A stretch of DNA of 64,000 bases. Source: Pseudomonas graminis. Lineage in GTDB: Bacteria > Pseudomonadota > Gammaproteobacteria > Pseudomonadales > Pseudomonadaceae. A model generated the notes under the pieces. That model was not told the DNA's origin. It was given only the letters and a program-made list of their open reading frames with translations, and ran no database searches. The position numbers were made by a program, and so were the translations under genes. The stretch spans positions 2,259,001 through 2,323,000 of the forward strand of contig NZ_CP053746.1 in assembly GCF_013201545.1 (NCBI RefSeq), read 5' to 3'. Shown one piece after another: positions 1 through 64,000 of the stretch (position 1 is the stretch's first letter; the number at the start of each line of letters is the position of its first letter).

Positions 1-2
1 TT

Positions 3-554
3 TGGCTCAAGGGCAACGGCTTTCGCGCGGATCAGGTGCAGGCGTTCTATCCGTCGCCGATGGCCAGTGCGACGGCCATGTACCACTCTGGCAAGAACCC
101 GCTGCGCAAGGTCACGTACAAGAGCGATTCGGTCACCATCGTCAAGAGCGAAGAGCAGCGCCGTCTGCACAAGGCGTTCCTGCGCTATCACGATCCGAAG
201 GGCTGGCCGATGCTGCGTGAGGCACTGGAGCGTATGGGCCGTGCCGATCTGATCGGGCCGGGCAAGCATCAGCTGATCCCGCTGCGCCAGCCGGAAACCG
301 ACACCTATCAGAGCGCGCGCCGCAAGAACTCGACGCCGGCTGGTAGCCACAAGGTTGCCAGGACCACCAAGATCCTGACGCAGCACACCGGCTTGCCTCA
401 GCGCGCAAGCGACGGCAGCAAGCCTTGGGACAAGCGCGAAGAGGCCAAGGCTGCGGCGGCTGCTCGTAACAAGCAGGCAGCCAAGGATCGTTCGGATGCG
501 GCCAAACCCGGCAAAGGCAAGAAGCCTTCGCGCCAGCCGGTTTTCCCACGATAA
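3..554 (+). CDS. YgiQ family radical SAM protein (3' part)
   Basis: This is the C-terminal part (about 183 codons) of a gene that starts before the window. The visible sequence carries the YgiQ/DUF3362 tail: the FYPSPMASATAMYHSGKNPL stretch at about residues 16-35, followed by HKAFLRYHDPKGWPMLREAL. The last 60 residues are a basic, alanine- and lysine-rich tail ending in PVFPR. YgiQ proteins are [4Fe-4S] radical-SAM enzymes of unknown reaction. The CxxxCxxC cluster motif would lie upstream and cannot be checked. The stop TAA at 552-554 is followed by a strong terminator, so the gene is not cotranscribed with the next operon. Confidence 0.85.
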   Translation, partial: WLKGNGFRADQVQAFYPSPMASATAMYHSGKNPLRKVTYKSDSVTIVKSEEQRRLHKAFLRYHDPKGWPMLREALERMGRADLIGPGKHQLIPLRQPETDTYQSARRKNSTPAGSHKVARTTKILTQHTGLPQRASDGSKPWDKREEAKAAAAARNKQAAKDRSDAAKPGKGKKPSRQPVFPR

Positions 555-582
555 GGTCCCGCGCTAAGCGATACCGAACAAC

Positions 583-613
583 AAAACGCCAGCTTTCGAG
601 CTGGCGTTTTGCA
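583..613 (+). terminator. Rho-independent terminator after ygiQ-like gene
   Basis: A perfect 12-bp inverted repeat (arms 583-594 and 599-610) with a TTCG tetraloop. The 5' arm starts with four A and the 3' arm ends in four T, so it can work in both directions. It lies 29 bases after the stop codon. Confidence 0.92.
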
Positions 614-657
614 TTCCACTGCAAATAACCCCACCCGCCTCATTTCCGTGCGACCCT

Positions 658-693
658 TGCACCATTCGTTGAAGCGGGCGCGATTTTGGTGCT
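658..693 (+). promoter_or_regulatory. Candidate NtrC binding region for the transglutaminase operon
   Basis: A perfect NtrC half-site TGCACCA lies at 658-664. A fuller site at 678-692 reads GCGCGA-TTT-TGGTGC, matching 10 of 12 fixed positions of GCACCA-N3-TGGTGC. Both sit about 55-90 bases upstream of the -24 element at 746, a usual distance for NtrC enhancers. Found by eye, so this is inference. Confidence 0.45.
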
Positions 694-745
694 GTGCTTG
701 GCTGAACATGCTACCTCCAGGCCGGAGGCGCCTGATTTGCCGGGG

Positions 746-761
746 TGGCATAAGTCTTGCG
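746..761 (+). promoter_or_regulatory. Candidate sigma-54 (RpoN) promoter of the transglutaminase operon
   Basis: TGGCATA-N4-TTGC at 746-760 has the -24 GG and -12 GC doublets of RpoN promoters at the correct spacing (consensus TGGCACG-N4-TTGCW). The base after TTGC is G rather than A or T. Transcription would start near 772, about 27 bases before the GTG start at 799. Confidence 0.55.
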
Positions 762-798
762 CAGCTCCGTTACCGTCCAGGCTCGCAGGAGGCACGCC

Positions 799-4092
<3,294 letters not shown>

Positions 4093-4099
4093 CCGCGCC

Positions 4100-4126
4100 G
4101 GCGACCTGACGTGAGATCAGGTCGCC
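4100..4126 (+). other. Intercistronic stem-loop in the transglutaminase operon
   Basis: A perfect 10-bp inverted repeat (4100-4109 and 4117-4126) with a 7-base loop and no T-run, between the stop at 4092 and the next start at 4231. It looks like an mRNA-stabilising or attenuating hairpin rather than a full terminator. Confidence 0.6.
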
Positions 4127-4230
4127 GTGCCGCACGTATAAAACGTGGAAAGCGGCGCCTGCGTGTCATGTTGTCTGCGCTAGTCTAAGCGCAGTTGATT
4201 CGAGTCCCTTTGTTGTCTGCCGAGCCTTCC

Positions 4231-6732
4231 ATGCCTGACCTGCTTGACCACTATCCGCTCACCCCGGGTACCTACCACGAGATGCTGGATGCCAGCGGCG
4301 CCGTTCGGCCCCATTGGCAGCGTTTGTACGAGCATCTCCAGCGCAGCACACCTGCGCAGCTGATCCAGCGTCAGGCGCTGCTCGCCCGGCAGATTCAGGA
4401 AAACGGCGTCACTTACAACGTCTACGCCGACCCCAAGGGTGCCGATCGGCCCTGGGAACTGGACATGCTGCCCCACGTGATTCCAACGGAAGAATGGCAG
4501 CCATTGGCGGCCGGCATCGCCCAGCGCGCGCGTCTGCTCAATGCCGTGCTGGCCGATCTCTACGGCCCGCAGGAACTGATCGCCGAAGGTCTGCTGCCGG
4601 CGGAGCTGGTGTTCGGTCACAACAATTTTCTCTGGCCATGCCAGGGCGTAAAGCCGCCTGAAGGCACTTTTCTGCATGTGTACGCGGTTGACCTGGCGCG
4701 CACGCCCGATGGCCGCTGGTGGGTCACCGCCGACCGGACTCAGGCGCCGTCGGGTGCCGGTTATGCGCTGGAAAGCCGTCTGATTGTGTCGCGGGCATTC
4801 CCCGAGCTGTACCGGGATCTGCAGGTCCAGCACCTCTCGAATTTCTTTCGGTCGCTGCAGGAAACCCTCGCGCGTCAGGCACCGACCAGCCACGAAGCCC
4901 CGTTGGTGGTGTTGCTGACGCCCGGGCGTTTCAACGAGAGCTATTTCGAGCATCTTTATCTGGCCGGTCAGTTGGGCTATCCGCTGGTGGAAGGCAGCGA
5001 CCTCACAGTGCGTGACGCCACGGTGTACCTGAAAACCCTCAGCGGGTTGCGTCGTGTTCACGCGATCATGCGCCGTCTGGACGACGATTTTTGCGATCCG
5101 CTGGAATTGCGCACCGATTCGGCGCTGGGCGTGCCGGGCCTGCTGCAAGCGGTGCGACAGGGCCGCGTGCTGGTTGCCAATGCCCTGGGCAGCGGCGTGC
5201 TGGAATCACCGGGGCTGCTGGGGTTTCTCCCGAAGATCAACGAACACCTGTTTGGTGAAGAGCTGCTGCTGCCGTCGATCGCCACGTGGTGGTGTGGCGA
5301 GCCGCCGGTGCTGGCCCAAGCCCTGGAGAAGATGCCGGAGCTGCTGATCAAGCCTGCGTTCCCGTCCCAGAGTTTCGCCCCGGTATTCGGCCGTGACCTC
5401 AGCGACGAAGAGCGCAAGGCCCTGGCCGCGCGCATGCAGGCCCGGCCCTATGCCTACGTCGCGCAGGAACTGGCGCAGTTGTCCCACGCGCCGGTCTGGC
5501 ACGGCGAGGACCGTCAGCTGCAGCCCCGCGCCATCGGTATGCGCGTGTACGCAGTGGCGACGGCCGATGGCTACCGCGTCCTGCCGGGCGGATTGACCCG
5601 TGTGGCCGCCGACGCCGACGCCGACGTGGTGTCGATGCAACGGGGCGGCGCAAGTAAAGACACCTGGATTCTCGGTGAACGCCCACTGGGCAGCGAACCG
5701 TGGAAAAACCGCCACTCGCTGGGGGTGCACGACCTGATTCGGCGCGACCCGTATCTGCCGTCGCGTGTGGTGGAAAACCTGTTCTGGTTCGGCCGCTACT
5801 GCGAGCGCTGCGACAACAGCGCGCGCCTGCTGCGGATCATGCTCACGCGCTATGTCGACGGCGATGACCCCGTCGCCCTGCAAGCAGCGGTCGAGCTGGC
5901 CGAGCGACTTAATCTTCTGCCGCTCCAGGACGAAGAGGAGCCGCGCGAGCTACATGAACGTTTGCTTGAAGCTTTGCTGGGTGACGACTGGCCGTTCAGC
6001 CTGCGCTCCAACTTGCAGCGCTTGCAATGGGCGGCGTCCCAGGTGCGCGGCAAGTTGTCCCGCGAGAACTGGCAGGCGCTGGTGGAATTGCAGCACGAAG
6101 CCATGAATCTAGAAACCGAGAGCCCTGATTTCGGCGAGCTGCTGGACTTTCTCAACCGCCTGGTGATGTCACTGGCGGCGCTGTCCGGTTTCGCTCTGGA
6201 CGACATGACCCGCGACGAGGGCTGGCGCTTCCTGATGATCGGGCGGCGCATCGAGCGCTTGCAGTTTTTGTGTACGACGCTGGCGGCCTTTCTGCGCAGC
6301 GAGGCAGTGTTTCATCAGGACGCTCTGGACGGGCTGCTCGAACTGGGCAACAGCGGCATCACTTACCGCTCTCGTTATCTGGCCGTACCGCAGCTGATCC
6401 CGGTGCTCGATTTACTGGTGCTGGACGATCAGAACCCCCACGCAGTGTTGTTCCAGCTCAAGCTGGTGGCCCGCTCGGTGAAACGCATGAACGAGGATTT
6501 CGGTGTGCCTCAGGACAACAGCCTCGCGACGCTGATTCAGCGGCTCTCGGTCTTCGATCTGGGTTGCCTGGAAGAAGGGCTGTTTGGTGAGAGCAGCGTC
6601 AAGGCAGCGCTGGACGGCTTGGCGGATCTGCTGCAGACCATCGGTGAAACCAGCGGCCATGTTTCTGACCGGCTTGCGCTGCGTCATTTTGCCCACGTCG
6701 ACGATGTCAGTCAGCGCACGGTGTCTGTCTGA
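4231..6732 (+). CDS. Circularly permuted ATP-grasp / alpha-E domain fusion protein
   Basis: An 833-residue protein. Residues 1 to about 480 match the circularly permuted ATP-grasp family (formerly DUF404/DUF407; motifs DLYGPQELIAEGLLP, GLKP-like WPCQGVKPP, LLTPGRFNESYFEH, SGVLESPGL). From about residue 500 to the end is the alpha-E helical domain (formerly DUF403; LPSRVVENLFWFGRYCERC). In many bacteria these are two adjacent genes, so here they are fused. The family is predicted to form peptide bonds using ATP. The ATG at 4231 is chosen over an in-frame TTG at 4195 because family members begin near PDLLDHYPL. The stop overlaps the next ATG by one base, suggesting translational coupling. Confidence 0.88.
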   Translation: MPDLLDHYPLTPGTYHEMLDASGAVRPHWQRLYEHLQRSTPAQLIQRQALLARQIQENGVTYNVYADPKGADRPWELDMLPHVIPTEEWQPLAAGIAQRARLLNAVLADLYGPQELIAEGLLPAELVFGHNNFLWPCQGVKPPEGTFLHVYAVDLARTPDGRWWVTADRTQAPSGAGYALESRLIVSRAFPELYRDLQVQHLSNFFRSLQETLARQAPTSHEAPLVVLLTPGRFNESYFEHLYLAGQLGYPLVEGSDLTVRDATVYLKTLSGLRRVHAIMRRLDDDFCDPLELRTDSALGVPGLLQAVRQGRVLVANALGSGVLESPGLLGFLPKINEHLFGEELLLPSIATWWCGEPPVLAQALEKMPELLIKPAFPSQSFAPVFGRDLSDEERKALAARMQARPYAYVAQELAQLSHAPVWHGEDRQLQPRAIGMRVYAVATADGYRVLPGGLTRVAADADADVVSMQRGGASKDTWILGERPLGSEPWKNRHSLGVHDLIRRDPYLPSRVVENLFWFGRYCERCDNSARLLRIMLTRYVDGDDPVALQAAVELAERLNLLPLQDEEEPRELHERLLEALLGDDWPFSLRSNLQRLQWAASQVRGKLSRENWQALVELQHEAMNLETESPDFGELLDFLNRLVMSLAALSGFALDDMTRDEGWRFLMIGRRIERLQFLCTTLAAFLRSEAVFHQDALDGLLELGNSGITYRSRYLAVPQLIPVLDLLVLDDQNPHAVLFQLKLVARSVKRMNEDFGVPQDNSLATLIQRLSVFDLGCLEEGLFGESSVKAALDGLADLLQTIGETSGHVSDRLALRHFAHVDDVSQRTVSV

Positions 6733-7628
6733 TGAACAGTGCCCATTATCAGATCCTCCACGACACGCACTACAAGTACGACAGCCCGGTTTCCCTGGCC
6801 CAGCAGCTTGCGCATCTATGGCCGCGGCGCAGTCCCTGGCAGCGTTGCCTGGAGCAGCACCTGATCATCAGCCCGACGCCCACCACGCGTCGCGATGAGC
6901 TGGACGTGTTTGGCAATCCGCTGACGCGCCTGGCATTCGAGCGCCCGCACGATGAGCTGCAGGTCAACGCGCGCCTGCATATTGAAGTGTTGGAACGGCC
7001 GCGGCTGGATTTCAATGTTTCCACTTCGTGGGATGAGGCGCAGCACCGGCTGACCTACAGCGCGTCGAGAATGGCGCCGGACATCCTTGAGGCCTGTCGC
7101 TATCGCTTTGAATCCCCGTACGTTCACCTGAAGCAGACGTTCGTCGAGTTTTCCGCCAGCTGCTTTCCTGCCGGGCGGCCGATGCTGCTATGCGCGCAGG
7201 CGCTGATGGAGAAGATATTCGAAGAGTTCACCTTTGATGGCGAGGCGACTCAAGTGGCCACGCCGCTGGTGGAAGTGCTGGAAACCCGCCGTGGCGTCTG
7301 TCAGGACTTCGCTCATCTGATGCTGGCGTGCGTACGCTCGCGCGGTCTGGCGGCGCGGTATGTCAGCGGCTATCTGCTCACCCAGCCGCCGCCAGGGCAG
7401 CCGCGGCTGATTGGCGCCGATGCCTCACACGCATGGGTGTCGGTGTTCTGTCCGGTGCTGGGTTGGGTGGATTTCGATCCGACCAACAACGTTCAGCCTG
7501 CGCTTGAGCACATCAGTCTGGCGTGGGGGAGGGATTTTTCGGACGTGTCGCCGTTGCGGGGGGTGATTCTGGGAGGCGGGAGCCACGACCCGGAAGTGCG
7601 CGTGACGGTGATGCCGATTGCGAGGTAG
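6732..7628 (+). CDS. Transglutaminase family protein
   Basis: A 298-residue protein with the bacterial transglutaminase N-terminal region (YQILHDTHYKYDSPVSLAQQ) and core. The catalytic triad is visible as C190 (RRGVCQDFAH), H233 (DASHAW) and D247 (WVDFDPTNN). There is no signal peptide, so it is probably cytoplasmic like its partners. It is the third gene of the operon, starting on the last base of the preceding stop. The conserved association of two transglutaminases with the ATP-grasp/alpha-E protein points to a system that joins and trims a peptide or amide product; the product is unknown. Confidence 0.88.
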   Translation: MNSAHYQILHDTHYKYDSPVSLAQQLAHLWPRRSPWQRCLEQHLIISPTPTTRRDELDVFGNPLTRLAFERPHDELQVNARLHIEVLERPRLDFNVSTSWDEAQHRLTYSASRMAPDILEACRYRFESPYVHLKQTFVEFSASCFPAGRPMLLCAQALMEKIFEEFTFDGEATQVATPLVEVLETRRGVCQDFAHLMLACVRSRGLAARYVSGYLLTQPPPGQPRLIGADASHAWVSVFCPVLGWVDFDPTNNVQPALEHISLAWGRDFSDVSPLRGVILGGGSHDPEVRVTVMPIAR

Positions 7629-7694
7629 GCGGACGAAGACGTCGCTGGGGGAGGTAAGCACGCGCGCGATGTCGTGCGAGCAGGATTGTCAGCC

Positions 7695-7769
7695 AATGGA
7701 TGGATCACGGTAAAAGCCTCGTCGGGAGCAAGCTCACGCCTGCAGGCTTTCGCGTTCATCCATCCCATT
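7695..7769. repeat. Decayed REP-like inverted repeat
   Basis: Nested inverted repeats: outer arms 7695-7705 and 7758-7769 (one-base bulge), inner arms AAAGCCT 7713-7719 and AGGCTTT 7744-7750, with a remnant of the GAGCAAGCTCAC palindrome between them. It lies between convergent genes and may serve as a terminator. Confidence 0.55.
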
Positions 7770-7785
7770 GCGCTGAATCAGACGA

Positions 7786-7998
7786 TCACTCGGCAGGCTT
7801 TTCTTCAGCGGAGCCTTTTACTTCGACGGAGCCTTCAGCTTCGGTAGCGCCTTCAGCGTTTTCGCCGTCTACGGCTGCACCTTCTCCAGCCTCTGCTTCA
7901 GCCTTCTCGGCCTGCTTGCGCTGTGCTTTTTCCTCTTTCTTTTGCTCTTTTGCCAGATCACGTTGGCGTTTGGCGAAGGAATAATTGGGTTTGGCCAT
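7786..7998 (-). CDS. Small charged lysine/glutamate/alanine-rich protein
   Basis: A 70-residue hypothetical protein. The N-terminal half is basic and looks conserved (MAKPNYSFAKRQRDLAKEQ, then KKEEKAQRKQAEKAEAEA), likely helical or coiled coil. The C-terminal half is acidic and low in complexity. I chose the ATG at 7998 because GAGG lies 8 bases upstream. No catalytic motif or signal peptide is visible and I cannot assign a function. Proteins beginning MAKPNYSF-KRQRDLAK occur widely in Pseudomonas as hypotheticals. Confidence 0.75.
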   Translation of the reverse strand: MAKPNYSFAKRQRDLAKEQKKEEKAQRKQAEKAEAEAGEGAAVDGENAEGATEAEGSVEVKGSAEEKPAE

Positions 7999-8117
7999 GG
8001 GCAGTCCTCGAGGCAGACGATAAGTCAGCACATTCTGCCTGAGAATGGTGCAAAACCGGCGTGGTATTTTTCCTCACCCGGTCATCGATGCCGGTCAGTC
8101 CCCCGCCGTTACAGGTC

Positions 8118-8237
8118 TCAGCCGTTGGAAACAGCGCGTTGATAGACGCCGTAAGCCTGGCTGGCGCGGTCGTAACTACCCGATGCGCCACAGGCGTAAG
8201 CGGCAAGCAGGCTGCGGAAAATGCTGGAAAGTTGCAT
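8118..8237 (-). CDS. Possible 39-residue small protein
   Basis: A short reading frame on the minus strand that begins MQLSSIFRSLLAAYACGASG and ends VYQRAVSNG. The ATG at 8235-8237 has AGGA at 8 bases upstream (plus-strand TCCT 8245-8248). The composition is that of a real amphipathic peptide: an SSIFRSLLAAYA helix, a CGASGSYDRA turn, then YGVYQRAV. It lies alone in an otherwise gene-free gap between a charged small protein and azurin. Function unknown. It may be a chance frame, but the combination of SD, start and composition makes it plausible. Confidence 0.45.
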   Translation of the reverse strand: MQLSSIFRSLLAAYACGASGSYDRASQAYGVYQRAVSNG

Positions 8238-8356
8238 GGGATCGTCCTGAAGGTGGGTGACAGGGCGATCTTATGCAGCCATCTTAGCGCTGACTGTTTG
8301 ATTGTCTCGATGGCCCTGATAGAGGCCTCGCAGAGATGACCGGCAATAACGGTTGT

Positions 8357-8373
8357 TGAATTGTTCTAATTCA
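8357..8373. promoter_or_regulatory. Dyad upstream of azurin
   Basis: A perfect 6+6 inverted repeat TGAATT-N5-AATTCA, 51 bases before the azurin start. It could be an operator. A clear ANR/FNR box (TTGAT-N4-ATCAA), known for azurin in P. aeruginosa, is not visible. Confidence 0.3.
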
Positions 8374-8423
8374 GGGCTGTCTTTGTATACGAAATCAAAG
8401 GCCACCCCACCAGGAGACGCACC

Positions 8424-8870
8424 ATGATTCGCAAGCTTGTCGCTGCATCCGTTCTGACTTTGGCCAGTGGGCACCTGCTGGCGGCCGAATGCTCGGTCGA
8501 GGTCGATTCCACCGATCAGATGACGTTCACCACCAAGGCCATTGAAATCGATAAGAGCTGCAAGCAGTTCACCGTCAACCTGAAACACTCCGGCAGCCTG
8601 CCGAAGGCCGTCATGGGCCACAACGTGGTCATCAGCAAATACGATGACATGTCGCAGATCGCCACTGACGGCATGAGCGTTGGCATCGATAAGGATTATC
8701 TGAAGGACGGTGACTCGCGCGTCATTGCCCACACCAAAGTCATCGGCGGGGGAGAGTCGGATTCGGTCACCTTCGACGTCTCCAAACTGGACCCGGCCGA
8801 GAAATACGGCTTCTTCTGCTCCTTCCCCGGCCACATCGGCATGATGAAAGGCACTGTCACGCTGAAGTGA
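8424..8870 (+). CDS. azu: Azurin, periplasmic blue copper protein
   Basis: A 148-residue precursor. The first 20 residues are a Sec signal peptide, and cleavage before A21-E22-C23 gives a 128-residue mature protein. Mature numbering places the type-1 copper ligands exactly where expected: H46 (MGHNVV), C112, H117 and M121 (in [14 protein letters not shown]). The C3-C26 disulphide cysteines are also present. Azurin carries single electrons in the periplasm, to nitrite reductase or cytochrome c peroxidase in denitrifiers. AGGAG sits 8 bases before the ATG. The stop is immediately next to the stop of the convergent gene, with no spacer. Confidence 0.98.
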
Positions 8871-9899
8871 TCACTGGGCCTGCTTCGAGTCTGTCATCTT
8901 GAAGATGCCCTGGGCGTTGCTGCTGTCGAAATTGAGATCGATCTTGCCGTTGTCAGGGTCGATCTTGCGTTGAATGAATTCAACGAATGAGCCGGGCACC
9001 TTGTGCATCACCACGACGCCCTCGGCATTCAACAGCCCTCTGCTCACCGTGCAGGCCTTGTATGCGGTCTGCATGACCCTTCCCGAACCAGACACTTCAA
9101 TGCTGTCCTTCATCGGCCGCTCGCGCCGATTCTGTTCGGCCACCGTCGCTTCCAGATCCGCCACCCGGTCCGTCAGGTGATTGAAGCTGTTGCCTTCGGT
9201 AGCGATCCACGCCATCTCCGCGCTTTCGCTGAGCAACTGGCGATAGTCATCTTCCCGAACAACGCCGTGCTGGCGGTCAAACGCGCGATACAGCGCCGGC
9301 AGCAGACGGGTGGCTTCGGCGACGCTGCAATGCCGGGTGGTGCGCAGGCGATTGAGGATGCTCAGGTCTTCAGGACTCAACGGGTCGCGGCTGGCACCGA
9401 CGACACGGCTGACCGCGTCTTGGAACGACTGACTGAGTCGGCCGGGGTGCAGTTCGGAAACGAAGAACTGCGCGATGTCTTCCGGCAGGTCCATCTGGCG
9501 ATAGCCCCAGCCGGTCATGTTCAGTTTGGTCAGCGGGTAAGTACGCACATCGGTGAAGCCCAGCGGCTCCAGCAGGCGCGAGAAGGCCTGACGCCCGCGT
9601 GGCAATTCGCCGTTGTCCGCCCAATCGACGGTGCGAATGGCGCCATGGTCGAACACCACCTTGCGGCCGCCCTCGAATTGCTCGTCCACATAGCGAAGCC
9701 CATCGGGTACGGCCTCTACCAGCTTGTGGAACAGGCAGAGGTTCAACGCTTCGGCCAGCCAGGCCCGATGGACCGCCTCGTCAGACCAGGAGAAACCACC
9801 CAAGGCTTGTGGCACTTCGACGCGATGTTCGAGCCACGCCGCAGCGGGCTGGCCAACGGTGGACGCAACGAGGGTGAAGAGGCCTTGGAAAGGAGTCAT
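8871..9899 (-). CDS. DUF1338 protein, 2-oxoadipate dioxygenase/decarboxylase-like
   Basis: A 342-residue protein of the DUF1338 family, whose characterised member HglS (P. putida PP_5260, about 464 residues) converts 2-oxoadipate to D-2-hydroxyglutarate with Fe(II). The likely metal triad is visible: H85 in DHGAIRT, H241 in NSFNHLTDRV and E307 in PGSFVEF. R89 lies four residues after H85, as the substrate-binding arginine does in HglS. The family signature DIAQFFVSELHPGRLS is present (residues 141-156). It is shorter than HglS, so the substrate may differ. The nearby amaA/amaB pair makes a role in lysine breakdown plausible. No clear SD precedes the ATG. Confidence 0.72.
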   Translation of the reverse strand: MTPFQGLFTLVASTVGQPAAAWLEHRVEVPQALGGFSWSDEAVHRAWLAEALNLCLFHKLVEAVPDGLRYVDEQFEGGRKVVFDHGAIRTVDWADNGELPRGRQAFSRLLEPLGFTDVRTYPLTKLNMTGWGYRQMDLPEDIAQFFVSELHPGRLSQSFQDAVSRVVGASRDPLSPEDLSILNRLRTTRHCSVAEATRLLPALYRAFDRQHGVVREDDYRQLLSESAEMAWIATEGNSFNHLTDRVADLEATVAEQNRRERPMKDSIEVSGSGRVMQTAYKACTVSRGLLNAEGVVVMHKVPGSFVEFIQRKIDPDNGKIDLNFDSSNAQGIFKMTDSKQAQ

Positions 9900-10012
9900 G
9901 GATAGCGGCTCTGGGCGGGGAAGTCAGAGCGCTATGTAAGCCGTGATGACGGGCGCCATCAAGCGAAAAGAAATAACGGGTTCATTCCGTTTTTGAATGC
10001 AGCGCGTTTGCT

Positions 10013-10046
10013 GCCCGATGGATTTTTTATGCAAAACCCATCGGGC
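10013..10046. terminator. Stem-loop 3' of nadE
   Basis: Perfect 9-bp arms GCCCGATGG (10013-10021) and CCATCGGGC (10038-10046), with further A-T pairing inside the loop. It lies 18 bases past the nadE stop. There is no T-run after the stem on the minus strand, so it is more likely an mRNA-end hairpin than a classical terminator. Confidence 0.55.
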
Positions 10047-10063
10047 GCATTCATTGCTACGCG

Positions 10064-10891
10064 TTATGGCGCGTACGGCAGATCCCGTTTGTGCTGGGTC
10101 TTGCGGTAGGTGCTGACAATAATCTCGGCGGTTTCCTGTTTTACCGGCTCGCCGTGGAGGAAGGCGTCGATCTCGGCGTAGCTGATGCCGTGGGCCGCTT
10201 CGTCGGGTTTGCCGGGGACCAGTTCTTCGAGGTCGGCGGTGGGGACTTTCTCGACCAGGTTTTGCGGCGCGCCGAAGCTGCGCGCGATTGCGCGGACCTG
10301 GTTCTTCACCAGACCGCTCAACGGCGCCAGGTCGCAAGCGCCGTCGCCGAACTTGGTGTAGAACCCCATGACCGCTTCAGCCGCATGGTCGGTGCCGATG
10401 ACCAGACCGCCTTTTACGCCGGCAATGGCGTACTGCGCGACCATCCGCGCCCGGGCCTTGATGTTGCCCTTGACGAAATCCACGGCACTGGCGGCCTGGC
10501 CTTCGAAGGCTTTGATCTGATCAACCAGCCCTTTCACCGAGGGCGCGATGTCCACCGTGTGGCGCTCGTCCGGGTTGATGAAATCCACCGAGGCCGTAGC
10601 TTCATGTTCGTCGTGCTGGATGTGATACGGCAGGCGCACGGCGATGAAGGTGTAAGCATCGTCGCCTGTACTTTCACGCAGCTCGCGGATGGCGCGCTGG
10701 GCCATCAAACCCGCTGTCAGCGAATCCACGCCGCCACTGATGCCCAGTACAAGCACTTTCAGGCGGGCGTTATTCAGGCAGTCCTTGATGAATTGCACGC
10801 GGCGGCTGACTTCCGCCTGCAGCGCTCCGTCATCGGCGAAAGGCGGCTGGACGTTGAGCTGCCGGGCGATCTCGCGCTGTACGTCTTGCAT
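10064..10891 (-). CDS. nadE: Ammonia-dependent NAD+ synthetase
   Basis: A 275-residue protein of the NadE family. It makes NAD+ from deamido-NAD+, ATP and ammonia. The ATP-pyrophosphatase P-loop SGGVDS is at about residues 52-57 ([15 protein letters not shown]). The sequence [23 protein letters not shown] holds the deamido-NAD-binding region. There is no glutaminase domain, so ammonia is the nitrogen donor. The ATG at 10891 is preceded by AAGGAGT; an in-frame TTG further upstream is rejected. It lies directly downstream of pncB on the same strand, forming a nicotinate-salvage operon. Confidence 0.95.
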
Positions 10892-10951
10892 GATTGACTC
10901 CTTGAGCAAAAAAGGAATGGCATGGAAAAGAGGCGGCGGTCGGTGCTCGAC

Positions 10952-12151
10952 TCAGGACGGCACCTTGAATACGTGGAGCAGGTAGGACACGAATTCCGGG
11001 TCCTTGCACTGGGTTTTGCCGGGCTCGTCGGAAATCTTGGCGACGGGCTGGCCGGCGCAGGCGGTCATTTTCAGCACGATGCTCATCGGCTGGATCCCCG
11101 GGATGTCGGCGGTCAGGTTGGTGCCGATCCCGAAACTGACGTTGATGCGACCACGCAGCGCGCGGAATATTTCCAGCGCCTTCGGCAGGTTCAGGCCATC
11201 AGAGAACACCAGCGTCTTGCTCATCGGCTCAATGCCCAGCTTCTGATAGTGCCTGATGCATTTTTCGGCCCACTGCACAGGATCGCCCGAGTCGTGGCGC
11301 AGGCCGTCGAAGAGCTTGGCGAAGAACAGGTCGAAGTCGCCGAGGAAGGCATCGGTGGTGATGCAGTCTGTCAGTGCAATACCCAGCAAGCCGCGGTATT
11401 CGCGCACCCAGCAATCGAGCGCGGCAATCTGGCTGTCAATCAGGCGCGGGCCAAGTTGCTGATGGGCCATGATCCATTCGTGGGCCATCGTGCCGAGGGG
11501 TTTAAGGTCGAATTTGCGCGCCAGGTGCACGTTGCTGGTGCCGACGAACTGGCCGGGGAAATCCTTTTTCAACACCGAAACGACGTCCTCCTGCACCGCG
11601 TAGGAGAAGCGCCGGCGCGTGCCGAAGTCAGCCACTTTCAATTCCGCCAGTTCGTCGGCAGTGGCGGTTGCATTCAGCCAGTCGAATTTGCGATACAGCT
11701 GGTCCCGGGCCTGGCTGAGCAGGGTTTCGGGGTTGCGATGGCGATTGCGGACTTCGCTGACGATGGCCAGGACAGGCACTTCGAAGAGGATCACGTGCAG
11801 CCAGGGGCCTGAAAGGCGGATGCACAGTTCGTCGTTTTCGATGGTGGTCTGGACGTAGCGCAGGTTGAAGCGGAACAGCCCGAGGAAACGCAGGAAGTCG
11901 GGCTTCATGAAGTTGATGCGTTCGAGGAAACCGGTCTCCTCGACGCTCAGCGACAGTTCGCAGAGCTGCTCGATCTGATGGCGGATTTCGGTCAGGTACG
12001 GCCGGAGATCTTCACCGTTGCGGCAGCGAAACTCCCACTCCACTTCGACGTTTGGGTAGTTGTGCAGCACGGCCTGCATCATGCTCAGCTTATAGAGGTC
12101 GGTATCGAGCAGGTTCTGCACGATGCGGTCCGCGAAAGCGCTCTCACTCAT
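10952..12151 (-). CDS. pncB: Nicotinate phosphoribosyltransferase
   Basis: A 399-residue PncB that converts nicotinate and PRPP to nicotinate mononucleotide, the first step of the Preiss-Handler pathway. Recognisable stretches are [20 protein letters not shown] near the start, [13 protein letters not shown] and [22 protein letters not shown] in the middle, which contains the conserved histidine region, and [14 protein letters not shown]. The start at 12151 (MSESAFADR) has GGAG 8 bases upstream. It lies 60 bases before nadE, with which it completes the route to NAD+ apart from NadD. Confidence 0.96.
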
Positions 12152-12315
12152 TGTGTCGCTCCAGCCAGCAGCGGCCGCCAAGGTGCGGCCCGGGATTCAA
12201 TTGGGTGTCGCATACAACCTTGCGGTAGCGCTGTGGCGGTACGTCCGGTTTGTTATTGACGATGGCCGACATAATGCCAGTCGTCGTGGAAGAGGGGCAG
12301 AAATGTTTCAGCGAT

Positions 12316-12476
12316 TGTGGGACCGGCTTTAGCCGGGAAGGCTTCAGTCGTCACACCGCAGAGTTGATGACGGGCAAACTGGCCTCTTCCCGGCTGAAGC
12401 CTGTCCTACGAACATCGCGTGCATCCAAAGGGACTGACTGGGTCCCAACTGGTGGGACCGGCTTTAGCCGGGAAGC
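12316..12476. repeat. Palindromic repeats, GGGACCGGCTTTAGCCGGGAAG family
   Basis: Three copies, one inverted relative to the others, at about 12316-12340, 12386-12413 (inverse, diverged) and 12451-12476. Each core GGCTTTAGCC is itself a palindrome. The last copy abuts the lysR stop. The 327-bp gap between pncB and lysR otherwise shows nothing recognisable except the pncB leader (12152-12315). Confidence 0.8.
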
Positions 12477-12478
12477 TG

Positions 12479-13384
12479 TCACTGCGGCGTTGGCTCGTTG
12501 AGCTGTTCGAGCATCCACTCCACAAACACGCGAATCTTCGGCACTTCGGCCGCGTGCTCCGGGTAGGCGAGGTAATAGGCGTCCTGACTCGGCAGGGCGT
12601 GTGGCCATGGGATGATCAGTTTGCCGTCAGCCAGTTCTTCTTCGACCAGAAACCGGGGCAGCAGCGCGACGCCGCATCCCACTTGCGCCGCGCGAATGCA
12701 CATGTAGATCGTTTCGAAACGCGGGCCGTGGTAGCTGTGTTCCGTCTGGTAGCCCTGACTCTCGAACCAGTCATGCCAGGCCTGGGGACGATGCGCGTTT
12801 TGCAGCAGGACCAGATCGGTCAACTGCGTAGGATCTGTGAAGGGCTCAATCGGTAAACTGCCGGGGGCGCAGACCGGGATCAGCTCTTCGCTGAACAGCT
12901 TCACGCTCTCGGCACCGGGTCGGGCGCCACCGCCGAAATAGAACGACAGGTCGCAACGGCTCTGGGCGAGGTCATCGCTTTCCTGTTCGTTGACCAGATC
13001 CAGATGAATGTGCGGATGACGCATGCGCCAGCCCTTCAGTCGCGGCACCAGCCAGCGGGCACCGAAGGTCGAGGGTGTCGACACCCGCAGGACTTCGGTT
13101 TCGCCGCCGTAGGAACGCAGGAAGTGCGTCGACATTTCCATCTGCGTGAGCACTTTGCGCACTTCGCCCAGGTACAGCGCACCGGCTGGCGTCAATTGCA
13201 GGCGCCGACGAACCCTTCGAAACAACAGGTGTTGCACCAATTCTTCCAACTGGGCGACCTGCTTGCTGACCGCGCTCTGGGTGAGGTTCAGCTCCTCGGC
13301 CGCGCGGGTAAAACTCAGGTGGCGGGTCACCGCTTCAAAACATTGCAGCGCGGTGACCGACGGGAAATGGCGTTTGCTCAGCAT
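12479..13384 (-). CDS. LysR-family transcriptional regulator (GcvA-like)
   Basis: A protein of about 301 residues. The N-terminal winged helix-turn-helix is clear (FPSVTALQCFEAVTRHLSFT, RAAEELNLTQSAVSKQVAQL), followed by a LysR substrate-binding domain. I prefer the start at 13384 (MLSKRHFPS); an ATG 24 bases upstream would add MLTLNEPN. It is divergent from amaB with a 156-bp shared control region. In P. putida a LysR gene occupies the same position beside amaB, so it probably controls amaBA in response to a lysine catabolite such as pipecolate or aminoadipate. That role is inference. Confidence 0.9.
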   Translation of the reverse strand: MLSKRHFPSVTALQCFEAVTRHLSFTRAAEELNLTQSAVSKQVAQLEELVQHLLFRRVRRRLQLTPAGALYLGEVRKVLTQMEMSTHFLRSYGGETEVLRVSTPSTFGARWLVPRLKGWRMRHPHIHLDLVNEQESDDLAQSRCDLSFYFGGGARPGAESVKLFSEELIPVCAPGSLPIEPFTDPTQLTDLVLLQNAHRPQAWHDWFESQGYQTEHSYHGPRFETIYMCIRAAQVGCGVALLPRFLVEEELADGKLIIPWPHALPSQDAYYLAYPEHAAEVPKIRVFVEWMLEQLNEPTPQ

Positions 13385-13540
13385 ATTCGGCTCGTTAAGC
13401 GTCAGCATGAAAAAACGGAATGATATCTCGCTTAATCGTCGTTTGTTGCAGTGCCGCCCGCCAGCTATTACTAGAGGCTGACGAAATAACCCATATTTGG
13501 CATTCCGCTTCCGCGCTTACGATCAGTTTCAGGAGAAACC

Positions 13541-15031
13541 ATGCTCAACGACCTGCTTACCCGACTCGGTGTCGATGCCGCGCTTTATCAACAGGGCGAC
13601 AAGCCTGTTCACACGCCTATCGATGGCAGTCAGGTGGCGTCGGTGAACTGGGAAAGCGCCGCCGAAGTCGAGCAGCGCATCACCCGCGCCGACCACGCCT
13701 TCGAAGCGTGGCGCAAAGTCCCTGCGCCCCGGCGTGGCGAGCTGATCCGCCTGTTTGGCGAAGCGCTGCGCAAGCACAAGGCCGACCTGGGCGAGCTGGT
13801 GTCGTGGGAGGCCGGCAAGATCAAACAGGAAGGGCTGGGTGAAGTGCAGGAAATGATCGACATCTGCGACTTCGCCGTCGGGCTGTCGCGCCAGATGTAC
13901 GGCCTGACCATCGCTTCCGAGCGCCCGGGCCACCACATGCGTGAAACCTGGCACCCGCTGGGCGTCGTCGGCGTCATCAGCGCGTTCAACTTCCCGGTGG
14001 CGGTTTGGTCGTGGAACACCGCGTTGGCGCTGGTCTGCGGTAACTCGGTGATCTGGAAACCGTCGGAAAAGACCCCGCTGACCGCGCTGGCCTGTCAGGC
14101 ATTGTTTGATAAAGTCGTCGCTGAATTTTCCGACGCCCCGCAGTACCTCACCCAGTGTATCGTCGGCGGCCGCGAAGCCGGTGAGGCGTTGGTCGATGAC
14201 CTCCGCGTCGCGTTGATCAGCGCCACTGGCAGTACGCGCATGGGTCGCGAAGTGGCGCCGAAGCTCGCTGCACGCTTCGCCCGCAGCATTCTGGAGCTGG
14301 GCGGCAACAACGCGATGATTCTGACCCCAAGTGCCGATCTGGACCTGGCCGTGCGCGCGGTGCTGTTCAGTGCCGTCGGGACGGCCGGTCAGCGTTGCAC
14401 CACCCTGCGGCGTTTGATCGCGCATTCGTCGGTCAAGGCCGAGTTCGTCGAGCGCCTGAAAGCGGCGTACGCCAAGGTGCGCATCGGGCATCCGCTGGAA
14501 GGCAATCTGGTCGGTCCGCTGATCGACAAGCAAAGCTATGAAAACATGCAGGAGGCGCTGGAACAGGCGCTAAGCGAAGGCGGCAAGGTGTTTGGTGGCA
14601 AGCGCCAGCTGCAGGAGAAATTCCCGAACGCTTATTACGTTTCGCCGGCCATCGTCGAGATGCCGGAGCAGAGCGATGTGGTGCGCAGCGAAACCTTCGC
14701 GCCGATTCTGTACGTGGTGGGCTACGAGGAATTCAGCGAGGCGGTGCGCCTGAATAACGATGTGCCCCAGGGTTTGTCGTCCTGCATCTTTACCACCGAC
14801 GTGCGCGAGGCCGAGCAGTTCATTTCGGCGTTGGGCAGCGATTGCGGCATTGCCAACGTCAATATTGGCCCGAGTGGTGCAGAGATTGGTGGTGCGTTCG
14901 GTGGCGAGAAAGAAACCGGCGGCGGCCGCGAGTCCGGCTCGGACTCGTGGAAAGGCTACATGCGTCGCCAGACTGCCACGGTGAACTACTCCCGCGAACT
15001 GCCGCTGGCGCAAGGGATTACGTTTGATTGA
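13541..15031 (+). CDS. amaB: L-piperidine-6-carboxylate dehydrogenase (ALDH7 family)
   Basis: A 496-residue NAD-dependent aldehyde dehydrogenase that oxidises piperidine-6-carboxylate (aminoadipate semialdehyde) to 2-aminoadipate. Visible features are the NAD-binding region FNFPVAVWSWNTALALVCGN, the general-base glutamate in LELGGNNA and the nucleophile cysteine in GTAGQRCTTLRRL. GQRCTTLRRL and the closing GSDSWKGYMRRQTATVNYS are typical of the antiquitin/ALDH7 class. The ATG has AGGAG 7 bases upstream. With amaA downstream it forms the D-lysine/L-pipecolate route described in P. putida (PP_5257-5258). Confidence 0.93.
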   Translation: MLNDLLTRLGVDAALYQQGDKPVHTPIDGSQVASVNWESAAEVEQRITRADHAFEAWRKVPAPRRGELIRLFGEALRKHKADLGELVSWEAGKIKQEGLGEVQEMIDICDFAVGLSRQMYGLTIASERPGHHMRETWHPLGVVGVISAFNFPVAVWSWNTALALVCGNSVIWKPSEKTPLTALACQALFDKVVAEFSDAPQYLTQCIVGGREAGEALVDDLRVALISATGSTRMGREVAPKLAARFARSILELGGNNAMILTPSADLDLAVRAVLFSAVGTAGQRCTTLRRLIAHSSVKAEFVERLKAAYAKVRIGHPLEGNLVGPLIDKQSYENMQEALEQALSEGGKVFGGKRQLQEKFPNAYYVSPAIVEMPEQSDVVRSETFAPILYVVGYEEFSEAVRLNNDVPQGLSSCIFTTDVREAEQFISALGSDCGIANVNIGPSGAEIGGAFGGEKETGGGRESGSDSWKGYMRRQTATVNYSRELPLAQGITFD

Positions 15032-15060
15032 TGCCATCTGGTCGACCGCGTTCTGACAGA

Positions 15061-15170
15061 TGATCGTGCCCACGCTCTGCGTGGGTACGCATCCCCAGGC
15101 GCTCTGCGCCCGATTTTTGTGACGCGGAGCGTCGCTGGCTGCATTACCACGCGGAGCGTGGGAACGATCA
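15061..15170. repeat. Palindromic repeat pair, GATCGTTCCCACGC family
   Basis: Two inverted copies of the Pseudomonas repeat: one begins GATCGTGCCCACGCTCTGCG at 15062, the other ends CGTGGGAACGATCA at 15170, with GACGCGGAGCGTC between them. It sits between amaB and amaA, which are otherwise co-directional. Confidence 0.85.
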
Positions 15171-15200
15171 GGTCCGGCTGTCTCTTTCCGAGGGTTTGCG

Positions 15201-16484
15201 ATGCCGTTACGCGAAGAATGTCTGTGGGAAACGCTGACGCCGCAAAGGCCGGAAGCGCCTGCGTTGAGCGGGGAAGTGACGGTCGATGTGTGTGTCATCG
15301 GCGCAGGCATCACGGGTTTGTCGGCGGCCATTCATCTGCTTGAACAGGGCAAGACGGTCGCGGTTGTTGAAGCCCATCGCACCGGGCAGGGCGGGTCGGG
15401 ACGGAACGTAGGACTGGTCAACGCGGGCCTGTGGATTCCCCCTGACGAAATCGAAGTCGGCTTCGGCGAAAAAGTCGGCAGCCAGCTCAACACCATGCTC
15501 GGCAATGCGCCGTCACTGGTGTTCAGCCTGATCGAAAAATACGCCATCGACTGCCAGGCGACGCGCAAAGGCACACTGCACATGGCCCACAACGCCAAAG
15601 GCGAGCAGGACCTGCGCAGCCGTGAAGAACAATGGAAACGTCGCGGCGCGCCTGTGGAATTGCTCACCGGCAAAGCCTGCCAGGAAGCGACCGGCACCAC
15701 CGAGATTACCTCCGCTTTACTCGATCACCGCGCGGGCACCATCAACCCGATGGCCTACACCAGCGGGCTGGCGGCGGCCGTCACGCAATTGGGTGGTCAG
15801 CGTTTCGATCACTCGCCGGTCAAACGCCTGGAGCGACAAGGCGCGCGCTGGTGCGTGATCACCGAAAACGGCGCGGTGCTTGCCGAGCAAGTCGTGATCG
15901 CGTCCAACGCCTACACCGAGGGCGAGTGGACCGAGCTTCGGCGCAACTTCTTCCCCGGCTACTACTATCAAGTGGCCTCCGCGCCCCTGGTCGAAGACGC
16001 GGCGCAGCAGATTTTGCCGGGCGGGCAGGGCTCCTGGGACACGCGTCAGGTGCTCAGCAGCATTCGTCGCGATGCCGATGGCCGTCTGTTGCTGGGCAGT
16101 CTGGGCAATGGCAATCAGAAGCCCGGCTGGTTTCTCAAAGCGTGGGCCGATCGGGTGCAGCAGCATTATTTCCCGTACCTCAAACCGGTTGAGTGGGAAT
16201 GCAAGTGGACCGGCTGCATCGCGTTCACGCCCGATCACCTCCTGCGAATGTTCGAGCCTGCCCCGGGACTGGTCGCGGTTACCGGTTACAACGGACGGGG
16301 CAACACCACAGGGACAGTCGTTGGCAAAGCCTTCGCCGATTATCTGTGCAGCGGCAACGCCAGTGTCTTACCCATCCCCTTTGCGCAGATGCAGCCGCTG
16401 GCGGCCGTCGGACTGCGCAGCTCTTTGTACGAGGCTGGCTTTTCGCTATACCATGCGGGCCAATGCCTCAGAATCGTGATCTGA
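15201..16484 (+). CDS. amaA: L-pipecolate oxidase (FAD-dependent)
   Basis: A 427-residue flavoprotein of the DAO/glycine-oxidase-like family. The Rossmann FAD motif GAGITGLSAAIHLLEQG is at about residues 33-49, and the flavin-contacting GQGGSGRNVGLVNAG follows. The C-terminal GYNGRGNTTGTVVGK is the second FAD-binding segment. AmaA of P. putida oxidises L-pipecolate to piperidine-6-carboxylate, the substrate of AmaB encoded just upstream. The palindromic repeat between the two genes may uncouple their expression. The alternative of a general amine oxidase is less likely given the neighbour. Confidence 0.92.
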   Translation: MPLREECLWETLTPQRPEAPALSGEVTVDVCVIGAGITGLSAAIHLLEQGKTVAVVEAHRTGQGGSGRNVGLVNAGLWIPPDEIEVGFGEKVGSQLNTMLGNAPSLVFSLIEKYAIDCQATRKGTLHMAHNAKGEQDLRSREEQWKRRGAPVELLTGKACQEATGTTEITSALLDHRAGTINPMAYTSGLAAAVTQLGGQRFDHSPVKRLERQGARWCVITENGAVLAEQVVIASNAYTEGEWTELRRNFFPGYYYQVASAPLVEDAAQQILPGGQGSWDTRQVLSSIRRDADGRLLLGSLGNGNQKPGWFLKAWADRVQQHYFPYLKPVEWECKWTGCIAFTPDHLLRMFEPAPGLVAVTGYNGRGNTTGTVVGKAFADYLCSGNASVLPIPFAQMQPLAAVGLRSSLYEAGFSLYHAGQCLRIVI

Positions 16485-16771
16485 GAAGAATTCTCTCTCC
16501 AAAACAACGCTTTCTCCCACATCCACTACCCTCAAATGGTGCGGCCCGTAGCGGAACCGCACCGACGGTGTGCAGTTCGGTGACGCAGGCTGTAACAACA
16601 GGGTTGTACAGGTGCGGATGGAGCAGTTGCGCGCCTGCGTCGCCAGGGTTGCTCTTTTAAAGTCGTGAGGTTGCACCTTGCGCGGTTTAGACGGTTGCAC
16701 GCCCTGTAAAAAAGGGCAGAAATCAGTCGGATAGCAACAAAACGACGAGTTTCTCAAGAATAAAAAACCGA
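16485..16771. other. Gene-free leader region before braC
   Basis: About 290 bases without a credible gene. A short stem GCCCT-N7-AGGGC lies at about 16699-16715. Scattered TGGTGC, GCACC and TGCACC half-sites resemble NtrC halves, but none pairs at the right spacing. The stretch ends in the sigma-54 promoter listed separately. Confidence 0.5.
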
Positions 16772-16787
16772 TGGCACGCCACTTGCT
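16772..16787 (+). promoter_or_regulatory. Sigma-54 promoter of braC
   Basis: TGGCACG-CCAC-TTGCT is an exact match to the RpoN consensus TGGCACG-N4-TTGCW. Transcription would begin near 16798, about 43 bases before the ATG. Confidence 0.8.
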
Positions 16788-16840
16788 CGCAGCAGCTCTG
16801 TGGTCGCAGTGCTAATTAAAAAACCCAGGAGCACCAACTC

Positions 16841-17977
16841 ATGTCGCAGACGTTCTACAGAAAAGGCTTTCTCGCACTCGCAGTGGCTACTGCCATGGGT
16901 GCGGCTTCATTTGCGCAGGCAGCCGACATCAAGATCGGCGTTGCAGGCCCGATGACCGGCGCCAACGCCTCATTCGGCGAGCAATACATGAAGGGCGCTC
17001 AAGCAGCTGCCGATGCCATCAACGCTGCGGGCGGCGTCAACGGCGATAAAATCGTCCTGACCGCCTACGACGATGCTTGCGAACCGAAACAGGCCGTTGC
17101 CGTTGCCAACAAGGCCGCGTCCGACAAAGTTGCCGGCGTTGTCGGTCACTTCTGCTCCTCCTCGACCATCCCTGCGTCGGAAGTCTATGACGAAGCCGGC
17201 ATCATCGCGATCACCCCTGGCTCCACCAACCCGACCGTGACCGAGCGCGGCCTGAGCGCCATGTTCCGTATGTGCGGCCGTGACGATCAGCAAGGCATCG
17301 TGGCCGGCGACTACATCGTCGACGTGCTCAAGGGCAAGAAAATCGCCGTCATCAACGACAAAGACACCTACGGCAAAGGCCTGGCAGACGCCACCGCCAA
17401 GCAGCTGACCGCTCGCGGCGTGAAGCCGGTGCTGGAAGAAGGTCTGACCCGTGGCGAAAAAGACTTCAGCGCCCTGGTCACCAAGATTCGTTCGGTTGGC
17501 GCTGACGTCGTTTACTTCGGCGGCCTGCACCCGGAAGCCGGTCCACTGGTTCGCCAACTGCGTGAGCAAGGCCTGAAAGACGTCAAGTTCATGTCTGACG
17601 ACGGCGTCGTGACCGACGAACTGGTGACCACCGCTGGCGGCGCGCAATACGTCGATGGCGTGTACATGACCTTCGGCGCCGACCCGCGCATGCTGCCAGA
17701 CAGCAAGGCCGTGGTTGAGCAGTTCCGCAAATCCGGCTACGAGCCAGAAGGCTACACCCTCTACGCGTACGCTTCGGTTCAGGCCCTGGCCGCCGGCTTC
17801 AACGGTGCCAAGTCGAACAAAGGCGAAGACGCTGCCAAGTTCCTCAAGGCTCACCCGGTCAAAACCGTCATGGGCGAGAAAGCCTGGGACACCAAGGGCG
17901 ACCTGAAAGTCTCTGACTACGTGGTTTACCAGTGGGACAAGGACGGCAAATACCACCAGCTCGAAAAGCAGAAGTGA
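16841..17977 (+). CDS. braC: Branched-chain amino-acid ABC transporter substrate-binding protein
   Basis: A 378-residue periplasmic binding protein of the LivJ/LivK/BraC family (Peripla_BP_6 fold). The Sec signal peptide covers about residues 1-28, with a cleavage site after SFAQA. The mature start ADIKIGVAGPMTGANASFGE is typical. It captures leucine, isoleucine and valine (and often other neutral amino acids) for the permease encoded downstream. AGGAG lies 9 bases before the ATG. A strong stem-loop separates it from livH, as expected for a protein needed in excess over the membrane parts. Confidence 0.95.
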   Translation: MSQTFYRKGFLALAVATAMGAASFAQAADIKIGVAGPMTGANASFGEQYMKGAQAAADAINAAGGVNGDKIVLTAYDDACEPKQAVAVANKAASDKVAGVVGHFCSSSTIPASEVYDEAGIIAITPGSTNPTVTERGLSAMFRMCGRDDQQGIVAGDYIVDVLKGKKIAVINDKDTYGKGLADATAKQLTARGVKPVLEEGLTRGEKDFSALVTKIRSVGADVVYFGGLHPEAGPLVRQLREQGLKDVKFMSDDGVVTDELVTTAGGAQYVDGVYMTFGADPRMLPDSKAVVEQFRKSGYEPEGYTLYAYASVQALAAGFNGAKSNKGEDAAKFLKAHPVKTVMGEKAWDTKGDLKVSDYVVYQWDKDGKYHQLEKQK

Positions 17978-17998
17978 GTTAAGCGCTTAGTCGGATCT

Positions 17999-18069
17999 GC
18001 TGTTTCCCGGGGGTGAGCCAGGAAACAGCCTGATCCGGTAATCGGCGCTGTCTGACGGCGGCGCCGGAT
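17999..18069 (+). other. Paired stem-loops between braC and livH
   Basis: The first hairpin has perfect 9-bp arms GCTGTTTCC (17999-18007) and GGAAACAGC (18021-18029). The second pairs ATCCGG (18033-18038) with CCGGAT (18064-18069), with inner GC pairing. No T-run follows the first. They probably protect braC mRNA and lower read-through into livHMGF. Confidence 0.65.
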
Positions 18070-18161
18070 TTCTTCTGTTGCCACTGTGTGCGCCGCTCTA
18101 TTCCTCACGAGGGAATGGTCGCGCGCGCCAGGTCGGCCTTTCAAGTTCGTGAGCGTGCGTG

Positions 18162-19076
<915 letters not shown>

Positions 19077-19078
19077 CC

Positions 19079-20374
19079 ATGTCTGCACCTACTAAACCCA
19101 TTGATATCAAACAAAGCCTGATCGACGCGGTGATCGCCGGCTTGCTGGCGCTGATCGTGTTCGGTCCGATCGTCGGTATCGTACTGGACGGCTACGGCTT
19201 CAACCTGCAACCAGGACGCGTGGCCGTGCTCGTTGGCGTGGTCGTCGTCGGTCGTTTCTTCATGAGCCTGTTCCTGCAGACGCCGAAGGGCGTGGCCATC
19301 GCGCAGAGCTTTGAAAGTTCGGGCTCCGGCGTGCACGTGCTGCCGCCGGGCTACAAGACGCGGCTGCGCTTCATCATTCCGCTGATGATCCTGATCGCGG
19401 TGATCTTTCCGATCTTCGCCGACAAGTACGTGCTGACCGTGGTGATTCTCGGCCTGATCTACGTGCTGCTGGGCCTGGGCCTTAATATCGTGGTCGGCCT
19501 CGCCGGTCTGCTCGATCTGGGTTACGTGGCCTTCTATGCCATTGGCGCGTACGGCCTGGCCCTGGGTTATCAGTATCTGGGCCTGGGGTTCTGGTCGGCG
19601 CTGCCGCTGGCAGCGATTGCGGCGGCGCTTGCCGGGTGCATCCTCGGTTTTCCAGTGCTGCGCATGCATGGGGATTACCTCGCTATCGTGACCCTGGGCT
19701 TCGGCGAGATCATTCGTCTGGTGCTCAACAACTGGCTGTCGTTCACCGGCGGACCGAACGGCGTGCCGGTGCCTGCGCCGACCTTCTTCGGTCTGGAGTT
19801 CGGGCGTCGCGCCAAAGACGGCGGCATCCCGATCCACGAGTATTTCGGCTTCGAATACAACCCGGACCTGAAATTCATCTTCATCTACACCGTGCTGTTC
19901 CTGGTCGTGTTGGCTGTGCTGTACGTCAAGCACCGCCTGACGCGCATGCCGGTCGGCCGCGCGTGGGAAGCCCTCCGTGAAGACGAAATTGCCTGCCGCT
20001 CCATGGGCCTGAATCACGTGCTGGTCAAGCTGTCGGCTTTCACCATCGGCGCGTCAACGGCCGGTCTGGCGGGCGTGTTCTTCGCCAGCTATCAAGGCTT
20101 CGTCAACCCGACCTCGTTCACCTTCTTCGAGTCGGCGTTGATTCTCGCCATCGTCGTGCTCGGCGGCATGGGCTCGACAGTCGGCGTGGTCATCGCGGCA
20201 TTCGTGCTGACCGTCGCACCGGAACTCTTGCGCAGCTTCGCGGAATACCGCGTCTTGCTGTTCGGCATCCTCATGGTGCTGATGATGATCTGGCGTCCCC
20301 GTGGCCTGATCCGCATCAGCCGTACCGGCGTGCAGCCACGCAAAGGCGTGCTGGCCAAAGTGGAGGGCGCGTAA
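19079..20374 (+). CDS. livM: Branched-chain amino-acid ABC permease LivM
   Basis: A 431-residue inner-membrane permease, similar in length to E. coli LivM. The first 100 residues form an N-terminal extension with two hydrophobic segments. The conserved core begins near YVLTVVILGLIYVLLGLGLN and includes GLLDLGYVAFYAIGAY and GRAWEALREDEIACRSMGLN, the loop that contacts the ATPases. It starts 2 bases after the livH stop and its stop overlaps the livG ATG by one base, indicating translational coupling. The in-frame extension upstream inside livH is rejected. Confidence 0.95.
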   Translation: MSAPTKPIDIKQSLIDAVIAGLLALIVFGPIVGIVLDGYGFNLQPGRVAVLVGVVVVGRFFMSLFLQTPKGVAIAQSFESSGSGVHVLPPGYKTRLRFIIPLMILIAVIFPIFADKYVLTVVILGLIYVLLGLGLNIVVGLAGLLDLGYVAFYAIGAYGLALGYQYLGLGFWSALPLAAIAAALAGCILGFPVLRMHGDYLAIVTLGFGEIIRLVLNNWLSFTGGPNGVPVPAPTFFGLEFGRRAKDGGIPIHEYFGFEYNPDLKFIFIYTVLFLVVLAVLYVKHRLTRMPVGRAWEALREDEIACRSMGLNHVLVKLSAFTIGASTAGLAGVFFASYQGFVNPTSFTFFESALILAIVVLGGMGSTVGVVIAAFVLTVAPELLRSFAEYRVLLFGILMVLMMIWRPRGLIRISRTGVQPRKGVLAKVEGA

Positions 20375-21249
20375 TGAGCGAAGAAATCGTTCTGTCCGTC
20401 GAAAACCTGATGATGCACTTCGGCGGCATCAAGGCCCTCAGCGACGTCAGCCTGCAAGTGCGGCGCAACTCGATCTTCGCCCTGATCGGCCCGAACGGCG
20501 CCGGCAAGACCACCGTGTTCAACTGCCTGACCGGCTTCTACAAAGCCACCGGCGGGCGTATCGAGCTCAATGCGCGAGGCAAGAAAACCAACGTCATTCA
20601 GTTGCTCGGAGAGCAATTTCGCGCCGCGGACTTCGCGTCGCCGAAGCGCTTCGGCAGCCGGCTGTACTACAAGATGTTTGGCGGCACGCACCTGGTAAAC
20701 CGTGCAGGGCTGGCGCGTACCTTCCAGAACATTCGCCTGTTCAAGGAAATGTCCGTCGTCGAGAACCTGCTGGTCGCACAGCACATGTGGGTCAACCGCA
20801 ACATGCTGGCCGGCATCCTCAACACCAAGGCCTATCGCAAGGCCGAAGAGGACGCGATGAACACGGCGTTCTACTGGCTCGAAGTGGTAGATCTGGTGGA
20901 CTGCGCCAACCGTCTGGCCGGTGAGCTTTCCTACGGCCAGCAACGTCGTCTTGAGATTGCCCGCGCCATGTGCACGCGCCCTCAGGTGATCTGCCTGGAT
21001 GAACCCGCCGCTGGCCTGAACCCTCAGGAAACCGAGGCGCTGAGCGGCATGATTCGCCACCTGCGCGACGATCACGACATGACTATCGTGCTGATCGAAC
21101 ACGACATGGGCATGGTCATGGGCATTTCCGACGACATCGTCGTGCTCGACCACGGCAACGTGATCGCCAAAGGCAAACCGGAGCAGATCCGCAACGATCC
21201 GAAAGTGATCGCGGCGTATCTGGGCGCTGATGAAGAGGAGCTGGTATGA
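20374..21249 (+). CDS. livG: Branched-chain amino-acid ABC ATPase LivG
   Basis: A 291-residue ATPase. The Walker A is GPNGAGKTT (about residues 39-47), the signature is LSYGQQRRLEIARAM and the Walker B is VICLDEPAAGLNP. It ends with the C-terminal extension typical of this branched-chain family. It is about 35 residues longer than E. coli LivG because of an insertion at about residues 63-100 (VIQLLGEQFRAADFASPKRF and following), just before the Q-loop region LARTFQNIRLF. The stop overlaps the livF start by 4 bases. Confidence 0.95.
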   Translation: MSEEIVLSVENLMMHFGGIKALSDVSLQVRRNSIFALIGPNGAGKTTVFNCLTGFYKATGGRIELNARGKKTNVIQLLGEQFRAADFASPKRFGSRLYYKMFGGTHLVNRAGLARTFQNIRLFKEMSVVENLLVAQHMWVNRNMLAGILNTKAYRKAEEDAMNTAFYWLEVVDLVDCANRLAGELSYGQQRRLEIARAMCTRPQVICLDEPAAGLNPQETEALSGMIRHLRDDHDMTIVLIEHDMGMVMGISDDIVVLDHGNVIAKGKPEQIRNDPKVIAAYLGADEEELV

Positions 21250-21962
21250 GCAAGCCGATCCTCGAACTGAAAGAGATCGATGTGTATTACGGGCCGATCC
21301 AGGCCCTCAAGAAAGTCTCGATGCACATTGATGAGGGCGAGACGGTCAGCCTGATCGGCTCCAACGGTGCGGGCAAGTCCACGCTGCTGATGTCGATCTT
21401 CGGCCAGCCGCGCGCGGCCAGTGGCCAGATCATCTATCAGGGCACCGACATCACCCACAAGTCGTCGCACTACATTGCTTCCAATGGCATCGCGCAGTCG
21501 CCGGAAGGCCGCCGCGTGTTCCCGGACATGTCAGTGGAAGAAAACCTGATGATGGGCACCATCCCCATTGGCGACAAACATGCCAGCGAAGACATGCAGC
21601 GTATGTTCGAGATGTTCCCGCGGCTCAAGGAGCGTCGCAATCAGCGGGCGATGACCATGTCCGGCGGCGAGCAGCAAATGCTCGCCATCGCTCGCGCGCT
21701 GATGAGCCGTCCCAAGTTGCTGCTGCTGGACGAGCCGAGCCTGGGTCTGGCGCCGATCATCGTCAAGCAGATCTTCGCGACACTGCGTGAATTGGCGCAG
21801 ACCGGCATGACGATCTTCCTGGTCGAGCAGAATGCCAACCATGCGTTGAAGCTGTCGGACCGTGCTTACGTGATGGTCAACGGCGAGATTCGGCTGACGG
21901 GCACGGGTAAGGAATTGCTCACCAATGAGGAGGTCAGGAACGCCTATCTTGGCGGGCACTGA
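21246..21962 (+). CDS. livF: Branched-chain amino-acid ABC ATPase LivF
   Basis: A 238-residue ATPase, the partner of LivG. It shows Walker A GSNGAGKST, signature MSGGEQQMLAIARAL, Walker B LLLLDEPSLGLAP and the switch histidine region VEQNANHAL. ATGA overlap with livG. Last gene of the operon, followed by a clear terminator 24 bases downstream. Confidence 0.95.
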   Translation: MSKPILELKEIDVYYGPIQALKKVSMHIDEGETVSLIGSNGAGKSTLLMSIFGQPRAASGQIIYQGTDITHKSSHYIASNGIAQSPEGRRVFPDMSVEENLMMGTIPIGDKHASEDMQRMFEMFPRLKERRNQRAMTMSGGEQQMLAIARALMSRPKLLLLDEPSLGLAPIIVKQIFATLRELAQTGMTIFLVEQNANHALKLSDRAYVMVNGEIRLTGTGKELLTNEEVRNAYLGGH

Positions 21963-21985
21963 TTCCTGATCACTGCTGTAAAAAC

Positions 21986-22019
21986 AAGCCCCGGGTGGAT
22001 AACTTCCGGGGCTTTTTTA
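21986..22019 (+). terminator. Rho-independent terminator of the liv operon
   Basis: Perfect 9-bp GC-rich arms AAGCCCCGG (21986-21994) and CCGGGGCTT (22006-22014), followed by a run of T to 22018. Confidence 0.93.
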
Positions 22020-22029
22020 TAGCATACCC

Positions 22030-23504
<1,475 letters not shown>

Positions 23505-23523
23505 GTAGTTCTACCGATCGTGA

Positions 23524-23655
23524 TGATCGTTCCCGCGCTCCGCTGATCGTTCCCACGCTCCGCGTGGGAATGCGCTGACCGACGCTCCGCGTCACCGGCG
23601 GCTGGGACGCGGAGCTTCCTAGGCTGCATCCCCACGCAGAGCGTGGGGACGATCA
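23524..23655. repeat. Palindromic repeat cluster, GATCGTTCCCACGC family
   Basis: One truncated copy (GATCGTTCCCGCGCTCCGC, 23524-23542), one full copy GATCGTTCCCACGCTCCGCG followed by TGGGAATGCGC, then inverted copies ending CGTGGGGACGATCAG at 23656. Same family as 15061-15170. It fills the gap between two convergent genes and probably acts as their terminator. Confidence 0.85.
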
Positions 23656-23667
23656 GCAGGGAGTTGA

Positions 23668-24804
23668 TTAGCCGCTGAAGTAATCGGCCAGTCCGATGTA
23701 GCAGGTCGCCAGGTGATACGGCGTCGTCGACGGCATGTCGCTGCGGCTGATCTGCCCCTGGCTGTCGAGGCACTCGTTCCAGCCGGTGGAGTGCAGGAAT
23801 TGTGCTTGCAGCGCCTTCAATTGGCGCGCCAGCAGGTGCTCGCTATCAGGCCGCAAGGTCAACGCGCGCAGGTATTCGGCCTGGGCCCAGATGCGCTGCG
23901 TGCCGTCTTTCACCGAACCGTCCACTTCCAGCATGGCCGCAACCGCGCCGGTCGTTTGATCGACGCCCTGTGCCTCGGCGTGGGTGAACGCAGTCTCCAG
24001 CGAACGGTACAGCGGCGTGCCCCGCAGCCGCGCGGACGATGCCAGCAGATAAAACCATTCAAACTGATGACCCGGCTCGGACCAGTTATCCACAGCGTCC
24101 AGCGGTTTCTCCAGCATTACCCCGTGTTCGACATCCACAAAACGTCGCTGCATGCCTTCCACCAGCGCATCCAGCGCCGCCTGCGTGTCAGCGTCATCAC
24201 GTACGGCCAGCGTGCCGAGAAATGCTTCGGCCAGGTGCATCAGCGGGTTTTGCAGCGGGCCGGCGTTGAGCGAAGACCAATCCTCGGCCAGCACGGATTC
24301 GTACAAGCCATCGCCATCAGCAAAGCGCTCTGCGACCACGTTCAGCGCGGCGTTGAGCACTGATTCCACCAACGGCTCGCGGACCTTGCCCCAGTAATGC
24401 GCGCAAGCAAAGACGATGAACGCGTGGGTGTAGAGATCCTTGCGGCGGTCCAGCGGCGCGCCTTGTGGATCGATGCTGTAGAACCAGCCGCCGTGCTCGG
24501 CATCGTGAAAGTGCTGCTGCAACGAACGAAACAGCGCGGCCGCGCGGGTGGCGGCGTCGGGCACGTCGGGGTGATCGATCAGGCTTGAAAACAGGAACAG
24601 CTGACGCGCACAGGCCATGGCCCGGTAGCGCTGGGGCGGCAACGGCCGATGCTGAGCGTCGACCGCCTCGAACGGCAGCGCCATCTCGGCATTCCATCCC
24701 GGGCCCTGCCACAACGGCACGACCACGCGCATGAAGTGCTGCTGCAGCTCAGTGAACAGGGCGGACAGTTCAGACTTGGCGGTGGGAAGGGAAGCGTCAG
24801 GCAT
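23668..24804 (-). CDS. AGE-family epimerase/isomerase
   Basis: A 378-residue protein of the N-acylglucosamine 2-epimerase / mannose isomerase superfamily ((alpha/alpha)6 barrel). Visible family stretches are RYRAMACARQLFLFSSLIDH, HGGWFYSIDPQGAPLDRRKDLYTHAFIVFACAHYW, NPLMHLAEAFL (with the catalytic-histidine helix) and PGHQFEWFYLL. It is expected to interconvert sugars such as mannose/fructose or N-acylglucosamine/mannosamine; the substrate cannot be told from sequence. It is a single gene convergent with the SDR and downstream of the ureEFG-ureJ genes. Confidence 0.88.
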   Translation of the reverse strand: MPDASLPTAKSELSALFTELQQHFMRVVVPLWQGPGWNAEMALPFEAVDAQHRPLPPQRYRAMACARQLFLFSSLIDHPDVPDAATRAAALFRSLQQHFHDAEHGGWFYSIDPQGAPLDRRKDLYTHAFIVFACAHYWGKVREPLVESVLNAALNVVAERFADGDGLYESVLAEDWSSLNAGPLQNPLMHLAEAFLGTLAVRDDADTQAALDALVEGMQRRFVDVEHGVMLEKPLDAVDNWSEPGHQFEWFYLLASSARLRGTPLYRSLETAFTHAEAQGVDQTTGAVAAMLEVDGSVKDGTQRIWAQAEYLRALTLRPDSEHLLARQLKALQAQFLHSTGWNECLDSQGQISRSDMPSTTPYHLATCYIGLADYFSG

Positions 24805-24911
24805 TGGATGGCGTCACGGCAAGGGCAAATTGCGCGACATGGTAGCAGGAGGTGAGGCGGGCGGGGCAGCGGGGATCGATTGATCCCCGCTCGAGCGCAG
24901 CAGACGCTGAC

Positions 24912-25484
24912 TTACCCTGCGAACAACCAGACGCCGGTGGCGGCCGACAGTGCGCCTGCGATCCGAACAACCGGCGCCGCCGCTGTCGGCAGAAACCGCA
25001 CCACGGCATAACCCGCCGCATGCAGCGCAGCGGTCGCGCCGACGAAACCGAGGGCGTAACCCCACGGGCTCGACATCTCCGGCAGTTCCAGACCGTGGGC
25101 CACGCCGTGGAACATCGCAAACAGTGCAGTCGCCGCCACGGCCACGAACAGTGGCGGACGCACCGCCAGTGCCACCGCCAGGCCCAACGCAAACACCGAC
25201 GCCGCAATGCCGCTCTCCAGCGCCGGCAACGCCAGGCCTTCAAACCCGAGCAAGCCGCCAATCAGCATGGTGCCGACGAATGTGCACGGCAGCGCCCAGC
25301 GCGCGGCGCCTTTTTGCTGTGCAGCCCACAGCCCGACAGCGATCATCGCCAGCAGGTGATCGATGCCGCCCAATGGATGGCTGATGCCGGCCACAAGACC
25401 GCTTTCATCGTGGCCGGGGTGAGCGAAGGCGATTGCCGGTACGAGGAGCAGCGCCAACGCGCCGAATACTTTTTTGCCGTTCAT
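24912..25484 (-). CDS. ureJ: HupE/UreJ family membrane protein
   Basis: A 190-residue inner-membrane protein with an N-terminal signal or first helix, then the metal-binding motif HPGHD at residues 22-26 and a second HPLGGIDHLLAMIAVGLWA. About six hydrophobic segments follow; HGVAHGLELP lies in a later loop. HupE/UreJ proteins are secondary nickel/cobalt transporters. Being downstream of ureG on the same strand, it probably supplies Ni(II) for urease maturation. Confidence 0.92.
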   Translation of the reverse strand: MNGKKVFGALALLLVPAIAFAHPGHDESGLVAGISHPLGGIDHLLAMIAVGLWAAQQKGAARWALPCTFVGTMLIGGLLGFEGLALPALESGIAASVFALGLAVALAVRPPLFVAVAATALFAMFHGVAHGLELPEMSSPWGYALGFVGATAALHAAGYAVVRFLPTAAAPVVRIAGALSAATGVWLFAG

Positions 25485-25517
25485 GAATGAATTCCTTGAG
25501 TCCTGTGGATGTACGAA

Positions 25518-26132
25518 TCAGGCAGCAGTCAGCAGGCCCTGACGCTCGATGAACGAAATAATCTGCTCCAGGCCCTGACCGGTTTTCTGGTTGCTGAACA
25601 CGAACGGCTTGTCGCCGCGCATCTTCTTCGTGTCGCGGTCCATCATCTCCAGCGATGCCCCCACCAGCGGCGCGAGGTCGATCTTGTTGATCACCAGCAG
25701 ATCGGATTTGCAAATGCCGGGGCCGCCCTTGCGCGGCAGCTTGTCGCCCGCCGACACGTCGATCACATAAATGGTGAGGTCCGACAGCTCCGGACTGAAC
25801 GTCGCAGACAAATTGTCGCCGCCCGACTCGACGATGATCAGGTCCAGCCCCTCGAAGCGACGATTAAGCTGGTCGACGGCTTCCAGATTGATCGAAGCGT
25901 CTTCGCGAATCGCCGTGTGCGGGCAACCGCCGGTTTCCACGCCGATGATGCGCTCTGGAGCCAGGGCTTCGTTGCGCACCAGAAAGTCGGCATCTTCACG
26001 GGTGTAGATATCGTTGGTGACCACCGCCAGGTTGTAGCGATCGCGCAGGGCCAGGCACAACGCGAGGGTCAGCGCGGTTTTGCCGGAACCGACCGGACCG
26101 CCGATGCCGACGCGTAAAGGTTGGCTGTTCAT
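25518..26132 (-). CDS. ureG: Urease accessory GTPase UreG
   Basis: A 204-residue SIMIBI-class GTPase. The P-loop [12 protein letters not shown] is at residues 11-22, the CPH metal site is in [36 protein letters not shown] is the switch II region and VINKIDLAP is the NKxD guanine motif. UreG hydrolyses GTP to drive nickel insertion with UreD, UreF and UreE. Gene order on this strand is ureE-ureF-ureG-ureJ. Confidence 0.97.
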
Positions 26133-26190
26133 TCGTTCTCTCCGTTAAGCATGTTGTGCGGTTCGAGGCGCTGCGGCGATGGCGGCCACC

Positions 26191-26865
26191 TCATGATCGG
26201 AACAGGCGGCTGTACTGCCGCTCATGGTTCATGCTCGCCAGCGCCAGACCAAATGGCGCGCTGCCGATGTGGTCAGGGTTCAGCGCGGTCGCGTGTTGCT
26301 GGGCGTTTTGCAGCAGCGGCAATAATTCGCTGGTCAGGCGCTGCGCGGCTTGCTGTCCCAGCGGGAGGGTCTTCATCAGCACTGCCAACTGGTTTTCCAG
26401 CCAGCTCCAGAGCCAGGCGGCGAGGGCGTCCTGAGGACCGATCTGCCAGGCGCGCGCAGCCAGTGCCCAACCCAGCGCCAGATGCGGCTCGCCCACACGC
26501 TGTAGAAAGTCCCGCGCGGGCTGATCCATTTCCGGCAGGCCGTTGAGCAGTTGCTGCAGCGAATAGCCCATCTGTCGGCTTTCCAGGTGCAACTCCCGGG
26601 TCTCGCGGCTGGCGCGGTGTGCCTCGCTCAATTGCAGCAACGCCGCCCAGTCGTTTTGGGCAGCCGCCGTGCAGTGCGCCAGTAAAAGCGGCGCTTCAAA
26701 TCGCGCGAGGTTGAGCAGCAATTGGTCGCCGATCCAGCGGGCGGCACTGGCCGAATCGTGGACAGTCGATTGCTCGACCGCCATTTCCAGGCCTTGGGAA
26801 TAGCTGTAGCCGCCGATGGGCAGCTGGGGGCTCGCCAGACGCAGCAGCGCCCAGGCCGCGTTCAC
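26191..26865 (-). CDS. ureF: Urease accessory protein UreF
   Basis: A 224-residue all-helical UreF. The conserved start LLRLASPQLPIGGYSYSQGLE is at residues 7-27. It acts as a scaffold and checkpoint between UreD-bound apo-urease and UreG. It begins with GTG at 26865, overlapping the ureE stop by 4 bases (GTGA), which indicates translational coupling with ureE. Confidence 0.95.
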   Translation of the reverse strand: MNAAWALLRLASPQLPIGGYSYSQGLEMAVEQSTVHDSASAARWIGDQLLLNLARFEAPLLLAHCTAAAQNDWAALLQLSEAHRASRETRELHLESRQMGYSLQQLLNGLPEMDQPARDFLQRVGEPHLALGWALAARAWQIGPQDALAAWLWSWLENQLAVLMKTLPLGQQAAQRLTSELLPLLQNAQQHATALNPDHIGSAPFGLALASMNHERQYSRLFRS

Positions 26866-27362
26866 GTGCGGACGCCGAATTGATGAATGCGTGGCGCGTA
26901 ATTGAAGTCTTCTTCCCCGGCGCGGGAGTGGTGATGGCCACCACCGTACGCCCCGTGCTCCGGCTGGAAGGGCGCTTCGAGGGATTCGGTGGTAGCGCCC
27001 AGTTGATCAAGCATGGCTTTGAGCACGTAGTCGTCGAGCAGGCGCAGCCAGCCATCACCCACTTGCAGCGCCACATGGCGGTTGCCCAGGTGATACGCCG
27101 CGCGAGTGAGCTCGAACGGGCTGCTGCATGTCACGTGCATCAACTGCTCAGGGCGTGCGCAGACGCGGACGATTCGGCCGTCTTCAGCCTTGAGAAAGTC
27201 GCCGTCACGCAACGGCGGATGACCCCGTTCGAGGAAAAGCCCGACGTCTTCGCCCTCGGCACTGAAACAGCGCAGTCGGCTTTTGCTCCGCGCCTCGAAT
27301 ATCAAATGCAGCTCTGCGGCCCATTCAGCCTGAGGTTCGGTCCGTTGATGAATCACCAGCAT
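26862..27362 (-). CDS. ureE: Urease nickel metallochaperone UreE
   Basis: A 166-residue UreE. Family stretches are LRCFSAEGEDVGLFLERGHPLR-like (residues about 35-57) and AYHLGNRHVALQVGDGWLRL with the interface histidine near residue 97. It ends in a histidine-rich tail (HGAYGGGHHHSRAG) that binds extra nickel. I chose the ATG at 27362 (MLVIHQRTEP) because the in-frame upstream extension has no UreE similarity. It is the first gene of the accessory cluster, behind a candidate RpoN promoter. Confidence 0.95.
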   Translation of the reverse strand: MLVIHQRTEPQAEWAAELHLIFEARSKSRLRCFSAEGEDVGLFLERGHPPLRDGDFLKAEDGRIVRVCARPEQLMHVTCSSPFELTRAAYHLGNRHVALQVGDGWLRLLDDYVLKAMLDQLGATTESLEAPFQPEHGAYGGGHHHSRAGEEDFNYAPRIHQFGVRT

Positions 27363-27398
27363 CAGAAAGCTTCCAGCAATGTGCGATGCAAGGGCTAG

Positions 27399-27414
27399 AG
27401 CAAGTGGCTTGCCA
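27399..27414 (-). promoter_or_regulatory. Candidate sigma-54 promoter of ureEFG-ureJ
   Basis: On the minus strand this reads TGGCAAG-CCAC-TTGCT, matching the RpoN consensus at all key positions (-24 GG, -12 GC, W after TTGC). Transcription would start near 27387, about 25 bases before the ureE ATG. Confidence 0.72.
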
Positions 27415-27507
27415 ACAGGCGCGCAGGACAGAAATTGCCAGAATACGGTGCAGTCAGGGGAGGGCTGATCACGAAGGTGCGACCTATCGGTGCGACGGTT
27501 GGGGCGA

Positions 27508-27523
27508 TGCACCGCCGTGGTGC
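27508..27523. promoter_or_regulatory. Candidate NtrC binding site upstream of ureE
   Basis: TGCACC-GCCGT-GGTGC is a perfect TGCACC-N5-GGTGC dyad, about 95 bases upstream of the -24 element. Direct GGTGCGAC repeats lie beside it (about 27476-27496). It sits just beyond the 3' end of desT. Confidence 0.65.
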
Positions 27524-27569
27524 GGGGAGGTGTGGTCAGAGACTGACGCAGCACCCTGGAGCTTCGCGA

Positions 27570-28226
27570 TCACTCGGTACTGCCCAAGCCCTGCCAGCGC
27601 TTGGCGCCAATGAAGATGAAGCGAAGCTGCTGGGTTATTTTCGCCCGGGGAGTGAGGTGCTTGGCCAGGGCCGGGGGCGGCGGGTCGATCAGCTCCGGGA
27701 GCATGGCGAATACGCTCTTTACCACCAGGTCGGCCATGACCGAGAGGTCGTCGGTGTTCAGGTGCTGGAATTTGGGCATCGAGGCCAAGTCGGTCGCGAG
27801 GTCGGCGATGATGCCTTCGCGCAGCGCGCCGAGTGCCTGACGGACTTTGAGCGAGCCGCCGTATTGCTCGCGCGCCAGAAACAGAAACTGCGAGCGGTTG
27901 GCAGCGACCACATCCAGAAAGATGCGGATGGACGCGTCGATGATGCCGCTGTCGATGTTGTGGTTGTGGCGCACGCGGCGGATGGTTTCGCGGAAGGTTT
28001 GGCCAACTTCACTGACCAGCGCCAGGCCGAGGTGGTCCATGTCATCGAAATGCCGATAGAAACCGGTGGGCACGATGCCGGCGGTTTTCGCCACTTCGCG
28101 CAGGCTCAGACTGCCGAAACCCCGCCCGCTCTCCATCAGGCCCCGGGCTGCATCAAGCAGGGCGTGGCGGGTCTGCTGTTTCTGTTCGGCACGGGGCAGC
28201 ATGGGGCGTGTATCTGATGAAGGCAT
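27570..28226 (-). CDS. desT: TetR-family fatty-acid desaturase regulator DesT-like
   Basis: A protein of about 218 residues. The DNA-binding helix-turn-helix is SLSLREVAKTAGIVPTGFYRHF, and DMDHLGLALVSEVGQTFRETIRR is typical of FabR/DesT. The C-terminal half contains FLFLAREQYGGSLKVRQAL and PPALAKHLTPRAKITQQLRFIF. In P. aeruginosa desT (PA4890) also lies directly beside ureE. DesT senses the saturated/unsaturated acyl-CoA ratio and represses desCB. The desaturase genes are not adjacent here. The start may be 28226 (MPSSD) or 28202 (MLPRAEQ); neither has a clear SD. Confidence 0.85.
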   Translation of the reverse strand: MPSSDTRPMLPRAEQKQQTRHALLDAARGLMESGRGFGSLSLREVAKTAGIVPTGFYRHFDDMDHLGLALVSEVGQTFRETIRRVRHNHNIDSGIIDASIRIFLDVVAANRSQFLFLAREQYGGSLKVRQALGALREGIIADLATDLASMPKFQHLNTDDLSVMADLVVKSVFAMLPELIDPPPPALAKHLTPRAKITQQLRFIFIGAKRWQGLGSTE

Positions 28227-28284
28227 GGGCCGCAACTTTAGCAAATGCGTTTGCGTGACGTCGAACCCGGTTTTGCGTCGGGCA

Positions 28285-28313
28285 ATAAAAAGCCCGGCGA
28301 TCAGGGCCGGGCT
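28285..28313 (-). terminator. Terminator of the small repeat-protein gene
   Basis: Perfect arms AGCCCGGC (28291-28298) and GCCGGGCT (28306-28313). Read on the minus strand the stem is followed by TTTTTATT. Confidence 0.8.
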
Positions 28314-28354
28314 GTTCTCGTGCTTATGCCGGCAGATTGAGGTCGCTCAAACCA

Positions 28355-28430
28355 GCTCTTCCCGGCTAAGCCGTCCCACTAATCAAGCGCTGCGTTGTTT
28401 CCGTAGGACTGGCTTTAGCCGGAAAGCTTT
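28355..28430. repeat. Palindromic repeats, GGCTTTAGCCGG family
   Basis: An inverted pair: CTCTTCCCGGCTAAGCCGTC at about 28355-28380 and GTAGGACTGGCTTTAGCCGG at about 28403-28422. Same family as 12316-12476. Confidence 0.75.
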
Positions 28431-28449
28431 TGATCCCAGCGGGTGTCGC

Positions 28450-28671
28450 TCAGGAGACCCGCTGATACTGCTGAATCAGCCGATCCGGGCCGTTGTCGGC
28501 GACGCGCTGGTATTGATTGATCAAGCGATCCGGGCCGTCCTGCGCAACGGTCGGCAAACCGGAGTGCTGCGTCGCCTTCGCTTCGCCGAGGATCGCTTGT
28601 TCGCTGGCAGGCATCGCGAACGCACTCGAGGCAAGTAGGGAAAGGGTCAGGGCAATCAATTGGCGTTTCAT
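28450..28671 (-). CDS. Small exported protein with tandem GPDRLI-QYQRV repeat
   Basis: A 73-residue protein. A Sec signal peptide occupies residues 1-19 (LIALTLSLLASSAFA). The mature part of about 54 residues contains two near-identical units, DGPDRLINQYQRVA and NGPDRLIQQYQRVS, the second at the very C-terminus. Similar Pseudomonas proteins are sometimes labelled phage infection protein, but I know of no proven function. It has its own terminator and is probably periplasmic or cell-surface. AGGATG-type SD sequence is weak. Confidence 0.8.
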   Translation of the reverse strand: MKRQLIALTLSLLASSAFAMPASEQAILGEAKATQHSGLPTVAQDGPDRLINQYQRVADNGPDRLIQQYQRVS

Positions 28672-28987
28672 GGAAGGATGCTCGGGTGTAAAGGGTTATG
28701 TGAACGTGCTGGCGATTTTACCCCTGCCCCCTCGATAAAGAAGTTCAGCGGGCTGATGGTGACCATCGACAGAAATGATGCGAATTACGACCCCTTGCAC
28801 GGCGGGCCTTTCAACGTGTTTCAGGTCGATCGCCGAGCCCGTCTGGACGTACGGTATGGGCAGGGGGCGGAACTTTTCTGACCCTGAATACAGATTTCAT
28901 CAAACCGACGCGGGTTTTCTTAGTCGAACCGTTACGACGTACGAGACGCGCCCTGGACGGCGCGTCGGTTTTTGGGGAGACAACGCA
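28672..28987. other. Divergent gene-free region before asmA-like gene
   Basis: A 316-base gap between divergent genes. It presumably holds both promoters. I see no repeat or convincing gene; the in-frame upstream extension of the asmA-like gene has no protein-like composition. Confidence 0.5.
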
Positions 28988-31057
28988 ATGACGCGAGGCC
29001 GTAAAATCTTCGCCTGGACAGCCGCAATCCTGCTGCTGTTGCTGGTGATTCTGATCATTGTGATCGCGACTTTCGACTGGAACCGGCTCAAGCCGACCAT
29101 CAATGAGAAGGTGTCTGCCGAACTGCATCGCCCCTTTGCCATCAACGGCAATCTGGCCGTGAGCTGGCACCGTGAGCCGGATGAAGGCGGCTGGCGCGCC
29201 TGGGTGCCGTGGCCGCACATGTCGGCGGAAGACATCGCACTGGGCAACCCGGAATGGTCGAAGACGCCGCAGATGGTCACGCTCAAACGCGTCGATCTGC
29301 GCTTGTCTCCCTTGCCGTTGCTCGCCCAGCGCGTCGTCATTCCGCGCATCAACCTGACCGAGCCCAACGCGAAAATCGAGCGTCTGGCCGATGGCCGCGC
29401 CAATTGGGTGTTTGATCTGCCCAAGAGCGACCCGAACGCCGAGCCGTCGAGCTGGGTGATCGACATCGGCACGATCGGATTCGATAAGGGCTTCGTGAGC
29501 TACAACGACCAGAAGATCAACACGGCCGTCGATGTCGTCATCGATATGCTGGGCAAGCCGATTCCGTACAGCGACATTGTCGGCAGTAGCGAGGCGAAGA
29601 AGGTCCAGGACAAGGGCGCTTCGGCGCAGGATTACGCCTTCGGCTTCACCGCCAAAGGCCAGTACCACGGCCAGAAACTTAACGGCAGCGGCAAGGTAGG
29701 CGGGCTGTTGGCGCTGAAAGACGCCGCGCTGCCATTCCCGGTACAGGCAGATGTCAGTGCTGGCGCCTTGCGTGTTGCCGTCGCGGGCACCGTGACCGAT
29801 CCGCAGAACCTGGGAGAACTGGATCTGCGCCTGAAACTCTCCGGCGACAGCCTCAGCAATCTGTATCCGCTGACGGGCGTCACTTTGCCGGATTCCCCGC
29901 CGTACTCCACCGATGGCCGTCTGATCGCCAAACTGCATGACCCGGCGGGTGCGTCGTTCCAGTACAAGGGCTTCAACGGCAAGATCGGCGACAGCGATAT
30001 CCATGGCGACCTGGGCTTTGTCGCCAGCGAACCCCGTCCCAAGCTCACCGGCGCGCTGGTGTCCAATCAATTGCTGATGGCGGACCTCAAGCCGCTGATC
30101 GGCGCCGACTCCAATGCCGAGCAGAAAACCCGGGGCGGCGAGAGCAAGCAACCCACGGACAAAGTGCTGCCGGTCGAGGAGTTCAAGACCGATCGCTGGG
30201 CGGCCATGGACGCCGATGTAGAGTTCACTGGCAAACGCATCGTGCAGAGCGCCGACCTGCCATTCACCGACCTTTATACCCATGTGGTGCTTAACGACGG
30301 CGTGTTGAGTCTGGAGCCTCTGCGTTTCGGTGTGGCGGGCGGCAAGCTCGACGCGGACATCAAGCTCAATGGTCACACTCAGCCACTGGAAGGACGCGCA
30401 AAGCTGTCGGCACGCGGCTTCAAGCTCAAGCAATTGTTCCCGACCTTCGAACCGATGAAGACCAGCTTTGGCGAGCTTAACGGTGACGCGGACCTCAGCG
30501 GTCGTGGCAATTCGGTCGCGGCGTTGTTGGGCACCTCAAACGGCGAGTTGAAAATGCTGGTCAATGACGGCGCTGTCAGCCGTGGCCTGATGGAGATCGC
30601 CGGGCTTAACGTGGGCAATTACGTGGTCGGCAAGCTGTTTGGCGACAAGGACGTGAAGATCAACTGTGCGGCCACTGATGTGGGCTTCAAGGACGGCTTG
30701 GCGAGCACCAAAGTGTTTGTGTTCGATACCGAGAACGCGATCATTTATGTCGATGGTACGGCGAACCTGAAGAGCGAGCAGTTGGACATGAAGATCACGC
30801 CCGAATCCAAAGGCTTCCGGGTCTTCTCCCTGCGTTCGCCGCTGTATGTGCGCGGGCCGTTCAGCAAGCCCAATGCGGGTGTCGAGTCAGGTCCGCTGTT
30901 GCTGCGTGGCGCAGGCATGGTGCTGTTGGGCGCGGCCGTCGGACCGGCGGCGGGATTGCTGGCACTCGTAGCGCCCAGCAGCGGGGATGCGCCTAACCAG
31001 TGCACCGCATTGCTGGAGCAGATGCGCTCGGGCAAGGCGCCGAAGACGGTGAAATAA
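28988..31057 (+). CDS. AsmA family protein
   Basis: A 689-residue protein. A single N-terminal transmembrane anchor (AAILLLLLVILIIVIATFDW, about residues 11-30) is followed by a large periplasmic part typical of AsmA (LKPTINEKVSAELHRPFAI, later LDADIKLNGHTQPLEGRAKL and GELNGDADLSGRGNSVAALLGTS). AsmA-like proteins have a beta-taco fold and are thought to move or organise phospholipids between membranes. The ATG at 28988 has GGGAGA upstream. The C-terminal 60 residues contain a glycine/alanine-rich hydrophobic stretch (GAGMVLLGAAVGPAAGLLALV), which may be a second membrane contact. Confidence 0.9.
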   Translation: MTRGRKIFAWTAAILLLLLVILIIVIATFDWNRLKPTINEKVSAELHRPFAINGNLAVSWHREPDEGGWRAWVPWPHMSAEDIALGNPEWSKTPQMVTLKRVDLRLSPLPLLAQRVVIPRINLTEPNAKIERLADGRANWVFDLPKSDPNAEPSSWVIDIGTIGFDKGFVSYNDQKINTAVDVVIDMLGKPIPYSDIVGSSEAKKVQDKGASAQDYAFGFTAKGQYHGQKLNGSGKVGGLLALKDAALPFPVQADVSAGALRVAVAGTVTDPQNLGELDLRLKLSGDSLSNLYPLTGVTLPDSPPYSTDGRLIAKLHDPAGASFQYKGFNGKIGDSDIHGDLGFVASEPRPKLTGALVSNQLLMADLKPLIGADSNAEQKTRGGESKQPTDKVLPVEEFKTDRWAAMDADVEFTGKRIVQSADLPFTDLYTHVVLNDGVLSLEPLRFGVAGGKLDADIKLNGHTQPLEGRAKLSARGFKLKQLFPTFEPMKTSFGELNGDADLSGRGNSVAALLGTSNGELKMLVNDGAVSRGLMEIAGLNVGNYVVGKLFGDKDVKINCAATDVGFKDGLASTKVFVFDTENAIIYVDGTANLKSEQLDMKITPESKGFRVFSLRSPLYVRGPFSKPNAGVESGPLLLRGAGMVLLGAAVGPAAGLLALVAPSSGDAPNQCTALLEQMRSGKAPKTVK

Positions 31058-31091
31058 GTACGGCAGATGATTCAGCGCCATAGTCCGCTCG

Positions 31092-31250
31092 TGTAGGAGT
31101 GAGCTTGCTCGCGAAGACTGCATTCCAGACACATGAGATGTCCGGGATGTACTGGCCTCTTCGCGAGCAAGCTCACTCCCACAGTTCCAGTGGCGCGCCC
31201 GAGATATCGAGTCAACCACTGCCCTGTGGGAGCGAGCTTGCTCGCGAAGG
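31092..31250. repeat. REP elements, GGAGTGAGCTTGCTCGCGAAG family
   Basis: One inverted pair (31092-31183: GTAGGAGTGAGCTTGCTCGC to GCAAGCTCACTCCCACA) and one single copy at about 31224-31250. Confidence 0.88.
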
Positions 31251-31290
31251 AACCCTTGAATCCACACATCCCGCCTGAAAGTTACCCACA

Positions 31291-31320
31291 AAAAAGCCAG
31301 GGCATGTGCCCTGGCTTTTT
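31291..31320. terminator. Bidirectional terminator
   Basis: Perfect 14-bp arms (31291-31304 and 31307-31320), A-run first and T-run last, centred between the convergent asmA-like and bacterioferritin-like genes. Confidence 0.92.
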
Positions 31321-31337
31321 GCATTGCGTGGTGCGTA

Positions 31338-31871
31338 TCAGAGGCCGTCGAGCAAGTCGGCCATGTCGTCGGCGTGCTCTTCTTCCTGCGCCAGGATCTC
31401 TTCGAAGATGCGGCGGGTGGTCGGGTCTTGGTCGCCGATGTACTGAATGATTTCGCGGTAGCTGTCGATTGCGATGCGCTCGGCCACCAGGTCTTCAGTG
31501 ATCATCTCTTTCAGCGTGTTACCGGCCACATACTGCGCGTGTGAATTCTGGCTCAGCAGGTCCGGGTTGAATTCCGGCTCGCCGCCCAGTTGCACGATGC
31601 GCTCGGCTAGCTTGTCTGCGTGTTCGAGCTCTTGATTGGCGTGTTCCAGAAACTCATCCGCCGCAGCGTGGGACTTGATGCCCTTGGCCATGAAGTAGTG
31701 ACGCTTGTAACGCAGGGTGCAGACCAGTTCAGTCGCGAGCGACGCGTTCAGCAAACGCAGGACCTCTTCACGGTCAGCGTTATAGCTTTCAGTGACGGCG
31801 CCGTCTTCAACGTTTTTGCGCGCGCGCTCTCGCAGGGTAGCGACGTCGGTCATTGGGTGCAGATTGATCAT
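31338..31871 (-). CDS. Bacterioferritin-like ferritin-family protein
   Basis: A 177-residue four-helix di-iron protein. The ferroxidase-type ligands are visible: a glutamate in SLATELVCTLRYKRHYF, E-x2-H in EFLEHANQELEHADKL, a glutamate in EDLVAERIAIDSYRE and E-x2-H in EEILAQEEEHADDM. It matches the PA4880-type probable bacterioferritin, a Dps/Bfr relative that oxidises and stores iron or protects against peroxide. The ATG at 31871 has GGAG 8 bases upstream; an internal ATG at 31853 is less likely. Heme-binding methionine cannot be judged. Confidence 0.88.
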   Translation of the reverse strand: MINLHPMTDVATLRERARKNVEDGAVTESYNADREEVLRLLNASLATELVCTLRYKRHYFMAKGIKSHAAADEFLEHANQELEHADKLAERIVQLGGEPEFNPDLLSQNSHAQYVAGNTLKEMITEDLVAERIAIDSYREIIQYIGDQDPTTRRIFEEILAQEEEHADDMADLLDGL

Positions 31872-32153
31872 CAGATTTCTCCAGGGCTTTTACGGTTTTT
31901 TCCGTCGCGCTCTGTTGCGCCATGCGTAAAGCAGGCGCCCGGCAGGATCGGGTCTTAAGGTGTGAGTGGTGGCGACTGGCAAAAGTTTGATTTTTGTTCG
32001 GGGACTTTTTGACGCGGAGGCAGTTTGCCGCTGGGGCCGGGGAAGGATCCTTACAGCGGACCGCCCGCGTTCATGGCAATACGGGGCATCCTTGCGATGC
32101 CCCTGCGCTCGTGATCGCGGGCGGGATCAACCATTCAAACGAATGGCATCAGA

Positions 32154-32492
32154 TCACATGGCGCGTTCGTTGGTGTCACGCTGCTCGCAGGTCATGAAAC
32201 CCTTGCTGTTGACGCGGCCATTGTTGTCGAAGGTAACGTAGTAAGCCTGCTGATGGCCTTCGCGGTTCAGCACGTAGTTGTTGCAGGTGCCTGGGTGGGC
32301 GCGACGCTGAACAGTCGTCGATGGCGTACCGCCGATGGTCAGAACCTGTTCCTTGGTCATGCCTTCTTCAACTTGCTTGACCAGCGGCTCATTGCGATAG
32401 GTCGCGTAATCAACCGGGTTCGGCAGGGTGGTCGATGCACAACCAGCCAATGCGGCCATGGAAATCACTACTGCCAGGGATTGCTTGAACAT
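32154..32492 (-). CDS. osmE: Osmotically inducible lipoprotein OsmE
   Basis: A 112-residue outer-membrane lipoprotein of the SmpA/OmlA (BamE-like) family. The signal peptide ends in the lipobox LAGC (cysteine at residue 18). The core EEGMTKEQVLTIGGTPSTTV is the conserved SmpA/OsmE region. PAO1 osmE (PA4876) is in the same chromosomal neighbourhood. It is expected to be induced by osmotic stress and stationary phase. The 282-base gap upstream of its stop, towards the bacterioferritin start, shows nothing recognisable. Confidence 0.92.
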   Translation of the reverse strand: MFKQSLAVVISMAALAGCASTTLPNPVDYATYRNEPLVKQVEEGMTKEQVLTIGGTPSTTVQRRAHPGTCNNYVLNREGHQQAYYVTFDNNGRVNSKGFMTCEQRDTNERAM

Positions 32493-32677
32493 TCGAATCG
32501 CTCCGCGAAAAGGCCATTGTTGGCCCGTTGCTGTTAGGAGCGTTGAAGTGGCAAAAGAGTTCGATCAAATTGATGGCGATGGGGCATTACCGTTGGTTGT
32601 CATGTTTCATGAATGTTTCCCGGCTACCGTCACCTGACTGCCTTGATCAACGATGCCCCTCAGGAATCGCCTCTCTT

Positions 32678-33568
32678 ATGCCGCAAGAACAGGCCACGCG
32701 CTACCCGATCGTCCTGGTGCCGGGATTAATGGGTTTCGTGAAGTTGGTGATCTATCCCTATTGGTTTGGCATCGTACCGGCCCTGCGTCGGGGCGGCGCG
32801 CAGGTGATTCCGGTCATGGTCTCGGCGGTGAATTCCACCGAGATACGCGGAGAGCAACTGCTGGCCCGCGTTGAAGAAATCCTCGCGCAAACCGGCGCGG
32901 CCAAGGTCAACCTGATCGGTCACAGTCAGGGTGCGCTGACCATTCGGTATGTCGCGGGCGTTCGTCCGGACCTGGTCGCCTCAGTTACCTCAATCGCCGG
33001 GCCCAATCATGGTTCCGAACTGGCCGATTACTTCGAGGAGCATTACCCGCCTCATACCATGAAAGGGCGTGCGGTCAACGCTGCCATTCGTCTCACGACC
33101 CTCATCACCAGCCTGCTCGACACCGGTTATCGCGGCTCGCGCCTGCCGGTGGATGTCAACGCCGCGCACCATTCGCTGACCACCAGCGGCGTAGCGCGAT
33201 TCAACCGGCTGTTCCCGCAAGGACTGCCTGAACACTGGGGCGCGGAGGGTGACGAAGAGGTCAACGGCGTGCGCTATTACTCGTGGTCCGGGACGCTGCA
33301 ATCAGGACGCACCAATCGGGGTAAAAACCTCTTCGATACGTCAAATCTCACCTGCCGAATATTTGCTCGCACGTTCACGAAAGAGCGAGGTCAATCTGAT
33401 GGCATGGTCGGGAGATTCAGTTCTCACCTGGGTAAAGTTATCGGTGACGACTACCCCCTCGACCATTTCGACATCGTCAACCAGCACTTCGGTCTGGTGG
33501 GCAAGGGAGCCGATCCCGTGGGGTTGTTCCTTGAACATGCCGTGCGCCTCAAAGCCGCCGGTCTTTGA
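32678..33568 (+). CDS. Family I triacylglycerol lipase/esterase without signal peptide
   Basis: A 296-residue alpha/beta hydrolase closely resembling LipA-type lipases (YPIVLVPGLMGF, GVRYYSWSG, SSHLGKVIGDDYPLDHFDIV). The catalytic triad is visible: S83 in GHSQG, D241 in SDGMVG and H263 in LDHFD. Secreted relatives have a Sec signal peptide and need a Lif foldase; here the ATG at 32678 starts directly at MPQEQATRYPIVLVPG, with no signal and no lif gene nearby. It is therefore probably intracellular. The oxyanion region reads PGLMGF instead of HGLxGF. Confidence 0.88.
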   Translation: MPQEQATRYPIVLVPGLMGFVKLVIYPYWFGIVPALRRGGAQVIPVMVSAVNSTEIRGEQLLARVEEILAQTGAAKVNLIGHSQGALTIRYVAGVRPDLVASVTSIAGPNHGSELADYFEEHYPPHTMKGRAVNAAIRLTTLITSLLDTGYRGSRLPVDVNAAHHSLTTSGVARFNRLFPQGLPEHWGAEGDEEVNGVRYYSWSGTLQSGRTNRGKNLFDTSNLTCRIFARTFTKERGQSDGMVGRFSSHLGKVIGDDYPLDHFDIVNQHFGLVGKGADPVGLFLEHAVRLKAAGL

Positions 33569-33626
33569 CTTATTTGGCCGTAGTTCGTGATCTGTCGACC
33601 CGTGAGGTCGCGTAGGAAGTGATGCG

Positions 33627-33863
33627 ATGAGCGATAAAGAGCTTTATGAAATCGAGTACACGCTGGCCGGTGAGCACCATGTCGATCTGATTGAAAACCT
33701 CGACGTGCCAATCATCGAGGTCGTGCACGAGCTGGCGCTCAAGCACAACGTGGCCGTTGAAGATGATCCGTTCGATACCGGTGAAGACACCATCGGCCTG
33801 CCCCACGTGCTGGGCATTACCGATGTGTCGATTCACGCTGCTGAGGATCACGACAAGGCCTGA
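33627..33863 (+). CDS. Small acidic hypothetical protein
   Basis: A 78-residue protein, strongly acidic (about 22 Asp/Glu) with five to six histidines, including GEHHVDLIENLDVP and HAAEDHD at the C-terminus. No signal peptide, membrane segment or known motif. GGAAGTGATG precedes the ATG. It is 58 bases after the lipase stop on the same strand and could be cotranscribed. Function unknown. Confidence 0.72.
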   Translation: MSDKELYEIEYTLAGEHHVDLIENLDVPIIEVVHELALKHNVAVEDDPFDTGEDTIGLPHVLGITDVSIHAAEDHDKA

Positions 33864-33889
33864 CGGTCTGGTTCATCCGACGGGCAGGT

Positions 33890-34774
33890 TTAACGGATTG
33901 CGGCCTTGCGCAGCGGTGTGGTCCAGCGTTCTGCCAGGATCACTCCGCCCAGCGTCAGGGCACCGCCGATGAAGTGATACGAGGCCAGCTGCTCGCCCAG
34001 CGCGAGTGCGGCAACCAGCGCCGTCAAGATCGGCACCAGGTTGAAAAACAACGTGGTACGACTTGGCCCGAGGATGGAAATCGCTTTCATCCACAGCAAC
34101 GGCGCGAGCATTGAAGTCGGAATACACGCATAGAGCACCAACGGAATGTTGCTCGCGTTCAAACCGGTTTTCGGTGAAATCAGGAACAGCGGGAACAGCG
34201 CAATGATCGCCACCAGAATCTGCAGATAGAGCAACTGCAACGGCGGCATGCGCAATTGCCATTTCTTCAGCAGCGTGCTGTAGGTCGCATACGCCAGCGT
34301 CGCGACAAGCATCATGACATCGCCCACGTTGATGCCATGGGCAACCAGCAAACTCCAGCTCCCCTGCGACACCACCCACAACACACCGGCGAATGACACG
34401 AATGCACCGACCAGCGCGCCGGCTGTCAGCCGTGTGCCAAGGCTGGCGATCGACATGCCCAGGGTCATCACTGGCACCAGCGACAGAATGATGCCCATGT
34501 TCGTGGCCGTGGTGATGTTCGCCGCGTAATACGCCAGGCTTTGATAAATCGCCATGCCCAGCACGCCAAGCACTACGACTTTGCCGATAATCGGCCTGAT
34601 CTGCGCCCGATTGCGCAGCACGGGGCCGAGCAGAAACGGCGTGAACAGCAGGCCCGCCAGCAGCCAGCGGTAAAAGCCGATCTCGGCCGGGAAAATACGC
34701 CCGGCGGCGGCTTTGGTGATGACGTTGTTGCCCGCCCAGATCATGACGGTGAGCAGTGGATAAAGGTATTGCAT
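33890..34774 (-). CDS. EamA/DMT superfamily transporter
   Basis: A 294-residue inner-membrane protein with about ten hydrophobic segments arranged as two EamA repeats. It begins YLYPLLTVMIWAGNNVITKA, and the second repeat has LLWMKAISILGPSRTTLFFN followed by PILTALVAALALGEQL. These are drug/metabolite exporters (RhaT/YdcZ-like); the substrate is unknown. I start at 34774 (MQYLYPLL), where the family begins, rather than at an in-frame codon 93 bases upstream. Confidence 0.88.
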   Translation of the reverse strand: MQYLYPLLTVMIWAGNNVITKAAAGRIFPAEIGFYRWLLAGLLFTPFLLGPVLRNRAQIRPIIGKVVVLGVLGMAIYQSLAYYAANITTATNMGIILSLVPVMTLGMSIASLGTRLTAGALVGAFVSFAGVLWVVSQGSWSLLVAHGINVGDVMMLVATLAYATYSTLLKKWQLRMPPLQLLYLQILVAIIALFPLFLISPKTGLNASNIPLVLYACIPTSMLAPLLWMKAISILGPSRTTLFFNLVPILTALVAALALGEQLASYHFIGGALTLGGVILAERWTTPLRKAAIR

Positions 34775-34925
34775 GACCGGACCGGCGGCTGAATGAGGCG
34801 CCATTATCGGCCTGTCAGTCCGCACGTCCAGCGCACGCTTCGCATTTGCAGAAATATGCAGCAACATTCTTTGGCTACACTGGCTTTAAAGCCATGCCGG
34901 TGCGTGGCGCTTCCGGAGAGAACCG

Positions 34926-35216
34926 ATGACGATGCTGCGTATTCCTCTGCTGGTGATGGGCTTGCTGTTGAGCGCTCAGGGTTTTGCCGCCACCGCGCAA
35001 CAAAACAAGATGACCACTTGCAACGCCGATGCCTCGGCCAAATCGCTGAAGGGCGATGAGCGCAAGGCATTCATGAGCACCTGTTTAAAGGCCACGCCTG
35101 CGCCTGCCGTGACCCAGCAGGAGAAGATGAAGACCTGCAACGCCACGGCCAGCACTCAGGCGCTCAAGGGCGATGCACGCAAGGCCTTCATGAGCGATTG
35201 TCTTAAAAAGAAATAA
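34926..35216 (+). CDS. psiF: PsiF family protein
   Basis: A 96-residue exported protein. The signal peptide ends at QGFAA (about residue 22). Two PsiF repeats follow: QQNKMTTCNADASAKSLKGD with ERKAFMSTCLK, and QEKMKTCNATASTQALKGDA with RKAFMSDCLKK. Each has a Cys pair. E. coli psiF is induced by phosphate starvation, but its function is unknown. Here only a single Pho-box-like CTGTCA (about 34817) is seen upstream, not a convincing box. GGAGAG lies 5 bases before the ATG. Confidence 0.93.
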   Translation: MTMLRIPLLVMGLLLSAQGFAATAQQNKMTTCNADASAKSLKGDERKAFMSTCLKATPAPAVTQQEKMKTCNATASTQALKGDARKAFMSDCLKKK

Positions 35217-35404
35217 TTTTCCAGGCCAACCGCGGGCGTCGATTTCCGGCGCCAGCCCCTGCACTTTCAGCGATTGCGGCCGATGATCTGGCCTGCAATC
35301 GCAGCCTCCCAACGCTTGAGCTCTCAAGGGCTTTCGCGTCGCTGGTTCTCCACTCAGAACGCTGGCAGACTGCCCATCCTTCACGCCGCTCGTTTTGAGG
35401 CTGT

Positions 35405-36415
35405 ATGCCAACGTTTACGCCCCGTCAAGTCTATCTGGCCAGTTGCATTCTCGTGTTCGGCGGGCTGCTGCTGGTGCTGCCGCTCAATCTTTTGCCCAGT
35501 CTGCTGGCGGGTTTGCTGGTGTACGAACTGGTCGACATGCTCACGCCGCAGCTGCAACGGCTGATTGCCGGCGAACGCGCGCGGTGGCTGGCGGTGGCGT
35601 TGCTGGGCACTCTGGTGGTGACCGTATTGGCGTTGCTGTTTGCCGGCGCGATCAGTTTTTTGCTGCACGAAGCGGAAAACCCCGGCGCGTCGCTGGATAA
35701 ATTCATGATTCTGGTGGACCGCGCCCGCGGTCAGCTGCCGCCCTTTATCGACAACTACCTGCCGGCCAGCGCCACCGAGTTTCAAGTGTCGCTCAGCGCC
35801 TGGCTGACCAAGCACCTCGGTGAACTCCAGTTGCTCGGCAAAGGCGCGGCGCACATGTTCGTCACCCTGCTGATCGGCATGGTGCTGGGCGCGATCATCG
35901 CCCTGCAGCGCATCCCCGATGTCACCAAGCGCAAGCCATTGGCGGCGGCGCTGTTCGAGCGTCTGCACCTGCTGAGTCAGGCGTTCCGGAATATCGTCTT
36001 CGCGCAGATCAAAATCTCGCTCCTGAACACGGCGTTCACCTCGATCTTTCTGGCGGTGATCCTGCCGCTGTGTGGCGTGCACTTGCCGCTGACCAAAACC
36101 CTGATTGTGCTGACCTTCCTGCTGGGCCTGCTTCCGGTGGTCGGGAATCTGATGTCCAACACGCTGATCTTTATCGTCGGCATGTCGTTGTCGATCTGGG
36201 TGGCGGTGGCGGCGTTGGGGTATCTGATCGTGATCCACAAGGTCGAGTATTTCCTCAACGCACGGATTGTCGGCGGGCAGATCAGCGCCAAATCGTGGGA
36301 ATTGCTGCTGGCGATGCTGATCTTCGAAGCCGCGTTCGGCCTGCCGGGGGTGGTGGCTGGACCGATTTATTACGCGTACCTGAAGAGCGAACTGCGCCGG
36401 GCGGAGTTGGTATAG
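35405..36415 (+). CDS. AI-2E family transporter (PerM/YdiK-like)
   Basis: A 336-residue membrane protein of the AI-2E exporter family (Pfam 01594), with about eight hydrophobic segments. Two lie near the N-terminus, one lies at residues 60-82, and the cluster at the C-terminal half is ended by FEAAFGLPGVVAGPIYYAYL. The central loop (LDKFMILVDRARGQLPPFID) is cytoplasmic or periplasmic. Members include Na+/H+ antiporters and exporters of uncertain substrate, so an AI-2 role should not be assumed. GAGG lies 6 bases before the ATG. Confidence 0.88.
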   Translation: MPTFTPRQVYLASCILVFGGLLLVLPLNLLPSLLAGLLVYELVDMLTPQLQRLIAGERARWLAVALLGTLVVTVLALLFAGAISFLLHEAENPGASLDKFMILVDRARGQLPPFIDNYLPASATEFQVSLSAWLTKHLGELQLLGKGAAHMFVTLLIGMVLGAIIALQRIPDVTKRKPLAAALFERLHLLSQAFRNIVFAQIKISLLNTAFTSIFLAVILPLCGVHLPLTKTLIVLTFLLGLLPVVGNLMSNTLIFIVGMSLSIWVAVAALGYLIVIHKVEYFLNARIVGGQISAKSWELLLAMLIFEAAFGLPGVVAGPIYYAYLKSELRRAELV

Positions 36416-36468
36416 CGATTGGTGCTCAAAAGATGTGCACCCGTTTCACGGCGGCATGCGGTGTTTTT

Positions 36469-36561
36469 GTGGGACCGGCGTCAGCCGGAAAGAGGCCAGG
36501 TAGGACAGCATAAGATTTGCGGCGTGACGCCCGGCGCCTTCCCGGCTAAAGCCGGTCCCAC
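36469..36561. repeat. Palindromic repeat pair, GGGACCGGC..AGCCGG family
   Basis: Inverted pair: GTGGGACCGGCGTCAGCCGG at 36469 and, inverted, CCCGGCTAAAGCCGGTCCCA ending at 36561. It lies between convergent genes. Confidence 0.85.
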
Positions 36562-36584
36562 TAAAAAAGCGGGACAGCCGCGAG

Positions 36585-37850
36585 TCAGCCGTAGCGCTTC
36601 TTCGCTTCGATCGCCAGGCCGCTGCCGATGCTGCCGAAGATGTTGCCTTCAACGTGGCGGGCCTTGGGCAGCATGGCGGCGACGCTGTTGCGCAGGGCCG
36701 GGATGCCGCTGGAGCCGCCGGTGAAGAACACGGTGTCGACATCGGTCACGCCCACGCCTGCCTGATTCAACAGGTTCGTCACGCTACCGCGCACGCGTTC
36801 GAGCAGCGCATCGATGGACGATTCGAACAACTGCCGCGTCAGGTCGACGCTCAAGCCGGGCTCGACGCGGTCCATCGGCACCGGGCGGCTGTCCGCTTCG
36901 GTCAGCTGGATCTTGGTCTCTTCCACTTCCATCGCCAGCCAGTGGCCGGCGCGTTGCTCGATCAGCTTGAACAGCCGGTCGATGCCCTGGGTGTCTTCGA
37001 TGTCATAGCGCATGCTGCCCAGCGCCAGTTGCGACTTTTGCGAATACACCGAGTTGATCGTGTGCCAGGTCGCCAGGTTCATGTGCGTGCTGGTCGGCAT
37101 GTACGCGCCGCTTTTCATCCGGCTGCCATAACCAAACAGCGGCATCACGCCCTGCAGGCTCAGTTGCTTGTCAAAGTCGGTACCGCCAATGTGCACGCCA
37201 CCGGTGGCGAGGATGTCGCTATGACGGTCATCGATCAGACGACGTTCCGGCGACAGACGCACCAGCGAGAAGTCTGACGTACCGCCGCCGATGTCGACGA
37301 TCAGCACCAGCTCTTCACGGTCCAGCGTCGACTCGTAGTCAAACGCCGCTGCAATCGGCTCGAACTGGAAAGAAACGTCCTTGAAACCGATCTTGCGTGC
37401 GACGTCGGCCAGTGTGTCTTCGGCTTCCTGATCGGCGGCAGCGTCGTCATCGACGAAATGCACCGGGCGGCCCAGCACGACTTGCTCGAAGGAGTGGCCG
37501 GCAGCGGCTTCGGCGCGCTTTTTCAGTTCACCGATGAATAGCCCGAGCAAGTCCTTGAACGGCATCGCCGTACCCAGCACGCTGGTGTCGTGCTTGATCA
37601 GCTTGGAACCCAGCAGGCTCTTGAGCGAGCGCATCAGGCGGCCTTCGTAGCCCTCGAGGTATTCGTGAAGGGCGAGGCGACCGTATACCGGGCGGCGCTC
37701 TTCAATGTTGAAAAACACCACCGAAGGCAGCGTGATCTTGTCGTCTTCCAGTGCGATCAGCGTTTCCACTCCAGGGCGTAGCCAGCCGACCGTGGAGTTG
37801 GACGTGCCGAAGTCGATGCCAAGGGCACGGGCCGGGGATGGAGTGCTCAT
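36585..37850 (-). CDS. Hsp70 family protein, YegD-like
   Basis: A 421-residue protein made of an Hsp70/actin-like ATPase domain only. The phosphate-1 motif is GIDFGTSNSTVGWL (residues 11-24), phosphate-2 is IVDIGGGTSDFSLV and the adenosine motif is FFTGGSSGIPALRNSV. There is no C-terminal substrate-binding domain, matching YegD, a DnaK paralogue of unknown role. It is divergent from cbpA, sharing a 294-base control region. Confidence 0.92.
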   Translation of the reverse strand: MSTPSPARALGIDFGTSNSTVGWLRPGVETLIALEDDKITLPSVVFFNIEERRPVYGRLALHEYLEGYEGRLMRSLKSLLGSKLIKHDTSVLGTAMPFKDLLGLFIGELKKRAEAAAGHSFEQVVLGRPVHFVDDDAAADQEAEDTLADVARKIGFKDVSFQFEPIAAAFDYESTLDREELVLIVDIGGGTSDFSLVRLSPERRLIDDRHSDILATGGVHIGGTDFDKQLSLQGVMPLFGYGSRMKSGAYMPTSTHMNLATWHTINSVYSQKSQLALGSMRYDIEDTQGIDRLFKLIEQRAGHWLAMEVEETKIQLTEADSRPVPMDRVEPGLSVDLTRQLFESSIDALLERVRGSVTNLLNQAGVGVTDVDTVFFTGGSSGIPALRNSVAAMLPKARHVEGNIFGSIGSGLAIEAKKRYG

Positions 37851-37962
37851 CTGCTTTGCATACCAGTCAAAAAACGGCCGCGCAGTGTATGCGAGTGCGC
37901 GCCGGATGCGTAGCGCGAAACGTCGGTTTATCGCATGCCCGGTATCTATTTCGCGTGCGTGT

Positions 37963-37989
37963 CTTGAACTGAGCCGTCTAGCCCCAATC
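37963..37989 (+). promoter_or_regulatory. Candidate RpoH (sigma-32) promoter of cbpA
   Basis: CTTGAA (37963-37968), a 13-base spacer, then CCCCAAT (37982-37988). This closely matches the heat-shock consensus CTTGAA-N11-15-CCCCAT. It points towards cbpA, 156 bases upstream of its ATG. Confidence 0.6.
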
Positions 37990-38144
37990 TAGCAGGCAAC
38001 TCTTCATGTTTTTTGGCCGGTCTGGACAGCGTTTCATTCGCGAGACTGCGTGCCGATAACCTTGCAACGTTCAACGCAGCCAGCATTCACATGTGAAACA
38101 CGCTGCGGACTGGGCTGGATATTCCAGAATTGGGTGACCGTCAG

Positions 38145-39104
38145 ATGGACTTCAAAGACTATTACAAGATTCTTGGCGTAGAGCCGACAGCGGACGAGAA
38201 GACAATCAAGACCGCCTATCGCAAGCTCGCGCGCAAGTATCACCCCGACGTCAGCAAAGAGCCTGGCGCGGAAGACAAATTCAAAGAGGCTTCCGAGGCG
38301 TATGAAGCGCTGAGCGATCCGGAAAAACGTGCCGAATACGACGAGATCCGCAAATACGGCAGTCAGGGCCGGTTCCAGCCGCCGCCTGGCTGGCAGGGCC
38401 GTGGCGGCGCGGGCGCGGGTCCGGGCTTTGGTGGCGGTGGCTTCGAGGACGGCGATTTCTCCGACTTCTTCAGTTCCATCTTCGGCAATCGCGGGGGGCA
38501 GCAAGGCGGTCGGGCGCAGAGCCCGGGGCGTCGAGGGCAGGATGTGGAGATGGAACTGGCGGTGTTTCTGGAGGAGACACTCTCCACCGAGTCCAAGCAG
38601 ATCAGCTTCAAGGTGCCGCAGCACAGCGCCAACGGCCAGCGCATGGCGGACATCACCAAGACGCTGAACGTGAAGATCCCGGCGGGCGTCACCGATGGCG
38701 AGCGCATCCGGTTGAAAGGGCAGGGCGCTCCCGGCGTGGCCGGTGGCGAGAAGGGCGATCTCTATCTGATCATCCGTCTGGCGCCGCACCCGATGTTCGA
38801 CGTCGAGGGCCACGACCTGATCATCACGGTGCCGATCGCGCCGTGGGAAGCGGCGCTGGGCACCAAGGTCGCCGTACCAACACTGACCGGCAAGATCAAC
38901 CTGACCATCCGCCCAGACAGTCAGAACGGCCAGCGGCTGCGGGTCAAAGGCAATGGCCTGTTGAACAAGCAAGGCCAGCGCGGCGATCTGTACGCACAAC
39001 TGAAAATCGTCATGCCCAAATCCACCGATGAGGCTACCAAAGCGCTGTGGGAGAAGCTGGCCGAACAGGCCGCGTTCGATCCGAGGGCTCAATGGAGTAA
39101 CTGA
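38145..39104 (+). CDS. cbpA: DnaJ-class co-chaperone CbpA
   Basis: A 319-residue class-B J-protein. The J domain at residues 1-70 has the HPD motif in [12 protein letters not shown] Gly/Phe-rich linker follows ([20 protein letters not shown]), then two beta-barrel client-binding domains without zinc fingers ([40 protein letters not shown]). It stimulates DnaK ATPase. The ATG at 38145 ([10 protein letters not shown]) is the family start; an in-frame upstream start would add MGDRQ. It lies 2 bases before cbpM, its inhibitor. Confidence 0.96.
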
Positions 39105-39106
39105 TC

Positions 39107-39403
39107 ATGAGCAACACCCTGGTCATCGACATGCAGGAGTTCTGTCAGGTGGTCGACCTGCCGGCCGCCTTCGTCATCGAGATTGTCGAACATGGCATCC
39201 TCGAACCCCAGGGAAGGCAGCCGGACGAATGGCTGTTCGATAGCGCGGCGCTGTCGATCGCCAAACGCGCGGTCAAATTGCATCACGAATTGCAGCTGGA
39301 GTGGGACGGCGTCGCCCTGGCGCTGAACCTGCTCGACGAGCTTGAACACGTGAGGGCGGAAAACCGCATGCTCAGGCAGCGGCTGGGGCGGTTTCTCGAG
39401 TGA
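39107..39403 (+). CDS. cbpM: Chaperone modulator CbpM
   Basis: A 98-residue MerR-like anti-chaperone. It shows the conserved FCQVVDLPAAFVIEIVEHGI, EPQGRQPDEWLFD and a C-terminal coiled-coil-like helix LNLLDELEHVRAENRMLRQR. CbpM binds the J domain of CbpA and blocks its action on DnaK. It is placed directly after cbpA, as in other gammaproteobacteria. Confidence 0.94.
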   Translation: MSNTLVIDMQEFCQVVDLPAAFVIEIVEHGILEPQGRQPDEWLFDSAALSIAKRAVKLHHELQLEWDGVALALNLLDELEHVRAENRMLRQRLGRFLE

Positions 39404-39492
39404 AGGGCCGCCACAGGAAGTTTGCGGAGCCGGGCTGGCGCCTGCTATCAGGAATCGGATCGACTCGCTGATTTTCCTGCTGACCACGAACC

Positions 39493-39861
39493 TGTGGGAG
39501 CGAGCTTGCTCGCGAAGAGGCCTTCTCATTCGTTACATCTTCGGCGGCAGGACTGCCGCCTTCGTGAGCAAGCTCACTCCCACAAGTGCTGCGTTTCTGC
39601 CAGATAGCGATCTTCCTGCTGACGACGTCATTGTGGGAGTGAGCTTGCTCACGAATAGGCCCTTCCATCCGCTACATCTTCGGCAGCAGGGATGCAGTCT
39701 TCGTGAGCAAGCTCATTCCCACAGTGCTGCGTTTCTGCCAGATAGCGATCTTCCTGCTGACGACGTCATTGTGGGAGCGAGCTTGCTCGCGAAGAGGCCT
39801 TCTCATTCGTTACATCTTCGGCGGCAGGACTGCCGCCTTCGTGAGCAAGCTCACTTCCACA
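39493..39861. repeat. Tandem array of three REP doublets, period about 138 bp
   Basis: Three head-to-tail units, each an inverted pair of the TGTGGGAGCGAGCTTGCTCG family: 39493-39584, 39632-39723 and 39770-39861. The spacers between them (39585-39631 and 39724-39769) are near-identical and include TGCTGCGTTTCTGCCAGATA. Units 1 and 3 differ by about one base, while unit 2 has diverged more. The array lies between the convergent cbpM and histidine-kinase genes. Confidence 0.92.
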
Positions 39862-39917
39862 GGTATCGAGCGCCCCTGCAACAGCGCGGTGTTTGGCGGA
39901 TTTCGCGCAGTCGCTTG

Positions 39918-41051
39918 CTAGCCTTTCTTCGGCAACTCCACGGTAAACGTCGTACCGTCTCCGACGTTGGACACGACCGTGATGCCCCCGCCATGGGCGT
40001 TCACCACTTCTTTTACGATGAACAGTCCCAGGCCCAGGCTGGTGGACGGGTTGTGGACGCCGGCCTTTTCATTGGCCGAGCGCACCAGCGGGTCGAAGAT
40101 GCTGCCGATGGCTTCTTCCGCAATCGGCTCGCCGTCGTTGTGCACCGAGAGGCTCACGTGGTTTTCGCTGCCGGTGAGCGTGACGGTGACCCGACGCGTC
40201 GCCGCGCCATGCTGCAAGGCGTTGCCAATCAGGTTCTGCAGCAACTGCGCGATGCGTGCCTGATCCCACTCGCCCCGGGTCTCACCGGTGCTGGTGAACA
40301 CTGCGTTGCAATCGGGCTGCCCCGCCGTGGCCGCGTCAATGGCTTCACGGCAGGCGAGGGTCATCTCCATCGGCTTGCGTTCGACCGGCAACGTGACGCC
40401 GAGACGGCTTCGAACGAACTCCAGCAAATCGCTGATCATCGTTCCCATCAACAGACTGCTGCTCTTGATGCGCTTGATATACGCAAGATCGGCGTCCGTC
40501 AGCGCGGTTTTGCGCATCAGCACTTCGGACGACATGCCGATGGCCTGCAAGGGCGCGCGCAGGTCGTGGCCGAGAATGGCGAGAAAGATGTCACGGGAAC
40601 GCGTCACGCGATCGGCGTAGGCGGCCGTCGACTCGGCCAGGGCTTCGTCGATGGCTTCGTTGAAGCGAATCATGTCAGTGAGGTGACTGGCCTGTGGTTC
40701 TTTCTGGCTTTCTGCCCAAAAGCGCACGACCGTGGCCCGAAGGTGACGGAATTCAGACGTCATCTGCACCAGATCAAACCCGACGATATGCCGCAGCTCA
40801 CCATGACTGGAGGCGGCCTGATCGAGTGTCGGGGTTTTGCCGATGTCTTCGCCCTGAGCCTTGGCGATGCGCTCGGCTTTGGTCTGGGCGGTGTTCATGT
40901 CACGGGCCGCCGCGAGAAGGATCGCCTCGGCGTGGTCGCGCAGCTCGACTGAACTCATCTGGGCGGCTGCGGGCGTCAGCGTGGCCGCAAACCGTTCCCA
41001 CTCATCGACGATGCGATCCACATTCTGAACGATGAAGTCCGAAAGACGCAT
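39918..41051 (-). CDS. Sensor histidine kinase with RsbRD-type N-terminal domain
   Basis: A 377-residue soluble kinase. Residues 1 to about 140 are helical and resemble the RsbRD N-terminal (RsbT co-antagonist) domain, as in MRLSDFIVQNVDRIVDEWER. HisKA follows, with the phosphoacceptor H162 in ILGHDLRAPLQAI. The ATPase domain has the N-box LLQNLIGNALQHGA and G-box TSLGLGLFIVKEVVNAHGGG. There is no membrane segment and no response regulator next to it, so it is an orphan cytoplasmic sensor. Lying downstream of the urease operon may be fortuitous. Confidence 0.9.
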   Translation of the reverse strand: MRLSDFIVQNVDRIVDEWERFAATLTPAAAQMSSVELRDHAEAILLAAARDMNTAQTKAERIAKAQGEDIGKTPTLDQAASSHGELRHIVGFDLVQMTSEFRHLRATVVRFWAESQKEPQASHLTDMIRFNEAIDEALAESTAAYADRVTRSRDIFLAILGHDLRAPLQAIGMSSEVLMRKTALTDADLAYIKRIKSSSLLMGTMISDLLEFVRSRLGVTLPVERKPMEMTLACREAIDAATAGQPDCNAVFTSTGETRGEWDQARIAQLLQNLIGNALQHGAATRRVTVTLTGSENHVSLSVHNDGEPIAEEAIGSIFDPLVRSANEKAGVHNPSTSLGLGLFIVKEVVNAHGGGITVVSNVGDGTTFTVELPKKG

Positions 41052-41324
41052 GGGGGACTACCTTGCTGGCGGGGCGCTGAATGAGAGCGCGCATAGTACC
41101 GCCATGTTGTTGCAGGAAGCATCACGCATTTGCGTGCGCTTCCTTTTAGCGTCGGCTTGCCGTCCAGTTGAAGCGCTGTCAGGCAGCCAAAACAAGCCAT
41201 GTAGGAGACCGGGGTCGCGCTCCGCCGTGCTCACCAAGGCGGCATTTCAGCCACTGAAAGGGTGGGTGGATGCGCCGGCCCCTTCGCGAGCAAGCTCGCT
41301 CCCACAAGGAAGTGAGTTCTCCGC
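41052..41324. repeat. Gap with a single REP half at 41282-41306
   Basis: A 273-base gap between ureC (stop) and the histidine kinase start. It contains one clear inverse REP copy, CTTCGCGAGCAAGCTCGCTC to 41306, and a decayed partner near 41200. Otherwise nothing is recognised. Confidence 0.65.
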
Positions 41325-43025
41325 TTAGAACAGAAAATACCGCTGCGCCATCGGCAAGACCTCGGCCGGTTCGCACCACAACAGCACGCCGTCCGCCTTG
41401 ACCTGATAGGTCTGCGGGTCGACGTCGATGTTCGGCAGGTAGTCGTTGTGGATGAGGTCGGCTTTGGTCACGCTGCGGCAGCCCTTCACCACGCCGATCT
41501 GTTTCTTCAGCCCCAGCTGCTCCGGAACGCCGGCATCAAAGGCCGCCTGGCTGATGAAGGTCAGGCTGCTGGCGTGCAACGAGCTGCCGTAGCTGGCGAA
41601 CATCGGGCGGTAGTGAACCGGCTGCGGGGTCGGGATCGAGGCGTTGGCGTCGCCCATCAGACTCGCGGCAATCGACCCGCCTTTGAGGATCAGCGTCGGT
41701 TTCACGCCGAAGAAAGCCGGGCGCCAGAGCACCAGGTCAGCCCATTTGCCCACTTCCACCGAGCCCACTTCATGGCTGATGCCGTGGGTGATCGCCGGGT
41801 TGATGGTGTATTTGGCGATGTAGCGTTTGGCGCGGAAGTTGTCATTTCCCTCGCCGTCACCAGGCAATGGCCCGCGCTGGCGTTTCATTTTGTCGGCGGT
41901 CTGCCAGGTGCGCATGATCACTTCGCCGACGCGGCCCATGGCCTGGCTGTCGGAGCTGAGCATCGAGAATGCGCCCAGATCATGAAGAATGTCCTCGGCG
42001 GCAATGGTTTCGCGGCGGATGCGGCTCTCGGCGAACGCGACGTCTTCGGCGATGCTCGGGTCCAAGTGATGGCAGACCATCAGCATGTCCAGGTGCTCGT
42101 CGATGGTGTTGCGGGTGAACGGCCGGGTCGGGTTGGTCGAGCTCGGCAGCACGTTAGGGAAGCCGCAGGCCTTGATGATGTCCGGTGCGTGACCGCCGCC
42201 GGCGCCTTCGGTGTGGTAGGTGTGAATGGTGCGGTTCTTGAACGCCGCCAGGGTGGTTTCGACGAAGCCGGATTCGTTCAGGGTGTCGGTGTGGATCGCC
42301 ACCTGCACGTCGTACTGATCAGCAACGCTCAGGCAGTTGTCGATGGCCGCCGGCGTGGTGCCCCAGTCTTCGTGCAGCTTGAGGCCGATGGCGCCGGCCT
42401 TGACCTGCTCGATCAGCGGCTCGGGCAGGCTGACGTTGCCTTTGCCGGTGAAGCCGATGTTCATGGGGAACGCTTCGGCGGCCTGCAGCATGCGCATCAT
42501 GTGCCACTTGCCGGGCGTGACCGTGGTCGCGTTGGTGCCTGTCGCGGGGCCGGTGCCGCCGCCGATCATGGTGGTGACGCCGCTCATCAACGCTTCTTCG
42601 ATCTGCTGCGGGCAGATGAAGTGGATGTGGGTGTCGACGCCGCCGGCGGTGAGGATCATGCCTTCGCCCGCAATCACTTCGGTCGCAGCGCCGATGGCGA
42701 TGGTCACGCCGGGCTGGATGTCCGGGTTGCCGGCCTTGCCGATGGCCGCGATGCGCCCGTCCTTGAGGCCGACGTCGGCTTTGACGATGCCCCAGTGATC
42801 GACGATCAGTGCGTTGGTGATCAGCGTGTCGACGACTTCGGCAGCCACGCCCTGGCCCTGGCCCATGCCGTCACGAATGACCTTGCCACCGCCGAACTTC
42901 ACTTCCTCGCCATAGACGGTGAAATCCTGCTCGACCTCGATCCACAGCTCGGTGTCGGCCAGACGCACACGGTCGCCGACAGTGGGGCCGAACATGTCGG
43001 CGTAGGCTTGTCGGCTGATCTTCAT
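41325..43025 (-). CDS. ureC: Urease alpha subunit
   Basis: A 566-residue catalytic subunit of nickel urease, which hydrolyses urea to ammonia and carbamate. Active-site residues are visible: H133 and H135 (DTHIHF), the carbamylated K216 (GLKLHEDW), H218, H245 (IHTDTLNE), H271 ([13 protein letters not shown]), and the mobile-flap C318-H319-H320. Length and all ligands are intact. It is the last gene of the urt-ure run on this strand. The ATG at 43025 has a GAGGAACGAAGT leader. Confidence 0.98.
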
Positions 43026-43043
43026 ACTTCGTTCCTCGAATCA

Positions 43044-43144
43044 AAGCGGCAAGCCTCAAGCGGCAAGCTGCAAGTAAAAGCGAATGTTGTGTACGCCGCG
43101 GACTGCTGTGATTGGCGCTTGTGGCTTGGCGCTTGCAGCTTGAC
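43044..43144. repeat. AAGCTGCAAG-family repeat between ureC and ureB
   Basis: A direct run of AGCGGCAAGCCTCAAGCGGC and AAGCTGCAAG (43044-43075), and an inverted partner ending GGCGCTTGCAGCTTGACC at 43145. Same family as 46752-46878 in the urtE/urtD gap. Confidence 0.8.
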
Positions 43145-43166
43145 CTGGCTGGAAAGTGGACGCGTT

Positions 43167-44583
<1,417 letters not shown>

Positions 44584-44644
44584 GTTCGTTTCCACGGGTT
44601 CCTGTGTGGCTGTTTCAGTGGGCATCTCAGCTTCAATGCGCAGC

Positions 44645-44947
44645 TCAGGCGATGGGCTGATGCACGGTGACAAGCTTGGTGCCATCCGGAAAGGTGGCCT
44701 CGACCTGGATTTCCGGGATCATTTCCGGGATGCCTTCCATCACTTGGTCACGGGTCAGCAGGGTGGTGCCGTAGTGCATCAGGTCAGCAACGGTCTGGCC
44801 GTCGCGCGCACCTTCCAGCAGGGCGGCGGAAATGAAGGCCATCGCTTCCGGGTAATTGAGCTTCACACCGCGTGCCAGCCGCCGCTCGGCGACCAGGCCT
44901 GCGGTGAAGATCAGCATCTTGTCTTTTTCGCGTGGGGTCAGATCCAT
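44645..44947 (-). CDS. ureA: Urease gamma subunit
   Basis: A 100-residue UreA: starts [20 protein letters not shown] and contains [20 protein letters not shown] and [12 protein letters not shown], the full gamma-subunit signature. It assembles with UreB and UreC as the (alpha-beta-gamma)3 enzyme. The ATG at 44947 is the family start. A REP element separates it from ureD upstream. Confidence 0.97.
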
Positions 44948-44995
44948 GGGTCTTGTCCGTTTCAAATAACTGAATGAGTCAGCGCTGCAATGTAT

Positions 44996-45086
44996 CTGTA
45001 GGAGTGAGCTTGCTCGCGATTTGCGGTGTGTCAGAGACATATTCCTATCTGACGGATCGCTATCGCGAGCAAGCTCACTCCTACAG
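44996..45086. repeat. REP doublet between ureD and ureA
   Basis: CTGTAGGAGTGAGCTTGCTC at 44996 and its inverse, GAGCAAGCTCACTCCTACAG, ending at 45086. The arms are nearly perfect over about 25 bases, giving a Y-shaped stem. Confidence 0.9.
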
Positions 45087-45133
45087 GATGTCTATGCGTG
45101 TTCCCGAGGGCGCGGATCGGGGAACGCGGCCCA

Positions 45134-45979
45134 TCATGTACTCCAAATCCTCGGCGCCACCGCTTCCCGGCCCAGCAGGGCAGGGCGCAGAAGTTTCCAT
45201 AATTCGAGCAGCCAGGCCCGCGCGTGCAGTGCTTCGGCTGCCAGGCAACGGGCGATGATCAGGCCGGGCAACTGGCTCAGGTCGCCGCGCACGGGAGAAT
45301 GCTCCGCCAGCTCGCGGCAGCGCTCCATCAATTCAGCGTCGATTTCTCCGGTCACGATCAGCGTCGCGAACACTGGCTTGCCGCCCAGGCCGATGGGCGA
45401 ATCCAGCAAACCGTCATTGCCGACGATGCGCTGGCGCTCGTGCCACAGCAGGCTGCCGTCACGCCGAATGTCCAGATGCGCCTGAAAATGCCCCTGATCG
45501 AAACGCTCGCCACTGGCCGGCCTGCCCAGCGCCACCACGTCCCAGTAGAACAGCCGGGCGTCGCCTTCCAGATCGATCCGCGTGGTCAGTTCAGCCTTGG
45601 CCTCGCTGAACACGATGCTCTCCTGCGGCAGCCACTCCAGCGTGCCGCCTGCAGCGACCTTGATGTCCAGCTGTTGATAAGCCGGCCCTGCCGCGCGGTA
45701 CCACTTCGCGGCGCCGGGGCTGGTCAGTTGCGCCCAGGCATTGGCGCCGACGCTGGCGCTGATGTCCAGCCGATCGCCGCCGGCAATGCCGCCCGGCGGG
45801 TGAACGATGATGTGCTGGCAGACCTGCGGGCCTTCGGCGTACAGATGCTTTTGCACCCGCAACGGACCTTTGTGGCGTCGCTGGGTCGGGCGCGTACTGT
45901 CGCCGAAACGCCCATACGCCAGCTCCAGCTCGGCATGCCAGCTGGGGGTGAACAGGGCGGTGTGGGCAGGAAGATTCAT
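45134..45979 (-). CDS. ureD: Urease accessory protein UreD
   Basis: A 281-residue UreD (UreH). Family stretches are [37 protein letters not shown] and [20 protein letters not shown]. It binds apo-urease and forms a tunnel that delivers nickel from the UreF-UreG complex. It lies 54 bases after urtE and starts the urease part of the run. Confidence 0.95.
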
Positions 45980-46032
45980 AAGTCGATTATCGTTTTATCG
46001 AAGGTCAGTACCTTAGCTGATCGGCGCATTAA

Positions 46033-46731
46033 TTAAATGGTGACCAGACCCCGAACGCCTTCGGCCTCCATGTTTTCGCCGCGGCCCTGCTGGACGATCT
46101 CGCCGCGGGACATGACGATGTACTGATCCGCCAGCTCGGCGGCAAAGTCGTAGAACTGCTCGACCAGCAGGATCGCCATGTCACCGCGGGCGGCGAGCTT
46201 TTTGATCACCGCGCCGATTTCCTTAATCACCGAGGGCTGAATGCCTTCAGTGGGCTCGTCGAGAATCAGCAGTCGAGGGCGACTGGCCAGAGCGCGACCG
46301 ATCGCCAGTTGCTGTTGCTGGCCGCCGGACAAGTCACCGCCACGCCGATGCTTCATCTGCAGCAACACCGGGAACAGCTCGTAAATGAACGGCGGGACTT
46401 CCTTGGCCTCCGCGCCCGGGAACCGCGACAGGCCCATCAGCAGGTTTTCTTCAACGGTCAGTCGGCCAAAAATCTCCCGGCCCTGGGGCACGTAGGCGAT
46501 CCCGGAATGCACGCGCTGGTGGGGCTTGAAGCCGGTGATCGGCTTGGCGTCCCACTGCACCACGCCTTCTTTGGCCGGTAGCAGCCCCATCAGCACTTTC
46601 AACAGCGTGGTCTTGCCCACGCCGTTACGACCGAGCAGGCAGGTGACCTCGCCGATCTTCACGTCAAACGACAGACCTCGGAGGATGTGGCTGCCGCCGT
46701 AGAACTGATGCAGCTGAGTGACGGTTAACAA
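46033..46731 (-). CDS. urtE: Urea ABC transporter ATPase UrtE
   Basis: A 232-residue ABC ATPase. It shows Walker A GRNGVGKTTL, signature LSGGQQQQLAIGRAL, Walker B LLILDEPTEGIQPSVIKEIG (the EGIQPS form is typical of UrtE) and VEQFYDFAAELAD. I assign a TTG start at 46731, giving MLTVTQLHQFYGGSHILRGL, because GAGGAAAT lies 5-6 bases upstream and the family starts exactly here. The long upstream in-frame extension runs through a repeat element and is rejected. Confidence 0.95.
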   Translation of the reverse strand: MLTVTQLHQFYGGSHILRGLSFDVKIGEVTCLLGRNGVGKTTLLKVLMGLLPAKEGVVQWDAKPITGFKPHQRVHSGIAYVPQGREIFGRLTVEENLLMGLSRFPGAEAKEVPPFIYELFPVLLQMKHRRGGDLSGGQQQQLAIGRALASRPRLLILDEPTEGIQPSVIKEIGAVIKKLAARGDMAILLVEQFYDFAAELADQYIVMSRGEIVQQGRGENMEAEGVRGLVTI

Positions 46732-46751
46732 TTTGATTTCCTCGGATTCAT

Positions 46752-46878
46752 CAGCTGCAAGCTGCAAGAAAAAGCGTTCGTTCCTCACAAGCTGTAAGCC
46801 CCAAGCTTCAAGCTGCAAGAAAAAGCCGATCGGAGTGCGCGCTTCTAGCTTGTCGCTTGCCGCTAAAAGCTTGCCGCT
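46752..46878. repeat. AAGCTGCAAG-family repeat between urtD and urtE
   Basis: Repeated AGCTGCAAGCTGCAAGAAAA and CAAGCTTCAAGCTGCAAGAA units (46752-46822), and inverse CTTGTCGCTTGCCGCTAAAA with GCTTGCC up to 46876. It separates two genes that are normally tightly linked. Same family as 43044-43144. Confidence 0.8.
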
Positions 46879-46885
46879 GGGCGGT

Positions 46886-47740
46886 TCACCGCCCCAGATA
46901 CACCTCAATCACCCGTTCATCCGCCTGCACGTCTTCCAGTGACCCCTCCGCCAGCACGCTGCCCTGGTGCAGGACGGTGACGTGGTCGGCGATGGTGCCG
47001 ACGAAGCCCATGTCGTGCTCGACCACCATCAGCGAGTGCTTGCCGGCCAGGCGCTTGAACAGCTCGGCGGTGAATTCGGTTTCGGCGTCGGTCATGCCGG
47101 CGACGGGCTCGTCGAGCAGCAGCAGTTGCGGGTCCTGGACCAGCAACATGCCGATCTCCAGAAACTGCTTCTGACCGTGGGACAACAGCCCGGCGGGGCG
47201 CGACATCGATGAAGTCAGGCGAATGGTTTCCAGCACCTCGTCGATGCGGTCGCGCTGTTCGCCGTTGAGCTTCGCCCGCAGGCTGGCCCATACCGACTTG
47301 TCGGTCTTCTGCGCCAGCTCCAGGTTCTCGAACACGCTCAGGGCTTCGAACACCGTGGGCTTTTGAAACTTGCGGCCGATCCCGGCCTGAGCGATCTGCA
47401 CTTCGCTCATCTTGGTCAGGTCGAGGGTTTCGCCGAACCAGGCCTTGCCGTGACTGGGGCGGGTCTTGCCGGTGATCACGTCCATCAGCGTGGTCTTGCC
47501 CGCGCCATTGGGGCCGATGATGCAACGCAGCTCGCCGACACGGATGTACAGATTCAGATCGTTGAGGGCCTTGAAGCCATCGAAACTGACGCTGATGTCT
47601 TCCAGCGTGAGGATCGTGCCGTGCAGCGTGTTCAGCCCTTTGCCAGCCACCTGACCGAGACCGATGGCGTCGCGGCTGGTGCCGGCATCGCTGTTCGGGT
47701 CGAGCACTGGATCGAATGCGGGCGTCGGAGTGCTTTTCAT
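46886..47740 (-). CDS. urtD: Urea ABC transporter ATPase UrtD
   Basis: A 284-residue ABC ATPase. It shows Walker A GPNGAGKTTLMDVITGKTRP, signature LSHGQKQFLEIGMLL, Walker B LLLLDEPVAGMTDAETEFTA and VVEHDMGFVGTIADHV, all typical of UrtD. The first 35 residues are a variable N-terminal tail before LNTLHGTILTLEDISVSFDG. Its start overlaps the urtC stop by 4 bases. Confidence 0.96.
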   Translation of the reverse strand: MKSTPTPAFDPVLDPNSDAGTSRDAIGLGQVAGKGLNTLHGTILTLEDISVSFDGFKALNDLNLYIRVGELRCIIGPNGAGKTTLMDVITGKTRPSHGKAWFGETLDLTKMSEVQIAQAGIGRKFQKPTVFEALSVFENLELAQKTDKSVWASLRAKLNGEQRDRIDEVLETIRLTSSMSRPAGLLSHGQKQFLEIGMLLVQDPQLLLLDEPVAGMTDAETEFTAELFKRLAGKHSLMVVEHDMGFVGTIADHVTVLHQGSVLAEGSLEDVQADERVIEVYLGR

Positions 47741-48816
47741 TGGTCGCCCCTTTTCTTGATCAGGCCGATCACGCCTTTGGGCAGGTACAGCGTCACTACG
47801 ATGAACAGCGCGCCGAGGAAGAACAGCCAGTATTCAGGGAAGGCCACGGTGAACCAGCTCTTCATGCCATTGACCACACCGGCGCCGAGCAGCGGGCCGA
47901 TCAGCGTGCCGCGACCGCCCAGGGCGACCCAGACGGCCGCTTCAATGGAGTTGGTCGGCGACATTTCGCTGGGGTTGATGATGCCGACCTGCGGCACGTA
48001 CAACGCCCCGGCCAAGCCGCACAACACCGCGCTCAACACCCACACGAACAGCTTGAAGCCGCGCGGGTCGTAGCCGCAGAACATCAGGCGGTTTTCGGCG
48101 TCACGCACGGCGGTCAACACGCGCCCGAACTTGCTGCGCGCCAGACGCCAGCCGACGAACAGGCTGCCCGCGAGCAACGCTACCGTGAGCAGAAACAACA
48201 CCGCGCGGGTGCCCTGGGAGGTGATGCTGAAACCCAGAATGCTGCGAAAGTTGGTGAAACCGTTATTGCCGCCAAAGCCGGTTTCGTTGCGGAAGAACAG
48301 CAGCATCCCGGCGAAGGTCAGGGCTTGGGTCATGATCGAGAAATACACGCCCTTGATCCGCGAACGGAAGGCGAAGAAGCCGAACACCAGCGCCAGCAAC
48401 CCCGGCGCCAGTACCACCAGGCACATGGCCCAGAGGAAATGCTGCGTGCCAACCCAGTACCACGGCAGTTCGGTCCACGACAGGAACGTCATGAACGCCG
48501 GCAGGCTATCGCCCGACGCCTCACGCATCAGGTACATGCCCATCGCGTAGCCGCCCAGGGCGAAGAACAGCCCGTGGCCCAGGGACAGCAGACCGGCGTA
48601 ACCCCAGACCAGATCCAGTGCCAGCGCAACGATCGCGTAGCAGAGGATTTTGCCTACCAGGGTCAGCGTGTAAGCCGAGACTTGCAGACTGTTGCTTTCA
48701 GGCAGCAGGGAGAGCAACGGCAAAGCGATCAGCAGGGCGAGAATCACCACGCCGACCGCGACCGTAACTTGGGTGCCGGCGCGTTGCGCGGCAGTGACCA
48801 TCAGTGGCTGATTCAT
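47737..48816 (-). CDS. urtC: Urea ABC transporter permease UrtC
   Basis: A 359-residue inner-membrane permease (BPD_transp_2, LivM-like). Family stretches include DLVWGYAGLLSLGHGLFFAL, FGGNNGFTNF and VLTAVRDAENRLMFCGYDPR. It has about nine hydrophobic segments. The ATG shares its A with the last base of the urtB stop (TGATG). Confidence 0.96.
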   Translation of the reverse strand: MNQPLMVTAAQRAGTQVTVAVGVVILALLIALPLLSLLPESNSLQVSAYTLTLVGKILCYAIVALALDLVWGYAGLLSLGHGLFFALGGYAMGMYLMREASGDSLPAFMTFLSWTELPWYWVGTQHFLWAMCLVVLAPGLLALVFGFFAFRSRIKGVYFSIMTQALTFAGMLLFFRNETGFGGNNGFTNFRSILGFSITSQGTRAVLFLLTVALLAGSLFVGWRLARSKFGRVLTAVRDAENRLMFCGYDPRGFKLFVWVLSAVLCGLAGALYVPQVGIINPSEMSPTNSIEAAVWVALGGRGTLIGPLLGAGVVNGMKSWFTVAFPEYWLFFLGALFIVVTLYLPKGVIGLIKKRGDQ

Positions 48817-50402
48817 CAGTCGATCACCCGTCCTTTGAGTGCGAAGAGGCCTTGCGGACGTTTCTGAATAAACAGAATGATCAGCGCCAGGATCAGGATC
48901 TTGCCCAGTACGGCGCCGATCTGCGGTTCGAGAATCTTGTTGGCGATGCCCAGCCCGAAGGCCGCCGTGACGCTGCCGGCCAGTTGACCGACGCCGCCGA
49001 GTACGACCACCAGGAAGGAGTCGATGATGTAGCTCTGGCCCAGGTCAGGACCGACGTTACCGATCTGGCTCAGCGCCACGCCACCCAGCCCGGCGATGCC
49101 GGAGCCGAGCCCGAAGGCCATCATGTCGATGCGCCCGGTGGGCACGCCGCAGCAGGCGGCCATGTTGCGGTTCTGGGTCACGGCGCGCACGTTCAGGCCC
49201 AGGCGGGTTTTGTTCAGCAGCAGCCAGGTCAGCACAACGACGAACAGCGCGAAGGCGATGATGACGATGCGGTTCCAGGGCAGCACGAGATTGGGCAGCA
49301 CTTGAATGCCGCCCGACAGCCATTCCGGGTTCGCCACTTCGACGTTCTGCGCGCCGAACACGACGCGAATCAGTTGAATCAGCATCAGGCTGATGCCCCA
49401 CGTCGCCAGCAGGGTTTCCAGCGGGCGACCGTACAAGTGGCGTATGACCGTGCGTTCCAGTGCCATACCGATGCAGGCGGTGACGAAAAACGCGATGGGC
49501 AGCGCCACCAGCGGATAAAACTCAAGGGCCCCGGGGGCGTAACGCTGAAACATCATCTGCACGACGTAGGTGGCGTAGGCGCCAAGCATCAGCATCTCGC
49601 CGTGGGCCATGTTGATCACGCCGAGCAGGCCGAAGGTGATCGCCAGTCCCAGCGCCGCCAGCAGCAGAATCGACCCGAGCGACAGGCCGGCAAAGGCTTG
49701 CCCGAGGATCTCGCCGAACATCAATTTGCGTTTGACCTGAGCCAGACTCGTCTCCGCCGCCAGACGCACGCTGGGGTCAGTTTCGACGTTGGGTTCGAGC
49801 AGGGTTTCGAGACGGGTGCGGGCCAGTGGATCGCCGGTTTCACCGAGCAGGCGCACGGCGGCGAGGCGCACGGTGGGGCTGACGTCGACTAACTGCAGGT
49901 TGGCCAGTGCCAGGTTCAGCGCAGAGTGAACGCTGTCGTCCTGCTCGCTCGCCACTTGTTGCACCAGCAAGGGCAACTGCGCCGGGCGGGCGCTTTTTTG
50001 CAGGATTTGCGCGGCGGCCAGGCGAACCTTGGGGTCGGCAGCGAGCAGCTGATGGCTTGCGAGCGCGGTGTTGATCAGGCCGCGCAGACGGTTGTTCAGG
50101 CTGATGGCTTGGGGTGTATCTGGGTTGGGCGCATCGGCCAGCGCGGGGGCGTCAGGGTCGACGGCGATGAAACTGTCGCCGTTCTGGATGAACGGCCGGT
50201 TGCTGCTGTCGGCAGCGACGCGGCCATCCTGCAGGGCAACCAGTAATTCAACGCGCGCCGGATCAGGCCTGGCGGCCCAGCTTTCCAGCAGTTGGGCGCG
50301 CGCGGAGGAGTCGGCCGCGACAAAGTCGCCGGCATCGCTGGCGTGGGCGGCGAAAGGCAGCCAAAGGCACAGCGCGAGAAGAAGGTGGAAATATCTGGGC
50401 AT
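48816..50402 (-). CDS. urtB: Urea ABC transporter permease UrtB
   Basis: A 528-residue protein. A signal-like hydrophobic N-terminus (YFHLLLALCLWLPFAAHASD) is followed by a periplasmic region of about 200 residues with HEAT-like repeats (VRLAAAQILQKSARPAQLPL, VSPTVRLAAVRLLGETGDPL). A LivH-like permease then begins near LGQAFAGLSLGSILLLAALG, with GVINMAHGEMLMLGAYATYV. This two-part build is characteristic of UrtB. ATG 50402 has AGGA 8 bases upstream; an ATG 18 bases further up would add MLPGLD. Confidence 0.95.
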   Translation of the reverse strand: MPRYFHLLLALCLWLPFAAHASDAGDFVAADSSARAQLLESWAARPDPARVELLVALQDGRVAADSSNRPFIQNGDSFIAVDPDAPALADAPNPDTPQAISLNNRLRGLINTALASHQLLAADPKVRLAAAQILQKSARPAQLPLLVQQVASEQDDSVHSALNLALANLQLVDVSPTVRLAAVRLLGETGDPLARTRLETLLEPNVETDPSVRLAAETSLAQVKRKLMFGEILGQAFAGLSLGSILLLAALGLAITFGLLGVINMAHGEMLMLGAYATYVVQMMFQRYAPGALEFYPLVALPIAFFVTACIGMALERTVIRHLYGRPLETLLATWGISLMLIQLIRVVFGAQNVEVANPEWLSGGIQVLPNLVLPWNRIVIIAFALFVVVLTWLLLNKTRLGLNVRAVTQNRNMAACCGVPTGRIDMMAFGLGSGIAGLGGVALSQIGNVGPDLGQSYIIDSFLVVVLGGVGQLAGSVTAAFGLGIANKILEPQIGAVLGKILILALIILFIQKRPQGLFALKGRVID

Positions 50403-50447
50403 ATCGAGTCCTGGAAGCACCCGCGCGACGTAACGTCAGACGGGGAA

Positions 50448-50540
50448 CCTGTAGGAGTGAGCTTGCTCGCGATCGCGGTATACCAGCCGACATCATCGTC
50501 ACAGGCAGATCGCAATCGCGAGCGAGCTCACTCCTACAGG
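50448..50540. repeat. REP doublet between urtA and urtB
   Basis: CCTGTAGGAGTGAGCTTGCT at 50448 and the inverse AGCGAGCTCACTCCTACAGG ending at 50540. The arms match over about 28 bases. It lies 48 bases past the urtA stop. Confidence 0.9.
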
Positions 50541-50587
50541 GATAGGTTCAGCCGGAACATTTCAGCCGACCGTTTACCCTGTGCCGC

Positions 50588-51853
50588 TTAGTTGCTCTTC
50601 ACCGCATAGTCAGGCTTTTTGTCGTTGCCCGGAATGAACGGACTCCAAGGCTGGGCACGAATCGGCTCTTTGGTCTGCCAGACCACGTTGAACTGACCGT
50701 CGGCCTTGATTTCGCCGATCATCACCGGCTTGTGCAGGTGGTGGTTGGTCTTGTCCATGGTCAGGGTGAAGCCCGACGGCGCGGCGAAGGTCTGGCCGGC
50801 CATGGCGTCGCGGACTTTATCCACATCGGTGGACTTGGCTTTCTCGACCGCTTGAGCCCACATGTGGATACCCACGTACGTGGCTTCCATCGGGTCGTTG
50901 GTCACGGCCTTGTCGGCGTTCGGCAGGTTGTGCGCCTTGGCGTAGGCCTTCCAGTCGGCGACGAACTTGGTGTTGACTGGGTTCTTCACCGATTCGAAGT
51001 AGTTCCACGCCGCCAGGTTGCCTACCAGCGGTTTGGTGTCGACGCCGCGCAGTTCTTCTTCGCCGACCGAGAACGCCACCACCGGTACGTCGGTGGCTTT
51101 CAGGCCCTGATTGCCCAGCTCTTTGTAGAACGGCACGTTGGAGTCGCCGTTGACCGTGGAGATCACCGCCGTCTTGCCGCCCGCCGCGAACTTCTTGATG
51201 TTCGACACGATGGTCTGGTAATCGCTGTGACCGAACGGGGTGTAGACCTCTTCGATGTCCTTGTCCGCGACACCTTTGGAGTGCAGGAACGAGCGCAGAA
51301 TCTTGTTGGTGGTGCGTGGGTAGACGTAGTCGGTCCCCAGCAGGAAGAAGCGTTTGGCCGCGCCGCCGTCTTCGCTCATCAGGTATTCAACCGCAGGAAT
51401 GGCCTGCTGGTTAGGCGCGGCGCCGGTGTAGAACACGTTCGGTGACATCTCTTCGCCTTCGTACTGCACCGGGTAGAACAGCAGGCCGTTCAGCTCTTCA
51501 AAGACCGGCAACACCGACTTGCGCGACACCGAGGTCCAGCAGCCGAACACCACGGCGACCTTGTCCTGAGTCAGCAACTGACGCCCTTTCTCCGCAAACA
51601 ACGGCCAGTTCGACGCCGGGTCGACCACCACCGGCTCAAGCATCTTGCCGTTGACGCCGCCCTTGGCGTTGATCTCATCAATGGTCATCAGCGCCATGTC
51701 CTTGAGCGAGGTCTCGGAGATGGCCATGGTGCCGGACAAAGAATGCAGAATGCCGACCTTGATGGTCTCGGCCGCCTGAGCGGTCCAGGTCAAACCCATC
51801 GCTGCGATCGATGCAGACAAAGTGAACGCTTTCAGCAAACTACGACGCTTCAT
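50588..51853 (-). CDS. urtA: Urea ABC transporter substrate-binding protein UrtA
   Basis: A 421-residue periplasmic binding protein. The N-terminus (MKRRSLLKAFTLSASIAAMG to TWTAQAAE) looks like a signal peptide with an RR pair, about 28 residues. The mature part starts TIKVGILHSLSGTMAISETS, and VVFGCWTSVSRKSVLPVFEE and GSDYVYPRTTNKI-like GTDYVYPRTTNKIL are UrtA signatures that separate it from BraC. It is the first gene of the run, behind a candidate RpoN promoter. Confidence 0.97.
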   Translation of the reverse strand: MKRRSLLKAFTLSASIAAMGLTWTAQAAETIKVGILHSLSGTMAISETSLKDMALMTIDEINAKGGVNGKMLEPVVVDPASNWPLFAEKGRQLLTQDKVAVVFGCWTSVSRKSVLPVFEELNGLLFYPVQYEGEEMSPNVFYTGAAPNQQAIPAVEYLMSEDGGAAKRFFLLGTDYVYPRTTNKILRSFLHSKGVADKDIEEVYTPFGHSDYQTIVSNIKKFAAGGKTAVISTVNGDSNVPFYKELGNQGLKATDVPVVAFSVGEEELRGVDTKPLVGNLAAWNYFESVKNPVNTKFVADWKAYAKAHNLPNADKAVTNDPMEATYVGIHMWAQAVEKAKSTDVDKVRDAMAGQTFAAPSGFTLTMDKTNHHLHKPVMIGEIKADGQFNVVWQTKEPIRAQPWSPFIPGNDKKPDYAVKSN

Positions 51854-51925
51854 TGGCTAGCTCCATTCTTTGATTTTTTTAGATGACGGCTGTTGGCGGT
51901 GCAGAGTTGAGTCTGCTTAGGCTTT

Positions 51926-51942
51926 AGCAAACGCTGGGCCAA
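51926..51942 (-). promoter_or_regulatory. Candidate sigma-54 promoter of urtA
   Basis: On the minus strand this reads TGGCCCA-GCGT-TTGCT, with the -24 GG, -12 GC and spacing of RpoN promoters. One departure is C for A in TGGCA. Transcription would start near 51914, about 60 bases before the urtA ATG. Confidence 0.6.
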
Positions 51943-51994
51943 GGCTGCTTACGTCGCGAAATGGAATGAAAACGTCGCCTGCAACGGGCGCCGC

Positions 51995-52009
51995 GCACCA
52001 ACGTGGATC
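51995..52009. promoter_or_regulatory. Candidate NtrC site upstream of urtA
   Basis: GCACCA-ACG-TGGATC matches 10 of 12 positions of GCACCA-N3-TGGTGC, about 55 bases upstream of the -24 element. Further GGTGC half-sites lie at about 52022-52060. Confidence 0.45.
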
Positions 52010-52100
52010 GGTGTACGGCGGCTGGTGCGTCCTGCGCGCTCAAGTGGTGCGACACCGTTCGGTGCCGCGGGGTGGGGGTTGAGGCACCCGGATAACGCGG

Positions 52101-55100
52101 CTATCTCACGAACAGCTCGCGCTCCCCGGTAAATAGATCAAAGGTTTCGTACACCATCGTGTCCGGCGCGGTGAAGTAGGCGAATGCCTGTCCGTTCACT
52201 TCGTGTAATGCCCTGAGTTGCAGGCGAGTGCCGGGCGGGATAGCGACGTGGTCGGCGAGAAAGCCCGAGAACATGTTCTTCTTCGGTACAGACGGCGCAA
52301 AGATCAGAAACCCTGGATGCGTATTGCTCGGTGCCTGGTCCGTCACGAATGCGTCGAGGCTCCATCGCACGGCATTTCCCCGGCTGATGGAAGCCGACTG
52401 CACCCCTGCGTCGACAAATACTGCACCCAGCTCGCGGCGCAGCTGCTGCAGACCCTCGTCCGTGATGCGCGCGGCACGGAATGCATCGCCTTTCCAGGAC
52501 CGCAGGCGGTAGAACTGGTTGAGAAACGCTTTCGTCTTGGGCGTTCGCGCTCCGCTTCTCAGGAGTTGGTTGATCTCTGCAGAACCGCCTTCTATGTAGT
52601 CCAACAAGTCGGGGTACAGCTCTGCTCGCGCTCGCTCGGCCAGGGCCAGGAACCGGGGTTCATCAAGGGATGGCTCAACGAGGGTGATGCCTTCAGACGG
52701 GAACGGCCATCCGGTGAGCAACAGCCTCAGCTCACGCCGGGCCTGTCGATCGGCCTGCGGGCTCAGGCGAGCGAACGGCTGCGAAAGTTTCCTCCAGCTA
52801 CCGGCGCTTGATCGCACGACGTACTCGTCTTCATGGATCAGCAGCGCGGGGTCCCGAGGATGGAGGCGATACAGGCGAGACCGTCCGAACAGGTTGAAGC
52901 GTCGAGTCACGTAACCCGTTTCGGAACCGAGGGTAATCTCGGTGAATTTATTCGGGTCCAGCCGCGTGATCATGCCGGACTCGGCAAAGTAGGGCGCTCC
53001 GGCGGGGGACATCAGATAGCCGATCTGCACCTGTCCTCCGCGTCCGGTGCGGCGAACCAGATGCGGACGTTTTATCATCGTCAGGTGATGGCCCTTCACG
53101 GCGGCGCCGCTGGCCTTGCCGATACCCGCCGTCAGCAGATATCCGGCGGCGTCGAGGAATTCCTGTGCGGCACCGTCCCAGTCGTTTTCGTTCACTTTCT
53201 GAAAGCCGCTCCAGGCATTAGCCAGTCCCATTCCGAGGGCGAGGGGAATCATGACGGGCGCGGGCAACAGCAACAGCGACACGCTCACGGCCATGTCGAA
53301 GTTTTGCCAGCGGGACCCGCCATCGTCGGGCGGGGTCAGCAGCGATTTCGCCTGCTCTTTCAACTGGCGGATCCTGACGGCGAAATACTCGTCCAACAGA
53401 TCGCCCTTCTGCGGCACAAACACCACGGGGTGCGTCAAGTGGGACGGAACGGGAACCGGCCCCGGCAGCGACGTCAGTACGTCAGGGAGGCGCCAGTGCT
53501 TGAGCCACTCCTCATAATCGAGCATCTGCCGAGCCTGGCGCCTGTCCGACAGGGGCAGCAGCCTCGCCATGTAGGATTTGTACGTGTCGTGTTCCAGAAA
53601 AGTCTGTGTGAGGTGGAACATGCTGTTGAAGGCGCGGAACACCACGTTATCTGGCGCATTGAGGGTGCAAAGGGCCAGAGGCCCCTTGTCGAATCTGCCG
53701 GCCGGGGCAATCAGCATGACGTCCGGGATCTTGACCCCACCGATGTGCAGTAATCGTACTTCGATGCTGACCCCGTCCACCTTCTGACGCTGCTCCGAAT
53801 CGGGGCCGTCCAGTGCCGCTTTGATCCAGCGCAGACGATTCTCGGGAAATCCGTTGAGCTGACTCTCCCTATACGCCATGCCCAGTCGTGCCAACAGCAA
53901 CTCGCGGTGCTGTTGCTTCAACTGCACAGCGTACTCGGAGTGATCAAGGTGTTCGGCAAGGTAGTCATCCAGCCGCTTTGGAATCTCGATTCGCGCCAGT
54001 AGTTCTTTCACGAACGCCTCTGAGAGTCCCGGTATCGCTACACCGTGTTCGTCTGCAACCCGCAACTCGCTGGCATCCTGAGCTGTCGCCCGCAGTGTGT
54101 TGTCGTGGGCCAGTGCGTGCAGCGAGAAGGTCTGCGAGTGAGTCTCGGTTTCCAGCACGGTGACAGGGTAAAAGCGCGCCGGGATGGGCTGGTGGAACAT
54201 CGCGGTTACCAGAATCTGTCGGGGCGACAGTTGAATGTTTTTCTCTGCCAGTGCGGCGGTGACCGTTGCATCGACGTATGCGGTGATGACGTGGGCGCTG
54301 TCAGCTTGCGGCGTGTTGAAGTGGTCCAGGCTGATGCGCCGAATGGACTGGATAGACTGAGCGTAAGCCGTCGCATCGCGGGTCCATTCGACCTGCTGCT
54401 CCTCACTCATTTTTCCCCACCAGTCGGGCATCTGTTCGCGGACCACATCACAGTCCAGCTGTTGCTCGATGCGGTGGTTATCGAACAGTTGATCCGATGC
54501 CATCAAGTCTAGAATGAGGCGCTGAAAGGACGGTGGATTGAGACTCAGGGACTGAGCGATGTTCACCGCGTGATCGAAGTCTGCCTTCTGTTTGATGACC
54601 TGCGAGGTCAGCAGCAGGCTCATGAAATTATTGCCCAGCTTTTGCAAGCCCCAGCGTATGGGGGGCTGCTCACTGTCAGAATTGGGAAGCGCCATTGCGA
54701 CAACGTCGTCCAGCCTGAGATGGCCCAGCAATTGGCGGCGTTGAGTTGTGTCGGCAAGCCGACGGGTGAGGGTGTCGGTGAGCTGATGCACTGAATCGAA
54801 ACGTTCCAGACTGCCAGCAGGGGTGTAAAGAACGACCTCGCCGACTGACTCGTCGTCGGTTGCCGGCACCTGATCGGTGCGTTGCTCGGTGATCACAAAT
54901 GCCCCGGTCAGGGGAAAAAGTGCAGTAGAGCTCGTCCCCAGCCACAGGTTGAACACGTCGTGTTTCTGCAGGGGATCAGCCGAGGTGTCCATGCCGTAAT
55001 CCAGTGTGGCGTTGAGCATGCTGAACAGATGCGGACGAAACTCGCCTTTTTCGACCCGCATCTGGCCTTCCAGCCTGAGCAGTTTGACCCGGTCCGCGAG

Positions 55101-55565
55101 GAAGTCCTCACGCCGCGTTTTTCCGGAGGGCTGAACCTCTGCCCAGTGATCCGAGAGTGTTTGTTTATAGCGATCGGGCAGATCTTGCGCGACGGCTGCA
55201 TAAAGAGCAGCCAGTGCGTCGCGGTCCAGCCCGCCAATGGGGGACGTTTCCGGCGAAGGAAACTCAGTGGTGTAGAGCCCGGCAGACACGACGTTCTGCC
55301 ACCGAAAGAACCCGGTGAAGTGCGCTGTCAGGCTGGCAAGCAGCGGGCTGTGGGTGGTGACTTCCGTGACGCCGGGTTCGATGCTTCGCTCCTGGCAGAC
55401 AAGCCATGCACTGGCGTAATCAAACGCGAGCTCGGGGTGGCTCAGGCGAAGGCAGTCAGTGAGCGTCTGCTCCAGGGCCTGGTTGAAATCGGGAAGGGTG
55501 TAAATCGTCAAGGCAGAGCTGTCGACGTCGAGCAGGGGTGTAGCGGTAACGTTCGTGGAATTCAT
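52101..55565 (-). CDS. Dermonecrotic-toxin-like (DUF6543) large protein with possible ART-fold C-terminus
   Basis: A 1154-residue protein with no signal peptide. Most of it (about residues 100-850) resembles the DUF6543 dermonecrotic-toxin N-terminal family common in Pseudomonas, for example the stretch QLNGFPENRLRWIKAALDGP and KVDGVSIEVRLLHIGGVKIP. A hydrophobic segment at about residues 757-781 (SLLLLPAPVMIPLALGMGLA) could insert in a membrane. The last 140 residues look to me like a divergent ADP-ribosyltransferase fold: R1030 in AFRAARI, S1057-A-S1059 in VQSASISRGNA, and VAIPPGT (1107-1113) where ARTs have EVLxPxGT, but with H1106 in place of the catalytic glutamate. It is monocistronic. 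Relatives often carry leucine-rich repeats, absent here. Toxin role is inference. Confidence 0.75.
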   Translation of the reverse strand: MNSTNVTATPLLDVDSSALTIYTLPDFNQALEQTLTDCLRLSHPELAFDYASAWLVCQERSIEPGVTEVTTHSPLLASLTAHFTGFFRWQNVVSAGLYTTEFPSPETSPIGGLDRDALAALYAAVAQDLPDRYKQTLSDHWAEVQPSGKTRREDFLADRVKLLRLEGQMRVEKGEFRPHLFSMLNATLDYGMDTSADPLQKHDVFNLWLGTSSTALFPLTGAFVITEQRTDQVPATDDESVGEVVLYTPAGSLERFDSVHQLTDTLTRRLADTTQRRQLLGHLRLDDVVAMALPNSDSEQPPIRWGLQKLGNNFMSLLLTSQVIKQKADFDHAVNIAQSLSLNPPSFQRLILDLMASDQLFDNHRIEQQLDCDVVREQMPDWWGKMSEEQQVEWTRDATAYAQSIQSIRRISLDHFNTPQADSAHVITAYVDATVTAALAEKNIQLSPRQILVTAMFHQPIPARFYPVTVLETETHSQTFSLHALAHDNTLRATAQDASELRVADEHGVAIPGLSEAFVKELLARIEIPKRLDDYLAEHLDHSEYAVQLKQQHRELLLARLGMAYRESQLNGFPENRLRWIKAALDGPDSEQRQKVDGVSIEVRLLHIGGVKIPDVMLIAPAGRFDKGPLALCTLNAPDNVVFRAFNSMFHLTQTFLEHDTYKSYMARLLPLSDRRQARQMLDYEEWLKHWRLPDVLTSLPGPVPVPSHLTHPVVFVPQKGDLLDEYFAVRIRQLKEQAKSLLTPPDDGGSRWQNFDMAVSVSLLLLPAPVMIPLALGMGLANAWSGFQKVNENDWDGAAQEFLDAAGYLLTAGIGKASGAAVKGHHLTMIKRPHLVRRTGRGGQVQIGYLMSPAGAPYFAESGMITRLDPNKFTEITLGSETGYVTRRFNLFGRSRLYRLHPRDPALLIHEDEYVVRSSAGSWRKLSQPFARLSPQADRQARRELRLLLTGWPFPSEGITLVEPSLDEPRFLALAERARAELYPDLLDYIEGGSAEINQLLRSGARTPKTKAFLNQFYRLRSWKGDAFRAARITDEGLQQLRRELGAVFVDAGVQSASISRGNAVRWSLDAFVTDQAPSNTHPGFLIFAPSVPKKNMFSGFLADHVAIPPGTRLQLRALHEVNGQAFAYFTAPDTMVYETFDLFTGERELFVR

Positions 55566-55739
55566 GGCGCCTGTTCATATACATGAGGGATGACTCGCAG
55601 AACCGACGGGTTCGGCGACTCGTTTCATGTAGTCAAGGCGTGAGGCGTGCGTCTGTAGGTGGGGACAGCTCTGGACGCGAAGGAAACGCAACCAGGCAGG
55701 TAGGATTTTTCGCGGAGGAGGAGGGCATTTAATGAACAG

Positions 55740-55760
55740 AAAAAACAGGTGCGGAACCTG
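55740..55760 (-). terminator. Weak terminator after the PepSY gene
   Basis: On the minus strand, CAGGT-TCCGC-ACCTG is followed by six T (stem 55746-55760). The stem is only 5 bp. It lies 70 bases after the PepSY gene stop. The rest of the gap 55566-55829 shows no gene. Confidence 0.4.
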
Positions 55761-55829
55761 AAACCCGGAATGAGGAGGAATTCATCACTAAACCACCCAA
55801 AGAGGGTTCCAGGCCCCGCGAGACGCAAT

Positions 55830-57203
55830 CTAAGCTGTTGTCGCTGTTTTGGCAAAGCGCGAACGCACTATTCGATCGAGCAGCCACACCGCCAGCATTG
55901 AAACGCCCACCAGCGGAAACGCGAGGCCCAGCAGGATCATCACTACTGTTGCGGTTTTCCAGCGTGGCAGGTCATGACGCAGGGGCGGAACGCCGAAGCC
56001 GTTTTGCGGGCGACGCTTCCACCAGATCACGATCCCGCTCACCGAACTCAGCAGCACCATCAGGCAGATGAACAGAATCAGCAGCTGGTTTACCCAGCCG
56101 TACATCTTGCCTTCGTGCAGCATTACGCCCAGTTCGGTGGCTTTGGACACGGTGCTGTAATCGCTGTAACGCACATCCGCCAGCACCTTGCCGGTGTACT
56201 GATCCACATGCAGCGTGGCGTCGTTGCGCGGGTCATCGGCGAACACGGAAACGGTGAACACGCCGTCAGCCGTTTTCGGTTGGGTGATGCTGTAGCCCGG
56301 CTCGATGTTGCGCGCCCTGGCGATGTCCACCACTTGCTGAAGGGAAATGCCCGGCGCCGCAGGAGCGCTGGACATGTGCGCGTGATTCATGTGCTCGGCG
56401 TGATCCCCCGACGACACCGGCATCGGCGTGTTTTCCATGGCCCACGGAACCGTTTGCGCGCTGGCACTGTTCAAGGCGCCAGCCTGTTTGCCCGACTTGG
56501 GCACGTCATTCCACATGGCCGGCGGAAAAGTGTTCCAGACATCGGCGTAGACCTTTCCCCACATGCCGGTCCAGGTCATGCCGCTCAGCAGCATGAACAG
56601 CAGCGCCACCGACCCCCAGAATCCGGTCACCGCGTGCAGGTCACGCCAGAGAATGCGACCTCGCGCGCTGACGCGAGGCCAGAGCACGCCGGCCGGTGAT
56701 CGACCTCGCGGCCACCACAGATACACACCTGAAACCACCAACACGATGCCCCAGCCGGCGGCCAGTTCTACCAGCCGATCGCCGACCGTGCCGATCATCA
56801 GTTCGCCGTGCAGTTCGCGCGCGATGGCTTGCAGGTTTTGCTTTGCGTCCTGAGTGCCAAGCACCGTGCCGCTGTACGGATCGATGAACACGTTCACCTC
56901 GCGGCCGTCATTGTTGACCACGAACTGCGCGCTGCCCTCGGCATTCAGCGGCGGCAGGTATTTGCTCACCTGGGCCTGCGGATAAGTCGTCAGCACGCGC
57001 TTTTGCAGGTCGTCGGCACTGAGTGAGTGGTGAGCGGGTTTGACCGTCAGCAGGTCGCCGTACATCAGCGCGTCAAGCTGCGGCTTGAACAAGTAGATGA
57101 TCCCGGTGACCGCCAGCAGGATCATGAATGGCGCGACGAACAGGCCGGCATAGAAATGCCATCGCCACGCCAGGTTGTAGAAAGACACATTCGGTTTGGA
57201 CAT
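55830..57203 (-). CDS. PepSY-TM family membrane protein with His/Met-rich loop
   Basis: A 457-residue inner-membrane protein of the PepSY_TM (PiuB-like) family. It starts SFYNLAWRWHFYAGLFVAPF (first membrane helix) and has three more: near GWGIVLVVSGVYLWWPRGR, GFWGSVALLFMLLSGMTWTG and LLILFICLMVLLSSVSGIVI, with a further C-terminal pair. The periplasmic loop at about residues 255-290 contains SSGDHAEHMNHAHMSSAPAA, a histidine/methionine-rich stretch suited to copper or another metal. PiuB-like proteins reduce ferric siderophores or act in metal handling. Neighbouring copper genes suggest a copper role. Confidence 0.87.
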   Translation of the reverse strand: MSKPNVSFYNLAWRWHFYAGLFVAPFMILLAVTGIIYLFKPQLDALMYGDLLTVKPAHHSLSADDLQKRVLTTYPQAQVSKYLPPLNAEGSAQFVVNNDGREVNVFIDPYSGTVLGTQDAKQNLQAIARELHGELMIGTVGDRLVELAAGWGIVLVVSGVYLWWPRGRSPAGVLWPRVSARGRILWRDLHAVTGFWGSVALLFMLLSGMTWTGMWGKVYADVWNTFPPAMWNDVPKSGKQAGALNSASAQTVPWAMENTPMPVSSGDHAEHMNHAHMSSAPAAPGISLQQVVDIARARNIEPGYSITQPKTADGVFTVSVFADDPRNDATLHVDQYTGKVLADVRYSDYSTVSKATELGVMLHEGKMYGWVNQLLILFICLMVLLSSVSGIVIWWKRRPQNGFGVPPLRHDLPRWKTATVVMILLGLAFPLVGVSMLAVWLLDRIVRSRFAKTATTA

Positions 57204-57286
57204 GGTGCAACGCTCCCGTCAGGGAAAACACGCCGCAACCCGCGGACGGCCATAAAGCCGTCAGCGGGTGCGATTAAATTTGGTAT

Positions 57287-57763
57287 TCAGGCGACTGACG
57301 AGAAGGGCGGTGCGCGACTGCGGGCGTTAAGGAAGACGCTGCGCTGGGCGTGGCCGAGTTGGGTGGCCTCGTTGTAGAAGTCGGCGGGTCTCGGCGGGAC
57401 AGGCGCCAGGACGGCCACGGTTTTGGTCAGCGCCGGGCAGCTGAACAGCAGCGTGCAATACCCGCACTTTGCCCAGATGATGTGATCGACGCCGACGTTC
57501 TGCTCGACCTTGGCATGGCCGCTGTGCTCACCCGCGCCCATCTCCAGGTCCATCGACGCCGACATGTCCATTTCGCCGTGCATCGACATCGACATGGATG
57601 CCGACGCAGGCATCGCCATGCCGCTGTGATGCTCCATGGGCATGGATTGCGAAATCAGCGGGCCGATGAAGATCATCAGCATGGCGAACAGGCTCAGCCA
57701 GGCGCCCTGCGGATGACGAGGGGCGGGGGCGGATCTGGCGCGGGTCGCGGGCAGGCGGTTCAA
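57287..57763 (-). CDS. DUF2946 protein with methionine-rich metal-binding segment
   Basis: A protein of about 158 residues. One N-terminal hydrophobic segment (WLSLFAMLMIFIGPLISQSM) is followed by an extreme Met/His-rich run (residues about 41-77) including MEHHSGMAMPASASMSMSMH and GEMDMSASMDLEMG. HIIWAKCGYCTLLFSCPALT then supplies a CxxC pair and a third cysteine, the DUF2946 signature. Such runs resemble copper-binding segments of CopB/PcoB. The start is uncertain: TTG at 57763 with no SD. It lies between the PCu(A)C and PepSY genes on the same strand. Confidence 0.8.
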   Translation of the reverse strand: MNRLPATRARSAPAPRHPQGAWLSLFAMLMIFIGPLISQSMPMEHHSGMAMPASASMSMSMHGEMDMSASMDLEMGAGEHSGHAKVEQNVGVDHIIWAKCGYCTLLFSCPALTKTVAVLAPVPPRPADFYNEATQLGHAQRSVFLNARSRAPPFSSVA

Positions 57764-57789
57764 GGTGGGCGGTGTCGGTCTTCGGCGGG

Positions 57790-58266
57790 TCAGTGGGCGT
57801 GGGCCGGAGCGGCAGCATCGGGTGGCTGTTTCAGTACCACAACGTCGACGGTGAGGTCGCCCGCTTTTTGAAAATGCAGGGTCAGCGGGAAGGTCTGACC
57901 GTCGATAAGTCGGCTGCGGTCTTTCAGGTCCAGCAACATGACGTGATAGGCCATGGGCGCGAATGTCACGGTGCCCCCGGCAGGGACATCCACCGTCTCG
58001 ACGTGCTGCATCTTCATCAGTCCATTCTGATTGATGTGCTCGTGCAACTGGGCGGCACCGGCGATGGGGCTGTCGACCGCTTCCAGCCTATCGGTGTCGG
58101 GGCCGCTGTTGGTGATCACAAAATAGGCCGCGACGGTGGGCGCGTTGGGCGGTAATGCCATTGACCATGGTTGCGCAACGCGCAGTTGCCCCTTGGCGTA
58201 ATCCTGGGCTTCAACGAAAGCGGCTGGCAGCGCAAGGGCGATCAGCACGAGGATTTTGTTCAGCAT
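57790..58266 (-). CDS. Periplasmic copper chaperone PCu(A)C
   Basis: A 158-residue precursor with a signal peptide of about 20 residues (LVLIALALPAAFVEA). The mature domain has the PCu(A)C copper motif: H-E-H in AAQLHEHINQNGLMKMQHVE, with the methionines in MKM, and the H-x-M in AYHVML. Canonical members have HM at the first position; here it is HE. The tail PDAAAPAHAH ends in two histidines. It delivers Cu(I) to cytochrome oxidase in relatives. Confidence 0.92.
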   Translation of the reverse strand: MLNKILVLIALALPAAFVEAQDYAKGQLRVAQPWSMALPPNAPTVAAYFVITNSGPDTDRLEAVDSPIAGAAQLHEHINQNGLMKMQHVETVDVPAGGTVTFAPMAYHVMLLDLKDRSRLIDGQTFPLTLHFQKAGDLTVDVVVLKQPPDAAAPAHAH

Positions 58267-58316
58267 CTACGCAGGTCTCCGGGTTCATTCAGGTACGCGA
58301 CGGCACGATCGACACA

Positions 58317-58742
58317 TCAGACCCGGGGTGACGCGTGCGGATTACGGTCAGGCCAGTGCTGACGAGGCGGCGCGCGCAGCACCAATACCGCGACAGGGAA
58401 GCGCACCGGTTCGATGAGGGCAAAGAGCCCTAAACCGACGCTGGTCGGTACCGCAACCAATGGCGTGGCGTGGGTGCAGCAGTCGCAATGCCGCATGAAC
58501 GCGATGTCGGGGTGATAGGGCGATTGTTTATCGATGACTTCAACGGGCGTATTGGCCAGTCGGGACGCAGCGCCAGTGCAGGCGCTTCCCCAGACCAGCC
58601 GCTCACCCTCGGGGCGCGGCATGGTGGGCGTCATCGGCATCGCCAGCACGCCGAACAGCAACGTGAAACAGGCCACCCAGGCAAAGGCCCGGCGCCGCTT
58701 CTGCGTGATGATTTGATCTTGTTGTTTTTTCATGTCGGCCAT
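58317..58742 (-). CDS. DUF2946 family protein
   Basis: A 141-residue protein. A positive N-terminus (KKQQDQIITQKRRR) precedes one hydrophobic segment (AWVACFTLLFGVLAMP). The cysteine cluster is AFMRHCDCCTH, then a second hydrophobic stretch (VPTSVGLGLFALIEPVRFPV) and the family ending LRAPPRQHWP. It starts the four-gene copper-related cluster (DUF2946, PCu(A)C, DUF2946, PepSY) read on the minus strand. ATG 58742 or 58733 are both possible. Function unknown; copper-linked by context. Confidence 0.82.
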   Translation of the reverse strand: MADMKKQQDQIITQKRRRAFAWVACFTLLFGVLAMPMTPTMPRPEGERLVWGSACTGAASRLANTPVEVIDKQSPYHPDIAFMRHCDCCTHATPLVAVPTSVGLGLFALIEPVRFPVAVLVLRAPPRQHWPDRNPHASPRV

Positions 58743-58765
58743 TTAGCCTGATCGGCCGCCAGATG

Positions 58766-58804
58766 TAAAAAGCCCGCCCGCGACGTTATGTCGCGCGGCG
58801 GGTT
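58766..58804 (-). terminator. Terminator of the toxin-antitoxin operon
   Basis: Long GC-rich hairpin: AGCCCGCC (58771-58778) pairs with GGCGGGTT region at 58797-58804, with inner GCGA/TCGC pairing. On the minus strand the stem is followed by TTTT. It lies 27 bases after the antitoxin stop. Confidence 0.8.
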
Positions 58805-58830
58805 TGGTTCAGGAAGGGTTCAGCAGGGTT

Positions 58831-59124
58831 TCAGGCGGTGGAAGCGTGGAGTTTCAGGCCCAAGGCTTTGATGACCTTCATGATGGTGGCGAATTCGGGG
58901 TTGCCGCCTCTGCCTAATGCCTTGTACAGACTTTCGCGGCCTAAACCCGTGTCGCGTGCAATCTGCGTCATCCCATATGCGCGCGCAATGTCTTTCAGGG
59001 CCAGTCGGACTAGCATGCCGTCACCGGTGTCCTCATCGAGACAGGCATCGAGATAGCCCGCCATGTCTTCAACCGTCTCCAAGTATTCCGCTGCGTCGAA
59101 CGGTTTGAATTCTTCTTTCATCAT
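58831..59124 (-). CDS. higA: Antitoxin of the HigA/TIGR02684 type
   Basis: A 97-residue antitoxin. The N-terminal part (FKPFDAAEYLETVEDMAGYL) binds the toxin, and the C-terminal Cro/Xre helix-turn-helix is IARAYGMTQIARDTGLGRES, then LYKALGRGGNPEFATIMKVI. It matches the addiction-module antidote family. Its ATG overlaps the toxin stop by 4 bases. It should neutralise the toxin and repress the operon. Confidence 0.92.
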   Translation of the reverse strand: MMKEEFKPFDAAEYLETVEDMAGYLDACLDEDTGDGMLVRLALKDIARAYGMTQIARDTGLGRESLYKALGRGGNPEFATIMKVIKALGLKLHASTA

Positions 59125-59426
59125 TGTTCCCTCGCCGTGAGGCGTTCCGCCATTTCCCTGGCACGTCTGATATCCGTTTTCTGAGTCGATTTGTCCCCAC
59201 CAACTAGAAGCAGATAGATCGCGTTCCCATGGCGGGTCAGATAAATTCGATAACCCGGCCCGTAGTGAACACGCATTTCAAAAACGCTGCTACCTACTGA
59301 TTCACAATCTCCAAAGTTGCCTCGCTGTGCTGATCGAATCCGCGCAATGATGCGCTGTTGCCCGGTCTTGTCCTTCAAAGACGTCAACCACTTGTTGAAT
59401 GAGGTGGATCGTTCGAAAAAAATCAT
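59121..59426 (-). CDS. higB: RelE/ParE superfamily toxin (HigB-like)
   Basis: A 101-residue toxin of the addiction-module killer family. It begins MIFFERSTSFNKWLTSLKDK and contains GNFGDCESVGSSVFEMRVHY, GPGYRIYLTRHGN and LLLVGGDKSTQKTDIRRARE. These proteins cleave mRNA on the ribosome. The toxin precedes the antitoxin. I start at 59426 (MIFFERS); an in-frame start 27 bases upstream would add MYPPGYLSR. Confidence 0.92.
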   Translation of the reverse strand: MIFFERSTSFNKWLTSLKDKTGQQRIIARIRSAQRGNFGDCESVGSSVFEMRVHYGPGYRIYLTRHGNAIYLLLVGGDKSTQKTDIRRAREMAERLTAREQ

Positions 59427-59534
59427 ACGGGAAAGGTATCCCGGAGGATACATTTCCGATGTCAGGCGAGTCAGACGGTGGAAGTCAGACCGATCCGCAA
59501 ACCCAGACGATTTTCACGGTATCTTCGACCCGCG

Positions 59535-60272
59535 TCAGCCCACGTCCCGCAACGTATCCAGCACCTCACCCACACTCCAGAACGCCCGATCCACCTCCGG
59601 CAACACCGGCCGCTTCAATACCAACACCGGCATCCCGCGCTGCCGTGCCACTTCCAGCTTCGGCTCGGTCGCCGTGCTGCCGCTGTTCTTGCTGATGAGG
59701 ACGTCGATGTTGCGAGTCTCGAACAGCTCGCGCTCTTCTTCGAGAAGGAAAGGCCCACGCGCGCCGATGACTTCACAGCGTTCATTGCCGGGGTAAATGT
59801 CCAGGGCCCGTAGCGTCCAGAACTGATGGGGTGGAATCTCGTGCAGATGCTGCAAAGGTTCGCGGCCCAAGGTGAACAGGGGGCGCTGAAAGGGAGCGAG
59901 GGCGGCGATCAATTCTGCCCAGTCCGCGACTTCGCGCCAGTCATCGTCCGGCCCTGCCTGCCACGCCGGGCGACGCAATGCCCAGCAGGGGACACCGGTC
60001 ATCTTTGAAGCAGCCACTGCGTTCTGGCTGATCTGCGCAGCGTAAGGGTGAGTCGCATCCAGGATCAGATCGATGCCTGTCTGCTGTACGAAGTTTGCCA
60101 AACCTTCAGCGCCGCCGAACCCGCCGACACGGACTTCACAGCGCAAGTCGGTGGGCACGCGGCCCACGCCTGCCAGGCTGTAAATATGCTGAGGGCCAAG
60201 CGTGCGGGCGATCACCAGTGCTTCGGTGACGCCGCCGAGCAACAACACGCGTTTTACGGTGTGTGGTTTCAA
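59535..60272 (-). CDS. cobK: Precorrin-6A reductase
   Basis: A 245-residue CobK, the NADPH-dependent reductase of the aerobic cobalamin pathway. It has [20 protein letters not shown] (nucleotide fold), [20 protein letters not shown] and [20 protein letters not shown], all family marks. I assign TTG at 60272 as the start: GGGAGG lies 6 bases upstream and the TTGA overlaps the cbiD stop by 4 bases. No ATG fits. Confidence 0.94.
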
Positions 60273-61366
60273 ATGAAGCCTCCCGCGTGGCCGACGATCC
60301 CGCCCTGTCGGTCGATGGCAAAGACCTCGACCTGAACCTGTGTAGGCACCACGCTGCGGGCGAAATTCAGCGCGTGCTGACACACCGCATCACCCAGCGC
60401 GATGCCGACGGCCGAGGCCATGGCCAGCGCTTGCTGACTGGTATTGGCCCCGCAAATGCGTTGTTGCAGCTCGGCGTCCGCGCCCACGTCGGCGGCCCAT
60501 CGCGCGAGCTGAACCAGATCGATACTGGAATGGCGGCTGTGCAGGTCCATGTGGCCCGCCGCCAGCTTGCTGATCTTGCCAAAGCCGCCGCAGACGCTCA
60601 GCCGCTCGACCGGGGTTTTGCGCAGGTGCTTGAGCACGGCGCCGACAAAATCCCCCATCTCGATCAGTGCGATGTCGGGGATTTGATACACCCGACGCAT
60701 CGTGTCTTCGCTGGCGTTGCCGGTGCAGGCGGCGATGTGCTGGTAACCGTTGGTGCGAGCGACATCGATGCCTTGGTGGATCGACGCGATGTACGCCGCG
60801 CAGGAGAAGGGCCGGACGATGCCGCTGGTGCCCAGAATCGATAGGCCGCCGAGAATTCCCAGCCGCGGGTTCATGGTTTTCAGCGCCAGCGCGCTGCCGT
60901 TTTCGACGCAAACCGTCACTTCAAACCCGCCGCTATAGCCGACGTCTTGCGCCAGTTGCGTGAGGTGTTCGGCCATCATCCTGCGCGGCACCGGATTGAT
61001 CGCCGGCTCGCCGACACCCAGCACCAGACCCGGGCGGGTGACGGTACCGACGCCTTCGCCCGCCACAAATCGCACGCCAGGCTCATGGATCAGCCTGACT
61101 TGGGCAGACACCAGCGCGCCGTGGGTCACGTCCGGGTCATCCCCGGCATCCTTGAGCGTGCCGGCCTCGGCGCCGCTTGCAATCAGCCGGCAGAACTCCA
61201 GGCGCATCTGCACGGACTTGCCCTTGGGCAATGTGATGTCGATGGCATCGTTGGTTTCGCCGGCCAGCAGCAGGCGCGCGGCGGCGAGGGACGTCGCCGT
61301 GGCGCAGCTGCCGGTGGTCAAGCCACTGCGCAGCGGAGCGGGTTGTTCGGCGGTTTCGTCGCGCAT
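60269..61366 (-). CDS. cbiD: Cobalt-precorrin-5B (C1)-methyltransferase CbiD
   Basis: A 365-residue CbiD. The start [20 protein letters not shown] and [20 protein letters not shown] are diagnostic, as is [20 protein letters not shown]. CbiD belongs to the anaerobic (early-cobalt) route but occurs in many pseudomonads in place of CobF beside aerobic-type genes such as cobG and cobK. It overlaps cobL by one base and cobK by four, so the three are coupled. Confidence 0.95.
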
Positions 61367-62568
61367 CAGGGTTTGATCGCTTCGAGCAGGGTGATCGGCA
61401 GCGCCTGACGCCAGGTGTCGAATTCGCCCAGCGGTTTGGCGTGGGCCAGATGGATGCGGGTCAGTTCACCTCCATGCTGCTCGCGCCAGTTCACCAGCAT
61501 CGCCTCGCTTTGCAGCGTGACCGCATTAGCCACCAACCGCCCGCCCGAACGCAGGTTTTGCCAGCATGCGTGCAGCACACCTTCCCGCGTCACGCCGCCG
61601 CCGATGAAGATGGCGTCCGGCTGCTCAAGGCCCTCAAGCGCATCGGGGGCGCGTCCGCGAATCAGTTGAAGACCGGGCACGCCCAGTGCATCGCGATTGA
61701 ATTCGATCAGGTGTTGCCGTCCCTCATCGGCCTCAACAGCGATGGCACGGCAGGTCGAGTGCGCACGCATCCACTCGATGCCGATGGAGCCGCATCCCGC
61801 GCCCACGTCCCACAGCAATTCGCCGGGAACGGGCGCGAGGCGAGCCAGGGTAATCGCGCGCACGTCGCGTTTGGTGAGCTGACCGTCATGCCGAAACGCC
61901 TCGTCCGGCAGACCGCCGAGTGGCGACAGACGCAGTGCATCAGGCTGTGCGCGGCACTCGATGGCGACCAGGTTCAGCGCCGCGATGTCGGCGGGGCTCC
62001 ACTCACCGGCGGTGCCTTCGATCTGTCGCTCGGCGCTACCGCCCAAGTGTTCGAGGACGATCATACGGCTCGGGCCAAAGCCGCGGTCGCGGAGCTGCGC
62101 CGCGATAGCCGCCGGGCTAGAGCCGTCGTTGCTCAGCACCAGCAGGCGCAGCCCGTTTTGCAGGTGGGCATTCAACGCGGCGACGGGACGGGCGACGACT
62201 GACAGCGTTACCACGTCCTGCAACGCCCAACCCAGACGGGCCGCCGCCAACGAATAGGAAGAGGGCGCGGGAATTACCCGCATCTCAGCGAGGGGGACGT
62301 GTTTCGACAGGCTTGCGCCGACGCCGAACAACATGGGATCGCCGCTGGCCAGCACGCAGACCGGGGCGCCGCGCTGTTCCAGCACCGGGCTCAGGGAAAA
62401 CGGGCTCGGCCACTGGCGCTGCTCGGCCTGGATGCACGGCGGCAGCAAGGCCAGCTGCCGTGCGCCGCCAAACACCTGCCGCGCCTGCAACAGCGCGTGC
62501 CGAGCGTTCCGGGCCAGACCTTTATACCCGTCCTCACCGATTCCCACGACTGTCAGCCACGGTGACAT
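61366..62568 (-). CDS. cobL: Precorrin-6Y C5,15-methyltransferase (decarboxylating)
   Basis: A 400-residue bifunctional enzyme. The N-terminal tetrapyrrole methylase (CobE/CbiE type) begins [20 protein letters not shown] and has [17 protein letters not shown]. The C-terminal CbiT-type half has the SAM loop [20 protein letters not shown] and [20 protein letters not shown]. It methylates C5 and C15 and removes the acetate carboxyl of ring C. ATG 62568 with GGAGGG 6 bases upstream is chosen over an in-frame start 39 bases earlier. Confidence 0.95.
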
Positions 62569-62775
62569 GAATTGCCCTCCACCAAATACGTGCGACAGGC
62601 CTGTCATATCGGCCCGTGAAAGTGGCCGGCATGATACCGCGCTGGCGGGCCCGGTTCGTATGGCTTTATGAATCCGACAGAGCGTCTTTTCATGGTAACG
62701 GCCAAAGCAGGCATAATACGGCCCCTGTAACTTTTCGTTTCTCTACGCGTCCGCCCGTTCGCACCAGGTGACCCA
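62569..62775. promoter_or_regulatory. Divergent control region between cobL and cobG
   Basis: A 207-base region holding both promoters. ATAATAC at about 62714-62720 could be a -10 for cobG. I find no cobalamin-riboswitch B12 box (GCCACTG). Confidence 0.4.
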
Positions 62776-63999
62776 TTGACCGAGCCGTTGTCCGCTCGCC
62801 TATCCGCTACGCCCCTTCGCCCCTCGGCTTGTCCGGGGTTGCTGCGTATCGTCCCGGCGCTGGATGGCGGGATCTGCCGGATCAAGCTGCCGGGCGGGGT
62901 GCTTTCAGCGGATCAGGCGCTGGCCGTGGCAAGTGCCGCCGAGGGGTTCGCAGGTGGCGTGATCGAGGCGACCAATCGGGGCAACCTGCAGATTCGCGGC
63001 ATCGGCGCCGACCACGACGGGCTGATTGCCCGCCTGCTCGATGCCGGTCTGGGGCCGAGCAATCCGGCCAGCGACGACGTACGCAATCTGATGCTCAGCC
63101 CCACCGCAGGCCTCGATCCGCAGCAGCTGCTGGATGTGCGTCCGCTGGCCGGGCAGATCCTGCATTCTCTTGAGCACCACCCGCGTTTCCATGAACTGTC
63201 GCCCAAGTTCGCGCTGTCGCTGGACGGCGGCGAGGGCTTGGCGATGCTTGAGCATCCCCATGATCTCTGGCTGTCCGCGTTGCAGGTCGACGGCCAGACG
63301 CTGCTGGGATTTGGGCTGGCGGGCTGTTCGGCCACCGAGTCGCCGGTGGCTGCGGTGGCGCCGGATGCAGCGCACGCGTTGGTCGTTGCGGTACTGGAAA
63401 CATTCCTGGCTCTCGCTCGCCCCGATCAGGCACGCATGCGGGACTTGCTGAAAGAAGTCACCGTTGCGCAATTCATCGAACACGTTGCCGGGCATTTGCC
63501 GCAGCGACTGGTGATTGATCGAAAAGTAACCGACTGGCGGCGCGCGCCTGCACGATCTTTTGCGCACATCAGCACGTATCCCCAGGCATCAGCCGGCATC
63601 GTGGCGGTGGGCGCGGGCGTGCCGTTGGGGCGTCTGCGGCCGTCCATGTTGCGTGAAGCCGCCCGATTGGCGACTGCGTTCGGCGACGGTCAGTTGTGCA
63701 TGACACCGTGGCAGAGCCTGATGCTGCGAAATGTCCCGACAGCCAAGTCGGCAGCCGTGATGGATGGCTTGAGCAATGCGGGCTTGCTCGTCGATGCTAC
63801 TCAGTCGCTGACCAAAATTGTCGCCTGCACCGGCTCCGCTGCCTGCGCTAAAGGGTTGGCCGACACCAAGGCCGACGGGCTGCGCCTGGCGACGTTGCTG
63901 CAAGAAAACGCCATCAGCCGCGCGGTACATCTGTCCGGCTGCGCGCGTTCATGCGCTGCTGCGCACGTGATGCCGGTGACCCTGCTGGCAGCGTCGCCC
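62776..63999 (+). CDS. cobG: Precorrin-3B synthase CobG (5' part)
   Basis: The first 408 codons of CobG, which runs out of the window. It is a sulfite/nitrite-reductase-like protein with ferredoxin-like half domains (RIVPALDGGICRIKLPGGVL, IEATNRGNLQIRGI). The [4Fe-4S] cysteines are present in IVACTGSAACAKGLADTKAD and HLSGCARSCAAAH. The start is TTG at 62776 (TTG ACC GAG CCG), with AGG 7 bases upstream; no ATG or GTG fits upstream. CobG uses O2 to make precorrin-3B, so the pathway is the aerobic type. Divergent from cobL-cbiD-cobK. Confidence 0.94.
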   Translation, partial: MTEPLSARLSATPLRPSACPGLLRIVPALDGGICRIKLPGGVLSADQALAVASAAEGFAGGVIEATNRGNLQIRGIGADHDGLIARLLDAGLGPSNPASDDVRNLMLSPTAGLDPQQLLDVRPLAGQILHSLEHHPRFHELSPKFALSLDGGEGLAMLEHPHDLWLSALQVDGQTLLGFGLAGCSATESPVAAVAPDAAHALVVAVLETFLALARPDQARMRDLLKEVTVAQFIEHVAGHLPQRLVIDRKVTDWRRAPARSFAHISTYPQASAGIVAVGAGVPLGRLRPSMLREAARLATAFGDGQLCMTPWQSLMLRNVPTAKSAAVMDGLSNAGLLVDATQSLTKIVACTGSAACAKGLADTKADGLRLATLLQENAISRAVHLSGCARSCAAAHVMPVTLLAASP

Positions 64000-64000
64000 G

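Follow-up and report, generated by a model that had tools for sequence, protein, structure and literature searches.

A transglutaminase/ATP-grasp/Alpha-E operon of Pseudomonas with a conserved sigma-54-type promoter and probable control by nitrogen limitation

Described clusters and the genes of the operon

A system built from transglutaminase, ATP-grasp and Alpha-E proteins was predicted in Iyer 2009, and the accessible portions of the literature found give its product no established identity. Nitrogen control of such clusters is already known from publications. In B. cenocepacia H111, the cluster I35_5080-83 (BCAM1233-1236) comprises DUF404/407 (CP-ATP-grasp), DUF403 (Alpha-E), transglutaminase-like and large transglutaminase-like genes. 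The available text of that study names them common targets of sigma-54 and NtrC. For the ntrC mutant it gives, at limiting nitrogen, log2 changes of -8.2, -9.4, -9.4 and -6.0, and it describes many of the co-regulated genes as serving scavenging (PMC5491218).

The P. putida cluster PP_2685-2688 likewise contains a CP-ATP-grasp protein and a transglutaminase and is induced by nitrogen limitation. In the accessible part of the data, PP_2686-2688 are up 11- to 15-fold in the nitrogen-limited wild type, PP_2685 itself stands at 1.12-fold in one wild-type data set, and in an rpoN mutant PP_2686-2688 are still induced 14- to 20-fold and urtA 11-fold (PMC7801951). Upregulation of Anbu in nitrogen-limited P. 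putida is credited to Hervas 2008 and put at 11.1-fold in the available extract of another source, and the P. putida Anbu operon is described, in the text at hand, as more strongly expressed on nitrate than on ammonium. P. aeruginosa RloABC and RimBK also associate an ATP-grasp protein with a protease, RloABC in addition with an inactive transglutaminase-like protein. RloC, however, is RimK-like (24% identity in the RloABC paper), RloB is a membrane protein, and the accessible text mentions no nitrogen control. A literature search, with partial access to its sources, found no publication on the Pseudomonas DUF2126 operon itself.

That operon was studied in a 64,000-nucleotide stretch of Pseudomonas graminis DNA, referred to here as the window. 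Its three genes, read by an earlier note as a transglutaminase/DUF2126, ATP-grasp and Alpha-E operon, are confirmed by Pfam (PF08379, PF01841, PF09899, PF14403, PF04168). Gene 1 (799..4092, + strand) encodes a protein of 1097 aa in which a transglutaminase-like domain is fused to DUF2126, a putative amidoligase that is perhaps glutamine synthetase-like. Gene 2 (4231..6732, + strand), listed as an open reading frame from TTG 4195 with the conserved Met as residue 13, encodes a circularly permuted ATP-grasp type 2 domain fused to Alpha-E, and gene 3 (6732..7628, + strand), which overlaps the stop of gene 2, a second transglutaminase-like protein of 298 aa. Among named species, the nearest relatives of the window protein belong to P. 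graminis and P. lutea. The B. cenocepacia cluster, which is likened to this operon by domain names, differs in having four separate genes in another order as numbered, with ATP-grasp and Alpha-E unfused. The P. putida cluster, published as nitrogen-regulated, is a paralogous cassette that has Anbu and for which the available text mentions no DUF2126. There is no Anbu gene among the three genes of 799-7628.

The -24/-12 element and its conservation

The candidate promoter is a sigma-54 (-24/-12) element, TGGCATAAGTCTTGC, at 746..760 on the + strand (TGGC-N7-TTGC), identified from the sequence and from its conservation. Its GG-N10-GC spacing is exact by direct reading, and its 3' end lies 38 nt upstream of GTG 799, a plausible promoter distance, bearing out the placement that the earlier note had proposed. 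The element matches the sigma-54 consensus at 10/13 positions, and the best-site score upstream of the operon reaches p 0.05 in mononucleotide shuffles. A scan of the whole window for TGGCACGNNNNTTGCW with 2 mismatches allowed returned 14 sites against 17.5 expected by chance; 746-760 has 3 mismatches to TGGCACGNNNNTTGCW and so falls outside these 14. As the scan is at chance level and the shuffle p is 0.05, the single-sequence case for the element is weak.

Gene 1 likely starts at GTG 799, preceded by a Shine-Dalgarno sequence, AGGAGG, read at 787..792 (+ strand). The list of open reading frames puts this start upstream, at TTG 757, which was rejected: 757 falls within the -12 element, and GTG 799 and its ribosome-binding site are conserved. 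With C760 taken as -12 by the usual convention, transcription is predicted to start at about 772 (+ strand), leaving a leader of about 27 nt. A strict consensus scan of the leader for a sigma-70 promoter gave no match. Farther upstream, between ygiQ and the operon, a perfect 12-bp inverted repeat with a TTCG loop at 583..610 resembles a terminator; it fails the T-run rule of the terminator scan and is absent from its output.

Comparison among genomes carries the argument for the element. Among 20 divergent representatives, the window included, the 15-mer at 746-760 ranks 1 among all 15-mers upstream of the ribosome-binding site, with 97% identity against 53% for the median upstream 15-mer. A sigma-54 score of at least 10/13 at -40..-75 is found in 55/55 Pseudomonas-group loci, one of which (L034) is titled only 'gamma proteobacterium L18', and in 1.4% of random windows; the corresponding figures for other loci are 15/24 and 1.1%. 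One locus with just 22 nt of upstream sequence (L082) was left out of both the sigma-54 and the NtrC scoring. The element is absent near gene 1 in 9/24 other loci, three of which have elements farther upstream.

Across 298 Pseudomonas genomes, the exact 15-mer is present in 198 and DUF2126 in 220 (both in 196, DUF2126 only in 24, 15-mer only in 2, neither in 76). The 15-mer thus occurs in 196/220 genomes with DUF2126 and in 2/78 without, an association with a Fisher p of 1e-46, uncorrected for phylogeny; in both genomes with the 15-mer only, the promoter is placed upstream of gene 2. Of the 24 DUF2126 genomes that lack the exact 15-mer, 16 have TGG-type variants with 1 to 3 changes in the same place and 1 an AGG variant, 6 are divergent loci that have a GGCATGAANNCTGC element in common at about -94..-97, and 1 has a decayed gene (G087; its upstream not scored). 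A chance match of a short motif at 746-760 is ruled out by this conservation, which the single-sequence tests could not do. Conservation upstream of orthologues was one of two points on which the earlier note had let its proposal stand or fall, and the element is conserved, leaving the claim in place. The part of the proposed control that involves RpoN (sigma-54) appears well supported by conservation. As to loss of expression without RpoN, the published B. cenocepacia data speak for it, and the rpoN mutant data on the paralogous P. putida operon do not.

The element also outlasts gene 1. An ATP-grasp/Alpha-E fusion without DUF2126 is found in at least 6 genomes, a count that is not exhaustive because the Alpha-E and proteasome families were scanned in 60 of the 298 genomes; 5 of these 6 retain a sigma-54 element directly upstream of the fusion gene. 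G007 retains gene 2 and has no sigma-54 element scoring >=10. In G285, the sole locus without gene 1 traced to its end, the small transglutaminase is present. Retention of the promoter where gene 1 is missing points to the ATP-grasp/Alpha-E protein and, from G285, the small transglutaminase as the core of the system. The promoter would serve the whole operon.

NtrC-like sites and the proposed regulation

Upstream of the element, at 678..692 on the + strand, lies an NtrC-like dyad, GCGCGATTTTGGTGC (halves GCGCG and GGTGC around ATTTT), centred at about -87 and matching GCACC-N5-GGTGC at 8/10 positions. With p 0.175 in shuffles the dyad is not significant alone, and the case for it therefore rests on conservation: a dyad of at least 8/10 with one perfect half occurs in 45/55 Pseudomonas-group loci against a background of 6.9%, one of at least 9/10 in 17/55 and one of 10/10 in 0/55, and a dyad of at least 8 is missing from the expected zone in 7/55. 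In the 45 dyad loci, the gap from the GGTGC half to TGGC is 43-44 in 33, 52-54 in 8, 41-42 in 3 and 83 in 1, the two main classes differing by about one helical turn. Among the more distant loci, 4/24 have 10/10 NtrC dyads plus sigma-54 elements. Of the two NtrC-like sites in the earlier note, the one at 678-692 thus holds as an imperfect but conserved dyad, whereas the TGCACCA half-site at 658..664 (+ strand) is present and not conserved in Pseudomonas (37% identity among the 20 representatives). Specificity could not be drawn from the own genome alone: a half-site plus -24/-12 pattern occurs at 35 places and a reversed control pattern at 12, the pattern being too loose by itself. Overall, the NtrC part of the proposed control appears reasonably supported by these upstream comparisons, together with the NtrC and sigma-54 dependence published for the B. 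cenocepacia cluster (PMC5491218).

Other promoters of this type accompany the operon, as the earlier note had pointed out for urea and amino-acid uptake genes. Sigma-54 elements scoring 12/13 precede urtA of the urea transporter operon urtABCDE (51926-51942, - strand) and a branched-chain amino-acid-type ABC transporter (16771-16787, + strand), and a third element precedes the urease accessory genes ureE/ureF (27399-27415, - strand).

The best explanation, with a probability of about 0.8, is that the operon belongs to the sigma-54/NtrC nitrogen-limitation regulon. At low ammonium or glutamine, phosphorylated NtrC would bind the dyad centred near 685, bound NtrC would bring RNA polymerase-sigma-54 to form an open complex at 746-760, and one transcript from about 772 would encode all three proteins; binding, induction and the single transcript are predictions of this scheme. 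It is improbable that the sigma-54 promoter is real but served in Pseudomonas by an enhancer-binding protein other than NtrC. The imperfect dyad of the window, the drift of its left half between species groups and a further conserved block upstream, at 648-652, would suit such an activator, but GGTGC stands at a near-constant distance from TGGC, distant orthologues have perfect NtrC dyads, and the available text on B. cenocepacia reports strong NtrC dependence (PMC5491218). Still less credible is a constitutive operon in which 746-760 is a chance match or a conserved block other than a promoter. Its single-sequence statistics are weak and the conservation of its spacer exceeds the known need of sigma-54 binding, yet against this stand elements of at least 10/13 in 55/55 Pseudomonas-group loci, the retention of the element where gene 1 is missing, and the B. 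cenocepacia expression data in their accessible part (PMC5491218).

Possible functions of the encoded enzymes

The proteins themselves give some hints. In protein 1, C180, H229 and D245 are invariant in 28/28 sequences, and we take them to be the transglutaminase Cys-His-Asp triad. No solved relative of protein 1 was found by sequence, and a bacterial exotoxin family suggested by Foldseek (probability <=0.06) was disregarded. Comparison of its DUF2126 domain with glutamine synthetase-fold ligases (identity 6-12%, middling Z) hints at a glutamine synthetase-like fold. The ATP-grasp fold of gene 2 matches human glutathione synthetase (E 7.5e-9) and E. coli glutathionylspermidine synthetase/amidase (E 5e-6) in Foldseek, which also aligns the product with 3n6x, annotated as a putative glutathionylspermidine synthase, at 32% identity. 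Glutathionylspermidine synthetase/amidase pairs a ligase with a cysteine amidase, an arrangement like that of the operon. The glutathione-type ligases, the eukaryotic-type glutathione synthetase included, share the ATP-grasp fold with the operon protein but, 3n6x apart, only 10-15% identity, and the cysteine enzymes of the operon are transglutaminase-like.

Tentatively, and at somewhat less than even odds, the enzymes may form and cleave amide linkages in some small peptide or conjugate during nitrogen scavenging or turnover, with gene 1 optional and the ATP-grasp/Alpha-E protein and transglutaminase pair as the core. Such amide salvage or conjugation is likelier, if unproven, than the nitrogen-rich peptide or amide store proposed in the earlier note. 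NtrC turns genes on under nitrogen scarcity, and cells do not usually synthesize reserves like cyanophycin at such times; since NtrC control points to induction in scarcity, the store reading is unsupported. Cyanophycin synthetase is an ATP-grasp domain fused to a Mur-ligase-like domain, whereas Pfam matched no Mur ligase domain in any of the three operon proteins. A store is accordingly very unlikely, even with predicted ligases (ATP-grasp, possibly glutamine synthetase-like) in a single operon, and the many co-regulated B. cenocepacia genes that serve scavenging, in the available text, argue in the same direction (PMC5491218). The result cautions against a storage interpretation of the system, and the genus-wide conserved promoter indicates a growth condition, low nitrogen, in which to seek its product.

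Rather unlikely, too, is a role in protein tagging and turnover, in which the ligases would tag proteins and transglutaminase-like enzymes or the Anbu protease would process them in starvation. The accessible literature makes the same proposal for Anbu-linked cassettes and reports Anbu upregulation in nitrogen-limited P. putida. Against it, the accessible data show PP_2685 nearly unchanged, at 1.12-fold, in a data set from wild-type P. putida (PMC7801951), and Y. bercovieri Anbu, as far as the available text goes, showed no peptidase activity in vitro and no specific complex with its operon partners. The only PF00227 (proteasome) match in the own genome is a 191-aa open frame outside the operon, taken as HslV, and a second proteasome-family match occurs in just 4/60 genomes scanned with Pfam, which may miss Anbu. 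A partnership of this operon with Anbu was rejected on the single PF00227 match in the genome and the lack of an Anbu gene in the operon.

A broader version of amide salvage, offered as speculation and doubtful as a whole, joins the two paralogous cassettes, one with or without Anbu, into one conserved nitrogen-starvation module of Pseudomonas and Betaproteobacteria. In a cycle of an ATP-driven amide ligase and a cysteine amidase, amines or peptides obtained by scavenging would be joined to a carboxylate or a glutamyl group, allowing their nitrogen to be released, with the glutamine synthetase-fold DUF2126 as an optional specificity module. The own genome contains a second, paralogous cassette at G000:C1:3557080-3560309, with no Anbu-like open reading frame found adjoining it. 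It shares CP-ATP-grasp, Alpha-E and transglutaminase with the operon but is unfused and has no DUF2126, and it has similar upstream sites, a sigma-54 element of 11/13 and an NtrC-like site of 9/10.

Operon layout and the sigma-54-type element

The operon lies downstream of the end of ygiQ, with a terminator-like hairpin read from the sequence (583-610) between the two and a 188-nt gap from the hairpin to gene 1. It encodes a transglutaminase-like protein with a DUF2126 domain (gene 1, 799-4092), 97% identical to that of a P. graminis locus, a circularly permuted ATP-grasp type 2 protein fused to Alpha-E (gene 2, most likely starting at ATG 4231 and stopping at 6732), and a second transglutaminase-like protein (gene 3, 6732-7628). 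The earlier note had placed a sigma-54-type element at 746-760, and this is confirmed: the 15-mer, TGGCATAAGTCTTGC, has the exact sigma-54 spacing. Taken as a single sequence, the window barely makes the case that its elements exceed chance: shuffles give p 0.05 for the sigma-54 element, which matches the consensus at 10/13 positions, and p 0.175 for the NtrC-like dyad, which scores 8/10.

That the -24/-12 element is real beyond chance is, at the level of sequence, settled by comparison across loci. Eighty loci were fetched, and one (L082) was left out for having too little upstream sequence. A sigma-54 score of at least 10 at -40 to -75 is found in all 55 Pseudomonas-group loci, versus 1.4% of random windows, and in 15 of the 24 other loci, versus 1.1%, counts that do not represent independent events because the loci are mutually related and were chosen by protein similarity. 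Aligned across the window and the 55 Pseudomonas-group loci, the element is distinct against diverged flanks. The earlier note had proposed looking for the -24/-12 element upstream of orthologues, and there it is conserved: among 20 representatives (including the window, pairwise below 75% identity across the aligned region), it ranks first of the 15-mers upstream of the ribosome-binding site, at 97% versus a median of 53%. The spacer of the element (750-756) also shows Pseudomonas-wide conservation, well above the known needs of sigma-54 recognition.

Distribution of the element with and without gene 1

Across 298 Pseudomonas genomes, the exact 15-mer is present in 198 and DUF2126 in 220; both occur in 196, DUF2126 alone in 24, the 15-mer alone in 2 and neither in 76. 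In the window and 12 genomes whose coordinates were compared by eye, the 15-mer lies 878-880 nt upstream of the DUF2126 match. The 24 genomes with DUF2126 and no exact 15-mer comprise 16 with a variant of one to three changes at the same place, one with a variant starting AGG, one (G087) with a decayed gene, whose upstream sequence was left out of the comparison, and six with divergent loci (55-59% protein identity) that have GGCATGAANNCTGC in common at about -94 to -97. Five of these loci (L105-L109) carry GGCATGAATTCTGC exactly, about -96 from the DUF2126 gene, and L104 carries a variant; GGCATGAATTCTGC occurs in 0/7900 random 300-mers.

In the two genomes with the 15-mer and no DUF2126 (G156 and G285, loci L126 and L117), the promoter lies immediately 5' of the ATP-grasp/Alpha-E gene, which in G285 is followed by the second transglutaminase gene. 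An Alpha-E scan of 60 genomes found the fused gene in 48/48 genomes with DUF2126 and in four further genomes without it (G001, G007, G009 and G015). Five of these six DUF2126-less genomes have a sigma-54 element just upstream of the fused gene, scoring 10-12/13 in G001, G009, G015 and G156 and being the exact 15-mer in G285; G009 has a 10/10 NtrC dyad besides, and G007 has no sigma-54 element just upstream. This retention argues that the putative promoter tracks the operon, gene 1 being dispensable.

Nine of the 24 loci outside the Pseudomonas group have no element near gene 1, and six of these show none at the expected place. In two from Rhodocyclaceae (L070 and L079), the DUF2126 gene is immediately preceded, in the same orientation, by the paralogous ATP-grasp cassette, whose ATP-grasp gene has sigma-54 (11/13) and NtrC (9-10/10) elements in front of it; L069 has similar elements, its upstream gene being identified by eye only.

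NtrC-like sites and the second cassette

The NtrC-like half-site at 658-664 described in the earlier note is not conserved. Dyads that score 8/10 or better and have one half perfect are found in 45/55 Pseudomonas-group and 13/24 other loci (background about 7%), and dyads of at least 9/10 in 17/55 and 8/24 (background about 1.3-1.6%). Perfect dyads occur in 0/55 Pseudomonas-group loci and in four of the 24 others, from Dechloromonas (L059), Azonexus (L062), a betaproteobacterial MAG (L065) and Propionivibrio (L075). In the 45 Pseudomonas-group loci, the dyad lies 43-44 nt from the TGGC in 33, 52-54 in eight, 41-42 in three and 83 in one (53 in the window), the two main classes being about one helical turn apart. 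Another conserved GTGC block is present at 648-652, and some orthologues (L105-L107) have differently spaced, everted GGTGC...GCACC half-sites in their upstream regions.

The own genome holds a second operon for CP-ATP-grasp, Alpha-E and transglutaminase (L118, G000:C1:3554500-3563000), with elements at L118 2463-2477 and 2529-2545, the sigma-54 site scoring 11/13 and the NtrC-like site 9/10. No Anbu-like ORF adjoins this cassette. The sole PF00227 match in this genome is a 191-aa open frame, which is taken as HslV; a second match occurs in 4/60 genomes, although Pfam may miss Anbu.

Published regulation of relatives and other window sites

In B. cenocepacia H111, the cluster I35_5080-83, which has the same domains as this operon, is named among the targets that sigma-54 and NtrC share, with log2 changes of -8.2, -9.4, -9.4 and -6.0 in an ntrC mutant under nitrogen limitation (PMC5491218). 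In P. putida, nitrogen limitation induces the Anbu operon (PMC7801951, PMC3325844), which also reaches higher levels with nitrate than with ammonium (PMC8050072). Against RpoN dependence, PMC7801951 reports that induction of PP_2686-2688 persists in an rpoN mutant (14- to 20-fold versus 11- to 15-fold in wild type). This may be mutant- or condition-specific, because urtA also rose 11-fold in that mutant, but the objection stands despite this caveat; in the same table, PP_2685 (Anbu) changes only 1.12-fold in wild type. From these published data, the kind of regulation is already known, and what is newly added is genus-wide conservation at the Pseudomonas DUF2126 operon. Conservation and the data on relatives together support the proposal of the earlier note that the operon would be under RpoN-NtrC control, and its suggestion of a nitrogen store is unsupported.

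A study of marine metagenomes reports an association of these domains with urea-metabolism domains (PMC3597751). The earlier note had mentioned RpoN-type promoters at uptake genes in the window, and 12/13 elements are indeed found before urtABCDE (46033-51853, minus strand), at 51926-51942 (minus), and before a branched-chain amino-acid-type ABC transporter, at 16771-16787 (plus). Upstream of urtA, NtrC-like dyads reach just 8/10, beyond the sigma-54 element (52009 and 52050), and a 9/10 dyad at 16559 lies about 200 nt upstream of the transporter's element. A further 12/13 sigma-54 element (27399-27415, minus) lies before ureE/ureF, together with a perfect 10/10 NtrC dyad at 27509-27523.
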